Part shown: positions 1 to 53,068 of the stretch, piece by piece
Numbering within the stretch: the stretch's first letter is position 1
Layout: each line of letters begins with the position of its first letter
From: an uncultured Bacteroidales bacterium
GTDB lineage: Bacteria; Bacteroidota; Bacteroidia; Bacteroidales; Bacteroidaceae
Direction of reading: 5' to 3'
NCBI GenBank assembly: GCA_902784475.1
Contig: CACZUX010000001.1
Span: 1-53,068, forward strand
Length of the DNA stretch: 53,068 nt
Notes under the pieces: model-generated
Database searches by the model: none
Seen by the model: the letters and a program-made list of their open reading frames with translations, nothing else
Told to the model about the DNA's origin: nothing
Made by a program: the position numbers and the translations under genes

Positions 1-183
1 GGTAAATACATCTACGGTCTGCTCATCGGCTTCATTGCAGTGTTGGTGCGTGTGCTCAACCCCGGTTATCCCGAAGGCATGATGCTCGCCATCCTGCTGT
101 TGAACCTCTTTGCACCGCTCATCGACTACTGCTTCGTGCAGAGCAATATCAACAAGCGTGCCAAGCGCGCCCTTAAAAAGTAA
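1..183 (+). CDS. nqrB: Na+-translocating NADH:quinone reductase subunit B, C-terminal end (partial)
   Basis: The window opens inside a gene whose last 60 codons read in frame 1 to a TAA. The peptide contains [14 protein letters not shown] and NLFAPLID, the conserved end of NqrB (RnfD is its paralogue), followed by a basic tail. NqrB is a polytopic inner-membrane subunit that carries covalent FMN and forms part of the Na+ channel. The start lies outside the window. The gene is 6 bp upstream of nqrC in an nqrBCDEF order; nqrA would be expected further left. The choice of NqrB over RnfD rests on the downstream nqrC-F genes. Confidence 0.93.
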
Positions 184-189
184 ACAGAT

Positions 190-984
190 ATGGCAAAGAA
201 ATTTATATGCAGTCAGTGCGGCCAGATCTTTGAGGCCGCATCCATGCCCGACAAGTGCCCTATCTGTGGCGCTGACACTTCCAAGATTCAGGAGGTGAAG
301 AAAAAGGGCATCGACACCAACGGCAATGTGTACACCTTTGTGTATGCTTCCGTTATGGTCATCGTTGTGGCTTTCCTGCTGGCATTCGTCAGCTCTGCGC
401 TCAAGCCCGTGCAGGACGCCAACGTGGAGAATGATACGAAGGGTCAGATCCTGACCGCTCTGGGTTACGACAAAGCCTCTATTAATGTAGGCGATGTATA
501 TAAGGAGAATGTGACAGACATGCTCTACAAAGACGGTGCTCTGGTGAAATACTCCGGTAAGTTTAACACCGCCTATGGCCAACTTATCAAGGACGGCGAG
601 TTGCATGTCTTCGTGGCAAAAACGGCCGATGGTAAGGAAGCTTACGTAATTCCCGTCACCGGACGCGGTCTTTGGGGCGGCCTTTGGGGTTACATCGCTG
701 TTGATGCCCAAAAGGAGAAGGTCGTGGGAACTTATTTTTACCATGAGAGCGAAACGGCAGGTCTTGGTGCACGTATCGGCGAGCGCGAATTCCAGGAACA
801 GTTTGTGAACCGTCCCGTCTTCGGCGACAACGGAGAGGTTGCTCTCACTGTTGTGAAGAAGGGTGCAGGTGACGACACCTTCCTGGTGGACGGTATCACC
901 GGTGCAACGCTGACATCGAAAGGTGTCGGTGCCATGGTGACGGAAGGCCTGAGCCAGTACAAAGATTTTCTTAATAATAAATAA
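190..984 (+). CDS. nqrC: Na+-NQR subunit C with N-terminal rubredoxin-like zinc/iron knuckle
   Basis: 264 residues. Residues about 46-264 are a normal NqrC: one membrane helix (about 49-70), then the periplasmic FMN-binding domain. The motif DGITGATLTS (234-243) places the covalently flavinylated threonine at T240. NqrC passes electrons between flavins in the Na+-pumping NADH:quinone reductase. Unusually, residues 1-35 form a separate CxxC...CxxC module (C7, C10, C23, C26, with PDKCPICGA) like the rubredoxin-type knuckle at the C-terminus of rubrerythrins. The start is fixed by the position 6 bp after nqrB. The fusion has no frame break and no alternative start that would separate the two parts cleanly, so I read it as one protein. 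Whether the knuckle binds Fe or Zn cannot be seen. Confidence 0.93.
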   Translation: MAKKFICSQCGQIFEAASMPDKCPICGADTSKIQEVKKKGIDTNGNVYTFVYASVMVIVVAFLLAFVSSALKPVQDANVENDTKGQILTALGYDKASINVGDVYKENVTDMLYKDGALVKYSGKFNTAYGQLIKDGELHVFVAKTADGKEAYVIPVTGRGLWGGLWGYIAVDAQKEKVVGTYFYHESETAGLGARIGEREFQEQFVNRPVFGDNGEVALTVVKKGAGDDTFLVDGITGATLTSKGVGAMVTEGLSQYKDFLNNK

Positions 985-999
985 GGAGGACAGAAAGGT

Positions 1000-1623
1000 A
1001 TGAAACTTTTTTCTGAAGAGAACAAGGCCGCATTTACAGGTCCTCTCAATATGAACAACCCCATCGCCGTACAGGTGCTCGGTATCTGCTCGGCTTTGGC
1101 TGTGACATCACAGTTGGCTCCCGCCATCGTGATGGGACTGTCGGTGACGGTCATCACAGCCTTCTCCAACCTCATCATTTCGCTCATTCGCAAGAGCATT
1201 CCCAACCGCATCCGCATCATCGTGCAATTGGTGGTTGTGGCTGCTCTGGTGACAATCGTCAGCCAAATCCTGAAGGCCTATGTCTATGACGTTAGCGTGC
1301 AGCTGAGCGTCTATGTGGGTTTGATTATCACAAACTGTATCCTGATGGGTCGCCTGGAGGCTTTTGCCATGCAAAACGCTCCCTGGCCCTCATTCCTTGA
1401 CGGTATCGGTAACGGTCTGGGTTATGCCTGGGTGCTGGTGCTCGTAGGTTTTGTGCGTGAGCTCTTCGGCTTCGGCACGCTCTTCGGTTTCCAGGTGGTG
1501 CCGCAAGCTGTGTATGAGGCCGGTTATATGAACAACGGTATGATGGTCATGCCCGCCATGTCGCTCATCATCGTTGGATGTGTCATTTGGGCTCATCGCT
1601 CAATTAATAAGGAGGAGAAGTAA
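1000..1623 (+). CDS. nqrD: Na+-NQR subunit D
   Basis: 207 residues, a polytopic membrane protein of the NqrD/RnfE family. C30 (LGICSAL) and C113 (TNCILMGR) are at the positions of the two cysteines that, with two in NqrE, hold the intramembrane 2Fe-2S centre between cytoplasmic and periplasmic halves of the pump. A purine-rich TAAGGAGGA lies upstream of the ATG and overlaps the nqrC stop, one of the few clear ribosome binding sites here. Spacing to nqrE is 3 bp, so the genes are in one operon. Confidence 0.97.
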   Translation: MKLFSEENKAAFTGPLNMNNPIAVQVLGICSALAVTSQLAPAIVMGLSVTVITAFSNLIISLIRKSIPNRIRIIVQLVVVAALVTIVSQILKAYVYDVSVQLSVYVGLIITNCILMGRLEAFAMQNAPWPSFLDGIGNGLGYAWVLVLVGFVRELFGFGTLFGFQVVPQAVYEAGYMNNGMMVMPAMSLIIVGCVIWAHRSINKEEK

Positions 1624-1626
1624 AGT

Positions 1627-2253
1627 ATGGAACACATGATTTCTCTCTTTGTCCGCTCCATCTTTGTGGACAACATGATTTTCGCCTTCTTCCTGGGCAT
1701 GTGCTCTTATCTTGCCGTGTCCAAGAACGTGAAGACGGCGCTCGGACTGGGTGTGGCCGTAACTTTTGTGCTGGTCATCACCGTGCCCGTGGATTACGCT
1801 CTGCAGGTATACGTCCTGGCTCCCGATAAGCTGGTGCCCGGTGTGGACCTCACCTTCCTGGCCTTTATCCTGTTTATCGCTGTGATTGCAGGTATGGTGC
1901 AGCTCGTGGAGATGATCGTAGAGCGTTTTTCTCCCTCACTGTATGCAAGCTTGGGCATTTTCCTGCCTCTGATTGCCGTAAACTGCGCCATCATGGGTGC
2001 TTCTCTGTTCATGCAGCAGCGCATTGGCATGGAGCCTACCAACGCTCAGTTTATCGGCGGTGTGGGTGATGCCGTAGCTTACGCATTCGGTTCCGGTATC
2101 GGTTGGCTGTTGGCTATTGTCGGTCTGGCTGCCATCCGTGAGAAAATGGCTTACACAGATGTTCCCAAGCCGCTTCAGGGATTGGGCATCACGTTTATCA
2201 CCGTCGGCCTGATGGCTTTGGCCTTCATGTGCTTCAGTGGTCTTAACATCTAA
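1627..2253 (+). CDS. nqrE: Na+-NQR subunit E
   Basis: 208 residues, six predicted membrane helices, NqrE/RnfA family. C26 ([11 protein letters not shown]) and C120 ([10 protein letters not shown]) match the conserved pair that completes the NqrD/E 2Fe-2S site. The [15 protein letters not shown] segment is typical of NqrE rather than RnfA (which has FVNNIVLSQFLGIC, as in the second copy at 32160). It lies 3 bp after nqrD and 18 bp before nqrF. A GGAGGA precedes the next gene. Confidence 0.97.
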
Positions 2254-2271
2254 ATGCAGGAGGAATAGACA

Positions 2272-3561
2272 ATGGATATGAATTTGATTTTTGCGAGCAT
2301 TGGCGTATTCCTGGTCATCATTTTGGTGCTGGTGGCCATCCTGCTCGTGGCAAAAGCCTACTTGTCACCCAGTGGCAATGTGAACATCACCATCAACGGT
2401 AAGGATACCATTTCCGTACCTCAGGGCGCTTCGCTGCTTTCGACGCTTTCTCAGGAGGGAATCTTCCTGCCTTCTGCCTGTGGCGGTAAGGGCAGCTGCG
2501 GACAGTGCAAGTTGCAGGTAACTGACGGCGGCGGTGAAATTCTCGACTCGGAGAAGGGCCACTTCTCGCGCAAGCAGCAGAAGGAGCACTGGCGTCTTGG
2601 CTGTCAGTGCAAGGTGAAGGGCGATCTGAAGATTGCCGTGGACGACTCCGTAATGGGTGTTAAGGAATGGGAGTGCACCGTTATCGGCAACAAGAACGTG
2701 GCTACGTTCATCAAAGAGTACAAGGTGGCTCTGCCTCCCGGCGAGCACATGGACTTCGAACCTGGTTCGTACGCACAGATTAAGATTCCCGCATTCGACT
2801 GCATCGACTACGATAAGGATTTCGACAAGAGTCTGATCGGTGACACCTATCTGCCCGCTTGGGAGAAGTTCGGCTTGTTCCCCCTCAAGTGTAAGAACCC
2901 CGATCCCACTATTCGTGCTTACTCCATGGCCAACTACCCCGACGAGGGCGATATCATCACGCTGAACGTGCGTATTGCCACGCCGCCCTTCAAGCCTAAG
3001 GATCAGGGTCCCGGCTTCATGGATGTGAACCCCGGTATCGCTTCTTCTTACATCTTCTCGCTGAAGCCCGGCGATAAGGTCATCATGAGCGGTCCTTACG
3101 GAGAGTTCCGTCCTCAGTACGGCACCGGTCGTGAAATGATTTGGGTCGGTGGCGGTGCCGGTATGGCTCCTCTGCGTGCCCAGATTATGCACATGCTCAA
3201 GGGACACGGTGTCAGTGAAGAAGACCGCAAGCGTCCGATGCACTATTTCTACGGCGCACGCGCCCTGGAGGAAATCCCCTTCCTGGACGACTTCCTGCAG
3301 TTGGAGAAGGACTTCGACAACTTCCACTTCCACTTGGCTTTGGACCGTCCCGATCCGAAGGCCGATGCAGCAGGTATCAAGTATACCGCCGGATTCGTGG
3401 CTCCCGTCATGGGCGACACTTATCTGAAGCAGCATGAGAGTCCCGAGGATTGTGAATACTATCTCTGCGGACCTCCAATGATGGCCAAGACTGTGCTCGA
3501 TTTGCTGCACTCTCTCGGTGTGGAAGACGACATGATTCGATTCGACAACTTCGGTGGTTAA
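2272..3561 (+). CDS. nqrF: Na+-NQR subunit F, NADH-oxidising flavoprotein
   Basis: 429 residues. An N-terminal membrane helix (about 5-28) is followed by a plant-type 2Fe-2S ferredoxin domain with C70, C76, C79 and C111, then an FAD-binding domain (RAYSMANYP) and an NADH-binding domain ([12 protein letters not shown]). NqrF takes hydride from NADH and starts the electron path through the pump. Length is normal for Bacteroidetes NqrF. The stop codon overlaps the GTG start of the downstream C10 protease by 8 bp, which is unexpected for this operon. Confidence 0.97.
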
Positions 3562-5194
3562 AAAGAATCTCTTGATATTATGGACAGTCCTGAGCGTTAC
3601 CGCTGTGTGCGCTCAGGACTTTCCTTTAATGCATGCCCGACGCTCGCAGGGCACTCCTTTCAACAATGCCTGTCCTCTGATTGACGGGGAGAGAGCATTG
3701 GTGGGGTGTGTGGCTACGGCTGTTGAGCACATGATCAATTACTGGCATTTCCCCAATGTTCTGACATCAGAGATTGCAGAATATACTACAGATCAATTCT
3801 CCCTGCCAACAGTGCCGGAGGGCACCCCGATAGACTGGGTCAACATGCAGGAGGACTATCTCGACAGTCCCTACACAGAAGCCGCTGCCAATGCAGTGGC
3901 CGACCTCTCCCTGTGGGTGGGGCAGGCCTTGAGGGCAAAATACGGTGTCAACGCCACTTCGGCCAGCACGGAGCGTGTGGTCGACGTGCTGAAAGAGCAG
4001 TTCGGCTACAAGACCGTGGAGCTTTGCTACCGCGACAGCTACACCGTTCCTGCCTGGCGGCGTCTGATCGCCCATGAGTTGGATCATGGAAGGCCGATAT
4101 ATTTCAGCGGTTATACCTGCGGTGGCGCACATGCCTGGGTCGTTGACGGCGTGAAAGACGGGATGTATCACTGCAACTGGGGTGAAGACAATCATCGCGA
4201 CGGGTGGTACGAAATGGATGCGCTCAATGAATTTCAAAACCCGCAGGACTTCTCTTATCCCGAGCGTTTTGCCGGATTCGCCTCCAATCAGGCTTGCGTC
4301 CTGGCCGCCCCCGACGAGGTTGAAACATTGGCCGGAGACAGCATCCGTACGCAGGACCTTGTCAGAGTGCACGACGTGACACTGTTGCGTCAGCCTTCGA
4401 CCGAGGATTTTGTGCTGGCAGAGGTAATTTTGGAGAATACGCACGCGGATTCCTTATATTATACGCTGGAGGGTTTGAGTTTCACACCGGCCGTGTGGCA
4501 GGAGGGCGACACGGAAAAGATGAAAGAAGACGGCGAGTTTTGTGGCATCAGTTCTTTCGTCCTACCGCCGAAGCAGACAGTGAAGCATGTGGGTTGCTTT
4601 CGTTTTCGCAAGGCGGGGGAGAGGGTCTTTTGCGTGACGTTCAACGAAGAGGAATTCTTCTGTGCCCGTACGGTTAACATTATGCCGTCGCAAAGCATTG
4701 ATTTATCCTACTCAGAGCTTGCCGTGACTTTTCCTGAATCCGGCACGGCTCAAATTTTGGGCAGTGTAACCAACAATACGGCCGTGAAAACTTACGGCAC
4801 GATGCTGCATTTTGATTTGATGAAGGGTGAGATAAAGTCATACGACAGTCCCGAAGAAACATTCTCTTCACGGTACCTCTTTCTGAATCTTGCACCCGGC
4901 GAGACGATGAACTTCACGGAGGACTCCTGGTTGCACTCGCCCGTAGTGTTCAAGGGTCTTGAGGCAGGGGAGACCTACACGCTGTGGCTCCGTCGCAACT
5001 GGCTCCCTATTGTGCAGACTTTGACGTTCACCGTGTCTGAAGCCCCGCTGTCTGTGCCTTTACGGCCGGCATATGAGGAATATGGTGAAGATTCTCTTGA
5101 GAACCAGCCTTCATACGATCTCTCCGGACGCCGAATCCATGCGCCTAAGGGCTTGTATGTCAAAAGAAACAAGGTGTTTTGGTCGCCAATGTGA
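3554..5194 (+). CDS. Secreted C10-family (streptopain-like) cysteine peptidase
   Basis: 546 residues from a GTG start that overlaps nqrF; the nearest ATG (3580) is out of frame. A signal peptide (about 1-20, ending VCAQ) is followed almost at once by the catalytic core: C52 in VGCVATAVEHM, H193 in GGAHAWVVDG, and NWG at 208-210, the C10 active-site set. SpeB and the Bacteroidetes C10 enzymes normally have an inhibitory pro-domain before the Cys; here only about 30 residues separate signal cleavage and catalytic Cys, so the pro-domain is missing or very short. After about residue 240 come roughly 300 residues of probable beta-sandwich sequence, ending in YDLSGRRI...KGLYVKR, a tail common on secreted Prevotella proteins. 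Substrate unknown. Confidence 0.85.
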   Translation: MVKKNLLILWTVLSVTAVCAQDFPLMHARRSQGTPFNNACPLIDGERALVGCVATAVEHMINYWHFPNVLTSEIAEYTTDQFSLPTVPEGTPIDWVNMQEDYLDSPYTEAAANAVADLSLWVGQALRAKYGVNATSASTERVVDVLKEQFGYKTVELCYRDSYTVPAWRRLIAHELDHGRPIYFSGYTCGGAHAWVVDGVKDGMYHCNWGEDNHRDGWYEMDALNEFQNPQDFSYPERFAGFASNQACVLAAPDEVETLAGDSIRTQDLVRVHDVTLLRQPSTEDFVLAEVILENTHADSLYYTLEGLSFTPAVWQEGDTEKMKEDGEFCGISSFVLPPKQTVKHVGCFRFRKAGERVFCVTFNEEEFFCARTVNIMPSQSIDLSYSELAVTFPESGTAQILGSVTNNTAVKTYGTMLHFDLMKGEIKSYDSPEETFSSRYLFLNLAPGETMNFTEDSWLHSPVVFKGLEAGETYTLWLRRNWLPIVQTLTFTVSEAPLSVPLRPAYEEYGEDSLENQPSYDLSGRRIHAPKGLYVKRNKVFWSPM

Positions 5195-5257
5195 AAAAAA
5201 TGGGCTCTGAGCATGCATTTTTTTGCTCGAAATCTTGCTTGTTTCCTGAAAATAACA

Positions 5258-5265
5258 TAACTTTG
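5258..5265 (+). promoter_or_regulatory. Promoter -7 box (TAACTTTG) of the pheA leader
   Basis: TAACTTTG fits the Bacteroidetes TAnnTTTG -7 consensus; a TTG lies 19 bp upstream (5239), near the -33 position. Transcription would start near 5269, giving about a 175-nt leader before pheA. Confidence 0.65.
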
Positions 5266-5319
5266 CAGCGCAAAACGAAAGAAAAGTGCAAAACGTTCAT
5301 AACTTTTACTTCGGTTTTT

Positions 5320-5391
5320 ATGTATACTTTTACTTTGGCAACAAGTAAGAGCGAGACCGTGTGTGTTATGACGACAAAAGATAAAAGATAA
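5320..5391 (+). CDS. Putative leader peptide of the pheA attenuator
   Basis: A 23-codon reading frame (MYTFTLATSK...) beginning at the only ATG in frame after the proposed transcription start and ending at TAA 5389-5391. Tyr is codon 2 and Phe codon 4. The same frame upstream of the ATG is rich in Phe codons (TFITFTSVF) but has no standard start. A ribosome paused at the Phe codon (5329-5331) would leave the antiterminator strand at 5349-5358 uncovered, while one reaching the stop would have displaced it. Only one Phe and one Tyr codon lie in the ATG-started frame, which is weak for a classical leader, so this call rests mainly on geometry. Confidence 0.5.
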   Translation: MYTFTLATSKSETVCVMTTKDKR

Positions 5392-5439
5392 AAACTAAAT
5401 AGACATAGGTCTCGCTCGAAAGGGCGGGACCTTTTTTTT
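5349..5439 (+). promoter_or_regulatory. Transcription attenuator (antiterminator/terminator pair) ahead of pheA
   Basis: Three complementary strands are visible. Strand A, GAGCGAGACC (5349-5358), is fully complementary to strand B, GGTCTCGCTC (5408-5417). Strand B also pairs over 10 bp (two G-U) with strand C, GGGCGGGACC (5422-5431), across a GAAA tetraloop. Strand C is followed by eight Ts (5432-5439), so B-C is a strong intrinsic terminator placed 6 bp before the pheA start. A-B pairing would remove it. Strand A lies inside the leader peptide frame. This is the layout of amino-acid attenuators of phe/trp operons; the effector is inferred from the genes downstream. Confidence 0.8.
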
Positions 5440-5445
5440 GGAACG

Positions 5446-6243
5446 ATGATGAATCAGGCAGAATCAAAAGCGGGACGTACGGTAGCCATTCAGGGCATCA
5501 AGGGCAGTTTTCACGATATCGCGGCTCACCACTTTTTTGAGGGGGAGTCGCTACGATTGGTGGAGTGCGACAGCTTTGAGGACGTGTTTACCAGCCTGAA
5601 GAAAGATCCTTCGATGGTGGCGCTGGTGGCGATTGAAAACACCATTGCCGGCAGTCTGCTTCACAATTACGAACTGTTGCGCGAGTCGGGCATGACCGTC
5701 GTCGGCGAGCACAAGTTGCGTATCTCGCATTCCATCATGTGTTTGCCTGACGACAACTGGGCGGATGTGACGGAGGTGAATTCCCATCCTGTGGCGCTGA
5801 TGCAGTGCCGCTCTTTTCTCTCTGCTCACCACGGGCTGAAGATTGTTGAAGTGGACGACACCGCCGGTGCTGCCCGTCACATTCGTGAGAGGAATCTGCA
5901 TGGACATGCCGCCATCTGCCACAAGGATGCAGCCAAAATTTACGGCATGAAGATATTGGAGGAAGGTATTGAAACCAACAAGCACAATTTCACGCGTTTC
6001 CTTGTAATCACTTCTCCGGAGAATGCCGACACTCTGCGTCAGCGGGAGCAGACGGACAAGTCCTCTCTGGTCTTTTCCCTGCCGCATGAGGAAGGCTCGC
6101 TTTCGGCCATCCTTTCCGTGCTGTCGTTCTACAAAATCAATCTTACCAAGATACAGTCCCTGCCCATCATCGGGCGTGAGTGGGAATACCTGTTCTACAT
6201 TGATTCTTACGCGAGAAATGCGCATTCTTGGCGAATATTGTGA
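5446..6243 (+). CDS. pheA: Prephenate dehydratase with truncated, frameshifted ACT domain
   Basis: 265 residues. The catalytic domain (about 10-190) is recognisable: AIQGIKGSFHDIAA, then VALVAIENTIAGSL, HPVALMQC, and the NKHNFTRFLVI segment with the conserved Thr-Arg-Phe. It converts prephenate to phenylpyruvate. An ACT domain follows (SLVFSLPHEEGSLSAILS; the Phe-binding region includes TKIQSLPI and GREWEYLFYID). After FYIDS the frame runs into YARNAHSWRIL and stops. The normal family ending, ILGEYCDGKQTI, is present in another frame (from 6218 to 6262), so about 20 codons appear to be lost by a deletion that also shifts the frame. ATGs at 5446 and 5449 are both possible. Catalysis may survive; Phe feedback control may not. 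Confidence 0.85.
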   Translation: MMNQAESKAGRTVAIQGIKGSFHDIAAHHFFEGESLRLVECDSFEDVFTSLKKDPSMVALVAIENTIAGSLLHNYELLRESGMTVVGEHKLRISHSIMCLPDDNWADVTEVNSHPVALMQCRSFLSAHHGLKIVEVDDTAGAARHIRERNLHGHAAICHKDAAKIYGMKILEEGIETNKHNFTRFLVITSPENADTLRQREQTDKSSLVFSLPHEEGSLSAILSVLSFYKINLTKIQSLPIIGREWEYLFYIDSYARNAHSWRIL

Positions 6244-6295
6244 CGGCAAACAGACCATTTGATATCAATAACATCAAAACTCAATACATCGCAAT

Positions 6296-7484
6296 ATGAT
6301 TACTCCGGCAGACAGATTGAATCTCGTACAAGAGTACTACTTCAGTCGCAAACTGAAAGAGGTGGCCCGTCTCAACGCAGAAGGCAAGGACATCATCTCT
6401 TTGGCCATCGGCAGTCCCGACATGCCTCCTTCGCCCGCCACGATTGACGTGCTGTGCCGCGAGGCCCGACGCGACGACGCACACGGCTATCAGCCTACTG
6501 TGGGCATTCCCCAACTTCGTGAAGCCATGGCGGGATTCTATCGGCGCTGGTACGGCGTAGAACTTGATCCTGCTACGGAGATACAGCCCCTGATCGGCAG
6601 CAAGGAGGGCATCCTCCACGTCACGCTGGCGTTCTGCAATCCCGGTGACAAAGTTCTGGTGCCCAATCCCGGATATCCCACTTACACGTCGCTTTCGAAA
6701 CTCCTGGGGCAGGAAATCGTCAATTATGATCTTTTGGAGGAGAACGGCTGGCAGCCGGATTTCCGACGGCTGGCAGCCGGATTTCCGGCAGCTGGAATCC
6801 ATGGACCTCACCGGCGTGAAGATGATGTGGACCAATTATCCCAACATGCCTACGGGCGGCAGGGCCACGAAGGCGCTTTACGAAAGCATCGTGAAGTTTG
6901 CCCGCGAGCACAATATCCTTGTGGTCAACGACAACCCTTACAGTTTCATCCTCAACCGGGACGAGCATCTCTCCATCCTCCAGGTGGAGGGTGCGAAAGA
7001 GTGTTGCATCGAATTCAACTCGATGTCGAAGTCGCACAACATGCCCGGATGGCGTGTGGCGATGCTGGCCACCAACGCCGAGTTCGTGAAGTGGATTCTC
7101 AAGGTGAAATCCAACATTGATTCGGGCACGTTCCGTCCCGTCCAACTGGCGGCAGCAGAGGCTTATCGCAACACGGACGAGTGGCACCGTCAGTTCAACA
7201 TCGACACCTATGCCGAGCGTCGCACCATTGCCGAAGACATCATGAAGGTATTGGGCTGCCGTTTCGACCCCTCGCAGCAGGGCATGTTTCTTTGGGGACG
7301 CATTCCCGACAGCATCGGCGATGTGGAGGAGCTCACGGAGCTCGTGCTCCATGAGGCCCGCGTTTTTATCACGCCCGGATTTATTTTCGGCAGCAACGGA
7401 CGCCGTTTCATCCGCATCTCGCTCTGTGCCAAACCCGATAAGATGCGTGAGGCACTGAACCGGATAAAAGCCATTATGCAGTAA
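6296..7484 (+). pseudogene. Class I/II aminotransferase, interrupted by a 22-bp tandem duplication
   Basis: A pyridoxal-phosphate aminotransferase of fold type I, similar to LL-DAP/aromatic aminotransferases, placed in an aromatic amino acid operon, so transamination of phenylpyruvate and hydroxyphenylpyruvate (or prephenate) is the likely role. The first part (ATG 6296) reads well through LAIGSPDMPPSP, GYQPTVGIPQLREA and NPGYPTYTS. At 6744-6787 a perfect 22-bp tandem duplication shifts the frame. The rest (WTNYPNMPTGG, VVNDNPYSF, the PLP lysine in NSMSKSHNMPGWR, and the C-terminal arginine in RFIRISL) continues in the new frame to TAA 7484. Removing one copy restores a single reading frame of about 389 residues exactly. 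It may be a real recent slippage mutation or an assembly fault. Confidence 0.88.
6744..6787 (+). repeat. Perfect 22-bp tandem duplication that causes a frameshift
   Basis: The 22-mer beginning ACGGCTGGCAGC occurs at 6744-6765 and again at 6766-6787 without a mismatch. As 22 is 3x7+1, it shifts the aminotransferase frame; one copy gives the continuous peptide ENGWQPDFRQLESMDL. Confidence 0.97.
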
Positions 7485-7522
7485 CATCAATCGTCTAACA
7501 TACAAAAAAATATCATACCATT

Positions 7523-8587
7523 ATGGAACTGAAACTCAAACCCCTGAATTTGCCCAGTGACCTGGCCCGACCCATTGTCATCAGCGGTCCCTGTTCGGCC
7601 GAAACCGAGGAGCAGGTGATGAAGACGGCCCTGCAGCTTGCCACCAAAGGATGCCACATGTTTCGTGCCGGCATCTGGAAACCCCGCACGAAGCCCGGGG
7701 GCTTCGAGGGCAACGGCGAGAAGGCGCTGCCTTGGATGGAGCGCGTCAAGCAGGAGACGGGCATGCTCACTGCTACGGAAGTAGCTACGCCCGAGCACGT
7801 TGAACTCTGTCTCAAGCACGGCATCGACATTCTTTGGATCGGCGCCCGCACGACGGCCAATCCCTTTGCCGTTCAGGCCATAGCCGATGCGCTCAAGGGC
7901 GTGGACATTCCCGTCTTCGTGAAGAATCCCGTCAATCCCGACATTGAACTCTGGGTGGGTGCCTTGGAGCGCATCAACGGCGCCGGCATCGAGCGTCTTG
8001 GTGCTATCCATCGCGGCTTCTCCAGCATCGACAACAAGATTTACCGCAATCTGCCCATGTGGCAGCTGCCCATTGAGTTGAAGCGCCGTTATCCCGATCT
8101 GCCCATTGTCAACGACCCCAGCCACATCGGCGGCCGTCGCGACCTGATTGCTCCGCTCTGTCAGCAGGCCATGGACCTGGGCATGGACGGACTGATCGTG
8201 GAGAGCCACTGTGATCCCGACAAGGCCTGGAGCGATGCCAAGCAGCAGGTGACGCCCGACGTGCTGGACTTCATCCTCGACAAACTGGTCATCCGTCAGG
8301 AGGTGTCGCCCTCGGAGAGCATCAACGCCCTGCGCAAGCAGATTGACGAGTACGACGACCAGCTGATCGACATCCTCGGCCAGCGCATGAAGGTGTGCCG
8401 CGAGATCGGCCGCTACAAGAAGGACCACGACATGACCATTCTGCAGACGCAGCGCTACACCGAGATTCTCGACAAGCGCGGCGCTCAGGGCAGTCTCGTC
8501 GGCATTTCTCCCGAGTGTGTAAAGGCCATCTTCGAGCACATCCACGAAGAGAGCGTGCAGCAGCAGATGAAGATCATCAACCAGTAA
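7523..8587 (+). CDS. Bifunctional 3-deoxy-7-phosphoheptulonate synthase / chorismate mutase
   Basis: 354 residues. Residues about 1-265 are a DAHP synthase of the AroA(G)/KDO8P-like type (VISGPCSAETEEQ, FRAGIWKPRTKPGGFEG, WIGARTTANPF, FVKNPVNPD, NDPSHIGGRR, ESHCDPDKAWSDA), making DAHP from erythrose-4-phosphate and PEP. Residues about 270-354 are an AroQ-type chorismate mutase helix bundle (INALRKQIDEYDDQLIDILGQR...). The fusion places the entry enzyme of the shikimate pathway with the branch to prephenate, and it lies between the aminotransferase (38 bp) and tyrA (11 bp). The mutase domain may also give allosteric control of the synthase, as known for related fusions. Confidence 0.95.
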   Translation: MELKLKPLNLPSDLARPIVISGPCSAETEEQVMKTALQLATKGCHMFRAGIWKPRTKPGGFEGNGEKALPWMERVKQETGMLTATEVATPEHVELCLKHGIDILWIGARTTANPFAVQAIADALKGVDIPVFVKNPVNPDIELWVGALERINGAGIERLGAIHRGFSSIDNKIYRNLPMWQLPIELKRRYPDLPIVNDPSHIGGRRDLIAPLCQQAMDLGMDGLIVESHCDPDKAWSDAKQQVTPDVLDFILDKLVIRQEVSPSESINALRKQIDEYDDQLIDILGQRMKVCREIGRYKKDHDMTILQTQRYTEILDKRGAQGSLVGISPECVKAIFEHIHEESVQQQMKIINQ

Positions 8588-8598
8588 TTTCCCGCTTT

Positions 8599-9372
8599 AT
8601 GAAGATTCTTATTCTCGGTGCCGGAAAGATGGGTTCGTTTTTTGTCGACCTGCTTTCCTTCGACCACGAGTGTGCCGTCTACGAGGTGGACCCCAAGCGC
8701 ATGCGTTTTCTCTACAACACGCAGCGTTTCACCTCGATGGACGAGATCGACGCCTTCCATCCCAATCTGGTCATCAACTGTGTGACGCTCAAATACACGC
8801 TTCAGGTCTTCGACGAGGTGATCCCGCATCTTCCCGAGGACTGCATCCTCTCCGACATCTCGTCGGTGAAGACCGGTTTTCGCGAATACTACGAGAAGAC
8901 GGGTCGTCACTACTGTTCGACGCATCCCATGTTCGGTCCCACGTTTGCCAATCTCGGCGCCCTCTCTTCGGAGAACGCCATCGTCATCAACGAGGGTGAC
9001 TATCTGGGCCGTGTCTTCTTCCTCGACCTCTACCGCCGTTTGGGGCTCAATGTTCACGAATACAGCTTTGAGGAGCACGATGAGGCTATGGCCTACAGCC
9101 TTTCCGTGCCTTTTGTGAGCACCTTCGTCTTCTCCGCCGTGATGAAGCGTCAGGACGCTCCCGGCACCACCTTCAAGCGTCATCTCAACATTGCCAAAGG
9201 CGTGCTCTCGGAGGACGACACGCTTCTGCGTGAAATCCTCTTCAACCCCCGCACCAAGCACCATGTGGAGCAGATACGCTCTGAGCTCAAAGAACTCATC
9301 GGCCTCATCGACAACCGCGACGAGGAGGGCTTGGGGGCCTATCTCACCAGGATACGCAAAAATATCAGCTGA
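8599..9372 (+). CDS. tyrA: Prephenate dehydrogenase
   Basis: 257 residues from ATG 8599, 11 bp after the previous stop. The N-terminus has the Rossmann NAD(P) motif GAGKMGS (8-14); HPMFGPT and the helical C-terminal dimerisation domain follow. It oxidises and decarboxylates prephenate to 4-hydroxyphenylpyruvate for tyrosine synthesis. No ACT domain is attached, and the length is normal for Bacteroidetes TyrA. It is the last gene of the phe/tyr operon; its stop overlaps the end of the convergent nucleosidase gene by 8 bp, and no terminator is visible between them. Confidence 0.93.
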   Translation: MKILILGAGKMGSFFVDLLSFDHECAVYEVDPKRMRFLYNTQRFTSMDEIDAFHPNLVINCVTLKYTLQVFDEVIPHLPEDCILSDISSVKTGFREYYEKTGRHYCSTHPMFGPTFANLGALSSENAIVINEGDYLGRVFFLDLYRRLGLNVHEYSFEEHDEAMAYSLSVPFVSTFVFSAVMKRQDAPGTTFKRHLNIAKGVLSEDDTLLREILFNPRTKHHVEQIRSELKELIGLIDNRDEEGLGAYLTRIRKNIS

Positions 9373-10069
9373 GCAACAGCTCTACGGCTTTTCTGTTAAC
9401 CTCCGCCAGACGCTCCGACGCCAGGTGGAGGTTTTTCAGAAATGCCTCCAGGGTGGGGGCACTGTCGTCGCAGAGATCGGTCACGCTCTTGACGAGCATC
9501 ACGGGCACGCCCGTCAGCGAGCAGACAAAAGCCACTGCGGCGCCCTCCATGTCCTTCAGCTCTCCGCCTTCGCGCTCGATGATGACTTCGTCGCAGGGCT
9601 GCAGGTCGAGGCTCGAGCCGGTGGTCACTTTCCCGGTTTCCAAAGCCAGCTTTTCAGCCAGTTCCATGCTGCCTTCCCACACGGGGTAGTTGCCCAGCCC
9701 CTGAGTGTCCCAGTCGTCGTCGCCGGGCACGCGCCGGTCGTGAAACATCACGCTGTCAGCCACATACACTTTGCCGATGTCGGCGCCTTTGCGGGCCCAC
9801 GCGCCGCAGGTGCCGCTGTTCACCACGAGGTCTGGATGCAGCTTTTCCACGGCGGCCAGTGTGGCCACTGAGGCCGCTTCGCAGCCCACGAGGTCGCGCT
9901 CGTGCTGTCGCCCAAGGGTGACGATACTCAGTTTTTTTCCGGCTTTCGGCTCGGCCTGATAGAGGCGGCAGGGCAGGGGAGCGAACGCGCCTTCCTGCTC
10001 CTTCACGTTGAAGGCGTCGATAAACGGCTGCGCCTCAGCCTGCATGGCAATAATGTAACAAATATGCAT
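9365..10069 (-). CDS. MTA/SAH nucleosidase-like phosphorylase superfamily protein (plant-type motifs)
   Basis: 234 residues. The order VVNSGTCGAWARKGADIG, HDRRVP, TGSSLDLQP, KDMEGAAVAFV and VKSVTDLCDD...PTLEAFLKNL matches the PNP/UDP family and is closer to my memory of plant 5'-methylthioadenosine nucleosidases than to E. coli MtnN. The ME in KDMEGAA would bind the ribose and the Asp of VTDL would protonate the purine N7. It is expected to recycle methylthioadenosine or S-adenosylhomocysteine; futalosine hydrolase is an alternative. The ATG at 10069 starts MHICYII, with no signal peptide. A weak -7-like TACCTTCG is at 10091-10098. Confidence 0.75.
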   Translation of the reverse strand: MHICYIIAMQAEAQPFIDAFNVKEQEGAFAPLPCRLYQAEPKAGKKLSIVTLGRQHERDLVGCEAASVATLAAVEKLHPDLVVNSGTCGAWARKGADIGKVYVADSVMFHDRRVPGDDDWDTQGLGNYPVWEGSMELAEKLALETGKVTTGSSLDLQPCDEVIIEREGGELKDMEGAAVAFVCSLTGVPVMLVKSVTDLCDDSAPTLEAFLKNLHLASERLAEVNRKAVELLLS

Positions 10070-10141
10070 GTCCTGTTTCCAATTACGCTGCGAAGGTAAT
10101 ATTTTTTGGTTTAACGGACAAAATTTTTGATATTTTTTTTG

Positions 10142-10149
10142 TAATTTTG
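10142..10149 (+). promoter_or_regulatory. Promoter -7 box (TAATTTTG)
   Basis: TAATTTTG fits TAnnTTTG and ends 10 bp before the ATG at 10160, so the transcript leader would be very short. Confidence 0.6.
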
Positions 10150-10159
10150 TGCCCGAATA

Positions 10160-11551
10160 ATGCACAATGTTAATATCATCGTGGAATATTTCATCAACAC
10201 TCTGACTGCTGCCTGGTATCTGGCTGCGGTCGTTGCGCCTTATCTTCTCTTGGGTTTCGTCATTGACGGCATTCTCCATGTCATATTTCCTTCCGGCGTG
10301 AGCTTCAAGCGTTTTGCTCATCCCGGCCTGAAGAATGTCATCCGCGCTGCCGTTCACGGTCTGATGCGCCCCGAGAGTTCGGGGCGTTCCGTCGGCGCTG
10401 CCATCGATTTGCGTCGCGGCGGTGCTTCCAAGGGTGCCAGCATTTCCTTCCTGATTTCCTCCGCGCAGTCGGGTCCCGACGGTTTCCTGGCAGCCTGGTC
10501 TATGATCAGTTTTCCCTTTGCCTTCATCCGTGTCGTGATCGCCTTTATCACGGCAATTTTCGCCGGCCTTCTCGTCACCACTTCTCCCGACGAGCAGGAG
10601 CATAAGTCGCACCATCGCCGCCGTATGTTCCACAGCGGAGAGATTGCAGAGGTTCCCTCTTCGCCTTCTTTCCTGAAGAATCTACATAAGACTCTCTTTT
10701 ATGGCTTTATACGCATGCCCCGCTACGTGGGTCTCTGGCTTCTGGTCGGTCTCTTCCTGGGCGCCGTCATCTTGGTCTTTGTGCCTTTCCAGGGCGACTC
10801 CGTGCTGTCCAATCTTCTGGCGCTCGTCCTGATTCCCGTCGTGCACGTTTGTGCCACAGGCAGTGTGCCCATTGCTGCAGCTTTGCTCATGAAGGGCATC
10901 ACCCCCGGTGCCGTTCTGGTGTTCCTCATGCTGGGCACGGCAATCAACCTGCGCGGACTGAATCTGTTGAGCGGCGCTTTCGGTTGGCGCATTCTCCTGA
11001 TTTATCTGGGGAGCATCTTCACCTGCAGCATCTTTTCGGGCTTCCTGACGGACACCAAGTTGCCCCGCGGCCTTTTTCTGCCTCATCTGCCTGATTTCCA
11101 TGCCGGTGCGATGGGTACTGTGTCGCCCCTAGCCACGCCCTGCATCCTGCTGTTAGCAGTGCTCGCCGTTGTGGGTTACGTAATGCACTGGCTCCATCTG
11201 CGCCGTTACGCCGGCAAACACTCTGAAGATCAGTCGTCCCAGTATGTTCCCGGCAAGGAGTATTACGTCAGCCAGCGCGACGCCAGCGGCGTGCTGCAGA
11301 CGCGCCGTGCCGTCTCCGTGACGATGCTCTTCAGCGTGGATGACCTGCCCAGTCAGGACGCTGCGAGCGTGCTCGGCAGCTCCATCCGCCACATGGAGGG
11401 CATTGAGGACTGCGAGGTCTCCTTCCGCCGCCGTCAGGCTCTTGTGCGCGGCGTGAATCTCTCGCCCGACTATATTGTCGAGGCTGTGGCCGAAGCCGGT
11501 TTCACGGCCAAGTTTATACGTGAAATTAATCCCGACGAATTGAAAAAATGA
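10160..11551 (+). CDS. DUF318/SO_0444-type metal permease with degenerate metal motifs
   Basis: 463 residues, polytopic. APYLLLGFVIDGILHV, LRRGGASKGASISFLIS and the second half (LPRGLFLPH) place it in the ArsP_1/SO_0444 permease family, usually linked to Cu, Zn or As efflux. In relatives I recall the segment before LRR as PLCSCGVxP with a Cys-x-Cys; here the aligned residues (PESSGRSVG, about 74-82) have no cysteine. The C-terminal 70 residues have the beta-alpha layout of a heavy-metal-associated (HMA) domain, but the usual GMxCxxC is replaced by FSVDDLPSQDA. So both cysteine metal sites appear lost and the cargo is uncertain. The stop overlaps the next gene by 4 bp (ATGA). Confidence 0.7.
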   Translation: MHNVNIIVEYFINTLTAAWYLAAVVAPYLLLGFVIDGILHVIFPSGVSFKRFAHPGLKNVIRAAVHGLMRPESSGRSVGAAIDLRRGGASKGASISFLISSAQSGPDGFLAAWSMISFPFAFIRVVIAFITAIFAGLLVTTSPDEQEHKSHHRRRMFHSGEIAEVPSSPSFLKNLHKTLFYGFIRMPRYVGLWLLVGLFLGAVILVFVPFQGDSVLSNLLALVLIPVVHVCATGSVPIAAALLMKGITPGAVLVFLMLGTAINLRGLNLLSGAFGWRILLIYLGSIFTCSIFSGFLTDTKLPRGLFLPHLPDFHAGAMGTVSPLATPCILLLAVLAVVGYVMHWLHLRRYAGKHSEDQSSQYVPGKEYYVSQRDASGVLQTRRAVSVTMLFSVDDLPSQDAASVLGSSIRHMEGIEDCEVSFRRRQALVRGVNLSPDYIVEAVAEAGFTAKFIREINPDELKK

Positions 11552-12870
11552 TACAGACACTCAGTGATATCCTGTGGGGATGGCCCATGGTCATTCTCCT
11601 GCTCGGAACGCACATCTGGCTTACCGTCCGCCTGAAGTTTCCCCAGCGCCACATCTTCCGCGCCATCCGTCTCTCCGTCACTTCCGAGAAGGGCGCCTCG
11701 GGCGATGTCTCCCAGTTCGGAGCTTTGGCCACGGCCCTGGCGGCGACCATCGGCACCGGCAACATCATCGGCGTGGCGACGGCCATTTCCCTCGGCGGTC
11801 CCGGAGCCGTCTTCTGGTGTTGGATCTCGGGCGTTTTCGGCATTGCCACCAAATATGCCGAGTCGCTCTTGGCCGTGCACTACCGTGTCAAGACCCGCGA
11901 CGGTCACATGGTGGGCGGTCCCATGTATGTGCTCCACCGCGGCCTCGGGCTCAAGTGGCTGGGTGTGCTTTTTGCCGCCCTCGCCGTTTTCGCTTCTTTC
12001 GGCATCGGCAGCATGGTGCAGTGCAACGCCATCGCCGTGCTCTGTCACGAGTCCTATCCCGTTTCGACGGAGCTGGTGTCTTCTCTCGTGGCTTTCTTTG
12101 TGGCGCTTGTGGTGCTGTTCGGCGTGAAGGGTATCGCCCGTGTCTGCATGGCGCTGGTGCCGTTCATGGCCGTGCTCTATGTCATGGGTTGTGTCTGGAT
12201 TCTGATTCTCAACGGTCACTATGTGTGGGACGCCTTGCTGATGATCGTTGAGAGCGCTTTCACGCCCGAGGCTGCCGGCGGCGGCTTTGTCGGGGTGTCG
12301 ATGATTCTCTCCATCCGCTACGGTGTGGCCCGCGGCCTTTTCTCCAACGAGAGCGGCATGGGCTCCGCGCCCATCGTGGCTGCTGCGGCTCAGACCAAGT
12401 CTCCCGTGCGTCAGGCTCTGGTTTCTTCCACGGGCACGTTTTGGGACACGGTCGTCGTGTGTCTGCTCACGGGTATGGTCATCGTCTCTTCCGTGCTGGC
12501 TCATCAAGGCATCACCTTCGCCAACGGCGCCACGCTCACGAAACACGCTTTTGCCACCATTCCCGTCATCGGTACGCCGCTGCTGACGTTCGGCATCATC
12601 ACCTTTGCCTTCTCCACCATCCTCGGATGGTCTTACTACGGCGAGAAGTGTGTCGAGTATCTCGGCGGAAGCCGTTTCAGCCGCTATGTCATCTGGATCT
12701 ACCGTGTGCTGTTCATCCTCATGGTGTTTATCGGCGGCACGCGCCAGCTCGACGCCGTCTGGAGTTTCTCCGATCTGGCCAACGGCCTCATGGCGATCCC
12801 CAACCTCATTTCCCTGCTCCTCCTGACGGGCGTCATTGCCCGTGAGTCCCGACGGGGCGGGGTGCTCTGA
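11548..12870 (+). CDS. Sodium:alanine/glycine symporter, AGCS family
   Basis: 440 residues with about 10-11 membrane helices. Family signatures include GDVSQFGALATALAATIGTGNIIGV (start only quoted in part), GGPGAVFWCWISG, and GLFSNESGMGSAPI. It imports small neutral amino acids with Na+, which fits a cell with two respiratory Na+ pumps (NQR and Rnf). It is translationally coupled to the preceding permease by an ATGA overlap. Its stop directly abuts the stop of the convergent PAP2 gene with no spacer. Confidence 0.92.
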   Translation: MIQTLSDILWGWPMVILLLGTHIWLTVRLKFPQRHIFRAIRLSVTSEKGASGDVSQFGALATALAATIGTGNIIGVATAISLGGPGAVFWCWISGVFGIATKYAESLLAVHYRVKTRDGHMVGGPMYVLHRGLGLKWLGVLFAALAVFASFGIGSMVQCNAIAVLCHESYPVSTELVSSLVAFFVALVVLFGVKGIARVCMALVPFMAVLYVMGCVWILILNGHYVWDALLMIVESAFTPEAAGGGFVGVSMILSIRYGVARGLFSNESGMGSAPIVAAAAQTKSPVRQALVSSTGTFWDTVVVCLLTGMVIVSSVLAHQGITFANGATLTKHAFATIPVIGTPLLTFGIITFAFSTILGWSYYGEKCVEYLGGSRFSRYVIWIYRVLFILMVFIGGTRQLDAVWSFSDLANGLMAIPNLISLLLLTGVIARESRRGGVL

Positions 12871-13617
12871 TCAGTTTTCGTACACCGTGTTGCAGATGCG
12901 GTGGAGCCGCACGCCCTTGGCTTTGTAGGTCTTGCGGTTGTTGAAGATGGCGTCCGAGGCCCAGTAGCCCAGCTCTGCCGTGAGTATGCCGATGGCGGCG
13001 CCCACGACGACGTCGCTCAGATAGTGTTTGTTGTTGAGCACGCGCATCATGCCCACGCCCGTGGCCACCGTGTAGCCCGCTATGGGGATCCACACGGAGC
13101 GGTGTCCGTATTCGTGTGCCAGCAGTGTGGCGCCCATGAAGGCCGTGGCGGTGTGTCCCGAGGGGAAGCTGCCGCTGCCGCCGTTGGGCCGGTCGCGGTC
13201 GATGCCGTATTTCATGCCGTTGACCACGGCGGCCATCATGGCGGCGGCCATGGCGTCGGCCACGAGGGCGTTCCATCGGTTCTTCGAGCGCCCCTCCATG
13301 CCTCCGAGCACCATCGCCACCTGTGTGGCCACGGGCAGATATTGCACGTAGTCGTCCACGCGGCAGTTGATGCCGTCGTTGTCCCAACGCTCAACTACGG
13401 CGTCGCGTGTGGCGTGATCGGCGGGCATCAGGGCGAAGCCCACGGCGGCCACGGGCACGGCCAGATTGAAGCTGTGCCAGGCGCGGTTGGCGTTCCAGCT
13501 CACGGGCTTCATGACTTTTGCGGCCTCCATCTGTTTGATGTTGAGGCTGTCCACCTGCGCCGTCGTTTCGGAGAGGACGCACAACGTTGCGAGAATATAG
13601 ACAAAAATGCGTTTCAC
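12871..13617 (-). CDS. PAP2-family membrane or secreted phosphatase
   Basis: 248 residues from a GTG at 13617. A signal peptide (KRIFVYILATLCVLSETTAQ) leads to a PAP2 domain with all three parts of the active site: KYGIDRDRP (K-x6-RP), SFPSGHTATAF, and R-x6-H-x3-D in RVLNNKHYLSDV. It would remove phosphate from lipid phosphates such as undecaprenyl or phosphatidylglycerol phosphate, in the periplasm. The frame continues upstream to an ATG at 13659, but that stretch contains the promoter -7 box, so the GTG is the more likely start. Confidence 0.88.
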   Translation of the reverse strand: MKRIFVYILATLCVLSETTAQVDSLNIKQMEAAKVMKPVSWNANRAWHSFNLAVPVAAVGFALMPADHATRDAVVERWDNDGINCRVDDYVQYLPVATQVAMVLGGMEGRSKNRWNALVADAMAAAMMAAVVNGMKYGIDRDRPNGGSGSFPSGHTATAFMGATLLAHEYGHRSVWIPIAGYTVATGVGMMRVLNNKHYLSDVVVGAAIGILTAELGYWASDAIFNNRKTYKAKGVRLHRICNTVYEN

Positions 13618-13622
13618 GGCCG

Positions 13623-13630
13623 CAAAGTTA
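13623..13630 (-). promoter_or_regulatory. Promoter -7 box (TAACTTTG) of the PAP2 gene
   Basis: On the minus strand TAACTTTG ends only 5 nt before the GTG start at 13617, so the mRNA would begin at or within a couple of bases of the start codon (near-leaderless). Confidence 0.65.
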
Positions 13631-13643
13631 CGAAAAAAACATG

Positions 13644-13678
13644 AATTTTCAATTTTCAATCTTCAATTTTCAATTTTA
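13644..13678. repeat. Heptamer array: five AATTTTC-type units
   Basis: Five consecutive 7-bp units (AATTTTC, AATTTTC, AATCTTC, AATTTTC, AATTTTA). On the minus strand each unit carries a TGA. The array fills the space between the divergent PAP2 and CotH promoters. Confidence 0.9.
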
Positions 13679-13683
13679 TTCAG

Positions 13684-13691
13684 TATCTTTG
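13684..13691 (+). promoter_or_regulatory. Promoter -7 box (TATCTTTG) of the CotH gene
   Basis: TATCTTTG matches TAnnTTTG. It lies 20 bp before the ATG at 13711 and 6 bp after a heptamer array, so the -33 region is inside the array. Confidence 0.7.
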
Positions 13692-13710
13692 CCCCGTCAA
13701 AGTGTGTAAT

Positions 13711-15735
13711 ATGGGGTTCAGACGCGGCCTTTTACTCTTTTTCCTTGCGGCGCTCCTTCTGGTGCCGGCGACGCTCTGTGCGCAATACAGGCGTCTGACG
13801 AATCTCCCGGCCCTCTACCTCACCACCTTCGACGGCGGCGGCATCCAGAGCAAGACGGACTACAAGTATTGCCGCATGCGCTATGTGGACGAGACGGACG
13901 TCTTGACCTTCTACGACTCGGTTTCCGTGCGCGGTCGCGGCAACTCCACGTGGGGTCTTGCCAAGAAGCCCTACCGCTTCAAATTTTTGAATAAGGAGAA
14001 GTTCCTGGGCAAGGGCTACGCCAACGCCAAGAAGTGGACGCTCCTGGCCAATGCCGGCGACAAGACGCTGATACGCAATGCTTTGACCTCTGAGATGGGT
14101 CTCTTCTGTGCCGCCCTTCGAGGGCCTTCCGAGCCCAAGTCGCTGCCCTTCAATCCCGCGGTGCGTTTTGTCGATTTCACGCTCAACGGCGTCTATCAGG
14201 GCACCTACCAGATCAGCGACCAGGTGGAGGTGCGTCCCCACCGTGTGAACATCACGGAGCAGGCGGTGCCTCTGGCCCCCGGCGACGACATCTCGGGCGG
14301 CTATCTTCTGGAGACGGACGGCTTCATGGACGGCAACAGCTTCCGCACCGCCATATACGACGCGCCCGTGCGCATCCATTATCCTGACGATGAGGACATT
14401 CTCGCGCGCCAGACCGCCTACGTCAAGCAGTATATCGCTCGCTTCGAGAGTGCCCTCTCCTCGTCCTCTTTCACCGATCCCGAGACGGGCTACAGGGCTT
14501 TTGTCGATACGGCCTCGCTCGTCGACTGGTACATCTGCACGGAGCTGACGGCCAATGTTGACGGTTTCTACAGTACCTATTTCTATAAAGAGTGCGGCGA
14601 CGACCGCCTCTTCTTCGGTCCTTTGTGGGACTACGACATCGCCTACAACAACGACTGGCGCTATTCCTCCACCTTGCGTCTGCTCATGTCGGACGAGGCC
14701 TACAGCGGCTCTAAGGCGTGGATTCAGCGCATGTGGCAGGACCCCTGGTTCCAGCGGCGCGTCTGCGACCGCTATGAGGAGCTTCTCGGGGCCGGCATCG
14801 AGGACTTTCTTCTGGCCAAGACGGACAGCCTCGCCGTTCTGCTCTCGGCCTCGCAGGCGCTCAACTATCAGAAGTGGGGCATTGACGTGCGCATGTACCA
14901 CGAGCTGGTTCTTTATTCCAGCTACAGCAGTTATGTCGCCGACCTCAAGTCCTTCATCCGCACGCGTTGCGCCTTCCTCAGCGAGGCCTTCGAGGGACGC
15001 CGTCCGCCCGAGCCTTTTGTGCCGGAGGACTGTTACTACCGCATCCTGGGCAGCGCCACCGGGATTCCCGTCGGCCTCTCGGGCACGGCCGTCGTACAGC
15101 TGACGCCCGCCACTGTCGATGAGAGCCGCTTCTGGGAGATGCAACCGCTTCCCGACGGCCGTTTCTTCCTCGTCAACGCCGCCACTTCGCTGGCGCTCAC
15201 GGACCCCACTCAAGGGGAGACGACGCCCACGACCAATGTGGGCACGCCGCTTGCGGTCGCCGCGCCCGACGCCGACGATCCCCGCCAGCAGTGGGAGATT
15301 GTGCCGCAGGGCAGGGAGGGGCGCTTCAACCTGCTCAACGTCCACACGCAGCACATCGCCAATCTCAGCGGCGGCAGCTATGCCGAGGGCACGCCGCTTC
15401 TGAGCTACACCAACGACGGCCGCAACGCCACCAGCTCCAACCGCCTCTTCCTCCTGGAGCCCGACCGCGACCGGCCGCTTTCCGTCGCTTCGCCCCGTGC
15501 CTCGGAGTCTGCGGACTACGCTTTGGCCTACGACCCCTTCACCTGCGAGCTGCATTTCGGGGCCGACGATGCGGCCGCTCTGGGCTTCACGGCGCGCGTC
15601 TTCGACCTCTCGGGCCGTCCCGTCGGCAGTTTCCGTTCGGACGAGAGATTTTCGATGGCTTCGATGCCCGCCGGCGTCTATGTCGTTGTGTGGCAGCACG
15701 GGGGCCGTACGCACTCCGTCAAGTTCGGCAGATAA
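13711..15735 (+). CDS. Secreted CotH-family protein with ricin-like domain and type IX-like tail
   Basis: 674 residues from ATG 13711; a GTG at 13702 in the same frame is the alternative, but it is only 10 nt after the -7 box. A signal peptide ends at ATLCAQ. Residues about 30-430 are a CotH kinase domain (SVRGRGNSTWGLAKKPYRFKF, NGVYQGTYQISDQVEV, GGYLLETDGF, GPLWDYDIAYNND). CotH proteins are atypical secreted kinases. Residues about 440-600 look like a ricin-type beta-trefoil (QQWEIVPQG, NLLNVHTQ), suggesting carbohydrate binding. The end (RVFDLSGRPVGSF...MPAGVYVVVW) resembles type A sorting domains of the type IX secretion system. Target unknown. Confidence 0.85.
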   Translation: MGFRRGLLLFFLAALLLVPATLCAQYRRLTNLPALYLTTFDGGGIQSKTDYKYCRMRYVDETDVLTFYDSVSVRGRGNSTWGLAKKPYRFKFLNKEKFLGKGYANAKKWTLLANAGDKTLIRNALTSEMGLFCAALRGPSEPKSLPFNPAVRFVDFTLNGVYQGTYQISDQVEVRPHRVNITEQAVPLAPGDDISGGYLLETDGFMDGNSFRTAIYDAPVRIHYPDDEDILARQTAYVKQYIARFESALSSSSFTDPETGYRAFVDTASLVDWYICTELTANVDGFYSTYFYKECGDDRLFFGPLWDYDIAYNNDWRYSSTLRLLMSDEAYSGSKAWIQRMWQDPWFQRRVCDRYEELLGAGIEDFLLAKTDSLAVLLSASQALNYQKWGIDVRMYHELVLYSSYSSYVADLKSFIRTRCAFLSEAFEGRRPPEPFVPEDCYYRILGSATGIPVGLSGTAVVQLTPATVDESRFWEMQPLPDGRFFLVNAATSLALTDPTQGETTPTTNVGTPLAVAAPDADDPRQQWEIVPQGREGRFNLLNVHTQHIANLSGGSYAEGTPLLSYTNDGRNATSSNRLFLLEPDRDRPLSVASPRASESADYALAYDPFTCELHFGADDAAALGFTARVFDLSGRPVGSFRSDERFSMASMPAGVYVVVWQHGGRTHSVKFGR

Positions 15736-15808
15736 GCCGCCGCGAGCAAAATCCCCCGCTTGGGTCACAAAGATGCCGCCAAAGGGCCGGAAATAATAAA
15801 TTATTTCG

Positions 15809-15816
15809 TACCTTTG
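15809..15816 (+). promoter_or_regulatory. Promoter -7 box (TACCTTTG) of yidC
   Basis: TACCTTTG matches TAnnTTTG, 41 bp before the yidC ATG, in a 122-bp spacer after the CotH stop. Confidence 0.6.
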
Positions 15817-15857
15817 TCCGCCGAATTGTGTAACATCTTTAGAAAACAAAGTATATT

Positions 15858-17714
15858 ATGGATAAAAACACCGTTACCGGATTCATTCTCATCGCCCTGG
15901 TGCTCATCGGCTTCTCCTGGTACAGCCAGCCCTCTGCCGAGCAGGCCGCCGAGTTGGCCCGCCAGCAGGACTCCATCGCTCAGGTCGAGGAGCAGGTGCG
16001 CCGCGCTCAGGCCGAGGCCGAAGAGGCCCGTGCCGCACAGGTTGCCGCTGCCGCTGCCGCTGATTCCAGCGCGCTCTTCTTCGACCAGCGCGCCGCAGAG
16101 GGCCGTCGCCTCGTGCTCTCCAACGGCCTCATGGAACTGATGCTCAACACGAAGGGCGGCGCCGTCGAGGGTGCCCGCCTTCTGGGCTACAAGGACCTTC
16201 AGGGCCGCCCCATCTCCATCCTGCGCCCCGACAGCAGCGAGCTCTCCTTCCTGCTTTCGGGCAAGGGCGAGAACATCGACACGAAGCAGTACACCTTCCG
16301 CGTCTTGGGCAACACGGGTCGCGCCGCCACGATGCGTCTGGGCTCCGAGGAGCGCCATCTCGACATTCACTACGAGCTCTTGCCCGAGAGCTATATGGTC
16401 AACATCACGCTCTCTTCCCGCGGTCTCTCGCCGCTGCTGCAGCCGGGCTCCGACAAGCTCTTCATCCAGTGGCACAGCATGGCCGCGCAGCAGGAGAAGG
16501 GTTTCGACTTCGAGCAGCGCTACGCTTCGCTCACCTTCCGCGAGACCGACGGCGACACCGACTACCTCAACGAGACGAAGGAGAAGACCGAGTCGCCCGA
16601 CGAGCCTCTGGCGTGGGTGGCTTTCAAAAACCAGTTCTTCTCCAGCGTGCTCCTCACGCCCGACGGCTTCAGTGAGGCCACGCTGCACTCCGCGCCCCAG
16701 GAGAAGGGCACGGGCAACCTCAAGCAATACGACGCCGCTCTTTGCGTACCCTTCGACGGCAGCGGGGCGGGGCAGACGCGCCTGCAGATGTACGTGGGTC
16801 CCAACGACTTCCACATCCTCAAGGCCCACAACAAGCTGGCCCTCACCGGAGAGTCTCCCGAGCTGGAGGACCTCGTCTATCTGGGCTGGCCGCTCTTCAA
16901 GTGGGTCAACCGCTGGATCATCATGCCGCTCTTCTACTGGCTCACCTCGTGGGGTCTGTCGATGGGTGTGGTGCTGCTCCTCCTGACCGTCATCGTCAAG
17001 ATTCTGGTCTATCCCACCACGAAGAAGAGCTACCTCTCTTCGGCCAAGATGCGTGTGCTCAAGCCCGAGATTGACAAGCTCTCCGAGAAGTATCCCCGCC
17101 AGGAGGACGCCATGAAGAAGCAGCAGGAGATGATGCAGCTCTATTCGCAGTACGGCGTCTCGCCCATGGGCGGCTGTCTGCCGATGCTCATCCAGATGCC
17201 CATCTGGATTGCGCTCTTCAACTTTGTGCCCAACTGCATCCAGCTGCGCGGCGAGCGTTTCCTCTGGGCCGACGACCTTTCGAGCTACGACGAGCTCCTC
17301 CACTGGAACACCGACCTCTGGCTCATCGGCGACCACCTCTCCATCTTCTGCCTGCTCTTCTGCTTGACGAACATCGTCAACACGTGGATCTCCATGCGCC
17401 AGCAGCAGCACTCGATGTCGGGCGATCAGGCCCAGCAGATGAAGATGATGCAGTACATGATGTACATCATGCCGCTGATGTTCTTCTTCATCTTCAACAA
17501 CTACTCCAGCGGCCTCTGCTACTACTACTTCCTCTCCGGTCTGACGAGCATCCTCATCATGTGGTACCTGCGCAAGACGACCGACGACGCCAAGCTTCTG
17601 GCCAAGCTCAAGGCCTACCGCGACCAGCATAAGAACGACCCCAAGCGTCTCAGCGGCATGGCTGCCCGCCTCGAAGCCCTGCAAAAAATGGCGGAAGAAC
17701 AGAAGAAGAAGTGA
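15858..17714 (+). CDS. yidC: Membrane protein insertase YidC
   Basis: 618 residues. The N-terminal membrane helix (about 5-22) is followed by an Ala/Glu-rich coiled segment (30-70), the large periplasmic beta domain (about 75-345) and the conserved insertase core of five helices. Core signatures are VKILVYPTTKKSYLSSAKM, YGVSPMGGCLPMLIQMPIWIALF and LMFFFIFNNYSSGLCYYYF. The C-terminus is basic, ending in EEQKKK. It inserts membrane proteins with or without the Sec translocon. The stop overlaps the GTG start of the MFS gene by 4 bp. Confidence 0.97.
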   Translation: MDKNTVTGFILIALVLIGFSWYSQPSAEQAAELARQQDSIAQVEEQVRRAQAEAEEARAAQVAAAAAADSSALFFDQRAAEGRRLVLSNGLMELMLNTKGGAVEGARLLGYKDLQGRPISILRPDSSELSFLLSGKGENIDTKQYTFRVLGNTGRAATMRLGSEERHLDIHYELLPESYMVNITLSSRGLSPLLQPGSDKLFIQWHSMAAQQEKGFDFEQRYASLTFRETDGDTDYLNETKEKTESPDEPLAWVAFKNQFFSSVLLTPDGFSEATLHSAPQEKGTGNLKQYDAALCVPFDGSGAGQTRLQMYVGPNDFHILKAHNKLALTGESPELEDLVYLGWPLFKWVNRWIIMPLFYWLTSWGLSMGVVLLLLTVIVKILVYPTTKKSYLSSAKMRVLKPEIDKLSEKYPRQEDAMKKQQEMMQLYSQYGVSPMGGCLPMLIQMPIWIALFNFVPNCIQLRGERFLWADDLSSYDELLHWNTDLWLIGDHLSIFCLLFCLTNIVNTWISMRQQQHSMSGDQAQQMKMMQYMMYIMPLMFFFIFNNYSSGLCYYYFLSGLTSILIMWYLRKTTDDAKLLAKLKAYRDQHKNDPKRLSGMAARLEALQKMAEEQKKK

Positions 17715-19060
17715 ATAACAAATTATACCGCTTTTTAACCCTCGGTCTTCTGAGCGCCACGATGGCGTTCGGGTATTTCTTCGCCGACGTCATGTCGCCC
17801 CTGGAGCCGCTGCTCACACTCCCCGTGGAGCAGGGCGGACTGGGCTGGTCGAGCGACGAATACGGCTTCTTCTCCGGCAGCTACGGCTACTTCAACGTCT
17901 TCCTCTTCCTGCTCTTCGTGGGCGGCGTCGTGCTCGACCGCTGGGGCATACGCATCGCCGGCGTGCTCTCCACGGGGCTGATGTTCGTCGGCGCCCTCGT
18001 CAAGTGGTGGGCCCTCTCCCGCGCCTTCGACGGCATCGTCGAGCTGCCTTTCGGCCTCGGAGCCTACGGGCTGCAGGTCATCTGGGCCAGTGCGGGCTTC
18101 GCCCTCTTCGGCGTGGGCTGCGAGATTGCGGGCATCACCGTGAGCAAGGTCATCGTCAAGTGGTTCTCGGGCCATGAGATGGCGTTCGCCATGGGCCTTC
18201 AGGTGGCTCTGGCGCGCATCGGCACCGCCGTGGCGCTGTCCTTCTCCCTGCCTTTCGCCCAGTGGCTGGGCCGTGCGCACCACAGCGTGGGGCTGGGCGC
18301 CGTGATGCTCTTCATCGGCATGATCTTCTTCCTGTTCTACTGCATCATCGACCGCGCCTTCGACCGCGATGCCGCTGCCGCCGGGACGGCGGAGCAGGGG
18401 AGCGGCGAGACGTTCCGCTTCTCCGACCTGCGCCTGCTGCTCTTCAACCGCGGCTTCTGGTGCATCGCGCTGCTCTGCCTGATGTTCTACGCCGGCGTCT
18501 TCCCCTTCCTCAAGTTCGCCACGCGTCTGATGGTCGTCAAGTACGAGGTCTCCGACTCGCTGGCGGGCCTCATCCCGGCCATGCTGCCCTTCGGCACCAT
18601 CTTCCTCACGCCCTTCTTCGGCTCGCTCTACGACCGCTACGGCCGCGGCGCCACGCTGATGCTCCTGGGCTCCGTCTTGCTCTTCCTGGTGCACGCCGCA
18701 CTGGCGCTGCCGCTCTGTCACTGGGCTCTGGCCATCGTCATGATGACGCTGCTGGGCATCAGCTTCGGCATGGTGCCTTCGGCCATGTGGCCCTCCGTCC
18801 CCAAGATCATCCCCATGAAGCTCTTGGGCACGGCTTATGCGTTGATTTTCTACATCCAGAACATCGGCCTGGCCCTCGTCCCCGTGTGGATCGGCAAGGT
18901 CAACCAGCGCAACACCGACGCCCTGACGGGCACGGTGGACTATACGGAGACGATGGTTGTCTTCGCCCTCTTCGGCCTGGTGGCCATCATCATCAGTGCT
19001 GTGCTGCTGCGCGAAGACCGCCTCAGAGGCTACGGTCTGGAGCAGAGAAATATTGCTTGA
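17711..19060 (+). CDS. Major facilitator superfamily transporter
   Basis: 449 residues from a GTG that overlaps the yidC stop (GTGA). About 12 membrane helices are visible; VLDRWGIRIAGVLS after helix 2 resembles the MFS loop motif, and LYDRYGRGATLMLLG is its second-half counterpart. The substrate cannot be told. Coupling to yidC suggests shared expression rather than shared function. Its last 38 bp overlap the end of the convergent glycosyltransferase gene. Confidence 0.85.
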   Translation: MNNKLYRFLTLGLLSATMAFGYFFADVMSPLEPLLTLPVEQGGLGWSSDEYGFFSGSYGYFNVFLFLLFVGGVVLDRWGIRIAGVLSTGLMFVGALVKWWALSRAFDGIVELPFGLGAYGLQVIWASAGFALFGVGCEIAGITVSKVIVKWFSGHEMAFAMGLQVALARIGTAVALSFSLPFAQWLGRAHHSVGLGAVMLFIGMIFFLFYCIIDRAFDRDAAAAGTAEQGSGETFRFSDLRLLLFNRGFWCIALLCLMFYAGVFPFLKFATRLMVVKYEVSDSLAGLIPAMLPFGTIFLTPFFGSLYDRYGRGATLMLLGSVLLFLVHAALALPLCHWALAIVMMTLLGISFGMVPSAMWPSVPKIIPMKLLGTAYALIFYIQNIGLALVPVWIGKVNQRNTDALTGTVDYTETMVVFALFGLVAIIISAVLLREDRLRGYGLEQRNIA

Positions 19061-19904
19061 CGACGCGCTCGTTCATGCGGTCGCGCTCCCAGTCGCTGAT
19101 CCATCCGTAGCGGTTGAAGTATTTCACGATGTTCCACACGTGCGTCACGAACAGTTTGAAACTGCGGTGGCTGGCGCGGTTGAATTTGTGATACACGATG
19201 ACTTTCGGAAAATACAGCGTGCGCCACCGGCGGTGGAGCCGTCGCGTCAGGTCGATGTCCTCGGCATACATGAAGAAGTGCTTCTCGTCGAAGTCGCCCA
19301 CCTCCTCCAGCGCCTTCATCCTCAGGAACATGAAGCAGCCCGAGAGATAGGGTGCGTTGACGATGCGCCTGAGCCCCGTGGGCACCAGCTCGTAGCGCTG
19401 GTTGCGCTCTTCTCCGCCGCCTATTTTGAGGGCGCGGGCGAAGATGTTGCGCGGGGTGGGGAGCAGCTTGGCCAGACGCTGGGGCTCTCCGTTGGGGAAG
19501 CGTATCTGCGGCATCATCTGCGCCACGTCTTTGTAGGTCGTCATGTAGGCCTGCAAGACGGGCACCACTTCGTGGCCGAACCACACGTCGGGGTTCACCA
19601 CCAGATGGTATTCGCTGCCCCTTTCGCGCGCCATGCGTATGGCCACGTTGTGTCCGCCGCCGTAGCCGTTGTTGCGGTGCCGCATATAACGCAACATGAA
19701 GCCCTGCCTGAGGCGGGACTTCATGTCGGGTCGTTTGCGTATGTAATTGGTTTCGTACTCTTTGAGCTCACGTTCCAGCTCGAACATGTGCTCCGAGTGG
19801 TCGATGACGTAAATGGCGTCCACGGGAGAATCCAGCAGGCTCCTCAGCGTCGGCTCTATGTCGAGCAGATGGTGGTCGTAGGTGACGATGGACGCCGAGG
19901 TCAT
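19023..19904 (-). CDS. Family 2 glycosyltransferase (rhamnosyltransferase-like)
   Basis: 293 residues. The N-terminus (MTSASIVTYDHH) is the first strand of a GT-A fold. RHRNNGYGGGHNVAIR and YHLVVNPDVWF carry the NDP-sugar-binding Asn/Asp residues of the WbbL-like group. CFMFLRMKALEEVGDFDEKHFFMYAEDIDLTRRL (quoted in parts) contains the ED acid/base region. It likely adds a deoxysugar in cell-surface polysaccharide assembly on the cytoplasmic face. It follows the lipoprotein gene by 2 bp on the same strand. Confidence 0.88.
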   Translation of the reverse strand: MTSASIVTYDHHLLDIEPTLRSLLDSPVDAIYVIDHSEHMFELERELKEYETNYIRKRPDMKSRLRQGFMLRYMRHRNNGYGGGHNVAIRMARERGSEYHLVVNPDVWFGHEVVPVLQAYMTTYKDVAQMMPQIRFPNGEPQRLAKLLPTPRNIFARALKIGGGEERNQRYELVPTGLRRIVNAPYLSGCFMFLRMKALEEVGDFDEKHFFMYAEDIDLTRRLHRRWRTLYFPKVIVYHKFNRASHRSFKLFVTHVWNIVKYFNRYGWISDWERDRMNERVVKQYFSAPDRSL

Positions 19905-19906
19905 GC

Positions 19907-21124
19907 TCAGTTCTTCGGCGCGTAGATGAGCTGCTTCTTCTCGGGATCGTAGGCTGTAGTGATCTGTCCCTTCACGGTGCAGGGCTTGCCCAGCTTCGTC
20001 ACCTTACTCCGGCTCAGCTGCTCCCAGATATCGTCCGTGGTGCAGTAGCTGTGGATCTCCACCGTCAGGCCGTCGCCGTAGTTATCCTTCAGCTCCTGAA
20101 TGAGGGTGGCGGGGATGTTGCTGATCTCGATGGTGATGCCGTTGGCGTCGTGGGTGATGGTGTGGCTGATGACGTATTCCTTGTAGTAGAAGTCATAGAC
20201 GCGGATGGCGAAGTCGTCCTGCTCCACGATGTCCTCGTAGGCCAAGGGGATGTTGATCTTCACGCTCTCGCAGTCGGTGCGGATGTGTATGGAGGTCTTG
20301 ATTTCGTTCCAGTCCTGATGAATCTGCTGGTGGATGTCAATCTCCACATCGTTGGGCACGTTGGCAAAACCATTGGCTCTGGCGTCGGGCACTACGTAGT
20401 CGGGGTCGTCCAGGTTGACGAATACGCCGTTCACGTGCCAGTAGCCTTTGCCGGCCACTTCCTTCACCACGTACCAGTGCACGTGCTTGTCGAGGTAGCC
20501 GGGGTTGGCAGCCTCCAGGGCCATCCATTCGTAAGCCTTATCCAGGTTTTTCTTCTTGTCGTCTATCTCATCCTGAAGGATGTCGACCACGGAGGGCTGC
20601 TCGAGGATGGCGAGCTGCGCCTTATGGCTATCCTTGTCGGGGTCGAGCACGTAGCGGAAGAGTCCGATGTTGTTGCCCGTCTTCTGGCTCACCTTGGTGT
20701 AGTCGTAGTCGCGGTCGTTGTAGCGTCCGTAGGGATAGGCGCTGCTCACGCGGCCTCTGTTCTTACCCTGCCTGCCGACGGGGCGACCGTAGTAGAGCGT
20801 GGAGCTCTGGTCGATGTATCCGGGGATGGTGCCGTCGACGCGGATGCTGAAGCGGGCCACTTCCCAGCCTTCGGCGGTGTTGGCGAAGGGATACTTGGTG
20901 TAGGTCTGCGGCTCTTCGGGGATGTTGACGCGGGTCTGAGCGAGGGCGCCTTTGGTCTGTGCGGCCTCGTCGAGACGCTGTCCCTGCACGAAGATCTCGG
21001 TGGCGGGCTTGTCGCTGTCTGCTGCGATGGCGGGTGTTGCGGGTGTGATGTCGTTGTTGTCGTTGCTGCATGCGCTGAATGCCATGGCGCAGCCGCAAAG
21101 GATGGGGAAAATCAGTTTTTTCAT
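19907..21124 (-). CDS. Lipoprotein of unknown function
   Basis: 405 residues. The signal peptide ends in a lipobox (MAFSACSND, Cys at 19), so the protein is lipid-anchored, probably in the outer membrane. The rest has no motif I recognise. It is polar and rich in Asp, Tyr and Ile, with two duplicated-looking regions (VPDARANGFANVPNDVEID; THDANGITIEISN) suggestive of beta-sandwich domains. The layout resembles fimbrillin-like or carbohydrate-binding Bacteroidetes lipoproteins, but I cannot assign it. It has its own promoter and is 2 bp upstream of the glycosyltransferase. Confidence 0.8.
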   Translation of the reverse strand: MKKLIFPILCGCAMAFSACSNDNNDITPATPAIAADSDKPATEIFVQGQRLDEAAQTKGALAQTRVNIPEEPQTYTKYPFANTAEGWEVARFSIRVDGTIPGYIDQSSTLYYGRPVGRQGKNRGRVSSAYPYGRYNDRDYDYTKVSQKTGNNIGLFRYVLDPDKDSHKAQLAILEQPSVVDILQDEIDDKKKNLDKAYEWMALEAANPGYLDKHVHWYVVKEVAGKGYWHVNGVFVNLDDPDYVVPDARANGFANVPNDVEIDIHQQIHQDWNEIKTSIHIRTDCESVKINIPLAYEDIVEQDDFAIRVYDFYYKEYVISHTITHDANGITIEISNIPATLIQELKDNYGDGLTVEIHSYCTTDDIWEQLSRSKVTKLGKPCTVKGQITTAYDPEKKQLIYAPKN

Positions 21125-21156
21125 TACGTCCTGAGTTTTTTTACCTTAATCGCCCG

Positions 21157-21164
21157 CAAAGTTA
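21157..21164 (-). promoter_or_regulatory. Promoter -7 box (TAACTTTG) of the lipoprotein/glycosyltransferase pair
   Basis: On the minus strand TAACTTTG lies 32 bp before the lipoprotein ATG. Confidence 0.65.
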
Positions 21165-21200
21165 CGAAAATTTCTTGAATTGACCGCAATTTTCATTGAA

Positions 21201-21235
21201 CTTTAACCTTTAACCTTTAAACTTTAAACTTTATT
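21201..21235. repeat. Heptamer array: CTTTAAC/CTTTAAA units
   Basis: Five 7-bp units (CTTTAAC twice, CTTTAAA twice, CTTTATT), each with a TAA or near-TAA. It sits between divergent promoters and ends 3 bp before the -7 box at 21239. Confidence 0.88.
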
Positions 21236-21238
21236 TCG

Positions 21239-21246
21239 TATCTTTG
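21239..21246 (+). promoter_or_regulatory. Promoter -7 box (TATCTTTG) of the TlpA-like gene
   Basis: TATCTTTG, 24 bp before the ATG at 21271; its -33 region falls within the CTTTAAC/CTTTAAA array. Confidence 0.7.
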
Positions 21247-21270
21247 CACTTGTATTTTGAATGCTTCGCC

Positions 21271-22734
21271 ATGAAAACACATCACTTCACCGTATTTCTT
21301 CCGGTCCTTGCCGCGATGCTGAGCGCCTGTCTCACGTCCTTCGCCCAGACGCTGTCCACGCCGTGGAAGCGACAGAGCGCTCCCGCCGTCATCCTGGGAC
21401 GGCATGTCAACTATAAAATCGGCGACAACTCCTATCCTCCGGCCTATTGGGGTAACAACGAGAACCTTAAGGACAACGCCTTTCCCGAGGTCACGCGCGA
21501 CACCATCGCCGGCACCTTCACCCTCGTGTGGGACATCTGCTATCCCTTGAAGCATCAGTTCGCCGGCCTGGACATCATGCTCTTCCCCGGTGACACCGTG
21601 CGTTTCGACTTCGACCGCGCCGCCTTCCAGGCCTATACGGACTACCAGAAGAACACCCCCGGCGACAGCATCACCACGCAGCATCTGCGCGAGCTCCTCT
21701 CCAAGGCCGTCCGCATCGGGGGCGCGTCCTTCGAGCTGCCTCTGCCCCTCCGCATGAAGGGCATCAAGCTCGGCTACGACAAGGCGTATGCCAAGGCCCA
21801 CTACGGCGACACCTTCGACGAGTGGCGCGAGGAGTGCTGGCGTGAGTTTCAGGATGTGGTGCATCAGCTGGATTCCCTCGGCCTCCCGGACGAAGAGAGA
21901 TCCTTCCGCAGGATGCTCATCGAGCAGGATTACCTGCATAAGCTCGGCGACTACGCCTTTTCGAAGAAGATGTGGGGTCTGACGCGCGACGCGGACTCGC
22001 TGGCCATGTTCGAGCGCCAGTTCACCTATAAGGACCCCCACGCCTCCGAGCTGACCTTCTACCGCAGCACGCTCGGCTTCCTCTCCTGCCTGAAGTTCTA
22101 CCGCTCCGTCAGCGGCAGGGAATATATCCTGGCCAACGGACTGGAGAGCACGCCTCTGGGCCGGTGGTATGCGGAGCTGGATGCCGCCAAGGCGCTGATG
22201 ACGCGCGTCAAGGCCTGCCGTCCTGTGCGTGATGACGAGCTCAATGCTCTCTCGCCCGAGTTCCGGGAGCAGATCTGTCAGGTGCGTGACCAGCTGCTTC
22301 AGGACCGTCCCGACAGCAAGGGTGTGTGGCGCGACCTGCCCGAGGGTGCGCCGGAGACGTGGCTGCCGCAGATTGTGGCGGGGCATAGGGGGCGTATCGT
22401 CTTCGTCGATTTCTGGGCCACGTGGTGCGGCCCCTGCGTGACGGGCATGAAGGAGATGGAGTCGGTGAAGGACTCGCTGACGGCCCGCGGTGTGGATTTC
22501 GTCTATATCACGAACACGAGCAGCAGCACCGGCGAATGGCTCTCGCGTGTTGCCCGCCATGGCGGCGACCACTACATGGTGCCCAAGGACAGGATGGAGG
22601 CCATGCAGATCCCGGGCTACAGAGCAGCCATTCCCCATTATCTTATCTACGACAGAGAGGGCCGTCTGGTGAAGTTCCTCACCGGCTGGCCCGGTGTGGA
22701 TGCGATGATGAGCGAGTTGAACATTGAGCATTGA
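21271..22734 (+). CDS. Exported TlpA/thioredoxin-like disulfide oxidoreductase
   Basis: 487 residues from ATG 21271; an in-frame earlier codon at 21244 lies inside the promoter box and is rejected. The signal region contains LSAC (possible lipobox) and ends TSFAQ. About 340 residues of unassigned, helix-rich sequence follow, then a thioredoxin fold with the redox site WATWCGPC (about 384-391) and the cis-Pro region AAIPHYLIYDREG. Such proteins reduce or shuffle disulfides in the periplasm. The last codons (LNIEH) and the stop fall in three heptamer-like units (GTTGAAC, ATTGAGC, ATTGAAC), so the natural C-terminus may have been replaced. Confidence 0.87.
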   Translation: MKTHHFTVFLPVLAAMLSACLTSFAQTLSTPWKRQSAPAVILGRHVNYKIGDNSYPPAYWGNNENLKDNAFPEVTRDTIAGTFTLVWDICYPLKHQFAGLDIMLFPGDTVRFDFDRAAFQAYTDYQKNTPGDSITTQHLRELLSKAVRIGGASFELPLPLRMKGIKLGYDKAYAKAHYGDTFDEWREECWREFQDVVHQLDSLGLPDEERSFRRMLIEQDYLHKLGDYAFSKKMWGLTRDADSLAMFERQFTYKDPHASELTFYRSTLGFLSCLKFYRSVSGREYILANGLESTPLGRWYAELDAAKALMTRVKACRPVRDDELNALSPEFREQICQVRDQLLQDRPDSKGVWRDLPEGAPETWLPQIVAGHRGRIVFVDFWATWCGPCVTGMKEMESVKDSLTARGVDFVYITNTSSSTGEWLSRVARHGGDHYMVPKDRMEAMQIPGYRAAIPHYLIYDREGRLVKFLTGWPGVDAMMSELNIEH

Positions 22735-22816
22735 ACATCCGCCCGAGGCGAGTGCAATGACGAGCTCGGCATAGATAAGCGCGGGTTTGTTGCGGCGCTC
22801 GCCTCGGGCGGATGTT
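22734..22816. repeat. 19-bp perfect inverted repeat with 45-nt loop
   Basis: Left arm 22734-22752 (AACATCCGCCCGAGGCGAG) and right arm 22798-22816 are perfectly complementary; the loop is 45 nt. The left arm begins at the last base of the TlpA-like stop codon. TTTTCGATG spans and follows the right arm's end. It could be a large-loop terminator, a small REP/MITE-like element or a structured RNA. Confidence 0.85.
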
Positions 22817-22936
22817 TTCGATGTTAAATTTACCATTTTTCATTCACTTCATCCGCTTTTGAAACTATTTTCACCGGAAAACGCATTTTAGGGTAAAGTT
22901 TTTCGACAAAAAGACCTCCGCTGCACAAATTCGCCA

Positions 22937-22944
22937 TACTTTTG
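22937..22944 (+). promoter_or_regulatory. Promoter -7 box (TACTTTTG) of the Mfa2-like gene
   Basis: TACTTTTG matches TAnnTTTG and gives a leader of about 80 nt before the ATG at 23030; the leader contains a small CTGCA/TGCAG hairpin and an AT-rich stretch before the start. Confidence 0.6.
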
Positions 22945-23029
22945 CGACGATTTATTTTCTCGGCTGCATTTTCGGGTGCAGAGACACGACAATTTAAATT
23001 ATTTATTAACAAATTAAACTTTGATTATT

Positions 23030-23959
23030 ATGCAAAAGTTTATTTTGTCGTGCCTCAGCCTGATAATGGTTGCTGCATGCACGACGACCCCGGCAAACGA
23101 TTTGCTGGAATGTGACGGTAACGAGAGTGTTAACCTGCAGAACGGCGCAGAGACCACCGAGACGCTGCCCCCCGGTAAGGCGCGGGTGCGCTTTGTGTTC
23201 GAGGGCCTGACCTTCAACACCAGTCCGATGACCAAGACCGCCCCCCTCGGTTTGACTCGGGGTGGAGACCTCGGTTTGACTCGGGGTGGAGACCCTGTCG
23301 GACTGACGGATGCGGGAGTGAACTACCTTTATATATATGAGGGTGAGGAGCTTTTGTTGATGCAGACGGCGGGCGAAGCCGGAGTGGAATTTGGCAGTCC
23401 GTCGCTGGTGCTGGACTATGGGTCGCACACGCTCACCTTTGTGGCCTCGGACTTCGAGCTGGACGACACCGACAATCAGGTGCGCAGCGGCAACACCTTC
23501 AGCGCCAGGAAGACGGTGACGGTGGACGAAAACACCCCGCAGCAATCCGTCACCATGGCCCGCATCAAGGCCGGCATACGCCTCGTCATCAACGACACCG
23601 ACCTCTCCCGAGTCGGACAAATCACGGTGATGCTCGAAAATCCATACCTCAGCCTCCCCGCCGGCGGCCACCTGGCCATCAATCCCCAAACGAACATATA
23701 CATCCCCTTCAGCTTGCCCGAGGCCAGACCCGCAACGGTTACAGTCTATACCTTCTGCCCGAGTCTTACCGAGGTGTTCAACCAATTCGTCACCCTGGTA
23801 ATAAAAGACAAGGACACCAATAACATGCTGTCTTTTAAACGGGTGCAGGTGCCCCTCCTGATGAACCGCATCACCGAAGTGCGCGGCACCTGGCTCACCA
23901 CAGGCACTCTCGTCACCGTGGACACCGGATGGGGGGAAGAGTTGGTAATTGATAATTGA
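23030..23959 (+). CDS. FimB/Mfa2-like fimbrial-type lipoprotein
   Basis: 309 residues. The signal peptide ends in a lipobox (LIMVAACTT). The body has the two-beta-domain pattern of Bacteroidetes FimB/Mfa2 proteins: VNYLYIYEGEELLL, LTFVASDFEL, then MARIKAGIRLVIND, where an anchor/assembly protein for fimbriae would fold. No fimbrillin gene is next to it, so partner and role are inferred. Near residue 75 the peptide LGLTRGGD is repeated in tandem. The last residues (LVIDN) and the TGA come from a heptamer array that begins inside the gene, which suggests that the 3' end has been eroded or that the array uses the gene end as its first units. Confidence 0.72.
   Translation: MQKFILSCLSLIMVAACTTTPANDLLECDGNESVNLQNGAETTETLPPGKARVRFVFEGLTFNTSPMTKTAPLGLTRGGDLGLTRGGDPVGLTDAGVNYLYIYEGEELLLMQTAGEAGVEFGSPSLVLDYGSHTLTFVASDFELDDTDNQVRSGNTFSARKTVTVDENTPQQSVTMARIKAGIRLVINDTDLSRVGQITVMLENPYLSLPAGGHLAINPQTNIYIPFSLPEARPATVTVYTFCPSLTEVFNQFVTLVIKDKDTNNMLSFKRVQVPLLMNRITEVRGTWLTTGTLVTVDTGWGEELVIDN
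23246..23293 (+). repeat. 24-bp in-frame tandem duplication
   Basis: The unit beginning CTCGGTTTGACTCGG occurs at 23246-23269 and 23270-23293 with no mismatch. It encodes LGLTRGGD twice in the Mfa2-like protein. Confidence 0.95.
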
Positions 23960-24003
23960 CAATTGACAATTGATAATTGACAGTTGACATTTAATATTTG
24001 ATA
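23948..24003. repeat. Heptamer array: ATTGATA/ATTGACA units
   Basis: Eight units in a constant 7-bp register: ATTGATA, ATTGACA twice, ATTGATA, ATTGACA, GTTGACA, TTTAATA, TTTGATA. The stop codon of the Mfa2-like gene (23957-23959) is inside it. The same family, in the same orientation relative to transcription, is at 40375-40416. Confidence 0.92.
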
Positions 24004-24045
24004 TTCATAGCAGCCGAAAAGTTTGGTAGAAAGAAATATTTGTCG

Positions 24046-24053
24046 TATCTTTG
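24046..24053 (+). promoter_or_regulatory. Promoter -7 box (TATCTTTG) of nadC
   Basis: TATCTTTG, 28 bp before the nadC ATG at 24082. Confidence 0.7.
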
Positions 24054-24081
24054 CACCCGAAACCTTAAAACACGACATGAT

Positions 24082-24966
24082 ATGTTAACCGTAGAAGAAC
24101 TCAACGACAGGCTCATCGACCTGGCCTTCAGCGAAGACATAGGCGATGGCGACCACACCACGCTCTGCTGCATCCCCGAAGACGCCATGGGCGAGAGCAA
24201 GCTGCTCATCAAAGAGGCCGGCATATTCGCCGGCGTGGAGATTGCTAAAAAAGTGTTCCACCGCTTCGACCCCACACTCCAGGTGGAGGTGTACATCCAG
24301 GACGGCGCCGCCGTAAAGCCCGGCGACATCGTGATGAGCGTTCGCGGCAAGGAGCAGAGCCTCCTGCAGACCGAGCGCCTGATGCTCAACATCCTGCAGC
24401 GCATGTCGGGCATCGCCACCATGACGCACAAATACCAGCAGGCCCTCATCGACGCCGGCACGAAGACACGCGTGCTCGACACGCGCAAGACGACGCCCGG
24501 CATGCGCATGCTGGAGAAGGAAGCCGTGAAGATCGGCGGCGGCATGAACCACCGCATCGGCCTCTTCGACATGATACTGCTCAAAGACAACCACATAGAC
24601 TTCTGCGGCGGCGTGCATAACGCCATCAGCCGCGCCAAGGCCTACTGCAAGGCCAAGGGCAAGAAGCTCAAGATAGAGTGCGAGGTGCGCGACTTCGAGG
24701 AGTTGGACGAAGCGCTCCGCGAGGGCTGCGACCGCATCATGTTCGACAACTTCACGCCGGAGGCCACGGCCAAGGCCGTGCAGCTGGTAGCCGGGCGGGC
24801 CGAGACGGAATCCTCGGGCGGCATCACCTTCGAGACGATGATACCCTACGCCAAGGCCGGGGTGGACTACATCTCGTTCGGTGCGCTGACGCACTCGGTG
24901 AAGGGGCTCGATATGAGCTTCAAGGCAGCAGGGTCGTCGAAGCTGAAGATAGAAAACTATTTCTAA
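24082..24966 (+). CDS. nadC: Nicotinate-nucleotide diphosphorylase (quinolinate phosphoribosyltransferase)
   Basis: 294 residues from ATG 24082. Family signatures are EDIGDGDHTT (N-terminal), LDTRKTTPGMRMLEKEAVKIGGGMNHR (quoted in parts), the substrate-binding Lys in LLKDNHI, IECEVRDFEEL, MFDNFTPE and ISFGALTHSVKGLDMS. It makes nicotinate mononucleotide from quinolinate and PRPP in de novo NAD synthesis. nadA and nadB are not in the window. It has its own promoter. Length is normal. Confidence 0.97.
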   Translation: MLTVEELNDRLIDLAFSEDIGDGDHTTLCCIPEDAMGESKLLIKEAGIFAGVEIAKKVFHRFDPTLQVEVYIQDGAAVKPGDIVMSVRGKEQSLLQTERLMLNILQRMSGIATMTHKYQQALIDAGTKTRVLDTRKTTPGMRMLEKEAVKIGGGMNHRIGLFDMILLKDNHIDFCGGVHNAISRAKAYCKAKGKKLKIECEVRDFEELDEALREGCDRIMFDNFTPEATAKAVQLVAGRAETESSGGITFETMIPYAKAGVDYISFGALTHSVKGLDMSFKAAGSSKLKIENYF

Positions 24967-25196
24967 CATCGAAAAACTCTAAAAAAAACGAAAACCCTGT
25001 CGGGTGTGTTTCAAAAAAAAACAAGAAAACCCCATTCATGAGCCAGAGCTCTTTCAGAGCACTTAATGCTGTCAGCACTAATCCTGCTTGAAAACAAGCT
25101 TTCAGACAGTCTTAGCACTAACACCATTGACCACGTTGTGGTTCTGTCTCATTCATGGAAAAACATAGAAAACCGCCACGAGTTTATGTCTGAAGG
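24967..25196. other. Non-coding spacer after nadC
   Basis: No gene is visible between nadC and the C69 gene (313 bp in all). It begins TAACATCGAAAA-ACTCTAAA, a sequence repeated after other genes (44729, and inverted near 22816). It then holds a partly self-complementary stretch (GCTGTCAGCACTAA ... AGACAGTCTTAGCAC) and ends in the heptamer array at 25197. No TAnnTTTG box was found before the next gene. Confidence 0.6.
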
Positions 25197-25273
25197 CTGA
25201 ATCCTGAATCTTGAATCCTGAATCTTGAATCCTGAACCCCTCATCCATCATACATCAGACATCATACATCATC
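25197..25273. repeat. Heptamer array: eleven units, two sequence types in one register
   Basis: Eleven units of exactly 7 bp: six of CTGAATC/TTGAATC type (25197-25238), then CCTCATC and four of CATCATA/CATCAGA type (to 25273). The register does not slip at the change of unit. The array runs up to 6 bp before the C69 ATG, into the place where a signal-peptide N-terminus would be. Confidence 0.92.
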
Positions 25274-25279
25274 CTCGCC

Positions 25280-26893
25280 ATGGCGATGATGTTTGCGGAG
25301 ACGGCGGAAGCCTGCACGAATCTCATCGTGGGGAAATGGGCTTCAAGTAACGGTAGCGTCATCGTGTCGTATTCGGCTGATGATTACGGCAGTTACGGAT
25401 ATCTGTTCTACTTCCCCAGAGGCACCCACAAAAAGGGAGAGATGCGCCCTATATACCACTACGACACGGGTAACTACATGGGCGAGATAGAGGAGGCGCG
25501 AGAGACCTTTCAGGTGGCCGGACTCACGAACGAATGGCAGGTGACGGTGACGGAGACGACCTTCGAAGGACGCGAGGAGCTGTGGGAGGGCAAAGACGGC
25601 ATCGTGGACTACGGCAGCCTGATGCAGATCGCCCTGCAGCGCGCCCGGACGGCACGCGAAGCCATTGATGTGATGGCCGACATCACGGAGCGCTACGGAT
25701 ACGCCAGCGAGGGCGAGACCTTCACCGTGGCCGATAAGAACGAGGTGTGGCTCATGGAAATGATCGGCAAAGGAAAAGAGGAAAAAGGTGCCGTGTGGGT
25801 GGCCCTGCGCGTGCCCGACGACTGCATCACGGCGCACGCCAACCAGAGCCGCATCGAACGCTTCCCCCTCCACGACAAGGATAACTGCCGTTACAGCCGG
25901 GACGTCATCAGCTTCGCCCGGCGCAAGGGCTACTTCACGGGGCGCGACGAGGACTTCTCCTTCAGGGATGCCTACGCACCGGCCGACTTCGTGTCGCTGC
26001 GCGTCTGCGAGGCGCGCGTGTGGAGCTGGTTCCACCGCTGGGGCGAGGGCGACATGATGCGCTATCTGCCTTATGCCATGGGCGATACCGAAGCCGAGAG
26101 GCTGCCCCTCTGGGTGAAGCCCAAGAGGAAACTCACCTGTCAGGACGTCAAGGACATGATGCGCGACCACTACGAGGGGACGCCCCTGGCCATCGACAGC
26201 GGAGTGGGGGCGGGGCCCTACAGGATGCCCTACCGTCCGACGCCGCTCCTGTGGGAAGTGGACAGCGTCAGGTATTTCAACGAGCGCCCCATTTCCACGC
26301 AGCAGACGGCCTGCGTCTATGTGGCCGAGATGCGTGCGTGGATGCCCGACTGGGCGGGCGCCTGTCTCTGGTACGGCAACGACGACGCCAACATGATACC
26401 CCTCGTGCCGCTCTATCCGGGCAGTCTGCAGAGTGTGCCTGAATGCTTCCACCCCAACACGGGCGACGCCTTCAACTTCAGCTTCCGCAGCGCCTACTGG
26501 CTGCAGAACTGGGTGAGCAACACGGTCTACGGCCGCTACTGCCAGCTCTTCCCCGAGCTCGCCTCGGAGCGCGACCGGCTGGAGCGCGACTGGCGCTCGC
26601 TGCAGGACGACATCGAGCGTGAAGCCTTGGCCAAAGGTGAAGCCGAAGGGCGCGCCGCACTGAATGCCTACAGCCACCGCGCCGCGGGGCAGATGATGGA
26701 CGAATGGATGATGCTGGCGCAGCGCATCATCGTGAAATACAACGACATGGCAGAGAAAGCCGCCGACGCCGACGGCCGCTGGCTCAAGACGCCCGGAGGA
26801 CGGCCGCGGCCCGTCGTCCGGCCCGGATATCCTCCCGAGTGGCGCAGGCGCATCGTTGATGAAGAAGGGGGGCGGTACAGAGTACCGGAGTGA
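25280..26893 (+). CDS. C69-family dipeptidase (Ntn hydrolase), signal peptide apparently shortened
   Basis: 537 residues from ATG 25280. The catalytic N-terminal nucleophile is C12 in EACTNLIVGKWASSNGS, where family members are cleaved to expose the Cys; VSYSADDYGSYG, FTVADKNEVWLMEMIG and ITAHANQSRI follow as in C69 dipeptidases. Members of this family normally have about 20 residues of signal peptide before the Cys. Here MAMMFAETAEA is all that remains after an ATG. The hydrophobic frame continues upstream (SYIILAMAMMFAETAEA) into the heptamer array without an ATG back to a TGA. So the signal peptide was cut or uses a non-standard start. It cleaves dipeptides, likely in the periplasm if exported. 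Confidence 0.85.
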   Translation: MAMMFAETAEACTNLIVGKWASSNGSVIVSYSADDYGSYGYLFYFPRGTHKKGEMRPIYHYDTGNYMGEIEEARETFQVAGLTNEWQVTVTETTFEGREELWEGKDGIVDYGSLMQIALQRARTAREAIDVMADITERYGYASEGETFTVADKNEVWLMEMIGKGKEEKGAVWVALRVPDDCITAHANQSRIERFPLHDKDNCRYSRDVISFARRKGYFTGRDEDFSFRDAYAPADFVSLRVCEARVWSWFHRWGEGDMMRYLPYAMGDTEAERLPLWVKPKRKLTCQDVKDMMRDHYEGTPLAIDSGVGAGPYRMPYRPTPLLWEVDSVRYFNERPISTQQTACVYVAEMRAWMPDWAGACLWYGNDDANMIPLVPLYPGSLQSVPECFHPNTGDAFNFSFRSAYWLQNWVSNTVYGRYCQLFPELASERDRLERDWRSLQDDIEREALAKGEAEGRAALNAYSHRAAGQMMDEWMMLAQRIIVKYNDMAEKAADADGRWLKTPGGRPRPVVRPGYPPEWRRRIVDEEGGRYRVPE

Positions 26894-26939
26894 AGAGTGA
26901 AGAGTGAAGAGTGAAGAATGAATCCTGAATCCTGAATCA
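26891..26939. repeat. Heptamer array beginning at a stop codon: TGAAGAG/TGAATCC units
   Basis: Seven units in register: TGAAGAG three times, TGAAGAA, TGAATCC twice, TGAATCA. The first TGA is the stop codon of the C69 gene. The TGAATCC type is shared with the array at 25197. Confidence 0.93.
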
Positions 26940-26944
26940 AAAAA

Positions 26945-27418
26945 ATGCTTGCATTTTTGATATTTTTGAGTTGGCACGTGTGGGTGCTGGTGAACGGGCA
27001 CCTGGAAGAGGTGCAGCCGGAGGTGACGGCGTCCGAGGTGAAGCCCGGATGGAAAATAGTGGACATACAGCTCAAGTCGCACACGGTGCGCTACCTCTGG
27101 GGCGTGAGCGCCATGCAGCTGCTGGGACGGCAGGACACCCTCGTCATCGATCCGGGAGACGCCGTGCTCTCGGACTTCATCATGGTGCCCCTCAAAAAGA
27201 AAGCACAGTACCGACGCTTCAAGGAGGAGAAGATGGACGAAAATCCCTACACGGTGCTTGACATCGAGGCCTTCGACATCACGCCCTGGGGCGACGACGC
27301 CTTCCGCGTGACGCCGCGCGTGCCGTTTAAGCCCGGCGAATACGTCATACACTGTCTGAAAAGCGAGAGAGTGGGCGAGCGGGGCGACTACGAAGTCTTT
27401 CCTGTCAGCGTGAAGTGA
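26945..27418 (+). CDS. Unknown protein with N-terminal hydrophobic segment
   Basis: 157 residues. The first 17 residues (MLAFLIFLSWHVWVLVN) could be a signal anchor or poor signal peptide; they begin right after an A-run that ends a heptamer array. The rest is charged, with a likely beta-rich C-terminus (PRVPFKPGEYVIHCL... DYEVFPVSVK), a pattern seen in small Bacteroidetes envelope proteins. I do not recognise the family. Possibly co-transcribed with the C69 gene, and its 5' end may also have been affected by the array. A terminator follows. Confidence 0.6.
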   Translation: MLAFLIFLSWHVWVLVNGHLEEVQPEVTASEVKPGWKIVDIQLKSHTVRYLWGVSAMQLLGRQDTLVIDPGDAVLSDFIMVPLKKKAQYRRFKEEKMDENPYTVLDIEAFDITPWGDDAFRVTPRVPFKPGEYVIHCLKSERVGERGDYEVFPVSVK

Positions 27419-27435
27419 CGGGGGAAAAGAAAAAT

Positions 27436-27470
27436 GGGGCTTTAGCGTGAAAAAAGCTCCGTTTTATTTT
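27436..27470 (+). terminator. Intrinsic terminator before the rnf operon
   Basis: GGGGCTTT (27436-27443) pairs with AAAGCTCC (27453-27460), one G-U, over a 9-nt loop, followed by GTTTTATTTT. It separates the C69 region from the rnf promoter. Confidence 0.75.
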
Positions 27471-27490
27471 GCCATGTACCCAATTTTGGG

Positions 27491-27498
27491 TATCTTTG
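27491..27498 (+). promoter_or_regulatory. Promoter -7 box (TATCTTTG) of the rnf operon
   Basis: TATCTTTG just after the terminator, 28 bp before the GTG of the small RseC-like gene. Confidence 0.7.
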
Positions 27499-27526
27499 CG
27501 GGAAGAATGCTTAAAAACTGATACCA

Positions 27527-27679
27527 GTGGACACGCCAAACGACTGCTCCGGATGCAAAATAGCCTCTCTGTGCGGACACAGAGGGGACGAGAGCGCCTG
27601 CCCCAAAGGATGGGCCGGGGTGCTGGTGTTTGCGCTGCCGCTGCTGGCCATCGTCGTATTATCAATCATCTTTAAATAA
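27527..27679 (+). CDS. Miniature RseC-like cysteine-cluster membrane protein at the head of the rnf operon
   Basis: 50 residues from a GTG at 27527; an in-frame TAA at 27512-27514 excludes an earlier standard start. The N-terminal part has C7, C10, C16 and C25 in CSGCKIASLCGHR, the same C-x2-C-x5-C-G-x-R spacing as E. coli RseC (CSSCASRAGCGSR). One membrane helix follows (about 29-48). RseC proteins go with rsx/rnf genes and act on reduction of SoxR; Bacteroidetes versions are usually about 140 residues. Here the N-terminal domain and the second helix are absent. It ends 3 bp before rnfB. Confidence 0.7.
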   Translation: MDTPNDCSGCKIASLCGHRGDESACPKGWAGVLVFALPLLAIVVLSIIFK

Positions 27680-27682
27680 ATA

Positions 27683-28597
27683 ATGAACGTAATTCTAATT
27701 GCTGTCATCGTGCTCGGCCTCGTGGGCCTCATCAGCGCCGTGGTGCTGTTTGTGGCTTCGAAGAAGTTCGCCGTGTACGAGGACCCGCGCATCGGGCAGG
27801 TGGGAGAAGTCCTGCCTCAGGCCAACTGCGGCGGATGCGGCTACCCCGGATGTTCGGGCTTCGCCGCCGCCTGCGTGAAGGCCAGTGAGAGCGGTTCGCT
27901 GAGCGACCTCAACTGCGCGCCCGGCGGACAGAAAGTGATGGAACAGGTGGCCGCCATACTCGGTCTGCAGGCTTCGGCCGCAGCGCCCAAGGTGGCCGTG
28001 GTGCGCTGTCAGGGCACCTGCGACGCAAGGCCCCACGGCGTGGAGTTTGACGGCGCCCATTCGTGCCGCATACAGAATATGACCGGCATGGGCGAGACGC
28101 AGTGTCTCTACGGCTGTCTGGGCGAAGGCGACTGCGAACACGCCTGTCTCTTCGGCGCCATCACCGTGAACCCCGTGACGCGCATCGCCGAGGTGGACGA
28201 ATCCAAGTGTACCGGATGCGGCGCCTGCGCCAAGACCTGTCCGCGCGGCATCATCGAGCTGCGCCCCCAGGGTCCGAAGGGTCGCAAGGTGGTCGTGCTC
28301 TGCAACAACAAAGACAAGGGCGCTCTGGCCACGAAGGAGTGCAAGGCGAGCTGCATCGGCTGCGGCAAGTGCGTGAAGACCTGCGAGAAGTTCGAGGCCA
28401 TCACCCTGGGCACCAATCTGGCCCACATCGACCCTGACAAGTGTAAGATGTGTCTGAAGTGCGTCGAGGCCTGTCCGCGCGGCGCCATCAAGGCCTTCAA
28501 CTTCCCCCCGCGCAAGCCCAGGACGGAAGCACCCGCTGCGCCCGCAGCGGAGAAGGCCCCGCAAGTAGAACCCCAAAAGAAGGAGGCCCAGGCATGA
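27683..28597 (+). CDS. rnfB: Rnf complex subunit B, iron-sulfur protein
   Basis: 304 residues. One N-terminal membrane helix (about 3-25), then the four-Cys cluster CGGCGYPGC (C49, C52, C57, C64), then ferredoxin-type 4Fe-4S motifs at about 166-176 (CTGCGACAKTC), 204-214 (CIGCGKCVKTC) and 234-244 (CKMCLKCVEAC). The tail is Ala/Pro/Lys-rich. RnfB is the entry or exit point for ferredoxin electrons in the ferredoxin:NAD+ oxidoreductase that pumps Na+ or H+. The ATGA overlap couples it to rnfC. Confidence 0.97.
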   Translation: MNVILIAVIVLGLVGLISAVVLFVASKKFAVYEDPRIGQVGEVLPQANCGGCGYPGCSGFAAACVKASESGSLSDLNCAPGGQKVMEQVAAILGLQASAAAPKVAVVRCQGTCDARPHGVEFDGAHSCRIQNMTGMGETQCLYGCLGEGDCEHACLFGAITVNPVTRIAEVDESKCTGCGACAKTCPRGIIELRPQGPKGRKVVVLCNNKDKGALATKECKASCIGCGKCVKTCEKFEAITLGTNLAHIDPDKCKMCLKCVEACPRGAIKAFNFPPRKPRTEAPAAPAAEKAPQVEPQKKEAQA

Positions 28598-29952
28598 AAA
28601 CATTCAGAATAGGCGGGGTGCATCCCGCAGAAAACAAGCTGAGCGCCGCAGCGCCCATACGTGAGGCCGCGCTCCCGAAGCAGGCCGTCTTCTCCATGTT
28701 CCAGCACATCGGCGCGCCCGCAGTGCCCGTGGTAAAGAAGGGCGACAAGGTGAAGGTGGGCACCCTGCTGGGTGAGGCCGGAGGCTTTGTCAGCGCGCCC
28801 GTGTACAGCAGCGTGAGCGGCACGGTGAGCAAGGTGGACGTGGCTCTGGACGCCAGCGACACCCGCCGCATGGCCGTATATGTCGACGTGGAAGGCGACG
28901 AATGGGAGGAGGGCATCGACCGCTCGTCGGACCTCGTGAAGCTCTCGGACCGTCCCGACCTGGACGCCAAGACCATCGTGGAAAAGGTGAAGCAGGCCGG
29001 CATCGTCGGCATGGGCGGCGCCACATTCCCCACGCACGTGAAGCTTTCGCCCCCGCCCGGAGCGAAGGCCGAATGCGTGATCATCAACGCCGTGGAGTGT
29101 GAGCCCTATCTCACGGCAGACCACCGTCTGATGATGGAGAAGGCCGACGAAGTGCTCGTGGGCATCCAACTGCTGATGAAGGCCGTCGGCGTGGAGAAGG
29201 GTTATGTGGGCATCGAGATGAACAAGCCCGACGCCATCACCCTGATGCGGAAGAAGGCGGAGAAATACACGAACATAGAGATCGTACCCCTCAAGGTGAA
29301 ATACCCGCAGGGCGGCGAGAAGCAGCTCATCGACGCCGTGATCGGACGTCAGGTGCCGGCACCGCCCGCCATCCCCATCAACGTGGGCGCCGTGGTGCAG
29401 AACGTGGGCACCGCCTTCGCCGTGTACGAGGCCGTGATGAAGAACAAACCCCTCATCGCCCGCGTCATCACCGTGACGGGCAAGAGCGTGAAGCAGCCCT
29501 CCAACCTCTGGGCCCGACTGGGCACACCCTTCCAGCAGCTCATCGACGAATGCGGCGGACTGCCCGAAGACACCGGCAAGGTGATCGGCGGCGGCCCGAT
29601 GATGGGCAAAGCCCTCATCTCGCTCGAGGTCCCCATGACGAAAGGTTCTTCGGGTCTGCTCATCATGAACGACAAGGAGGCCAGAAGAGGCGAGACGCGT
29701 CCCTGCATCCGCTGCGCCAAGTGCGTGTCGGCCTGTCCGATGGGCCTGGAGCCCTTCCTCCTGTCGGCCCTCAGCTCGCAGCACATGTGGGACGGGGCAG
29801 AGGCCAACAACATCACCTCGTGCATCGAGTGCGGCTCGTGCGCCTTCACCTGTCCCAGCCACCGGCCCCTGCTCGACATGATACGTCTGGGCAAGACCAC
29901 CGTGATGGGCATCATCAAAGCCAGAGCGGCACAGAACGCTCCCAAAAAGTAA
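28594..29952 (+). CDS. rnfC: Rnf complex subunit C, NADH-binding
   Basis: 452 residues from ATG 28594 (overlap with rnfB). It has the biotinyl-like hybrid motif region (YSSVSGTVSKVD), an NADH/FMN-binding core (GMGGATFPTHVKL, NAVECEPYLTADHRL) and two C-terminal 4Fe-4S motifs (CIRCAKCVSACP, CIECGSCAFTCP). It is peripheral on the cytoplasmic side and exchanges electrons with NAD(H). Confidence 0.97.
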   Translation: MKTFRIGGVHPAENKLSAAAPIREAALPKQAVFSMFQHIGAPAVPVVKKGDKVKVGTLLGEAGGFVSAPVYSSVSGTVSKVDVALDASDTRRMAVYVDVEGDEWEEGIDRSSDLVKLSDRPDLDAKTIVEKVKQAGIVGMGGATFPTHVKLSPPPGAKAECVIINAVECEPYLTADHRLMMEKADEVLVGIQLLMKAVGVEKGYVGIEMNKPDAITLMRKKAEKYTNIEIVPLKVKYPQGGEKQLIDAVIGRQVPAPPAIPINVGAVVQNVGTAFAVYEAVMKNKPLIARVITVTGKSVKQPSNLWARLGTPFQQLIDECGGLPEDTGKVIGGGPMMGKALISLEVPMTKGSSGLLIMNDKEARRGETRPCIRCAKCVSACPMGLEPFLLSALSSQHMWDGAEANNITSCIECGSCAFTCPSHRPLLDMIRLGKTTVMGIIKARAAQNAPKK

Positions 29953-29967
29953 AGAAATCAAGGAACT

Positions 29968-30948
29968 ATGAATAAATTGATTGTTTCTCTCTCGCCCCAT
30001 GTTCACAGCGGAGACTCCGTGGAGAAGAACATGTACGGCGTCGTGATAGCGCTGGTGCCTGCGCTCTTGTGCTCGCTCTGGTGCTTCGGCATGGGCGCCG
30101 CCGTCGTGCTCCTCACGAGCGTGTGCGCCTGCGTCTTTTTTGAATGGTTCATCGGTCGCTTCATCCTGGGCCGTCAGGAGCTCACCGTGACCGACGGCAG
30201 CGCCGTGCTCACGGGACTGCTGCTCGGATTCAACCTGCCCTCCAACCTGCCCGTGTGGATCATCATCGTGGGTGCACTTGTGGCCATCGGCGTGGGCAAG
30301 ATGACCTTCGGCGGGCTGGGGCAGAACCCCTTCAACCCCGCACTGGTGGGCCGCGTGTTCCTGCTCATCAGTTTCCCCGTGGCGATGACCTCGTGGCCCG
30401 TGAGCGGCAGCATGGGCTACAGCGACGCCGTGACGGCCGCTACGCCCCTGTTCATCATGGGGCAGGCCATCAGCAACCAGGACGCCTCGCTGCTCTCCGA
30501 GCTGCCTTCCGCCCTCGACATGCTCATCGGCCGCACGGGCGGCTCGCTGGGTGAGGTGAGTGCGCTGGCCCTCTTGCTGGGCTGCTGCTTCATGCTCTGG
30601 AAGAAGATCATCACGTGGCACATCCCCGTGAGCATCCTCTGCACCGTGTTCTGCCTGGCCGGACTGCTCCATCTGGTGAGTCCCGTCTATGCCGACCCTG
30701 TTTCCGTGGTGCTCTCGGGCGGACTGATGCTGGGCGCCTGCTTCATGGCGACCGACTACGTCACCTCGCCCATGACGCCCAAGGGGCAGATCGTCTACGG
30801 CGTGGCCATCGGCTTCCTGACGGTGGTGATCCGTGCCTGGGGCGCTTATCCCGAAGGCATGTCGTTCGCCATCCTCATCATGAACGCCTTCGTGCCGCTG
30901 ATCAACACTTATTGCAAACCTAAACTGTTCGGGGAGGTCAAGAAATGA
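29968..30948 (+). CDS. rnfD: Rnf complex subunit D
   Basis: 326 residues, polytopic, NqrB/RnfD family. GGLGQNPFNPALVGR is a family signature. The covalent FMN threonine is expected at about T159 in SDAVTAATPL. The C-terminus has YPEGMSFAILIMNAFVPLI, the counterpart of the nqrB end seen at position 1. It forms part of the ion path. The stop overlaps rnfG by 4 bp. Confidence 0.96.
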   Translation: MNKLIVSLSPHVHSGDSVEKNMYGVVIALVPALLCSLWCFGMGAAVVLLTSVCACVFFEWFIGRFILGRQELTVTDGSAVLTGLLLGFNLPSNLPVWIIIVGALVAIGVGKMTFGGLGQNPFNPALVGRVFLLISFPVAMTSWPVSGSMGYSDAVTAATPLFIMGQAISNQDASLLSELPSALDMLIGRTGGSLGEVSALALLLGCCFMLWKKIITWHIPVSILCTVFCLAGLLHLVSPVYADPVSVVLSGGLMLGACFMATDYVTSPMTPKGQIVYGVAIGFLTVVIRAWGAYPEGMSFAILIMNAFVPLINTYCKPKLFGEVKK

Positions 30949-31541
30949 AGAAGTTAGCATCTACCTGGTACAATATGACCATAGTGCTCACGCTCATCAG
31001 CGTGGTGGCCGGTGCGGCATTGGCCTACGTCAACGACCTCACGGCGGGCCCCATCCGGATGATCAAGGAGCAGGAACTGCAGGACGGCATCAAGGCCGTG
31101 CTCTCGGCCGACGACCTGACGGTGGAGAGCACCGACGAGACCGACGGCGTGATCGTCTACCGCACCGACAAAGGTACGGCCGTGCAGGCTACAGACCCCA
31201 ACGGCTTCGGCGGCAAGCTGACCGTGCTGGTGGGTTTTGACAACAAGGGTGCCGTGCAGGGCTACCGCGTGCTCGAGAGCGCGGAGACGCCGGGACTCGG
31301 CGCCAAAGCCGGCGAATGGTTCCAGAAAGGACAGAAGGGGGACATCATCGGCATGTCGCCCGAGAAGAACAACATGACCGTGAGCAAGGACGGCGGCGAA
31401 GTGGATGCCATCACGGCATCGACCATCACCTCGAGAGCCTTCCTGCGCTGCGTCAACGCCGCCTACGAAGCCCTCGCCAAGGAGGACGCCCAAAGCGGCG
31501 CCACACGACAGGCCGGGGACAACACTAATGAGGAGGATTAA
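30945..31541 (+). CDS. rnfG: Rnf complex subunit G, covalent-FMN protein
   Basis: 198 residues. One membrane helix (about 10-30) and a periplasmic FMN-binding domain. The flavinylation motif reads DAITASTITS (154-163), with T160 as expected FMN site; the usual (S/T)GAT is TAST here, a mild deviation. ETPGLGAKAGEWF is a family signature. It relays electrons on the periplasmic side. An ApbE flavin transferase would be needed and is not in the window. Confidence 0.95.
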   Translation: MKKLASTWYNMTIVLTLISVVAGAALAYVNDLTAGPIRMIKEQELQDGIKAVLSADDLTVESTDETDGVIVYRTDKGTAVQATDPNGFGGKLTVLVGFDNKGAVQGYRVLESAETPGLGAKAGEWFQKGQKGDIIGMSPEKNNMTVSKDGGEVDAITASTITSRAFLRCVNAAYEALAKEDAQSGATRQAGDNTNEED

Positions 31542-31544
31542 ACT

Positions 31545-32126
31545 ATGAATCAGATCAAAGTATTTTGGAACGGACTCGTTAAGGAGAACCCCACCTTCGT
31601 GCTGCTCCTGGGCATGTGTCCCACACTGGGCACCACCTCGAGCGCCCTCAACGGCATGTCGATGGGACTGGCCACCATGGCGGTGCTCATCTTCTCCAAT
31701 CTCATCATCTCGCTCATCAAGAGCTTCATCCCCGACATGGTGCGTATCCCCTCGTATATCGTGGTGATCGCCTCGCTGGTGACCATCCTGCAGATGGTCA
31801 TCAAGGCCTATGCGCCGGAGATTGACAAGTCGCTCGGACTGTTCATCCCGCTGATTGTGGTGAACTGCATCATCCTGGGCCGCGCGGAGGCCTTCGCCGC
31901 CAAGAACGACCCGCTCTCGTCCGTCACCGACGGCGTGGGCATGGGCCTGGGCTTTACGATGGCGCTGACGCTGCTGGGCGGCGTGCGCGAACTGCTCGGT
32001 ACGGGCCGCATCTTCTCCTTTGGCATTTTCCCCGAGGACTACGGAGCACTGGTCTTCGTGCTGGCGCCCGGTGCCTTCATCGCTCTGGGCTATCTCATCG
32101 CCATCGTCAACCGACTCAAGAACTAA
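31545..32126 (+). CDS. rnfE: Rnf complex subunit E
   Basis: 193 residues, polytopic, NqrD/RnfE family. C25 (LLGMCPTLGTT) and C108 (IVVNCIILGRAEAF) are the conserved intramembrane 2Fe-2S ligands shared with RnfA. It lies 3 bp after rnfG and 33 bp before rnfA. Confidence 0.96.
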   Translation: MNQIKVFWNGLVKENPTFVLLLGMCPTLGTTSSALNGMSMGLATMAVLIFSNLIISLIKSFIPDMVRIPSYIVVIASLVTILQMVIKAYAPEIDKSLGLFIPLIVVNCIILGRAEAFAAKNDPLSSVTDGVGMGLGFTMALTLLGGVRELLGTGRIFSFGIFPEDYGALVFVLAPGAFIALGYLIAIVNRLKN

Positions 32127-32159
32127 TACGGAAGTTTATCCAACAGAAAGAATACAGTT

Positions 32160-32780
32160 ATGGCATACATACTTATAGTCATTACGGCGATATTCGTCAA
32201 CAATATCGTGCTGTCGCAGTTCCTGGGTATCTGTCCCTTCCTCGGTGTGTCGAAGAAAGTGGAGAGCGCTCTGGGCATGGGGGCCGCCGTGGCCTTTGTG
32301 CTGACCATCGCCACCATAGTGACGTACCTCATCCAGAAATTCGTGCTGGAGCCCAACGCGCTGGAATATCTGCAGACCATCGCCTTCATCCTGGTGATTG
32401 CGGCCCTGGTGCAGATGGTGGAAATCGTGCTTAAGAATGTGAACCCCGGCCTGTATCAGGCGCTGGGCGTGTTCCTGCCCCTCATCACTACCAACTGCTG
32501 CATCCTGGGTGTGGCCATCCTCGTGGCCGGCGGCACCTACAACGCGCAGGGTTTGGAACCCGACCTCCTGACGGGCATCATCTTCGCCTTCTCCACCGCC
32601 ATCGGTTTCGCTCTGGCTTTGACCATCTTTGCCGGCATGCGCGAGCAACTCGCCATGATGAATATCCCGATGGGCATGCAGGGTATGCCCATTGCACTGG
32701 TGACGGCCGGCCTGCTGGCTATGGCCTTCATGGGATTCAGCGGTGTAGACAACGGACTCTCCAAAGCATTTGGGCTTTAG
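32160..32780 (+). CDS. rnfA: Rnf complex subunit A
   Basis: 206 residues, six helices, NqrE/RnfA family. FVNNIVLSQFLGICPFLGVSKK with C25 and TNCCILG with C113 (or C114) supply the other half of the Rnf intramembrane 2Fe-2S site. Last gene in the order rnfBCDGEA, normal for Bacteroidetes. An imperfect hairpin spans its stop codon. Confidence 0.96.
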   Translation: MAYILIVITAIFVNNIVLSQFLGICPFLGVSKKVESALGMGAAVAFVLTIATIVTYLIQKFVLEPNALEYLQTIAFILVIAALVQMVEIVLKNVNPGLYQALGVFLPLITTNCCILGVAILVAGGTYNAQGLEPDLLTGIIFAFSTAIGFALALTIFAGMREQLAMMNIPMGMQGMPIALVTAGLLAMAFMGFSGVDNGLSKAFGL

Positions 32781-32788
32781 AGAGTCCG
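32753..32788 (+). terminator. Hairpin across the rnfA stop codon
   Basis: CGGACTCTC (32753-32761) pairs with GAGAGTCCG (32780-32788) and, after one mismatch, AAAGC pairs with GCTTT over a 6-nt loop. There is no T-tract, so it may only protect the mRNA 3' end or mark a factor-dependent stop between convergent genes. Confidence 0.45.
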
Positions 32789-32819
32789 CTGATGAAAGAC
32801 TTCTTGTAAAGGAGTGCTT

Positions 32820-33068
32820 TTAGAAATCGTGACCTAAAGCGGTCTCCTTGTTGCCGGTCTGGCGCTTGAGGCCGCTTTTTTCTATGGCTTCCGTACGCTC
32901 GTCCTGAGTCCATGCGTTCCATACGACGGTGCACTCGGGATAAGGCTTGCCGGTGACGAGCTCTTTGTTCTTGACCGACTGTGAAGAGTACCATTTCTGG
33001 TGTTCCACATTCCTGGTCTTACAGGGATGGGGGCAGGTGCTACACCTGTGATCGTTGATGCATGCCAT
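32820..33068 (-). CDS. Small Cys-rich protein, unknown
   Basis: 82 residues. The N-terminus has HRCSTCPHPC (C-x2-C-x3-C), which could bind a metal with nearby histidines; the rest is polar (KPYPECTVVWNAW, EKSGLKRQTGN) with no signal peptide or helix. I do not recognise the family. It is 13 bp downstream of the FHA gene on the same strand, so it likely belongs to the CCDC81/SPOR-FHA operon. Confidence 0.6.
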   Translation of the reverse strand: MACINDHRCSTCPHPCKTRNVEHQKWYSSQSVKNKELVTGKPYPECTVVWNAWTQDERTEAIEKSGLKRQTGNKETALGHDF

Positions 33069-33081
33069 AATGCTTGTGTTT

Positions 33082-33519
33082 TTATTGGTTGAGTGAAATA
33101 AAGTCCGAATCGTCCTGGGGCGCGCGGAAGATCATGGTCGTGGCGCCGATGGTGATGATGTCGCCGTCGGAGAGCGGCATACGGTCCTGGTCGCGCAGTA
33201 TGTCGTTCATGTAGAATGTGCCCGTGTTGGAAGGGGCGTCGCGCAGAAGCCAGCGGAGTTGTCCGTTCTTCTTGCGCTCCACGCGGATGATGCAGTGCTT
33301 GGTGTCGATGCTGGGATCGGTTGTCTCCAAAGGCTGATTGATTTCCGTGCCGTGCACCCAACGGCCGAAGACGTTGTCGCCCTCGACGAGGGGTTTGAAC
33401 TGACGGTAGTGGAAGACGTTCTCCACCACGACAACGGCACCGAATTCCCCTACCGGCTCATCGACCTCCTCTCCGCCGTTCTTAAAGCGGGCAGGGTAGG
33501 TATGGCGGGGGCGTTTCAT
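33082..33519 (-). CDS. FHA-domain protein
   Basis: 145 residues. VFGRWVHG...DPSIDTKHCIIRV...W.LRDAPSNTGTFYMN is the Gly-Arg, Ser/His and Asn-x-Gly pattern of FHA domains, which bind phosphothreonine peptides. No other domain, signal peptide or membrane segment is present, so it is probably a cytoplasmic adaptor. It overlaps the preceding CCDC81/SPOR gene by 4 bp (ATGA), implying joint expression. Confidence 0.75.
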   Translation of the reverse strand: MKRPRHTYPARFKNGGEEVDEPVGEFGAVVVVENVFHYRQFKPLVEGDNVFGRWVHGTEINQPLETTDPSIDTKHCIIRVERKKNGQLRWLLRDAPSNTGTFYMNDILRDQDRMPLSDGDIITIGATTMIFRAPQDDSDFISLNQ

Positions 33520-34607
33520 TTGATTTTATCTGTCCAGATGTCGTAGAGATCGTAGTCCAGATCACGCAACTCGCGCGCTCTGAGAATGGCGGCGTCCTCC
33601 GAAGAGAATCCGGGGAGGATGACACGCACCATGCCGCTTCTCTCGGGCACGGCAACAGCTCCGTGGACGCCCATCTTGTCCAGACGCTTGATGAAGGCGC
33701 CGGCCAGAGACTCCGTCGTGGACGAGGCCATGACGATGCACCAGGTGCCGCTCTTGAGTTGAGTCTTTGCGGCAGCGGGCTCTTCGGCTTTCTTGGCGAC
33801 GGGGGCGGCAACGGGCGTTTCGGCCTGCTGCTCCGTCAGCTTGGCGGGAGCGGGAGTCTGAGGCCTCTCCGTTTTCACCGGCATGGGCTTAACCTCTTGG
33901 ATGACAGGCGACTTGACCACCTCGTCCCGAGCGGGCACCAAAGCTTCCATGCTGCTCTTGAGGTCGATCTCCAACATATGCTCATAGAGTTGGTGGAATC
34001 CGGCTTCAATGCGCGTCGGCACATCGTATTGCTTGGCAAAATGCAAGCCGGGCACGATGAGGATGAAAGCAACCAGAATCGCTGCCGCTGCACGCAGAGT
34101 GCGGCGAACACCCTTTCGGGAGAGTCGTATGGTGATATACTCGCTGTCCATGTTGTCAATGAATTTCGGCTCCACTTTGATGGCGGCGGGCAATTTGCGC
34201 ATCTCCACAGTGTCCAAAGCGAAGAACTCGGGCGCTGCCACACCGGCTTCGCAGGGGGCGAACATCAGGCGTCCCCTCTCGTCTTGCGAGAACTGGCCGA
34301 TGCTGCCGAGCTCGGCTTCGCCCTGAGTCAGTAGCGATTCGCGCAAATCGGCAACGTAGTTGCTCAGGAGGGCCTGGGCCATATCTTCAGAAAGACGGTG
34401 CAGACGCTTCAGCAGCGCTTTGAGGCCGTTGTCCTCCGCCATCTCGTCGGGCTCGAAGAGCACGTTCTTGCTGGGCGGCAGGAAGGTGTGGTCTTCGCTG
34501 CTGTAGTGCGCAGGCAACTGCTTGATTGTCAGCGTGCCGAATGTCGGGATGCTGACGCGGTCCTGCTGCATGAGGAGGTATTCAATATGTCCTGAGAGAT
34601 CTTTCAC
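33516..34607 (-). CDS. CCDC81-type HU domain / transmembrane / SPOR-domain protein
   Basis: 363 residues from a GTG at 34607. Residues 1-130 (MKDLSGHIEYLLMQQDRVSIPTFG...) resemble the paired CCDC81-like HU domains of Bacteroidetes. One membrane helix lies at about 172-192 (LRAAAAILVAFILIVPGLHFA). A Pro/Ala/Lys-rich periplasmic linker follows, then a SPOR domain (about 285-360; GTWCIVMASSTTESLAGAF, VRVILPGFSSEDAA), which binds denuded septal peptidoglycan. Such a layout could connect a cytoplasmic factor to the division site. The promoter -7 box ends 4 nt before the GTG. Confidence 0.8.
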   Translation of the reverse strand: MKDLSGHIEYLLMQQDRVSIPTFGTLTIKQLPAHYSSEDHTFLPPSKNVLFEPDEMAEDNGLKALLKRLHRLSEDMAQALLSNYVADLRESLLTQGEAELGSIGQFSQDERGRLMFAPCEAGVAAPEFFALDTVEMRKLPAAIKVEPKFIDNMDSEYITIRLSRKGVRRTLRAAAAILVAFILIVPGLHFAKQYDVPTRIEAGFHQLYEHMLEIDLKSSMEALVPARDEVVKSPVIQEVKPMPVKTERPQTPAPAKLTEQQAETPVAAPVAKKAEEPAAAKTQLKSGTWCIVMASSTTESLAGAFIKRLDKMGVHGAVAVPERSGMVRVILPGFSSEDAAILRARELRDLDYDLYDIWTDKIK

Positions 34608-34611
34608 GCTG

Positions 34612-34619
34612 CAAAGTTA
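34612..34619 (-). promoter_or_regulatory. Promoter -7 box (TAACTTTG) of the CCDC81/SPOR operon
   Basis: On the minus strand TAACTTTG ends 4 nt before the GTG at 34607 and overlaps the stop codon of the DEAD helicase gene. The mRNA would be near-leaderless. Confidence 0.65.
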
Positions 34620-35861
34620 ATTATTTTTTTTCGAACGTGGACCCTTTCCGCCTCTTTTTTTTGAATTTTGATGATTTTTTCTTCCTCTCGACGATTTTTT
34701 CGGCGCAGATGTGTATGCAGGAGTCTCTCCGAGGACTCCTGGGATAGAAATTTTCTCCACCTCGCGGCCGAGGAAGTGCTCAATCTGTTTGAACTTGGGG
34801 ATGTCCTTGTCGCTGACGAGCGTGATGGCCTCTCCTCCTGCTCCGGCACGGGCTGTGCGGCCGATGCGGTGCACGTAGTCTTCGGCGTCATGGGGCACGT
34901 CGAAGTTGATGACCAGCGAGATGTCGTCGATGTCGATGCCTCTGGAAACGATGTCCGTGGCCACCAGGATGTCGGTCTGTCCGGAGCGGAAGGCGTACAT
35001 CACCTCGTCGCGCTCCTGCTGCGTCAGGTCGGAGTGCATGGCCCGACAGTTGAAACCAGCCTTGTGGAGCGACACGTTCAGGTCCTTCACCTTCAGTTTG
35101 CTGCCGGCGAAGATGATGACGCGCTGCGGCTTATGCTCTTTGAAGTGCTCCACCACGAAGCGGATCTTCTGCGCCTCGTAGCAGATGCAGGCCTTCTGGC
35201 GGATTTTCTCGGCAGGTTTGGAGACGGCCAGTTTTACCTCCACGGGGTCGCGGAGGATGGTACGGGCCAATTGGCGGATCTTCTCCGGCATTGTTGCAGA
35301 GAACATAATTGTTTGTCTTTCTTTAGGTAAATACCCCACTATTTGAAGTATATCTTCAAGAAAGCCCATGTCGAGCATGCGGTCGGCCTCGTCTAATATA
35401 AAGAAGGTCACGCGCGAGAGATCGATGTTGCCCAGCGAGAGATGCGAGATAAGGCGGCCGGGTGTGGCGATCACCACATCGGCGCCCTGCTGCATGCCCC
35501 GCTTCTCCTGCTCGTAGCGTATGCCGTCGTTGCCGCCGTAGACGGCGACGGACGAGACTTCAGGCAGATAATAGGCGAAGCCCTGCATGGCCTGATCGAT
35601 TTGCTGCGCGAGCTCGCGCGTGGGCGACATGATGACGCAGTTGATGGCGTCCTTGGGATAGTCTCCGTAGGAGAGCTCCGAGAGCACAGGGAGCAGATAG
35701 GCCGCCGTCTTGCCGGTGCCCGTCTGTGCCACGCCGATGATGTCGCGGCCTTCGAGTATGGGGGGAATGGCGTGTTCCTGAATGGGCGTGCACTCGGTGA
35801 AGTTCATGTCGTCGAGTGCGTCCAAGACGGGATCGCTGAGATTCAGATCGTAAAAATCCAT
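34617..35861 (-). CDS. DEAD-box RNA helicase (RhlE-like)
   Basis: 414 residues. All helicase motifs are present: Q-motif region (CTPIQEHAIPPIL), motif I AQTGTGKT, Ia SPTRELAQQ, II DEAD, III SAT, VI HRIGRTARAG. A short basic tail rich in Ser, Lys and Asn follows, as in the RhlE group. It would unwind RNA in ribosome assembly or mRNA decay. It starts 3 bp after dedA, at the end of the his-lys series. Confidence 0.95.
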   Translation of the reverse strand: MDFYDLNLSDPVLDALDDMNFTECTPIQEHAIPPILEGRDIIGVAQTGTGKTAAYLLPVLSELSYGDYPKDAINCVIMSPTRELAQQIDQAMQGFAYYLPEVSSVAVYGGNDGIRYEQEKRGMQQGADVVIATPGRLISHLSLGNIDLSRVTFFILDEADRMLDMGFLEDILQIVGYLPKERQTIMFSATMPEKIRQLARTILRDPVEVKLAVSKPAEKIRQKACICYEAQKIRFVVEHFKEHKPQRVIIFAGSKLKVKDLNVSLHKAGFNCRAMHSDLTQQERDEVMYAFRSGQTDILVATDIVSRGIDIDDISLVINFDVPHDAEDYVHRIGRTARAGAGGEAITLVSDKDIPKFKQIEHFLGREVEKISIPGVLGETPAYTSAPKKSSRGRKNHQNSKKRGGKGPRSKKNN

Positions 35862-35864
35862 GTA

Positions 35865-36488
35865 TTATTTCTTGTATTGTCTGTAGAGGTAATATACTGC
35901 GGCGAGGCCGACGAGCAGCATGAGCACCTTGAGGTACACGCTGTATTCCGCCACCGTCTCGTCGAGTTGCTCATAGGGCACCACGGAGGCCAGTGCGTAG
36001 CCGATGGCGCCGAGGATGCAGTTCCAGGCGCCGGCGCCGATAGCCGTATAGAGCAGGAAGCGGCCGAAGCGCATGCGCGCCAGTCCGGCGGGAATGCTGA
36101 TGAGCTGACGCACCGCAGGCACCAGGCGGCCCACGATGGTGCCGATGGCGCCGTGTTCGTCGAAATAGTGTTCGGCCAGCTTCACCTTCTCCTCGTCGAT
36201 GAGACAGAGGTGGCCCAGCTTGGAGTTGGCGAAGCGGTAGATGATGGGTCGGCCCAGATAGAGCGCCAGCACGTAGTTGACGGTGGCGCCGATGAGCGCA
36301 CCCAGTGTGGCGCAGAGGATGATGAGCCACAGACTCATCTCACCCGTGGCGGCGGCCATGTAGGCTGCAGGCGGGATGACCACTTCCGAGGGGAAGGGGA
36401 TGAAGCTGGACTCGATGGCCATCAGCAGGGTGATGACCCAGTAGTTGAGGTGTCCGAGACACCAGGCTATGAAGGGTATGGATTCCAC
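35865..36488 (-). CDS. DedA-family membrane protein
   Basis: 207 residues, SNARE-associated/VTT domain. FIPFPSEVVIPPAAYMA carries the conserved acidic residue and GRLVPAVRQLISIPAGLARM the paired arginine motif. DedA proteins flip undecaprenyl phosphate or phospholipids across the inner membrane and support proton motive force. It lies between lysA (12 bp) and the helicase (3 bp). Confidence 0.9.
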   Translation of the reverse strand: MESIPFIAWCLGHLNYWVITLLMAIESSFIPFPSEVVIPPAAYMAAATGEMSLWLIILCATLGALIGATVNYVLALYLGRPIIYRFANSKLGHLCLIDEEKVKLAEHYFDEHGAIGTIVGRLVPAVRQLISIPAGLARMRFGRFLLYTAIGAGAWNCILGAIGYALASVVPYEQLDETVAEYSVYLKVLMLLVGLAAVYYLYRQYKK

Positions 36489-36500
36489 AGGCTCTTCGGT

Positions 36501-37646
36501 TTACTTGTCGAAATAGGCTTGGGGCAGCGGGCGGCAGTTGTAGTGCGAGGCCATAATCTCGCCGTAGGCTCCGGCCGAACGCAGAGCGACCAGATCGCCG
36601 CGCCTCGTCTCGGTCATGCCGTAGTTCTTCACGAAGACGTCGCTCGACTCGCACACGGGGCCGACGATGTCGTAGACGAGGATGTTGTCGCGACCTTCGG
36701 CGCTGATATTCTGCACCTTGTGGTATGCATCATAAAGTGCCGGTCGAATCAAATCCGTCATGCCGGCATCGAGGATGCAGAAGCGTTTGATGGCGTTCTC
36801 CTTCACGTAGAGCACGCGGGCGATGAGCGAACCCATCTGTCCGACGACGGCGCGTCCGCACTCGAAGTGCAGCTGTTGTCCGGGGCGCAGCTTCAGGTTG
36901 TTGCGATAGGTGTCGATGTAGGCCTTGAAGTCGGGCACGGGATGTCCGTCGGGATCTTTGTAATCGATGCCCAGTCCGCCGCCCACGTTGATGTTCTCGA
37001 TGCCCGTGATGCCGGCGGCCTCCAGGCGGTCCTGCAGCTCGTTGACGCGCAGCGAGAGCGCCTTGAAGTCGTCCATCTCCAGAATCTGGCTGCCGATGTG
37101 GAAGTGCAGACCGATGAACTTCACGTGCTCCAGCTCGCCGCAGCGGCGGATGACGCCCTCCATGTCCTGCATGTCGATGCCGAACTTGTTTTCCGAGAGA
37201 CCCGTCTGTATGTTGGCGTGCGTGTGGGCGCCCACGTTGGGGTTGATGCGCAGGCAGACGGAGGCGGTGCGGCCGAGCTCCGAAGCCAGCTGGTCGATGA
37301 CCTCCAGCTCGGGGATGCTCTCCACGTTGAAGCAGAAGATGCCCTTCTCCAGTCCGAGGCGGATCTCCCAGTCGCTCTTGCCCACGCCGGCGTAGACGAT
37401 GCGCTCGGGGGCGAATCCGGCTTCGAGTGCGGCGCTAATTTCGCCGCCGCTCACGCAGTCGGCACCCAGTCCGGCCTCGGCGATTTGCTTCAGGATCACG
37501 GGATTGGCGTTGGCCTTCACGGCGTAGTGCATGTGCATGTGGCCGTCGAGCTCGTGGCGGATGACCCGGAGCGTCTCGGCGAGCAGCTCGGTGTCGTAGT
37601 AGTAGAAGGGCGTTCGGAGCCCTTGGAAGCGTTCTGTCGGGAACAT
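36501..37646 (-). CDS. lysA: Diaminopimelate decarboxylase
   Basis: 381 residues. The PLP lysine is in HYAVKANANP; NVGGGLGIDY, the phosphate-binding ECGRAVVG and CESSDVF (the decarboxylase catalytic Cys) are present. It makes lysine from meso-diaminopimelate. It follows lysC by 10 bp, giving the first and last steps of the lysine pathway side by side. Confidence 0.95.
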   Translation of the reverse strand: MFPTERFQGLRTPFYYYDTELLAETLRVIRHELDGHMHMHYAVKANANPVILKQIAEAGLGADCVSGGEISAALEAGFAPERIVYAGVGKSDWEIRLGLEKGIFCFNVESIPELEVIDQLASELGRTASVCLRINPNVGAHTHANIQTGLSENKFGIDMQDMEGVIRRCGELEHVKFIGLHFHIGSQILEMDDFKALSLRVNELQDRLEAAGITGIENINVGGGLGIDYKDPDGHPVPDFKAYIDTYRNNLKLRPGQQLHFECGRAVVGQMGSLIARVLYVKENAIKRFCILDAGMTDLIRPALYDAYHKVQNISAEGRDNILVYDIVGPVCESSDVFVKNYGMTETRRGDLVALRSAGAYGEIMASHYNCRPLPQAYFDK

Positions 37647-37656
37647 GTTTTCCTTT

Positions 37657-38970
37657 TTAGAATAATACTTTGGACAGCGCCTGCAGCGTGGCCTTCTTGT
37701 CGTCCTTGTGGATGAGGAATGAGATGTTGTGGTTGGAACCGCCGTAGGAGATCATTCTCACGGGAATCTCCCTGAGGGCCTCGCAGGCGAGAGTCTCGAA
37801 GCCCTTGTTCTCCTGTCTGAGGTCGCCCACGACGCAGATGATGGTCATGTCGCGGTCCACCTGTACGGTGCCGTACTTCTTCAGTTCGCCGACGATGTCG
37901 TCCAGATGGGTCAGATTGTCCACCGTGACGCTCACGCCGACCTCCGAGGTGCAGATCATGTCGATGGAGGTCTTGTGCTGCTCGAAGATTTCGAACACCT
38001 TTCTTAGGAAACCGTAAGCCAGCAGCATACGGCTCGAGGTGATCTGGATGCACACGTTGCCGTCTCTGGCGGCTACGGCCTTGATCTTGCCGGGGATGAA
38101 GTCGTTGTTGATGATGGTGCCGGGAGCGGTGGGGTCCATCGTGTTGAGCAGACGCACGGGCACGCCGGCAAACTTGGCCGGCTGGATGCAGGTGGGGTGC
38201 AGGATTTTGGCGCCGAAGTAGGCCAGCTCGGCGGCTTCGTCGAAGTTGAGCTGACGCACGGGCACCGTGCCGTCCACGATGCGGGGGTCGTTGTTGTGCA
38301 TGCCGTCGATGTCGGTCCAGATCTGGATCTCGTCGGCCTCGAGGGCAGCACCCAGCAGACAGGCGGTGTAGTCGCTGCCGCCGCGCAGCAGGTTGTCGAT
38401 GTCGCCGTAGGCGTTGCGGCAGATGAAGCCCTGCGTGATGTAGATCTGATAGCCCTTATTCTCTTCCATCATCCGGCGGCTCTTCTCGCGGATGAAGGCG
38501 GTGTCGGGCTCTGCGTTTTTGTCCGTGCGCACCATTTCGAGTGCGGGCAGCAGGATGGCCTTGATGCCGCTCTCGAGCAGGTAGTTGGTCACCATGTTGG
38601 TGGACATCAGTTCGCCCTGTGCCAGCACAACTTTCTCCTCGAAGCTGGTGAAGTGCACTTTGGCCATAGCGCGCAGTCCGTCGAACACGCTCTTGAGGAA
38701 CGTGCGCGTCTCCGTCTTGTATTTCTCGCTCTTGTAGAGCTCTTCCACGTGGGCCATGTACTTCTGCTCCAGCTGGGCAATCACGTGCACAGCGCCTTCG
38801 ATGTTGTTTTTGTAAAGGTAGTCGCTGATCTCCACCAGTGAGTTGGTGGTGCCGCTCATGGCTGAGAGCACGACGAGCTTTTCTTTGCCGTCGGCCGTCA
38901 CGAGGCGGCTGACGTCTTTCATGCGTTGCGGAGTGCCTACGCTGGTACCCCCGAATTTCAGAACTTGCAT
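37657..38970 (-). CDS. lysC: Aspartate kinase (monofunctional)
   Basis: 437 residues. KFGGTSVGTP at the N-terminus, FTSFEEKVVLAQGEL, GFICRNAYGDIDNLLRGGSDYTA (quoted in parts) mark the kinase domain; two ACT domains follow (about 300-437; SEVGVSVTVDN) and would bind lysine or threonine. No homoserine dehydrogenase domain is fused, so it is a LysC-type enzyme, consistent with lysA next to it. Confidence 0.94.
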   Translation of the reverse strand: MQVLKFGGTSVGTPQRMKDVSRLVTADGKEKLVVLSAMSGTTNSLVEISDYLYKNNIEGAVHVIAQLEQKYMAHVEELYKSEKYKTETRTFLKSVFDGLRAMAKVHFTSFEEKVVLAQGELMSTNMVTNYLLESGIKAILLPALEMVRTDKNAEPDTAFIREKSRRMMEENKGYQIYITQGFICRNAYGDIDNLLRGGSDYTACLLGAALEADEIQIWTDIDGMHNNDPRIVDGTVPVRQLNFDEAAELAYFGAKILHPTCIQPAKFAGVPVRLLNTMDPTAPGTIINNDFIPGKIKAVAARDGNVCIQITSSRMLLAYGFLRKVFEIFEQHKTSIDMICTSEVGVSVTVDNLTHLDDIVGELKKYGTVQVDRDMTIICVVGDLRQENKGFETLACEALREIPVRMISYGGSNHNISFLIHKDDKKATLQALSKVLF

Positions 38971-38996
38971 ATTTCTTCTTGTTGTTGTATTTTCTT

Positions 38997-39701
38997 TTAT
39001 TCCTGTGTCTTTTCCTCTGTCTCCTCGTCTGCGCCGCCGATTCGGGTGAGGTGTCCGCCCTTACATTCCCAGGTGGTGCCGGGGAAGTCCACAGGCCACT
39101 GTGTGTTGTGTGTGGCCAGCACGATGGTGCAGTGGTTTTTGCGGCGCACTTCGTCGAGCAGCGCCATCACGCGTTCACCGTTCTCCTGATCGAGATGTCC
39201 CGTGGGCTCGTCGGCCAGGATGAGCTGCGGGCTGTTGAGTATGGCCCTGCAGATGCAGATGCACTGCTGCTGTCCGCCCGAGAGTTCGTGGGGATAGCGG
39301 TTGGCGCAGTCGCTCAGTTCCACCCATTCCAGCAGTTCTTTGATGCGCTCGTTGCGCTGCTCTTTGTCCTTCCAGTCGGTGGCGCGCAGCACGAAGTCCA
39401 GGTTGTGGTGTATGGTGCGGTCGGGCAGCAGCCTGAGGTCCTGATGCACGATGCCGATGCGGCGGCGCAGGGCGGGCAGTTTGCTGGTCTTCATGCGCAG
39501 CATGTCTTCTCCGAGCACGCGGGCGTGTCCGTCTTCTATAGCCAGTGCGCCGTAGAGTGTTTTGAGGAACGAGGTCTTGCCGCTGCCCACGGGGCCGAGC
39601 AGATAGACCATTTCCTCCTCCTCGGCGGAGAAGTCTATGTCCTCGAGCACTCTGAGGTCGTCCTGCAGGATGCTCACGTTGTGGTAGTCAATCGTCTTCA
39701 T
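38997..39701 (-). CDS. ABC transporter ATPase, FtsE-like
   Basis: 234 residues. Walker A is GPVGSGKTS, the Q-loop is in IVHQDLRLLPDRTI, the signature LSGGQQQ and Walker B LILADEPTGHLD, with the switch His in LATHN. The order and length fit FtsE, which works with FtsX in septal peptidoglycan control, but no ftsX is adjacent. Instead it sits between hisE (4 bp) and lysC (26 bp). A stand-alone FtsE-like ATPase is known in Bacteroidetes; I am sure of the family but not of the function. Confidence 0.8.
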   Translation of the reverse strand: MKTIDYHNVSILQDDLRVLEDIDFSAEEEEMVYLLGPVGSGKTSFLKTLYGALAIEDGHARVLGEDMLRMKTSKLPALRRRIGIVHQDLRLLPDRTIHHNLDFVLRATDWKDKEQRNERIKELLEWVELSDCANRYPHELSGGQQQCICICRAILNSPQLILADEPTGHLDQENGERVMALLDEVRRKNHCTIVLATHNTQWPVDFPGTTWECKGGHLTRIGGADEETEEKTQE

Positions 39702-39705
39702 CCGA

Positions 39706-40020
39706 TCAGTGTTTCTTCCATCCCGGGTTGTGTCGTTCGGCGAGTTCGGAGGCCAGCTGCTCGATGCGCAGTCCTTTGCTGGTGAGCAGCACGATGAGGT
39801 GGTAGAGCATGTCGCTGCCTTCGTAGATCAGTCTGTCGTTGGTGCCGTTGGTGGCTTCGATGACCAGTTCGAGGGCTTCTTCGCCCACCTTCTGTGCCAT
39901 GCGGTTGAGTCCGTCCTTGAAGAGGCTGGTGGTGTACGAGCCTTCCGGCATTTCCTCGTGGCGCTTCTCGATGAAGTCCTGCAGTTCGCTCAGGAAGAGC
40001 AGGGGATTTTTCTCTGTCAT
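39706..40020 (-). CDS. hisE: Phosphoribosyl-ATP pyrophosphatase
   Basis: 104 residues. SYTTSLFKDGLNRMAQKVGEEALELVIEA (quoted in parts) carries the metal-binding Glu residues of HisE; YEGSDMLYHLIVLL follows. It hydrolyses PR-ATP to PR-AMP, the second step of histidine synthesis. hisE and hisI are separate genes here rather than a fusion. Confidence 0.94.
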   Translation of the reverse strand: MTEKNPLLFLSELQDFIEKRHEEMPEGSYTTSLFKDGLNRMAQKVGEEALELVIEATNGTNDRLIYEGSDMLYHLIVLLTSKGLRIEQLASELAERHNPGWKKH

Positions 40021-40049
40021 TTGCTTATATGTGTTTATGTGTGTTGTCT

Positions 40050-40373
40050 TTATTTCTCGTTTTTCTCGTTCCAGCAGGTGTCGGCGCCGGTGTGGCACAC
40101 GGGCCCTACGGGGTGCACCTTGATGAGCAGTGTGTCCCGGTCGCAGTCGAGCAGGATGTCCACCACATTGAGGAAGTTGCCCGAGGTCTCGCCTTTGGTC
40201 CAGTAGCACTGGCGCGTGCGGCTCCAGAAGCACACTTTGCCCGTCTCGAGCGTGCGGCGGTACGACTCTTCGTTCATGAAGCCCAGCATCAGCACCACTC
40301 GTGTGTCGGCGTCCTGTATGATGGCGGGCACCAGCCCGTCGAGCTTCTCAAAGTCTATCTTTCTTTCATCCAT
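40050..40373 (-). CDS. hisI: Phosphoribosyl-AMP cyclohydrolase
   Basis: 107 residues from ATG 40373; a TTG at 40382 lies in the heptamer array and is rejected. [35 protein letters not shown] and DCDRDTLL carry the Zn and Mg ligands of HisI. Third step of histidine synthesis. It lies 29 bp before hisE and 40 bp after hisF. Confidence 0.95.
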
Positions 40374-40374
40374 A

Positions 40375-40416
40375 ATTGTCAATTGTCAATTATCAATTAT
40401 CAATTATCAATTATCA
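40375..40416. repeat. Heptamer array: ATTGTCA/ATTATCA units between hisF and hisI
   Basis: Six units in register on the plus strand (ATTGTCA twice, ATTATCA four times); on the transcribed strand they read TGATAAT and TGACAAT. The hisF stop (40414-40416) is the first TGA. Confidence 0.93.
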
Positions 40417-41166
40417 CCTCACGCAGATGCCTTCCTGCCTCAGGTACGTTTTGAGCTCCTGCACCCCGATCTCGCCGAAGTGAAACACCGAGGCGGCCAG
40501 TGCGGCGTCGGCGTGTCCTGTTTTGAATACGTCGCGGAAGTGCTCCATAGAGCCCGCACCGCCCGAGGCGATGATGGGGATGGAGAGATTCTCCGAGAGC
40601 ATGGCGAGGGCCTCGTTGGCAAATCCGGCCTTCACGCCGTCGTGGTTCATCGAGGTGAAGAGGATTTCTCCTGCGCCGCGTTCCTGCGCCTCGCGGGCCC
40701 ATTCCATCAGGCCTTTGCCGAAGGGGATGCGGCCGCCGTTGATGTAGGTCTCCCAGCGGCCGTCGGTCTCTTTGGCGTCGATGGCGCACACGATCACCTG
40801 GCTGCCGAAGCGCGAGGCGATTTCGTCGATGAGCTCCGGGCGGCGGAGTGCGGCGCTGTTGACGCTCACTTTGTCGGCGCCGGCCGAGAGCATGCGGTCC
40901 ACGTCGTCCACGCTGCCGATGCCGCCGCCCACGGTGAAGGGGATGGAGAGCGTCTCCGCCACGCGGGTCACCATGTCGGTGAAGGTCTTGCGTCCTTCGT
41001 GCGAGGCGGTGATGTCGAGAAACACCAGTTCGTCGGCGCCGGCCTCGGAGTAGGCTCTTCCCAGCTCCACGGGGTCTCCGGCCTGGCGCAGGTTCACGAA
41101 GTTGGTGCCCTTGACGGTCTGTCCGTCTTTCACGTCGAGGCAGGGTATGATGCGTTTGGCTAACAT
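40414..41166 (-). CDS. hisF: Imidazole glycerol phosphate synthase cyclase subunit
   Basis: 250 residues from ATG 41166, overlapping hisA by 7 bp. PCLDVKDG (catalytic Asp11 type), VGGGIGS, and NHDGVKAGF with the second catalytic Asp are present; the (beta/alpha)8 phosphate loops are intact. It uses ammonia from HisH to make imidazole glycerol phosphate and AICAR. The stop codon is the first TGA of a heptamer array. Confidence 0.97.
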
Positions 41167-41885
41167 GCTTGGTATTCTTTGATGAGTGATGCGAGGTCGA
41201 TGCGGCCCTCGTAGATGGCTTTGCCGAACACTACGGCCGGGATGCCGGCTTCGTCCAGCGCCCTGATGTCTTCTTTGGAGCTCACGCCGCCCGAGGCGAT
41301 CAGCCTGCAGTCGGGCCACTGGGCCATGATGCTCTTGTAGAGCGCCGTGTTGGGTCCCTGCAGCATGCCGTCCTTCGAGATGTCGGTGCAGAGCACGTGC
41401 TGCAGTCCCTGCTTGCGGTAGCCTTCGAGGAAGGGCATCAACTCCAGGGCGCTGTCTTCCTTCCAGCCGTTGATGCTGATTTTGCCGTCGCGCACGTCGG
41501 CGCCCAGCACGATGCGTTCGGCGCCGTATCGCTCTATCCACAGCCCCACGCTCTCGGGGTCCGTCACGGCGATGCTGCCGGCCGTTGCCATTGCGGCGCC
41601 GGCGTCGAACACCTTCTCCAGGTCGTCCTCCGTCTTGATGCCGCCGCCGAAGTCCACCGTCAGCGAGGTCCTGCGGCAGATGTCGCGCAAGACGCGGTCG
41701 TTGACCACGTGGCGGCTCTTGGCGCCGTCCAAATCGACCAGATGCAGACGCCTGACGCCCATGTCCTCCATGCGCAGCGCCATCTCCACGGGGTCGCCGT
41801 ATTCCTTCTTCGTGTCGTAGTCGCCCTGCGAGAGACGCACGCAGCGTCCGTCGATCAGGTCTATGGCGGGGATGAGCTGTATCAT
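41160..41885 (-). CDS. hisA: ProFAR isomerase
   Basis: 241 residues. [14 protein letters not shown] carries the first catalytic Asp and [13 protein letters not shown] the second; VDFGGGIK and IASGGVSS are phosphate loops. It opens the aminoaldose ring of ProFAR in step four of histidine synthesis. It overlaps hisH by 4 bp and hisF by 7 bp. Confidence 0.97.
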
Positions 41886-42493
41886 AGTTCGAGGAAGTTT
41901 TTCAGGATTTGTTCGCCCACGCGGCCGCTCTTTTCGGGGTGAAACTGTGTGGCCCAGAAGTTGTCTTTGTGCAGCGCGGCCGAGAAGGGCTGCACGAAGT
42001 CCGTCACTGCGGCCGTCTCGGGGCAGAGGGGCACGTAGTAGCTGTGGACGAAATACACGTAGTCCTCTTCTTTGAGGCCCTTGAAGAGCCCGCCGTCGTC
42101 GAGGCGATGTCCGTCTCTGGTGAAGGAGAGGCTGTTCCAGCCCATGTGGGGCACTTTGTCTTCGTGCCTTTGGGGGTGAAACAGGCGCACGTCGGTGTCA
42201 AACAGGCCCAGGCACTCGGTGTTGCCCTCTTCGGAGTGGCGGCACATGAGCTGCTGTCCGATGCAGATGCCCAGCATGGGGGCTTTCAGGTCGCGGATGA
42301 CGCGGTCGAGCCCTCTCTCGCGCAGATAGCTCATGGCGTGCGAGGCTTCTCCCTGTCCGGGGAACAGCACGCGGTCGGCCCGGAGCAGCGTCTCGGCGTC
42401 GTCGGTCAGGGTGGGGCAGACGCCCAGTCTCTTCAGCGCGCCGAGCACGGAGAAGATGTTCCCTGCATTATATTTTACTACAGCTACATTCAT
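41882..42493 (-). CDS. hisH: Imidazole glycerol phosphate synthase glutaminase subunit
   Basis: 203 residues from ATG 42493. The triad is visible: Cys in [10 protein letters not shown], His and Glu in TQFHPEKSG. It supplies ammonia to HisF. It is the first gene of the series; its -7 box ends 9 nt before the ATG, so the leader is only a few nucleotides. hisG, D, C and B are not in the window. Confidence 0.96.
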
Positions 42494-42502
42494 AGTCGGG
42501 CG

Positions 42503-42510
42503 CAAAGATA
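42503..42510 (-). promoter_or_regulatory. Promoter -7 box (TATCTTTG) of the his-lys series
   Basis: On the minus strand TATCTTTG ends 9 nt before the hisH ATG. No attenuator-like hairpin fits between the box and the gene. Confidence 0.7.
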
Positions 42511-42593
42511 CGAAATTTTTTCCACTCTCGCACCCTTGCGCCCGACTTAGTTTTCCTTCTTTTGCTATTTCCGCCTCAATCAGGCCAATTTCG

Positions 42594-42628
42594 CTTATCG
42601 TTTATCGTCTTTCGTTTTTCGTTTATCG
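42594..42628. repeat. Heptamer array: CTTATCG/TTTATCG-type units
   Basis: Five units (CTTATCG, TTTATCG, TCTTTCG, TTTTTCG, TTTATCG), in register, between the end of the M13 peptidase gene and the hisH promoter. On the transcribed strand three units contain TAA. Confidence 0.88.
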
Positions 42629-42654
42629 TCTCCCCTTTAGGGGGATAGGGGGCT

Positions 42655-44616
42655 TTACCAAATGTGCAGTCGTTCGTCGGGCTCAAGATACAGGTCTCCG
42701 TCCGTGATGCCGAAGGCTTCGTAGAATTCGTCCATCTCTCTCACGGTGCCGTTGACGCGCAGTGAGTTGGGGGCGTGCTTGTCCTTGAGGTATTTCCGGT
42801 AGTATTCGGGCGTGCCCTTTTCCATCCATCCGTAGGCGAAGGCGCGATAGTATTCGCGGGCCGCGTAGAGCTTCTCCGCCGTGCTGCCCTGATGCTGGTC
42901 CATGAGGGCTTCGTAAGCGATGCAGAGTCCACCCATGTCGGCGGTGTTCTCTCTCTGGGTGTTCTCGCCGTCGCATTCGAGTCCGGGGTAATATTCCCAT
43001 CCGTCGTAGTGCTCCACCACCTTTTTTGTCAGGCTGTTGAAGGTCGCTCTGGACTGCGGACTCATCCATTCGCGGGCGCGGCCGCCGCCGTCATAGCGCG
43101 ATCCTTTGGCGTCGAATCCGTGGGTGATCTCGTGTCCCAGCGTCGGCGCGCCCATCATCGCGTAGTTGTAGATGAGGTCCCTCGTGGGGTCGTAGATGGG
43201 GGGCGTCAGGTTGCTGGCGCAGATGAGCACTTCGTTGTCGCCGGCGGAGTAGAAGGCGTTGGTATCCCATGCCGGCGTGTCGGTCATTTCGGCCATGAAG
43301 AGGTGGTCGGCGTCCGTCTTGCCCGTGAGGGCGGCTATCGTTCTGCTCGCGCGCTGGCAGAAGAGGTCGCAGATGAGGTCGTAGGTGTTCATCCCGGCAT
43401 CGTCCTTCACCTTCACTTCGGCGTTCTCGTCCCACTGGTCGGGCCAGCCCACCTGGATCATCATCTTCTGCAGCTTGTCCTTGGCGCCGGCTTTGCTCAC
43501 GTCGTCCAGCCATTGGTTGCGCTCTATGCGCTTGATGAAGGTCTGGCGCAGCATTTCGCCCATCTCCTTCACGGCCGCCCTGTTTTTCGGATCCACCCGG
43601 GTCTCGCAGAAGAAGCGGCTCAGGCTGAGTCTCAGGGGCGTGTTGTCGTAGTCCAGCAGGTTCCTCACGATGGTCTTGGCCGGATCGGTGCTGGCGATGA
43701 AGTGGCGGTCGCGGCTGATGACGCAGTATTTCATGAAGTTCACGATGTCTTCCAGCGACGCCCCCTGCAGGTTCTTGTTGAGATTCTGCAGCGCATTTTG
43801 CGAGACCATCACGTCGTCGGCGCTGACGCCCAGCACCCTGAGGATTTGCCCGACGGGGGTGTTGTCGGCATTGCCTCCGGCGCGGGTGCCTGTCAGACAG
43901 ACGCTCGCGGGCACCAGGGGCTCTTTGACGCAGTGGCGGCGTTTGGCGCTGCGCTTCCCGTCGTCACCGCCGCCGCCGATCTCGGGCCACACTTTCTTCG
44001 CGCCGGCCATGATCTCCCGGCGTTCCTCCGGCGCGACGAAGGCTTTCAGGTCGTCCTCTCCGGCGGCGCTCACCGTCTCGTTCGCCCTGAGGGTGGGGCA
44101 CACCTTGCGCTCGTCGGTCCCCGTGCAGTAGTCGAAGGGCAGGGCATAGCCTTCTTTCATCAGTTCGGCCATCTTCTGCCAGGCCTGCGCCCGGGTGGTC
44201 ACGCTGCCGGCGATGTCGGCCAGCTTGTCCTTTACCTTCTGCCTGTCGGCGCGGTTGTCCTCTGCGCCTTTGTATTGCGTGAAGAGCTTCTGGAGCATGG
44301 GGCATTCGCCTTTGCTGACTTTCTCGAGGAACTTATTCTCCCCGTTTTCATGCGTTTGCTGCGTGCCTTTGGATCTGCGGTCGCCCAGATCGGTGGCGTC
44401 CTGCCATGCGCCTGTGGCGTAGCGGTAGAAGTCGTCGCCGGCATAGGTCTGCCAGTCGATGTAGGAGGCGTATTGTGTCTTTTCCTCGATGTTTCGCGTC
44501 ACGCCCCGCTTGGGTATGGCGGGTGTGGGGATGCTGCTGTTGTTGCTGTCGCTGCAGGCGCTGATGAGGCTCACCGCTGCGATGGCCACGCTGAGGTTTT
44601 TCCGCAAGAATTTCAT
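42655..44616 (-). CDS. M13-family (neprilysin-like) lipoprotein metallopeptidase
   Basis: 653 residues from ATG 44616; an ATG at 44622 adds two residues. A signal peptide with lipobox (VSLISACSD) gives a lipid-anchored, probably periplasmic or surface enzyme. The zinc site is HEITH (H495, E496, H499); ENTADMGGL supplies the third ligand, and the substrate-binding NAFYSAGDNEV...ASNLTPP is present. It would cut peptides. Length matches Bacteroidetes M13 peptidases. The C-terminus ends in HIW rather than the CxVW seen in many members. Confidence 0.92.
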   Translation of the reverse strand: MKFLRKNLSVAIAAVSLISACSDSNNSSIPTPAIPKRGVTRNIEEKTQYASYIDWQTYAGDDFYRYATGAWQDATDLGDRRSKGTQQTHENGENKFLEKVSKGECPMLQKLFTQYKGAEDNRADRQKVKDKLADIAGSVTTRAQAWQKMAELMKEGYALPFDYCTGTDERKVCPTLRANETVSAAGEDDLKAFVAPEERREIMAGAKKVWPEIGGGGDDGKRSAKRRHCVKEPLVPASVCLTGTRAGGNADNTPVGQILRVLGVSADDVMVSQNALQNLNKNLQGASLEDIVNFMKYCVISRDRHFIASTDPAKTIVRNLLDYDNTPLRLSLSRFFCETRVDPKNRAAVKEMGEMLRQTFIKRIERNQWLDDVSKAGAKDKLQKMMIQVGWPDQWDENAEVKVKDDAGMNTYDLICDLFCQRASRTIAALTGKTDADHLFMAEMTDTPAWDTNAFYSAGDNEVLICASNLTPPIYDPTRDLIYNYAMMGAPTLGHEITHGFDAKGSRYDGGGRAREWMSPQSRATFNSLTKKVVEHYDGWEYYPGLECDGENTQRENTADMGGLCIAYEALMDQHQGSTAEKLYAAREYYRAFAYGWMEKGTPEYYRKYLKDKHAPNSLRVNGTVREMDEFYEAFGITDGDLYLEPDERLHIW

Positions 44617-44660
44617 AGTCATATATATGATTTGTTCGTTTGATATTGCATTATCATAGA

Positions 44661-44668
44661 CAAAATTA
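44661..44668 (-). promoter_or_regulatory. Promoter -7 box (TAATTTTG) of the M13 gene
   Basis: On the minus strand TAATTTTG lies 44 bp before the ATG at 44616. Confidence 0.6.
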
Positions 44669-45586
44669 TAAACCTTTTTTAACATAAGCCCAATTTTGTC
44701 CGTTTTTAAACATCTAAAATTATATTTTAACATCGAAAACCTCTAAAGGCTCTAAAATAAACCACGAATCTCACTAATCTCAGCCTCTTTACAGAGTCTC
44801 ACATACAGTCAAGAGAAAAACATTAAAAACCGTCACGTGTGGCATTATACTGCCCCAACGGGGCTATATAACTTAGCGCAGGGCCTCGGTCCTGTGTAAA
44901 TTAATTGAAATCGATGCAATTCATTAATGAAAACGATTGAATTCATTAATGAGTGCGATAAAAGTCGTTAATGAATCGGATTCCGTGCATTAGTGCCACT
45001 TATGTCAACTTTGTTAGTAAATTGTCAACTGTTTTAGTAAAAGGCAACCCTGAATTTGATTGAACGGCTCTCTGAGGAGCCCATTCAACAAAAACAAGGG
45101 TTAAGAGAGAATGATTCAACTTTTCTTAGTGATAAGAGTGCTTTGTTTGCACGAAAAAATGCTCACGCAAACTACGCAAATTGCAAGCAAATAACTATTT
45201 TGTCAAGATTTCGGATTTTGAAACACGTATAAACGCGCCAATTTTGTAAAAGCTAAATGCTTGATAATCAATATCGTGCTGCTCGCTTACCCCCCAATCA
45301 GATACCACGCAGAGACCACGCTTCCTTCGACCAGAGACCGTGAAAGCGGGTTTGGATGTCAAATTTTACGTGTACTCTGACTGGTGGGTCACAATTTGCA
45401 ATTTGCAATTTGCGTAATTTGCGTGAGCATTTTTTAAGCAAATTACGGCGGTTTCCTGAATCAGTTGACACAATCAAAAATGTCGTACTGGATTTGTTGA
45501 CAACATTTTTTCATTTTTGCATTTTCGTTTTTTTAAAATTAAGTGAGGAATTATTGATTTCTTTTGTCAAAGTCATGAACTTTTTG
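44669..45586. other. Long repeat-rich intergenic region before the restriction operon
   Basis: About 0.9 kb with no convincing gene. It holds the dispersed TAACATCGAAAACCTCTAAA sequence (44729), two ATTCATTAATGA-type units (44918 and 44940) with an inverted match TTAATGAAT (about 44968), a paired GTCAACTxTGTTAGTAAA-type repeat (about 45005-45045), and the 30-bp inverted repeat at 45154/45406. Base composition is much AT-richer than the genes on its left. It probably marks the edge of an acquired segment. Confidence 0.7.
45154..45435. repeat. 282-bp element bounded by a 30-bp inverted repeat
   Basis: Left arm 45154-45183 (AAAAAATGCTCACGCAAACT...) and right arm 45406-45435 are inverted copies with one mismatch. 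Three CAATTTG heptamers (45392-45412) lead into the right arm. No open reading frame of note is inside. It could be a small non-autonomous mobile element or a foldback regulatory structure. Confidence 0.85.
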
Positions 45587-45594
45587 TAATTTTG
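45587..45594 (+). promoter_or_regulatory. Promoter -7 box (TAATTTTG) of the hsd operon
   Basis: TAATTTTG, 40 bp before the hsdM ATG at 45635; no other gene-proximal box is seen in the operon. Confidence 0.65.
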
Positions 45595-45634
45595 GCGTGG
45601 ATTTAAAGTAATATCGTGAAATAAGCACGCGTAA

Positions 45635-47083
45635 ATGCAATACGAATCTATATTCAACGCCATTGACAACATCCTGCGCAACGAGGCTGGATGTTCTACC
45701 GAATTGGACTATATTGAGCAGACCTCATGGCTGCTCTTCCTCAAATACCTGGACGACCTCGACCGGGAGCGTGAAGACAAAGCGCTCCTGACGGGAAAGG
45801 ATTTCAAGCCCATCATCACTGGTTATATGCGATGGAGCCAATGGGCTGCACCGAAAACGAAGGACGGGGAAATTGACACCGTGAACGCGATGACGGGCCC
45901 CGACCTCACAAGGTTTGTGGATGAAAAGTTGTTCCCCACGTTGCGTGAGTTTCAGCGTACGGCCGCGAGTGCCAAGACGCTGGAATACAAGATTGGCGAG
46001 ATCTTTGCCGAGCTGCGCAACAAGATTACCAGCGGCTATAACTTGCGCGAAATCATCAACCTCATCGACCAGCTTCACTTCCAGAGCGCCGACGATCAGC
46101 ATCAGATGACGGTGCTCTATGAGTCGAAGATTGCGAAAATGGGCAATGCTGGCCGTAACGGCGGCGAATATTATACGCCCCGTCCCCTCATCCGCAGCAT
46201 CGTCCGCATGGTGGACCCGAAGATTGGCGAGACGGTATATGACCCCGCCTGCGGCAGTGCAGGCTTCCTTTGCGAGGCTTTCACCTACATGAACGAGAAG
46301 GTAAAAAGCACGCACGATGCCAAGGTGCTCCAGGAAGAGACATTCTTCGGGAAAGAGAAAAAACCTCTGCCTTATATCATCGCCACGATGAACATGATTT
46401 TCCATGGATTGCGTGCACCCAACATTGTGCGCGGCAACACATTGGCAGAGAACCTCAGCCAAATACAGGAGAGTCAGCGTAAGAACGTCATCCTGGCCAA
46501 TCCTCCTTTCGGCGGTGCAGAGCGCGGCGAGGTGAAGCAGAACTTCGACATCACTACGGGTGAAACGGCCTACATGTTCATGCAGCACTTCATCAAGATG
46601 CTGAAGGCTGGTGGTCGTGCCGGCATTGTCATTAAGAATACATTCCTCTCCAACGGCGATGCGTGGGAACTGCGCCGCATGCTCCTGCAGCAGTGCAACT
46701 TGCACACGATTCTCGACCTCCCGAGCGGAGTCTTTCAGGGCGCCGGTGTGAAGACTGTGGTACTGTTCTTCGACAAAGGCACTCCTACGGACAAGATATG
46801 GTATTATCAGCTGAATCCCGGTCGCAATCTCGGCAAGACTAATGCGCTTAACGAGAAGGATTTGGCCGACTTCGAGCGCCTCTTTAAGACGCGAGAAGAC
46901 AGCGAAAACTCCTGGACGGTAGACGCTGCTTCATTGAACGAGGATTACGACCTCTCTGTGAAGAATCCCAACAAGGTGGAGGAAGTGGATGAGCGCACAC
47001 CCAGCGAGATTGCGCAGAGCATATTTGACCTCAATAGTGAGAATCAGGCTCTTATTAACGAAATCATGGAGATGGTGAAATGA
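45635..47083 (+). CDS. hsdM: Type I restriction-modification methyltransferase subunit
   Basis: 482 residues. An N-terminal helical domain (NILRNEAGCSTELDYIEQTSWLLFLKYLDDLD in parts) precedes the N6-adenine methyltransferase core: SAM motif DPACGSAGF (about 204-212) and catalytic NPPF (about 289-292), with GRNGGEYYTPRPLIRSIV before it. It methylates adenine at the site chosen by HsdS. The 4-bp overlap with hsdS (ATGA) fixes the operon order. Confidence 0.96.
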   Translation: MQYESIFNAIDNILRNEAGCSTELDYIEQTSWLLFLKYLDDLDREREDKALLTGKDFKPIITGYMRWSQWAAPKTKDGEIDTVNAMTGPDLTRFVDEKLFPTLREFQRTAASAKTLEYKIGEIFAELRNKITSGYNLREIINLIDQLHFQSADDQHQMTVLYESKIAKMGNAGRNGGEYYTPRPLIRSIVRMVDPKIGETVYDPACGSAGFLCEAFTYMNEKVKSTHDAKVLQEETFFGKEKKPLPYIIATMNMIFHGLRAPNIVRGNTLAENLSQIQESQRKNVILANPPFGGAERGEVKQNFDITTGETAYMFMQHFIKMLKAGGRAGIVIKNTFLSNGDAWELRRMLLQQCNLHTILDLPSGVFQGAGVKTVVLFFDKGTPTDKIWYYQLNPGRNLGKTNALNEKDLADFERLFKTREDSENSWTVDAASLNEDYDLSVKNPNKVEEVDERTPSEIAQSIFDLNSENQALINEIMEMVK

Positions 47084-48258
47084 AAGAAGTAAAATATGTA
47101 GTACCTCTAAAAGATGTTTGCCTTGATTTTATCGTTCCTCAGCGCGATAAACCCACAGCATTTGATGGAAGTATTCCATGGTGTCGAATAGAGGATATCG
47201 AAGGGCGTTATCTCAACGGGTCGAAGTCTGGTCAAAATGTAACAAAAGAACTTGCAGACCAAATGAACATGCACTTATGTCCTAAAGGAACAGTAATCAG
47301 TGCATGTAGTGCTTCTATAGGTAATCAGGCTATCACGACAACAGATTGTTATACAAATCAAACTTTTATAGGACTTGTAGTAAACCCAAATTTGCTATAT
47401 AATGTCTATTTATATTACTTCCTTGAATCTCAGACAAAGAATCTTTTAAAACTTGGTCAAGGAGCCACAATTAAATATATTTCCAAAGATAAGTACAAGA
47501 GGATGTTAATCCCCCTTCCTCCTCTCTCTGAGCAACAATCCATCGTTGATTATCTTGATTCTGCTTTTGCGAAGATTGATGCCTTGAAAGCCAATGCTCA
47601 GAAACAACTCGATGAAGCCAAAGCCCTCTTCCAAGCATCACTCAAAGAAATGCTTGAACCAAAAGAAGGGTGGGAGGAGAAAACTCTAAAGGATATGGGA
47701 CAGACCCAAACAGGAACTACTCCATCAAAATTTGACAAGTTAAATTATGGCGATTATATAGAGTTCATTAGGCCTTCGGAAATAGATTGCGATGGTAATG
47801 GTAGGATTAATTATAACTGCGAGATAAAATTGAGTGAGCAAGGTGCCTCAAAAGGAAGAGTCTTTGCATCAAACTCTATCCTTATGGTTTGTATTGGTGC
47901 CACAATAGGTAAAGTAGGATTCAGCACAAAGGAAGTCTCTTGCAATCAGCAGATAAATGTATTTACGCCCAAAGATGACTTAAATTATAAGTTTGTCTAT
48001 TATGCTATGAGATCGCCTTCTTTCCAACATAGAGTAATAAAAGAGGGCACAAGTTCTCAAGCAACTCTCCCTATTATCAACAAAGGTAAATGGGAGCAAC
48101 TCTCAATTAGTTTTCCCAAAATTAAAGAGCAGGAAGTCATTGCCTCTCACCTCGATAATCTCTCCTCAAAGGTTTCAGATTTAAAAGAGAACTTCGACAA
48201 GATTTCCCAGGAGTGTGACGCATTGAAACAGGCAATATTAAGAGAAATATTTGAATAA
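47080..48258 (+). CDS. hsdS: Type I restriction-modification specificity subunit
   Basis: 392 residues. Two target-recognition domains (about 5-150 and 200-350) are each followed by a conserved helical spacer: LPPLSEQQSIVDYLDSAFAKIDAL (in parts) after the first, KIKEQEVIASHLDNLSSKV and ECDALKQAILREIFE after the second. The TRDs are AT-rich compared with hsdM, as is usual for swapped TRDs. It determines the bipartite DNA site. The last about 20 codons recur downstream after each of two cargo genes. Confidence 0.95.
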   Translation: MKEVKYVVPLKDVCLDFIVPQRDKPTAFDGSIPWCRIEDIEGRYLNGSKSGQNVTKELADQMNMHLCPKGTVISACSASIGNQAITTTDCYTNQTFIGLVVNPNLLYNVYLYYFLESQTKNLLKLGQGATIKYISKDKYKRMLIPLPPLSEQQSIVDYLDSAFAKIDALKANAQKQLDEAKALFQASLKEMLEPKEGWEEKTLKDMGQTQTGTTPSKFDKLNYGDYIEFIRPSEIDCDGNGRINYNCEIKLSEQGASKGRVFASNSILMVCIGATIGKVGFSTKEVSCNQQINVFTPKDDLNYKFVYYAMRSPSFQHRVIKEGTSSQATLPIINKGKWEQLSISFPKIKEQEVIASHLDNLSSKVSDLKENFDKISQECDALKQAILREIFE

Positions 48259-48262
48259 TACC

Positions 48263-49414
48263 ATGAAATTCCCTACATTTCCAGCTATATATTTTGCAAT
48301 CAAAACAAAAGGATCGTCACTTATTCTAGCTTGTGGGCATGGATGGGCGTGTTTTCTTTCTTTTGCTATAACAATATTGTTGTCTTTTTACATTTATTGG
48401 TTATATGAAGTTCCTCTATATTCAACAGAATTAAGAGTGAATAAGATATATGATCAAGCAGGTGACGAGCATTTTACCAATATCAAATTCGGGTTTGATT
48501 ATGGCATGGGGTTAGTAGAAAAATACAAAATTGATACTATCAATTATATAAGTTCTATCAGGATAACAACCTTGAGAGATACGTTTGATAACGAGCTCTG
48601 TCCTAGTAATGTTGCCGATATAGAGTTTGCAGACCCAGACTATATGGATTCCATTAGAAGTATATGGAAGAAGAACGGAAATCCTGAGAGTTATATAAGT
48701 ACAAATAGAATCTCCCCGATGTTTTTTATACATAAAAAAACAAATGTTCCTCCTCGCACATATTTAAGAAGAACCCCTCCATCGGATGTTTACATTTTGC
48801 CTACCCAAAAATATAGCATTAACTCTGCCCCCTCCATAGTAACATATGAATATGCTCAGACGAACAGAATAGACACCGCATGGTCAATATATTACTACAA
48901 ACCTTGTAAAGTTAGTAATTCATTTAAAGGGGGAGAAATAAACGCCTCTGCCTATATTGGCACTAATCGTATGGGTAACTCTGTAGAAATTGATTTGTGC
49001 TCACAAACAAATACTGTCAAGCCTGCTATTTATACTCCATACGATATTTCTCAAGGATATTTTCATTATAAATTAGATTTCCCTACTACAGAACGTCATG
49101 CCTCAACAGTAGAGATAAACTTTGGTGGAGCAAGTGAGATTTTAGGAATATCACCTCAACCTGATAGTATAACATTCACCTCCATTATCTTTAATAATCC
49201 CCAAAAGATTGACGAGATAAGAAAAAATGGTTTATGGTTTCATGCTCAGTTTAGACAGCAGGAAAACCTTCAGGTTTTAAGAATGTTTGTAATAACAACC
49301 CTCTGGGGATTCTTTGTCGCGTTGACATTCTCCTCCGGTTGGAAGGCTCTTAGAGTTAGGAGCAGAAGATTTCGACTGAATCAACGGAAAGAAAGAAAAA
49401 TAGAAGAATCATAA
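48263..49414 (+). CDS. Cargo gene 1 in the hsd operon: two-helix membrane protein, unknown
   Basis: 383 residues from ATG 48263, 4 bp after the hsdS stop. A membrane helix near residues 22-48 (CFLSFAITILLSFYIYWLY) and one near 340-362 (MFVITTLWGFFVALTF) enclose about 290 residues that look beta-rich, probably periplasmic, with a short basic tail (RVRSRRFRLNQRKERK) likely on the cytoplasmic side. I do not recognise the family. Base composition is AT-rich and unlike hsdM and hsdR. Directly after its stop comes a copy of the hsdS 3' end. Confidence 0.75.
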   Translation: MKFPTFPAIYFAIKTKGSSLILACGHGWACFLSFAITILLSFYIYWLYEVPLYSTELRVNKIYDQAGDEHFTNIKFGFDYGMGLVEKYKIDTINYISSIRITTLRDTFDNELCPSNVADIEFADPDYMDSIRSIWKKNGNPESYISTNRISPMFFIHKKTNVPPRTYLRRTPPSDVYILPTQKYSINSAPSIVTYEYAQTNRIDTAWSIYYYKPCKVSNSFKGGEINASAYIGTNRMGNSVEIDLCSQTNTVKPAIYTPYDISQGYFHYKLDFPTTERHASTVEINFGGASEILGISPQPDSITFTSIIFNNPQKIDEIRKNGLWFHAQFRQQENLQVLRMFVITTLWGFFVALTFSSGWKALRVRSRRFRLNQRKERKIEES

Positions 49415-49416
49415 AT

Positions 49417-49503
49417 ATGAACGAAGCGCAGACACGATTCAATAAGGTATCTCTAGAGTGTGACGCCTTGAAACAAGCAATATTAAGAGAAACGTTTGAA
49501 TAG
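49417..49503 (+). pseudogene. hsdS tail, copy 2 (28-codon remnant)
   Basis: A short frame (ATG 49417 to TAG) 2 bp after cargo 1. Its last 24 residues (TRFNKVSLECDALKQAILRE in part, then TFE) align without gaps to the hsdS C-terminus (NFDKISQECDALKQAILREI in part). The match ends exactly at the hsdS end. It is a remnant of another hsdS gene or a duplicated junction, possibly still translated. Confidence 0.88.
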
Positions 49504-49518
49504 GTAATAGACTGCAAG

Positions 49519-50184
49519 ATGAAACGCATTATTGTCGATAATCTGAAGATCCAGAATAACGGACTTGTTTGTAAGGATAAGTCTGGTCGCTATAAACCTG
49601 TATTCAAGAAGCAGGGCGACTTGGACGGCGCTTGCGCTACCTATTCTGTTATCATGAATCTCTTGATTCTTGGCGTCATAACAGAAAAGGAAACTAACGT
49701 CAATGAAGAGCATAAAACAAGAGATACGCGAAAACTCTTCAAGGTCTTCTGCAACGACTATGGAATGCACCGTAATGGACAGACATACTACAAAATCACA
49801 CGGATGTTGAAAGAGGGCTTCTCTAACGTAATCACTCCTGACCACAAATTAACGTCTGATATCAAAAGCATTGAGATTATTAAGGAAACAATTGATGACA
49901 GAATCCCAATTATTATCTCAATAGGCGACACTTCTCCGAAATCTGATTGGGGACACGCGATGCTGGCGATTGGATATGAAGTAAACGAAAAGGGGGATGT
50001 AAGTAAGATTCTTTGCCTTGATCCCAGCGGAGACTACATACATGGCCGGAAACGCTGGAACGCAGAAATACAAATCACTCCAAAACAATATAGACTAACA
50101 ACTGTTTGGAGTGGGTTGAAGACTACGAGAATAGTGACACTTGATGATGTCATTATTATCTCAAAAAATGAAGACGAGGATTGA
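49519..50184 (+). CDS. Cargo gene 2 in the hsd operon: papain-fold (C39-like) cysteine peptidase, putative
   Basis: 221 residues. A papain-type triad can be read: Q32 and C39 in KQGDLDGACATYSVIMN, H146 in DWGHAMLAIGYEV, D168 in ILCLDPSGDY. No signal peptide or membrane helix, so it is likely cytoplasmic. The family resembles small C39-like peptidases with a DG-x-C-x-x-Y-S start; the precise family and target are unknown. Its stop codon (50182-50184) is formed inside the third hsdS-tail copy. Placement in the operon suggests an accessory defence role, but this is inference. Confidence 0.7.
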   Translation: MKRIIVDNLKIQNNGLVCKDKSGRYKPVFKKQGDLDGACATYSVIMNLLILGVITEKETNVNEEHKTRDTRKLFKVFCNDYGMHRNGQTYYKITRMLKEGFSNVITPDHKLTSDIKSIEIIKETIDDRIPIIISIGDTSPKSDWGHAMLAIGYEVNEKGDVSKILCLDPSGDYIHGRKRWNAEIQITPKQYRLTTVWSGLKTTRIVTLDDVIIISKNEDED

Positions 50185-50216
50185 AACAAGCAATATTAAG
50201 AAAAGTATTTGAATAG
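50181..50216 (+). pseudogene. hsdS tail, copy 3 (11-codon remnant)
   Basis: TTGAAACAAGCAATATTAAG and the following bases read LKQAILRKVFE-stop in the frame beginning 50181, the same as the hsdS end but shorter at its 5' side. The junction with cargo 2 lies at about 50180. It ends 6 bp before hsdR. Confidence 0.88.
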
Positions 50217-50222
50217 AAATAT

Positions 50223-52712
50223 ATGGACGAAACAGCCACCAGAAGAAAGAAGATAGACCCTGCGCTCTATGCCGTAGGATGGGAGCAGGTGCCTGAGTCG
50301 GAGATACTGACGGAACAGCGCGCCTATCTCACTCCGGGACAGGTGTCTTCGGTGCCCCAGAACCGTCACCCCAAAAAGGCAGACTACATCCTGGAGTACA
50401 AAAAGAAGAAACTGGCTGTCATTGAAGCCAAGAGCGACGAGAAGCATGTAAGCGAAGGCATTGAGCAAGCCAAACTCTACGCCGAGTTGCTGCACATCCG
50501 CTACACCTATGCCACCAACGGAGACCAGATATGGCAGATAGACATGGGCGTGAAGGACGAGAACGGAACCTATCTCGTCCCCTCCACAGAAGGCCCGGTG
50601 GATAAATTCCCCACGCCGCAGGAGTTGTGGCAGATGACCTATCCCGAGCACAACGTGTGGCGCGACCGCTTCAATGCGTGCCCGCTGAACCGAGGCGGAG
50701 GGAGAGAACCACGCTACTATCAGGAAATCGCCATCGACCGCGTGCTGGAGGCAGTAGCCAACAACAAGAAGCGCATCCTGCTGACAATGGCAACGGGAAC
50801 GGGTAAGACCTATACCGCATTCCAAATCTGCTGGAAGCTCTACACAACGAATTGGAACACACGCGGTACAGACAACAAGCCTCGTATCCTCTTCATCAGC
50901 GACCGCAACATCCTGGCCAATCAGGCCAAGAACGACTTCGAGCAATTCCCCGAGGATGCAATGGAGCGCGTGACGCCCGACCTCATCCACGACAAGAAAC
51001 ATCGTGACCATCTGCCGACGGCGCGCCATCTCTACTTCACCATATTCCAGACAGTGATGTGCGAGGATGCTAGCGGAGAGCCGTTTTACAAGCAATGGCC
51101 GAAAGACTTCTTCGACTTCATCATCATCGACGAGTGCCACAGAGGCGGCGCCAACGACGAGAGTGAATGGAGAGAGTTGATGGAGTGGTTCAGCGGTGCC
51201 GTGCAGCTGGGTATGACGGCAACGCCGCGTCGTGTGGTCAACGCCAACACCTATCTCTATTTCGGCAACCCCGTATATTCCTATTCGCTGAAACAAGGCA
51301 TCGAGGATGGCTTCCTGACGCCCTTCCGCGTGAAGATTGCGACGAGCAATATCGACACCTATCAGTATAACCCCAACGATGACGTTGAGGGCGACATCGA
51401 TAACGAAAAAGTCTACACGGAGCAAGATTTCTATAATGGCAACATAGAGCTGCGCGAACGCGACGAGCATCGCGTGAAGGAGTTGCTCGGGCAGATTCAT
51501 CCGGACGAAAAGACTATTGTTTTCTGTGCAACACAAGAACACGCCAAGATAATCTGCGCCATGATCAATCAGCACAAAAAGCGCCCCGACAGCAACTATT
51601 GTGAGCGTGTTACTGCTGATGACGGAGTGGACGGAGAGCGGAAGCTCAAGCAGTTCCAAAACAACGACCTGCTGCGCCCCACCATTCTCACCACTTCGCA
51701 GAAGCTTTCTACTGGTGTGGATGCACGCAACGTGAGAAACATCGTGCTGTTGCGTCCGGTTAACAACATGGTGGAGTTCAAGCAGATTCTCGGACGAGGC
51801 ACCCGACTCTTCGACGGCAAGTATTTCTTCACGCTCTACGACTTCGTGGGTGCGTCGAAGAGATTCGAGGATGACGATTGGGACGGTGATCCCTTCTGTC
51901 CCGTCTGCGGCAACTATCCCTGTTCTTGCGGCAAACCGTATGACGAATTTGATGACGGGAACCCGGATGGCGCGGAAGAAGGCGGCGAGGAATATAAGCC
52001 AAGACAACCGAAGCCCTGTCCGGTGTGCGGCCATCTGCCTTGCACGTGCGAAGGCAATGGCGGAGGGAAGAAGGACAAAATCGTGGTGAAACTTTCGCCG
52101 TTGCGCGCCATATCGCTCTACACCCAATGGCATGAACGCGTGCAGTTTGGTGACGAGCTGATCACGATGGAGCAATATATAGAGAAGCTGTTTGGCGCGC
52201 TGCCTAAGTTCCTCGACGGAGCGGACGACCTGAGAGGGCGTTGGGCACAGCCCGAAACGCGAAATGAGCTACTGAGCCTGCTGGAACGAAGCGGCTTCCA
52301 GGAAGATAAACTGGAACAGGTGAAACGAATGCTTCGATTGGAGGAGTGTGATATGCTGGATGTGCTGAGTTATCTGGCCTACAACACGACGCCGATAGAG
52401 CGCGAACGCCGTGCAGAGCTGCTGCGCGAAGAGATGAAACAGAGGCTCAACGAGGAGCAGCAGGACTTCTTGAACTTCATGCTCAACCAATACGTGCTCA
52501 ACGGCTACAAGGAGTTAGACCCCGACAAGCTCGGCACACTTCTCGACATGAAGTATCGCACCATCACCGATGCTAAGGTACATCTGCAAATGGACCCGAG
52601 AGAGATACGCCAGTTCTTCCTTGATGTTCAGAAGGAATTGTACGACGGAAAGTGTGTGCTGAACGCAACGTCTGCAGGCAGACTTAACGGCAAAACAAAT
52701 CTGCTCATATAA
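50223..52712 (+). CDS. hsdR: Type I restriction endonuclease subunit (EcoEI-like)
   Basis: 829 residues. N-terminal nuclease domain with D54 and E68-A69-K70 (the PD...ExK signature), then an SF2 motor: Walker A TGTGKT (191-196), DECH (303-306), TATPRR, and QILGRGTRLF (motif VI). Between motor and C-terminal domain there are two knuckles, CPVCGNYPCSC (about 559-569) and CPVCGHLPCTC (about 599-609), separated by an acidic Gly-rich stretch. The C-terminus is helical, as in EcoEI-type HsdR. It moves along DNA and cuts unmodified DNA. GC content returns to that of hsdM. Confidence 0.95.
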   Translation: MDETATRRKKIDPALYAVGWEQVPESEILTEQRAYLTPGQVSSVPQNRHPKKADYILEYKKKKLAVIEAKSDEKHVSEGIEQAKLYAELLHIRYTYATNGDQIWQIDMGVKDENGTYLVPSTEGPVDKFPTPQELWQMTYPEHNVWRDRFNACPLNRGGGREPRYYQEIAIDRVLEAVANNKKRILLTMATGTGKTYTAFQICWKLYTTNWNTRGTDNKPRILFISDRNILANQAKNDFEQFPEDAMERVTPDLIHDKKHRDHLPTARHLYFTIFQTVMCEDASGEPFYKQWPKDFFDFIIIDECHRGGANDESEWRELMEWFSGAVQLGMTATPRRVVNANTYLYFGNPVYSYSLKQGIEDGFLTPFRVKIATSNIDTYQYNPNDDVEGDIDNEKVYTEQDFYNGNIELRERDEHRVKELLGQIHPDEKTIVFCATQEHAKIICAMINQHKKRPDSNYCERVTADDGVDGERKLKQFQNNDLLRPTILTTSQKLSTGVDARNVRNIVLLRPVNNMVEFKQILGRGTRLFDGKYFFTLYDFVGASKRFEDDDWDGDPFCPVCGNYPCSCGKPYDEFDDGNPDGAEEGGEEYKPRQPKPCPVCGHLPCTCEGNGGGKKDKIVVKLSPLRAISLYTQWHERVQFGDELITMEQYIEKLFGALPKFLDGADDLRGRWAQPETRNELLSLLERSGFQEDKLEQVKRMLRLEECDMLDVLSYLAYNTTPIERERRAELLREEMKQRLNEEQQDFLNFMLNQYVLNGYKELDPDKLGTLLDMKYRTITDAKVHLQMDPREIRQFFLDVQKELYDGKCVLNATSAGRLNGKTNLLI

Positions 52713-52777
52713 TATAACCCTTACTTCATAAACCACATAATCCCAAGCATACGGAATTTTTCCAATTTTAATTTTTT

Positions 52778-52785
52778 TATCTTTG
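52778..52785 (+). promoter_or_regulatory. Promoter -7 box (TATCTTTG) after the hsd operon
   Basis: TATCTTTG, 23 bp before the short ATG frame at 52809. Confidence 0.6.
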
Positions 52786-52808
52786 CCCTCGAAAATACTA
52801 ATATAATC

Positions 52809-52862
52809 ATGAAAAAACCCCTTCTCCTGGCTTTGATATTCTGTGTCGGAAATGCGGATTGA
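52809..52862 (+). pseudogene. 17-codon stub with signal-peptide character
   Basis: ATG 52809 to TGA 52862 encodes MKKPLLLALIFCVGNAD, the beginning of a secreted protein that then stops. It is correctly placed behind a promoter box. It looks like the 5' remnant of a lost gene whose promoter may now serve the next frame. Confidence 0.5.
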
Positions 52863-52876
52863 GGTTCTGAAGACAC

Positions 52877-53068
52877 ATGAAGAAAGATATTGATTTCCTG
52901 GAAGAAGCAATAGAATGCGTTAAGGATTCTGTTCTCCCGATACATCAGCAAATATACGACAAGTATAACGGGGATTTTGACAGAATCTATGCGGAAGCGT
53001 ACAATAATAAATCCTATACAGGTAAAGTCATCGTCCCGGGGAAGGTATATGAACTGAGTTATTTGGAG
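52877..53068 (+). CDS. Unknown protein, N-terminal part (runs off the window)
   Basis: 64 codons from ATG 52877 to the window end without a stop (MKKDIDFLEEAIECVKDSVL...). Helical and charged, no signal peptide. It has no recognised motif; the N-terminal helix and the YDKYNGDFDRIYAEAYN region give no clear family. It lies 14 bp after the stub and may use its promoter. Confidence 0.6.
   Translation, partial: MKKDIDFLEEAIECVKDSVLPIHQQIYDKYNGDFDRIYAEAYNNKSYTGKVIVPGKVYELSYLE

Follow-up and report, generated by a model that had tools for sequence, protein, structure and literature searches.

The window (the whole stretch of DNA analysed, 53,068 nucleotides) contains a type I (EcoAI-type) restriction locus in which hsdM, hsdS and hsdR are all complete and read in the same direction, on the + strand. 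The type I methyltransferase subunit HsdM (45635..47083, 482 aa) matches N6_Mtase (2e-61) and HsdM_N (2.7e-09), hsdS (47080..48258, 392 aa) has two Methylase_S stretches (1.5e-49), and HsdR (50223..52712, 829 aa; NF046051, E 4e-216) is an EcoAI-type subunit of the MDETATRRKK subtype. Two cargo genes, also on the + strand, sit between hsdS and hsdR. Cargo 1 (48263..49414, 383 aa) is without a known family, having no match in Pfam, PADLOC, NCBIfam or PDB sequences, and appears by eye to have hydrophobic stretches near both ends. Relatives of it were found in none of 119 other genomes, in none of 49 loci with relatives of the hsdR, and in no plasmids. Cargo 2 (49519..50184, 221 aa) belongs to a C39-like cysteine-peptidase family. 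Each cargo gene is followed, on the same strand, by hsd remnants, here called scar A (left half 49417..49449, right half 49438..49503) and scar B (50180/50181..50216, the last 36 bases of an hsdS). The next ATG lies 4 bp behind hsdS (cargo 1), 15 bp behind scar A (cargo 2) and 6 bp behind scar B (hsdR). At the position of the hsdS end the stop codon is TAA in hsdS itself and TAG in both scars. Pfam identified no recombinase or integrase family in any of the five proteins that the locus encodes. In the assembly, which is about 81% complete, the hsdS of the window is the sole PF01420 gene found, and further hsdS genes with recombining repeats were not found.

The original prediction was that copies of the hsdS 3' end stand behind both cargo genes, and the comparison bears this out. 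A repeat search returned a 65-nt family at 48193, 49438 (83%) and 50151 (60% over 65 nt), the real match of the last being its final 36 nt. The best ungapped match to the hsdS tails of other loci was 32/36 for scar A and 34/36 for scar B, against a maximum of 25/36 in 300 dinucleotide shuffles of the hsdS-hsdR gap, so that the hsdS-tail matches behind both cargo genes are far beyond chance. For hsdR heads the best match in the gap was 28/30, and the shuffles reached 23/30. It is also directly seen, as had been claimed, that both copies end at the hsdS stop position, with the next ATG 4-15 bp on.

Scar A is a chimera of an hsdR head and an hsdS tail (R'/'S), joined in frame at FNK. Its first 30 bases agree with the hsdR starts of four loci (L011, L012, L013, L119) at 27-28 of 30 positions, and with hsdS tails at 8-13 of 30 in the 12 best listed. 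These hsdR starts belong to another subtype than the hsdR of the window: MNEAQTRFNKIDPKLRDAGWG. The left half, an hsdR 5' end of the MNEAQTRFNK subtype, matches H_L155o over query bases 1-33 (90.9%, E 7.8e-08). Bases 31-60 agree with the full-length hsdR genes of the same four loci at 5-6 of 30 positions; the last 57 bases match hsdS at up to 48/57, and the right half, which is in frame with the hsdR start, matches the hsdS tail of L047 (84.6%, E 1.4e-15). The bases 49438-49449 (FNK) are compatible with both parents, and by eye TTTAACAAGAT is common at the joint to the L013 hsdR start and the L047 hsdS tail, these parent alleles being stand-ins selected by best match. Inside any one locus, hsdR head and hsdS tail share no word longer than 9 nt. 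The stretch 49417-49503 had been taken as hsdS throughout; 49417 to about 49446 is an hsdR start, so that the reading as pure hsdS is rejected and about the last 57-65 nt stand as hsdS. The further proposal that extra hsdS genes were lost while their tails were retained comes close to the evidence, except that the chimera records a truncated hsdR as well. A stricter form of the same idea, in which a complete extra hsdS behind each cargo gene decayed in place with hsdR uninvolved, is rendered very unlikely by the hsdR start in scar A, even though type I loci with several hsdS genes are known and a pneumococcal type I locus reportedly has three.

Scar B is an hsdS end set on the last codons of cargo 2. 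It matches the hsdS tail of L147 at 97.2% over 36 bases (E 7.6e-11), and the stop codon of cargo 2 (TGA, 50182-50184) falls inside it and is supplied by it. Cargo 2 matches Peptidase_C39_2 of Pfam at E 0.001, under the family cut-off, which an 88% relative in genome G377 passes. In the alignment of the cargo-2 family, residues Q32, C39, H146, D168 and N181 are invariant, residues of this kind making up the papain-like catalytic set; PADLOC gave no match for cargo 2. The G377 gene (locus L104, 88% aa), from another genus, is the one close relative of cargo 2 in 399 genomes. A complete hsdS precedes it, its stop codon is overlapped by a short piece of hsdS tail, and the joint of cargo 2 and hsdS tail is the same in the window and in G377. 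The DNA of cargo 2 is 85.8% identical between the two, compared with 69% for hsdM and 67.5% for the hsdR start, which suggests something other than simple co-descent of the cargo-2 stretch and its neighbours. Among ten contexts of cargo-2 relatives that were fetched, eight have hsdM-like genes within about 1.5 kb, one of them being the G377 locus itself. As to whether the same cargo also occurs without a tail copy, the 88% relative has the copy at the same joint, whereas the tail peptide of the window matched nothing at E ≤ 1e-4 in nine contexts around more distant relatives, where the hsd genes belong to other families.

In two genera cargo 2 is flanked by hsdS tail pieces, and the tails are direct repeats that end at the same base. 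This could be explained if hsdS tails were attachment sites, at which a cassette with its own tail integrates, making hsdS whole again and pushing the old tail to the far side of the cassette, as happens with elements that integrate into gene 3' ends. We consider this quite improbable: scar A also includes hsdR, and none of the five proteins of the locus is of a recombinase family. Further evidence against it came from a survey of related loci. A scan for relatives of the hsdR gave 49 loci, many of them from rumen Bacteroidales, of which 44 had both hsdS and an hsdR start (L068, L069, L071, L077 and L081, lacking one or the other, were dropped). Together with nine loci from family searches and the window, 54 loci were compared, most of the named ones from metagenome assemblies, and L149, L150 and L158, whose contigs equal those of L038, L035 and L066 in length, were treated as repeats of them. 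More than 100 bp lie between hsdS and hsdR in 28 of the 54 (window included), though some of these intervals hold no clear gene. Among the cargo that Pfam could name are Fic, RhuM, Abi_2, T5orf172, Mrr, a UvrD-like helicase, a Schlafen AlbA_2 domain and an RNA polymerase alpha C-terminal domain; with cargo so varied across loci, the hsdS-hsdR interval is a busy place, as has been reported for other bacteria. Convincing hsd scars were found in three of these 28 loci (window, L066, L104) and in none of the other 25, hence most cargo entered otherwise or its scars are gone. Since the joints moreover lie at differing tail positions, the original prediction's view of hsdS 3' ends as general recombination sites for the entry of cargo is rejected, and the same 25 loci weigh against attachment sites.

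The third scarred locus, L066, has the order hsdS, cargo, 112 nt of an hsdR head (92%), degraded hsdS tail, helicase cargo, hsdR. Its joint thus lies between two cargo genes and has the same order as scar A, hsdR head then hsdS tail. By eye, about 1 nt of common sequence is present at this joint, which implies that microhomology is not general. A constant core at every joint, by which an attachment site would be recognised, was not found, the joints being FNK in scar A, TTGAAACAAGC in scar B and CATCGCTGAG in L066. The tails might alternatively have been retained as a useful translation-initiation or coupling sequence for the next gene, whose start 4-15 bp on is at a distance similar to the one often found between hsdS and hsdR when cargo is absent (-1 to 13 bp). 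Such usefulness would explain retention and not origin, and 25 of the 28 loci with a long interval have no extra tail copy; it is an unlikely account of the scars.

Remnants of the same kind also occur outside hsd loci. When an hsdS-tail profile was run against the 399 genomes of the family, 25 matches passed the cut-off of E ≤ 1e-10, of which 20 are in frames of at least 371 aa and five in frames no longer than 54 aa. The numbers do not include scar B or its counterpart in G377, both of which have weaker scores. The five short-frame matches are scar A and one each in G030, G060, G294 and G372. No tails of intermediate length were found at this cut-off in the 399 genomes, which is a second point against extra hsdS genes having decayed in place. 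The four stand-alone relics (L144, L145, L146, L148) each consist of a short hsdS tail (about 57-130 nt), cargo and a short hsdR head (about 30-112 nt). No hsdM or full hsdR was found in the stretches read, with contig ends near in L146 (about 380 bases upstream of the tail) and L144 (about 260 behind the hsdR head). Genome-wide, hsdM and hsdR of the same type were found neither in G030 nor in G294, G060 has the hsdR head only, and G372 has a complete hsd locus on another contig. The cargo is Mrr in G030 (by Pfam) and toxin-antitoxin-like pairs in G060, G294 and G372, called by Pfam for the ParE-like gene of G294 only and otherwise by likeness and by eye. The G030 unit (L145) is 82.5% identical to an hsdS-mrr stretch of G001 and also matches the hsdR head of that locus.

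The short ends on both sides of all four relics raise the idea that hsdS tail, cargo and hsdR head form a mobile unit, which would pass between hsd loci and elsewhere, possibly as a circle closed by R'/'S. In keeping with it, the genes flanking the G030 unit are neighbours 383 bp apart in G218, where neither the unit nor hsd genes are present. At the L148 site, the three nearest relatives share one side only. The ends vary, however, neither a circle nor a recombinase was seen, and small internal gaps in L146 and L148 look like decay rather than clean cassettes, so that we regard a mobile unit of this kind as improbable. The short frames are more frequent for hsdS tails (5/25 at E ≤ 1e-10) than for the control profiles (frames of at most 80 aa, E ≤ 1e-8, 399 genomes), which gave 1/23 for the hsdM start, 0/22 for the hsdM end and 2/22 for the hsdR start. 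The numbers are small, and hsdR heads are undercounted because the control profile was made without the MNEAQ subtype and misses heads of 10-14 codons; a selective survival of hsdS tails over hsdM ends and hsdR starts is suggestive only. Across the order, the tail profile had matches at E ≤ 1e-4 in three of 295 sampled genomes, and the matches other than scar A lie in frames of 391-399 aa, i.e. full-length hsdS.

Taken with scar A, in which an hsdR start of another subtype is joined to an hsdS end, and scar B, in which an hsdS end follows the last codons of cargo 2, we think it probable that hsd loci were spliced by illegitimate, unequal exchange and that the tail copies are the scars of this, not sites. 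The involvement of at least two hsd loci is inferred, as is the order of events. DNA starting inside the hsdS 3' end of another locus (S tail, cargo, R) would have been joined behind the resident cargo, at a point in or near the resident hsdR start, by unequal or illegitimate exchange, one joint being perhaps aided by a short common sequence (TTYAAYAAG, FNK). A joint in which an hsdR head precedes an hsdS tail, although hsdR is the downstream gene of the two, marks an unequal exchange between two S...R stretches, or else a deletion inside a tandem pair of loci. The product would retain one intact M, S and R and add the newcomer's cargo, and in this manner cargo genes could stack. Two such joints would give M-S-cargo 1-R'/'S-cargo 2-'S-R, the order found in the window, as if from pieces of three S...R units, and a site-specific recombinase would not be needed. 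The deletion route would also retain a working M, S and R along with the added cargo; complete hsd loci in tandem were not seen. Elsewhere the rest of the locus may have been lost, leaving S tail, cargo and R head alone, the cargo (such as a toxin-antitoxin pair or mrr) being perhaps what was retained, hence the stand-alone remnants.

Counted against splicing, a new hsdR at each event would predict frequent disagreement of hsdM and hsdR, and their identities correlate at 0.95 over 1176 locus pairs; hsdR swapping is accordingly weak as proof of splicing. In the pair of the window and L047 hsdR is low by 2.3 SD, which is not unique. A bolder reading, which we consider unlikely, is that the hsdS 3' end and the hsdR 5' end may be interchangeable arms of a transferable cargo unit, which moves between type I loci and elsewhere in the chromosome, stacks by R'/'S joints and so enables defence loci, with no recombinase, to gain passengers and drop them.

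Cargo between hsdS and hsdR is already known. DarTG2 is embedded there in enteropathogenic E. coli, at a site called a potential recombination hotspot (PMC12255303), and tgvAB and rloF are defence genes embedded in a type I operon (PMC11411939). These loci resemble the window in having cargo in, or in a manner like, the hsdS-hsdR interval; scars of hsdR head and hsdS tail and a joint of cargo addition, both present in the window, were not found described in the accessible parts of these papers. The rlo and mlo genes of Campylobacter jejuni hsd loci are likewise a variable set, situated among the hsd genes either before or after hsdS, and no scar was found described in the part of that report consulted (PMC5183652, citing Miller 2005). 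In the EcoprrI type IC locus the embedded cargo gene is prrC, and the type I enzyme complex keeps hold of its product (PMC3874165), whereas no such hold is known for cargo 1 or cargo 2. The phase-variable pneumococcal tvr (SpnIV) locus reportedly rearranges by excision and reintegration (PMC6265443); recombination there is phase variation of specificity, while the locus of the window encodes no recombinase and has a single complete hsdS. Searches of open-licence PubMed Central papers listed none that mentions chimeras of hsdR head and hsdS tail in its title or abstract opening, which is not proof of absence, and nothing on hsd scars was found in the accessible part of PMC13356809. The chimeric joints and the stand-alone relics appear to be new.

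The scars in the operon of this gut bacterium can be read as a fossil record of how defence loci may gain passengers. Chimeric joints of hsdR and hsdS are a readable record of single events. Any genome collection can be screened for them, and they point to the splicing of loci rather than to insertion at a special site. Stand-alone relics may mark cargo that outlived its restriction system, and searching for them could reveal accessory defence genes located away from hsd loci. Weak relic matches in L151 (E about 2e-4), the window (H_L033 at 50083, 8e-5) and G173 (5e-6) were treated as chance. Two further joints among the related loci count in favour of splicing: in L064 a neighbouring acetyltransferase-like gene is duplicated and its 3' part is fused to an hsdM head, and in L156 a decayed copy of an hsdR head lies about 340 bp upstream of hsdM.

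Cargo 2 of the window (positions 49519-50184) encodes a member of a C39-like cysteine-peptidase family, and the family may serve restriction systems as an accessory not recognised so far. Besides the window, the observation covers L104-L110, L112 and L113; hsdM-like genes were found within approximately 1.5 kb of family members in 8 of the 10 contexts fetched. On a Prevotella plasmid, a 30% relative adjoins a Sir2-family gene, with a DEAD-helicase gene nearby. A 50% relative of cargo 2 is also carried by a viral contig from IMG/VR (L103, 1872-2531).

At locus L048, the cargo between hsdS and hsdR (6185-6661) contains an RNA polymerase alpha C-terminal domain. In L064 (2619-3017), upstream of the complete hsdM, an hsdM head of ~43 codons runs into the 3' portion of a duplicated gene, judged by eye to be acetyltransferase-like; this joint is of the tandem-duplication type. 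In L156, a decayed copy of the hsdR head (2592-2682) follows a gene of Fic-like appearance (by eye) and precedes hsdM by ~340 bp.

Upstream of hsdM in the window there is a 33-nt inverted repeat (97%; 45154-45186 and 45403-45435), the arms of which are 216 nt apart. A search of the assembly placed its sequence at four sites, and it is therefore a dispersed repeat. The hsdS tail of locus L033 (9937-9995) contains a tandem repeat of CAATATTAAGA, which, inspected by eye, seems to have caused the premature end of this hsdS; the usual tail end, likewise recognized by eye, is found just downstream of the early stop, out of frame.
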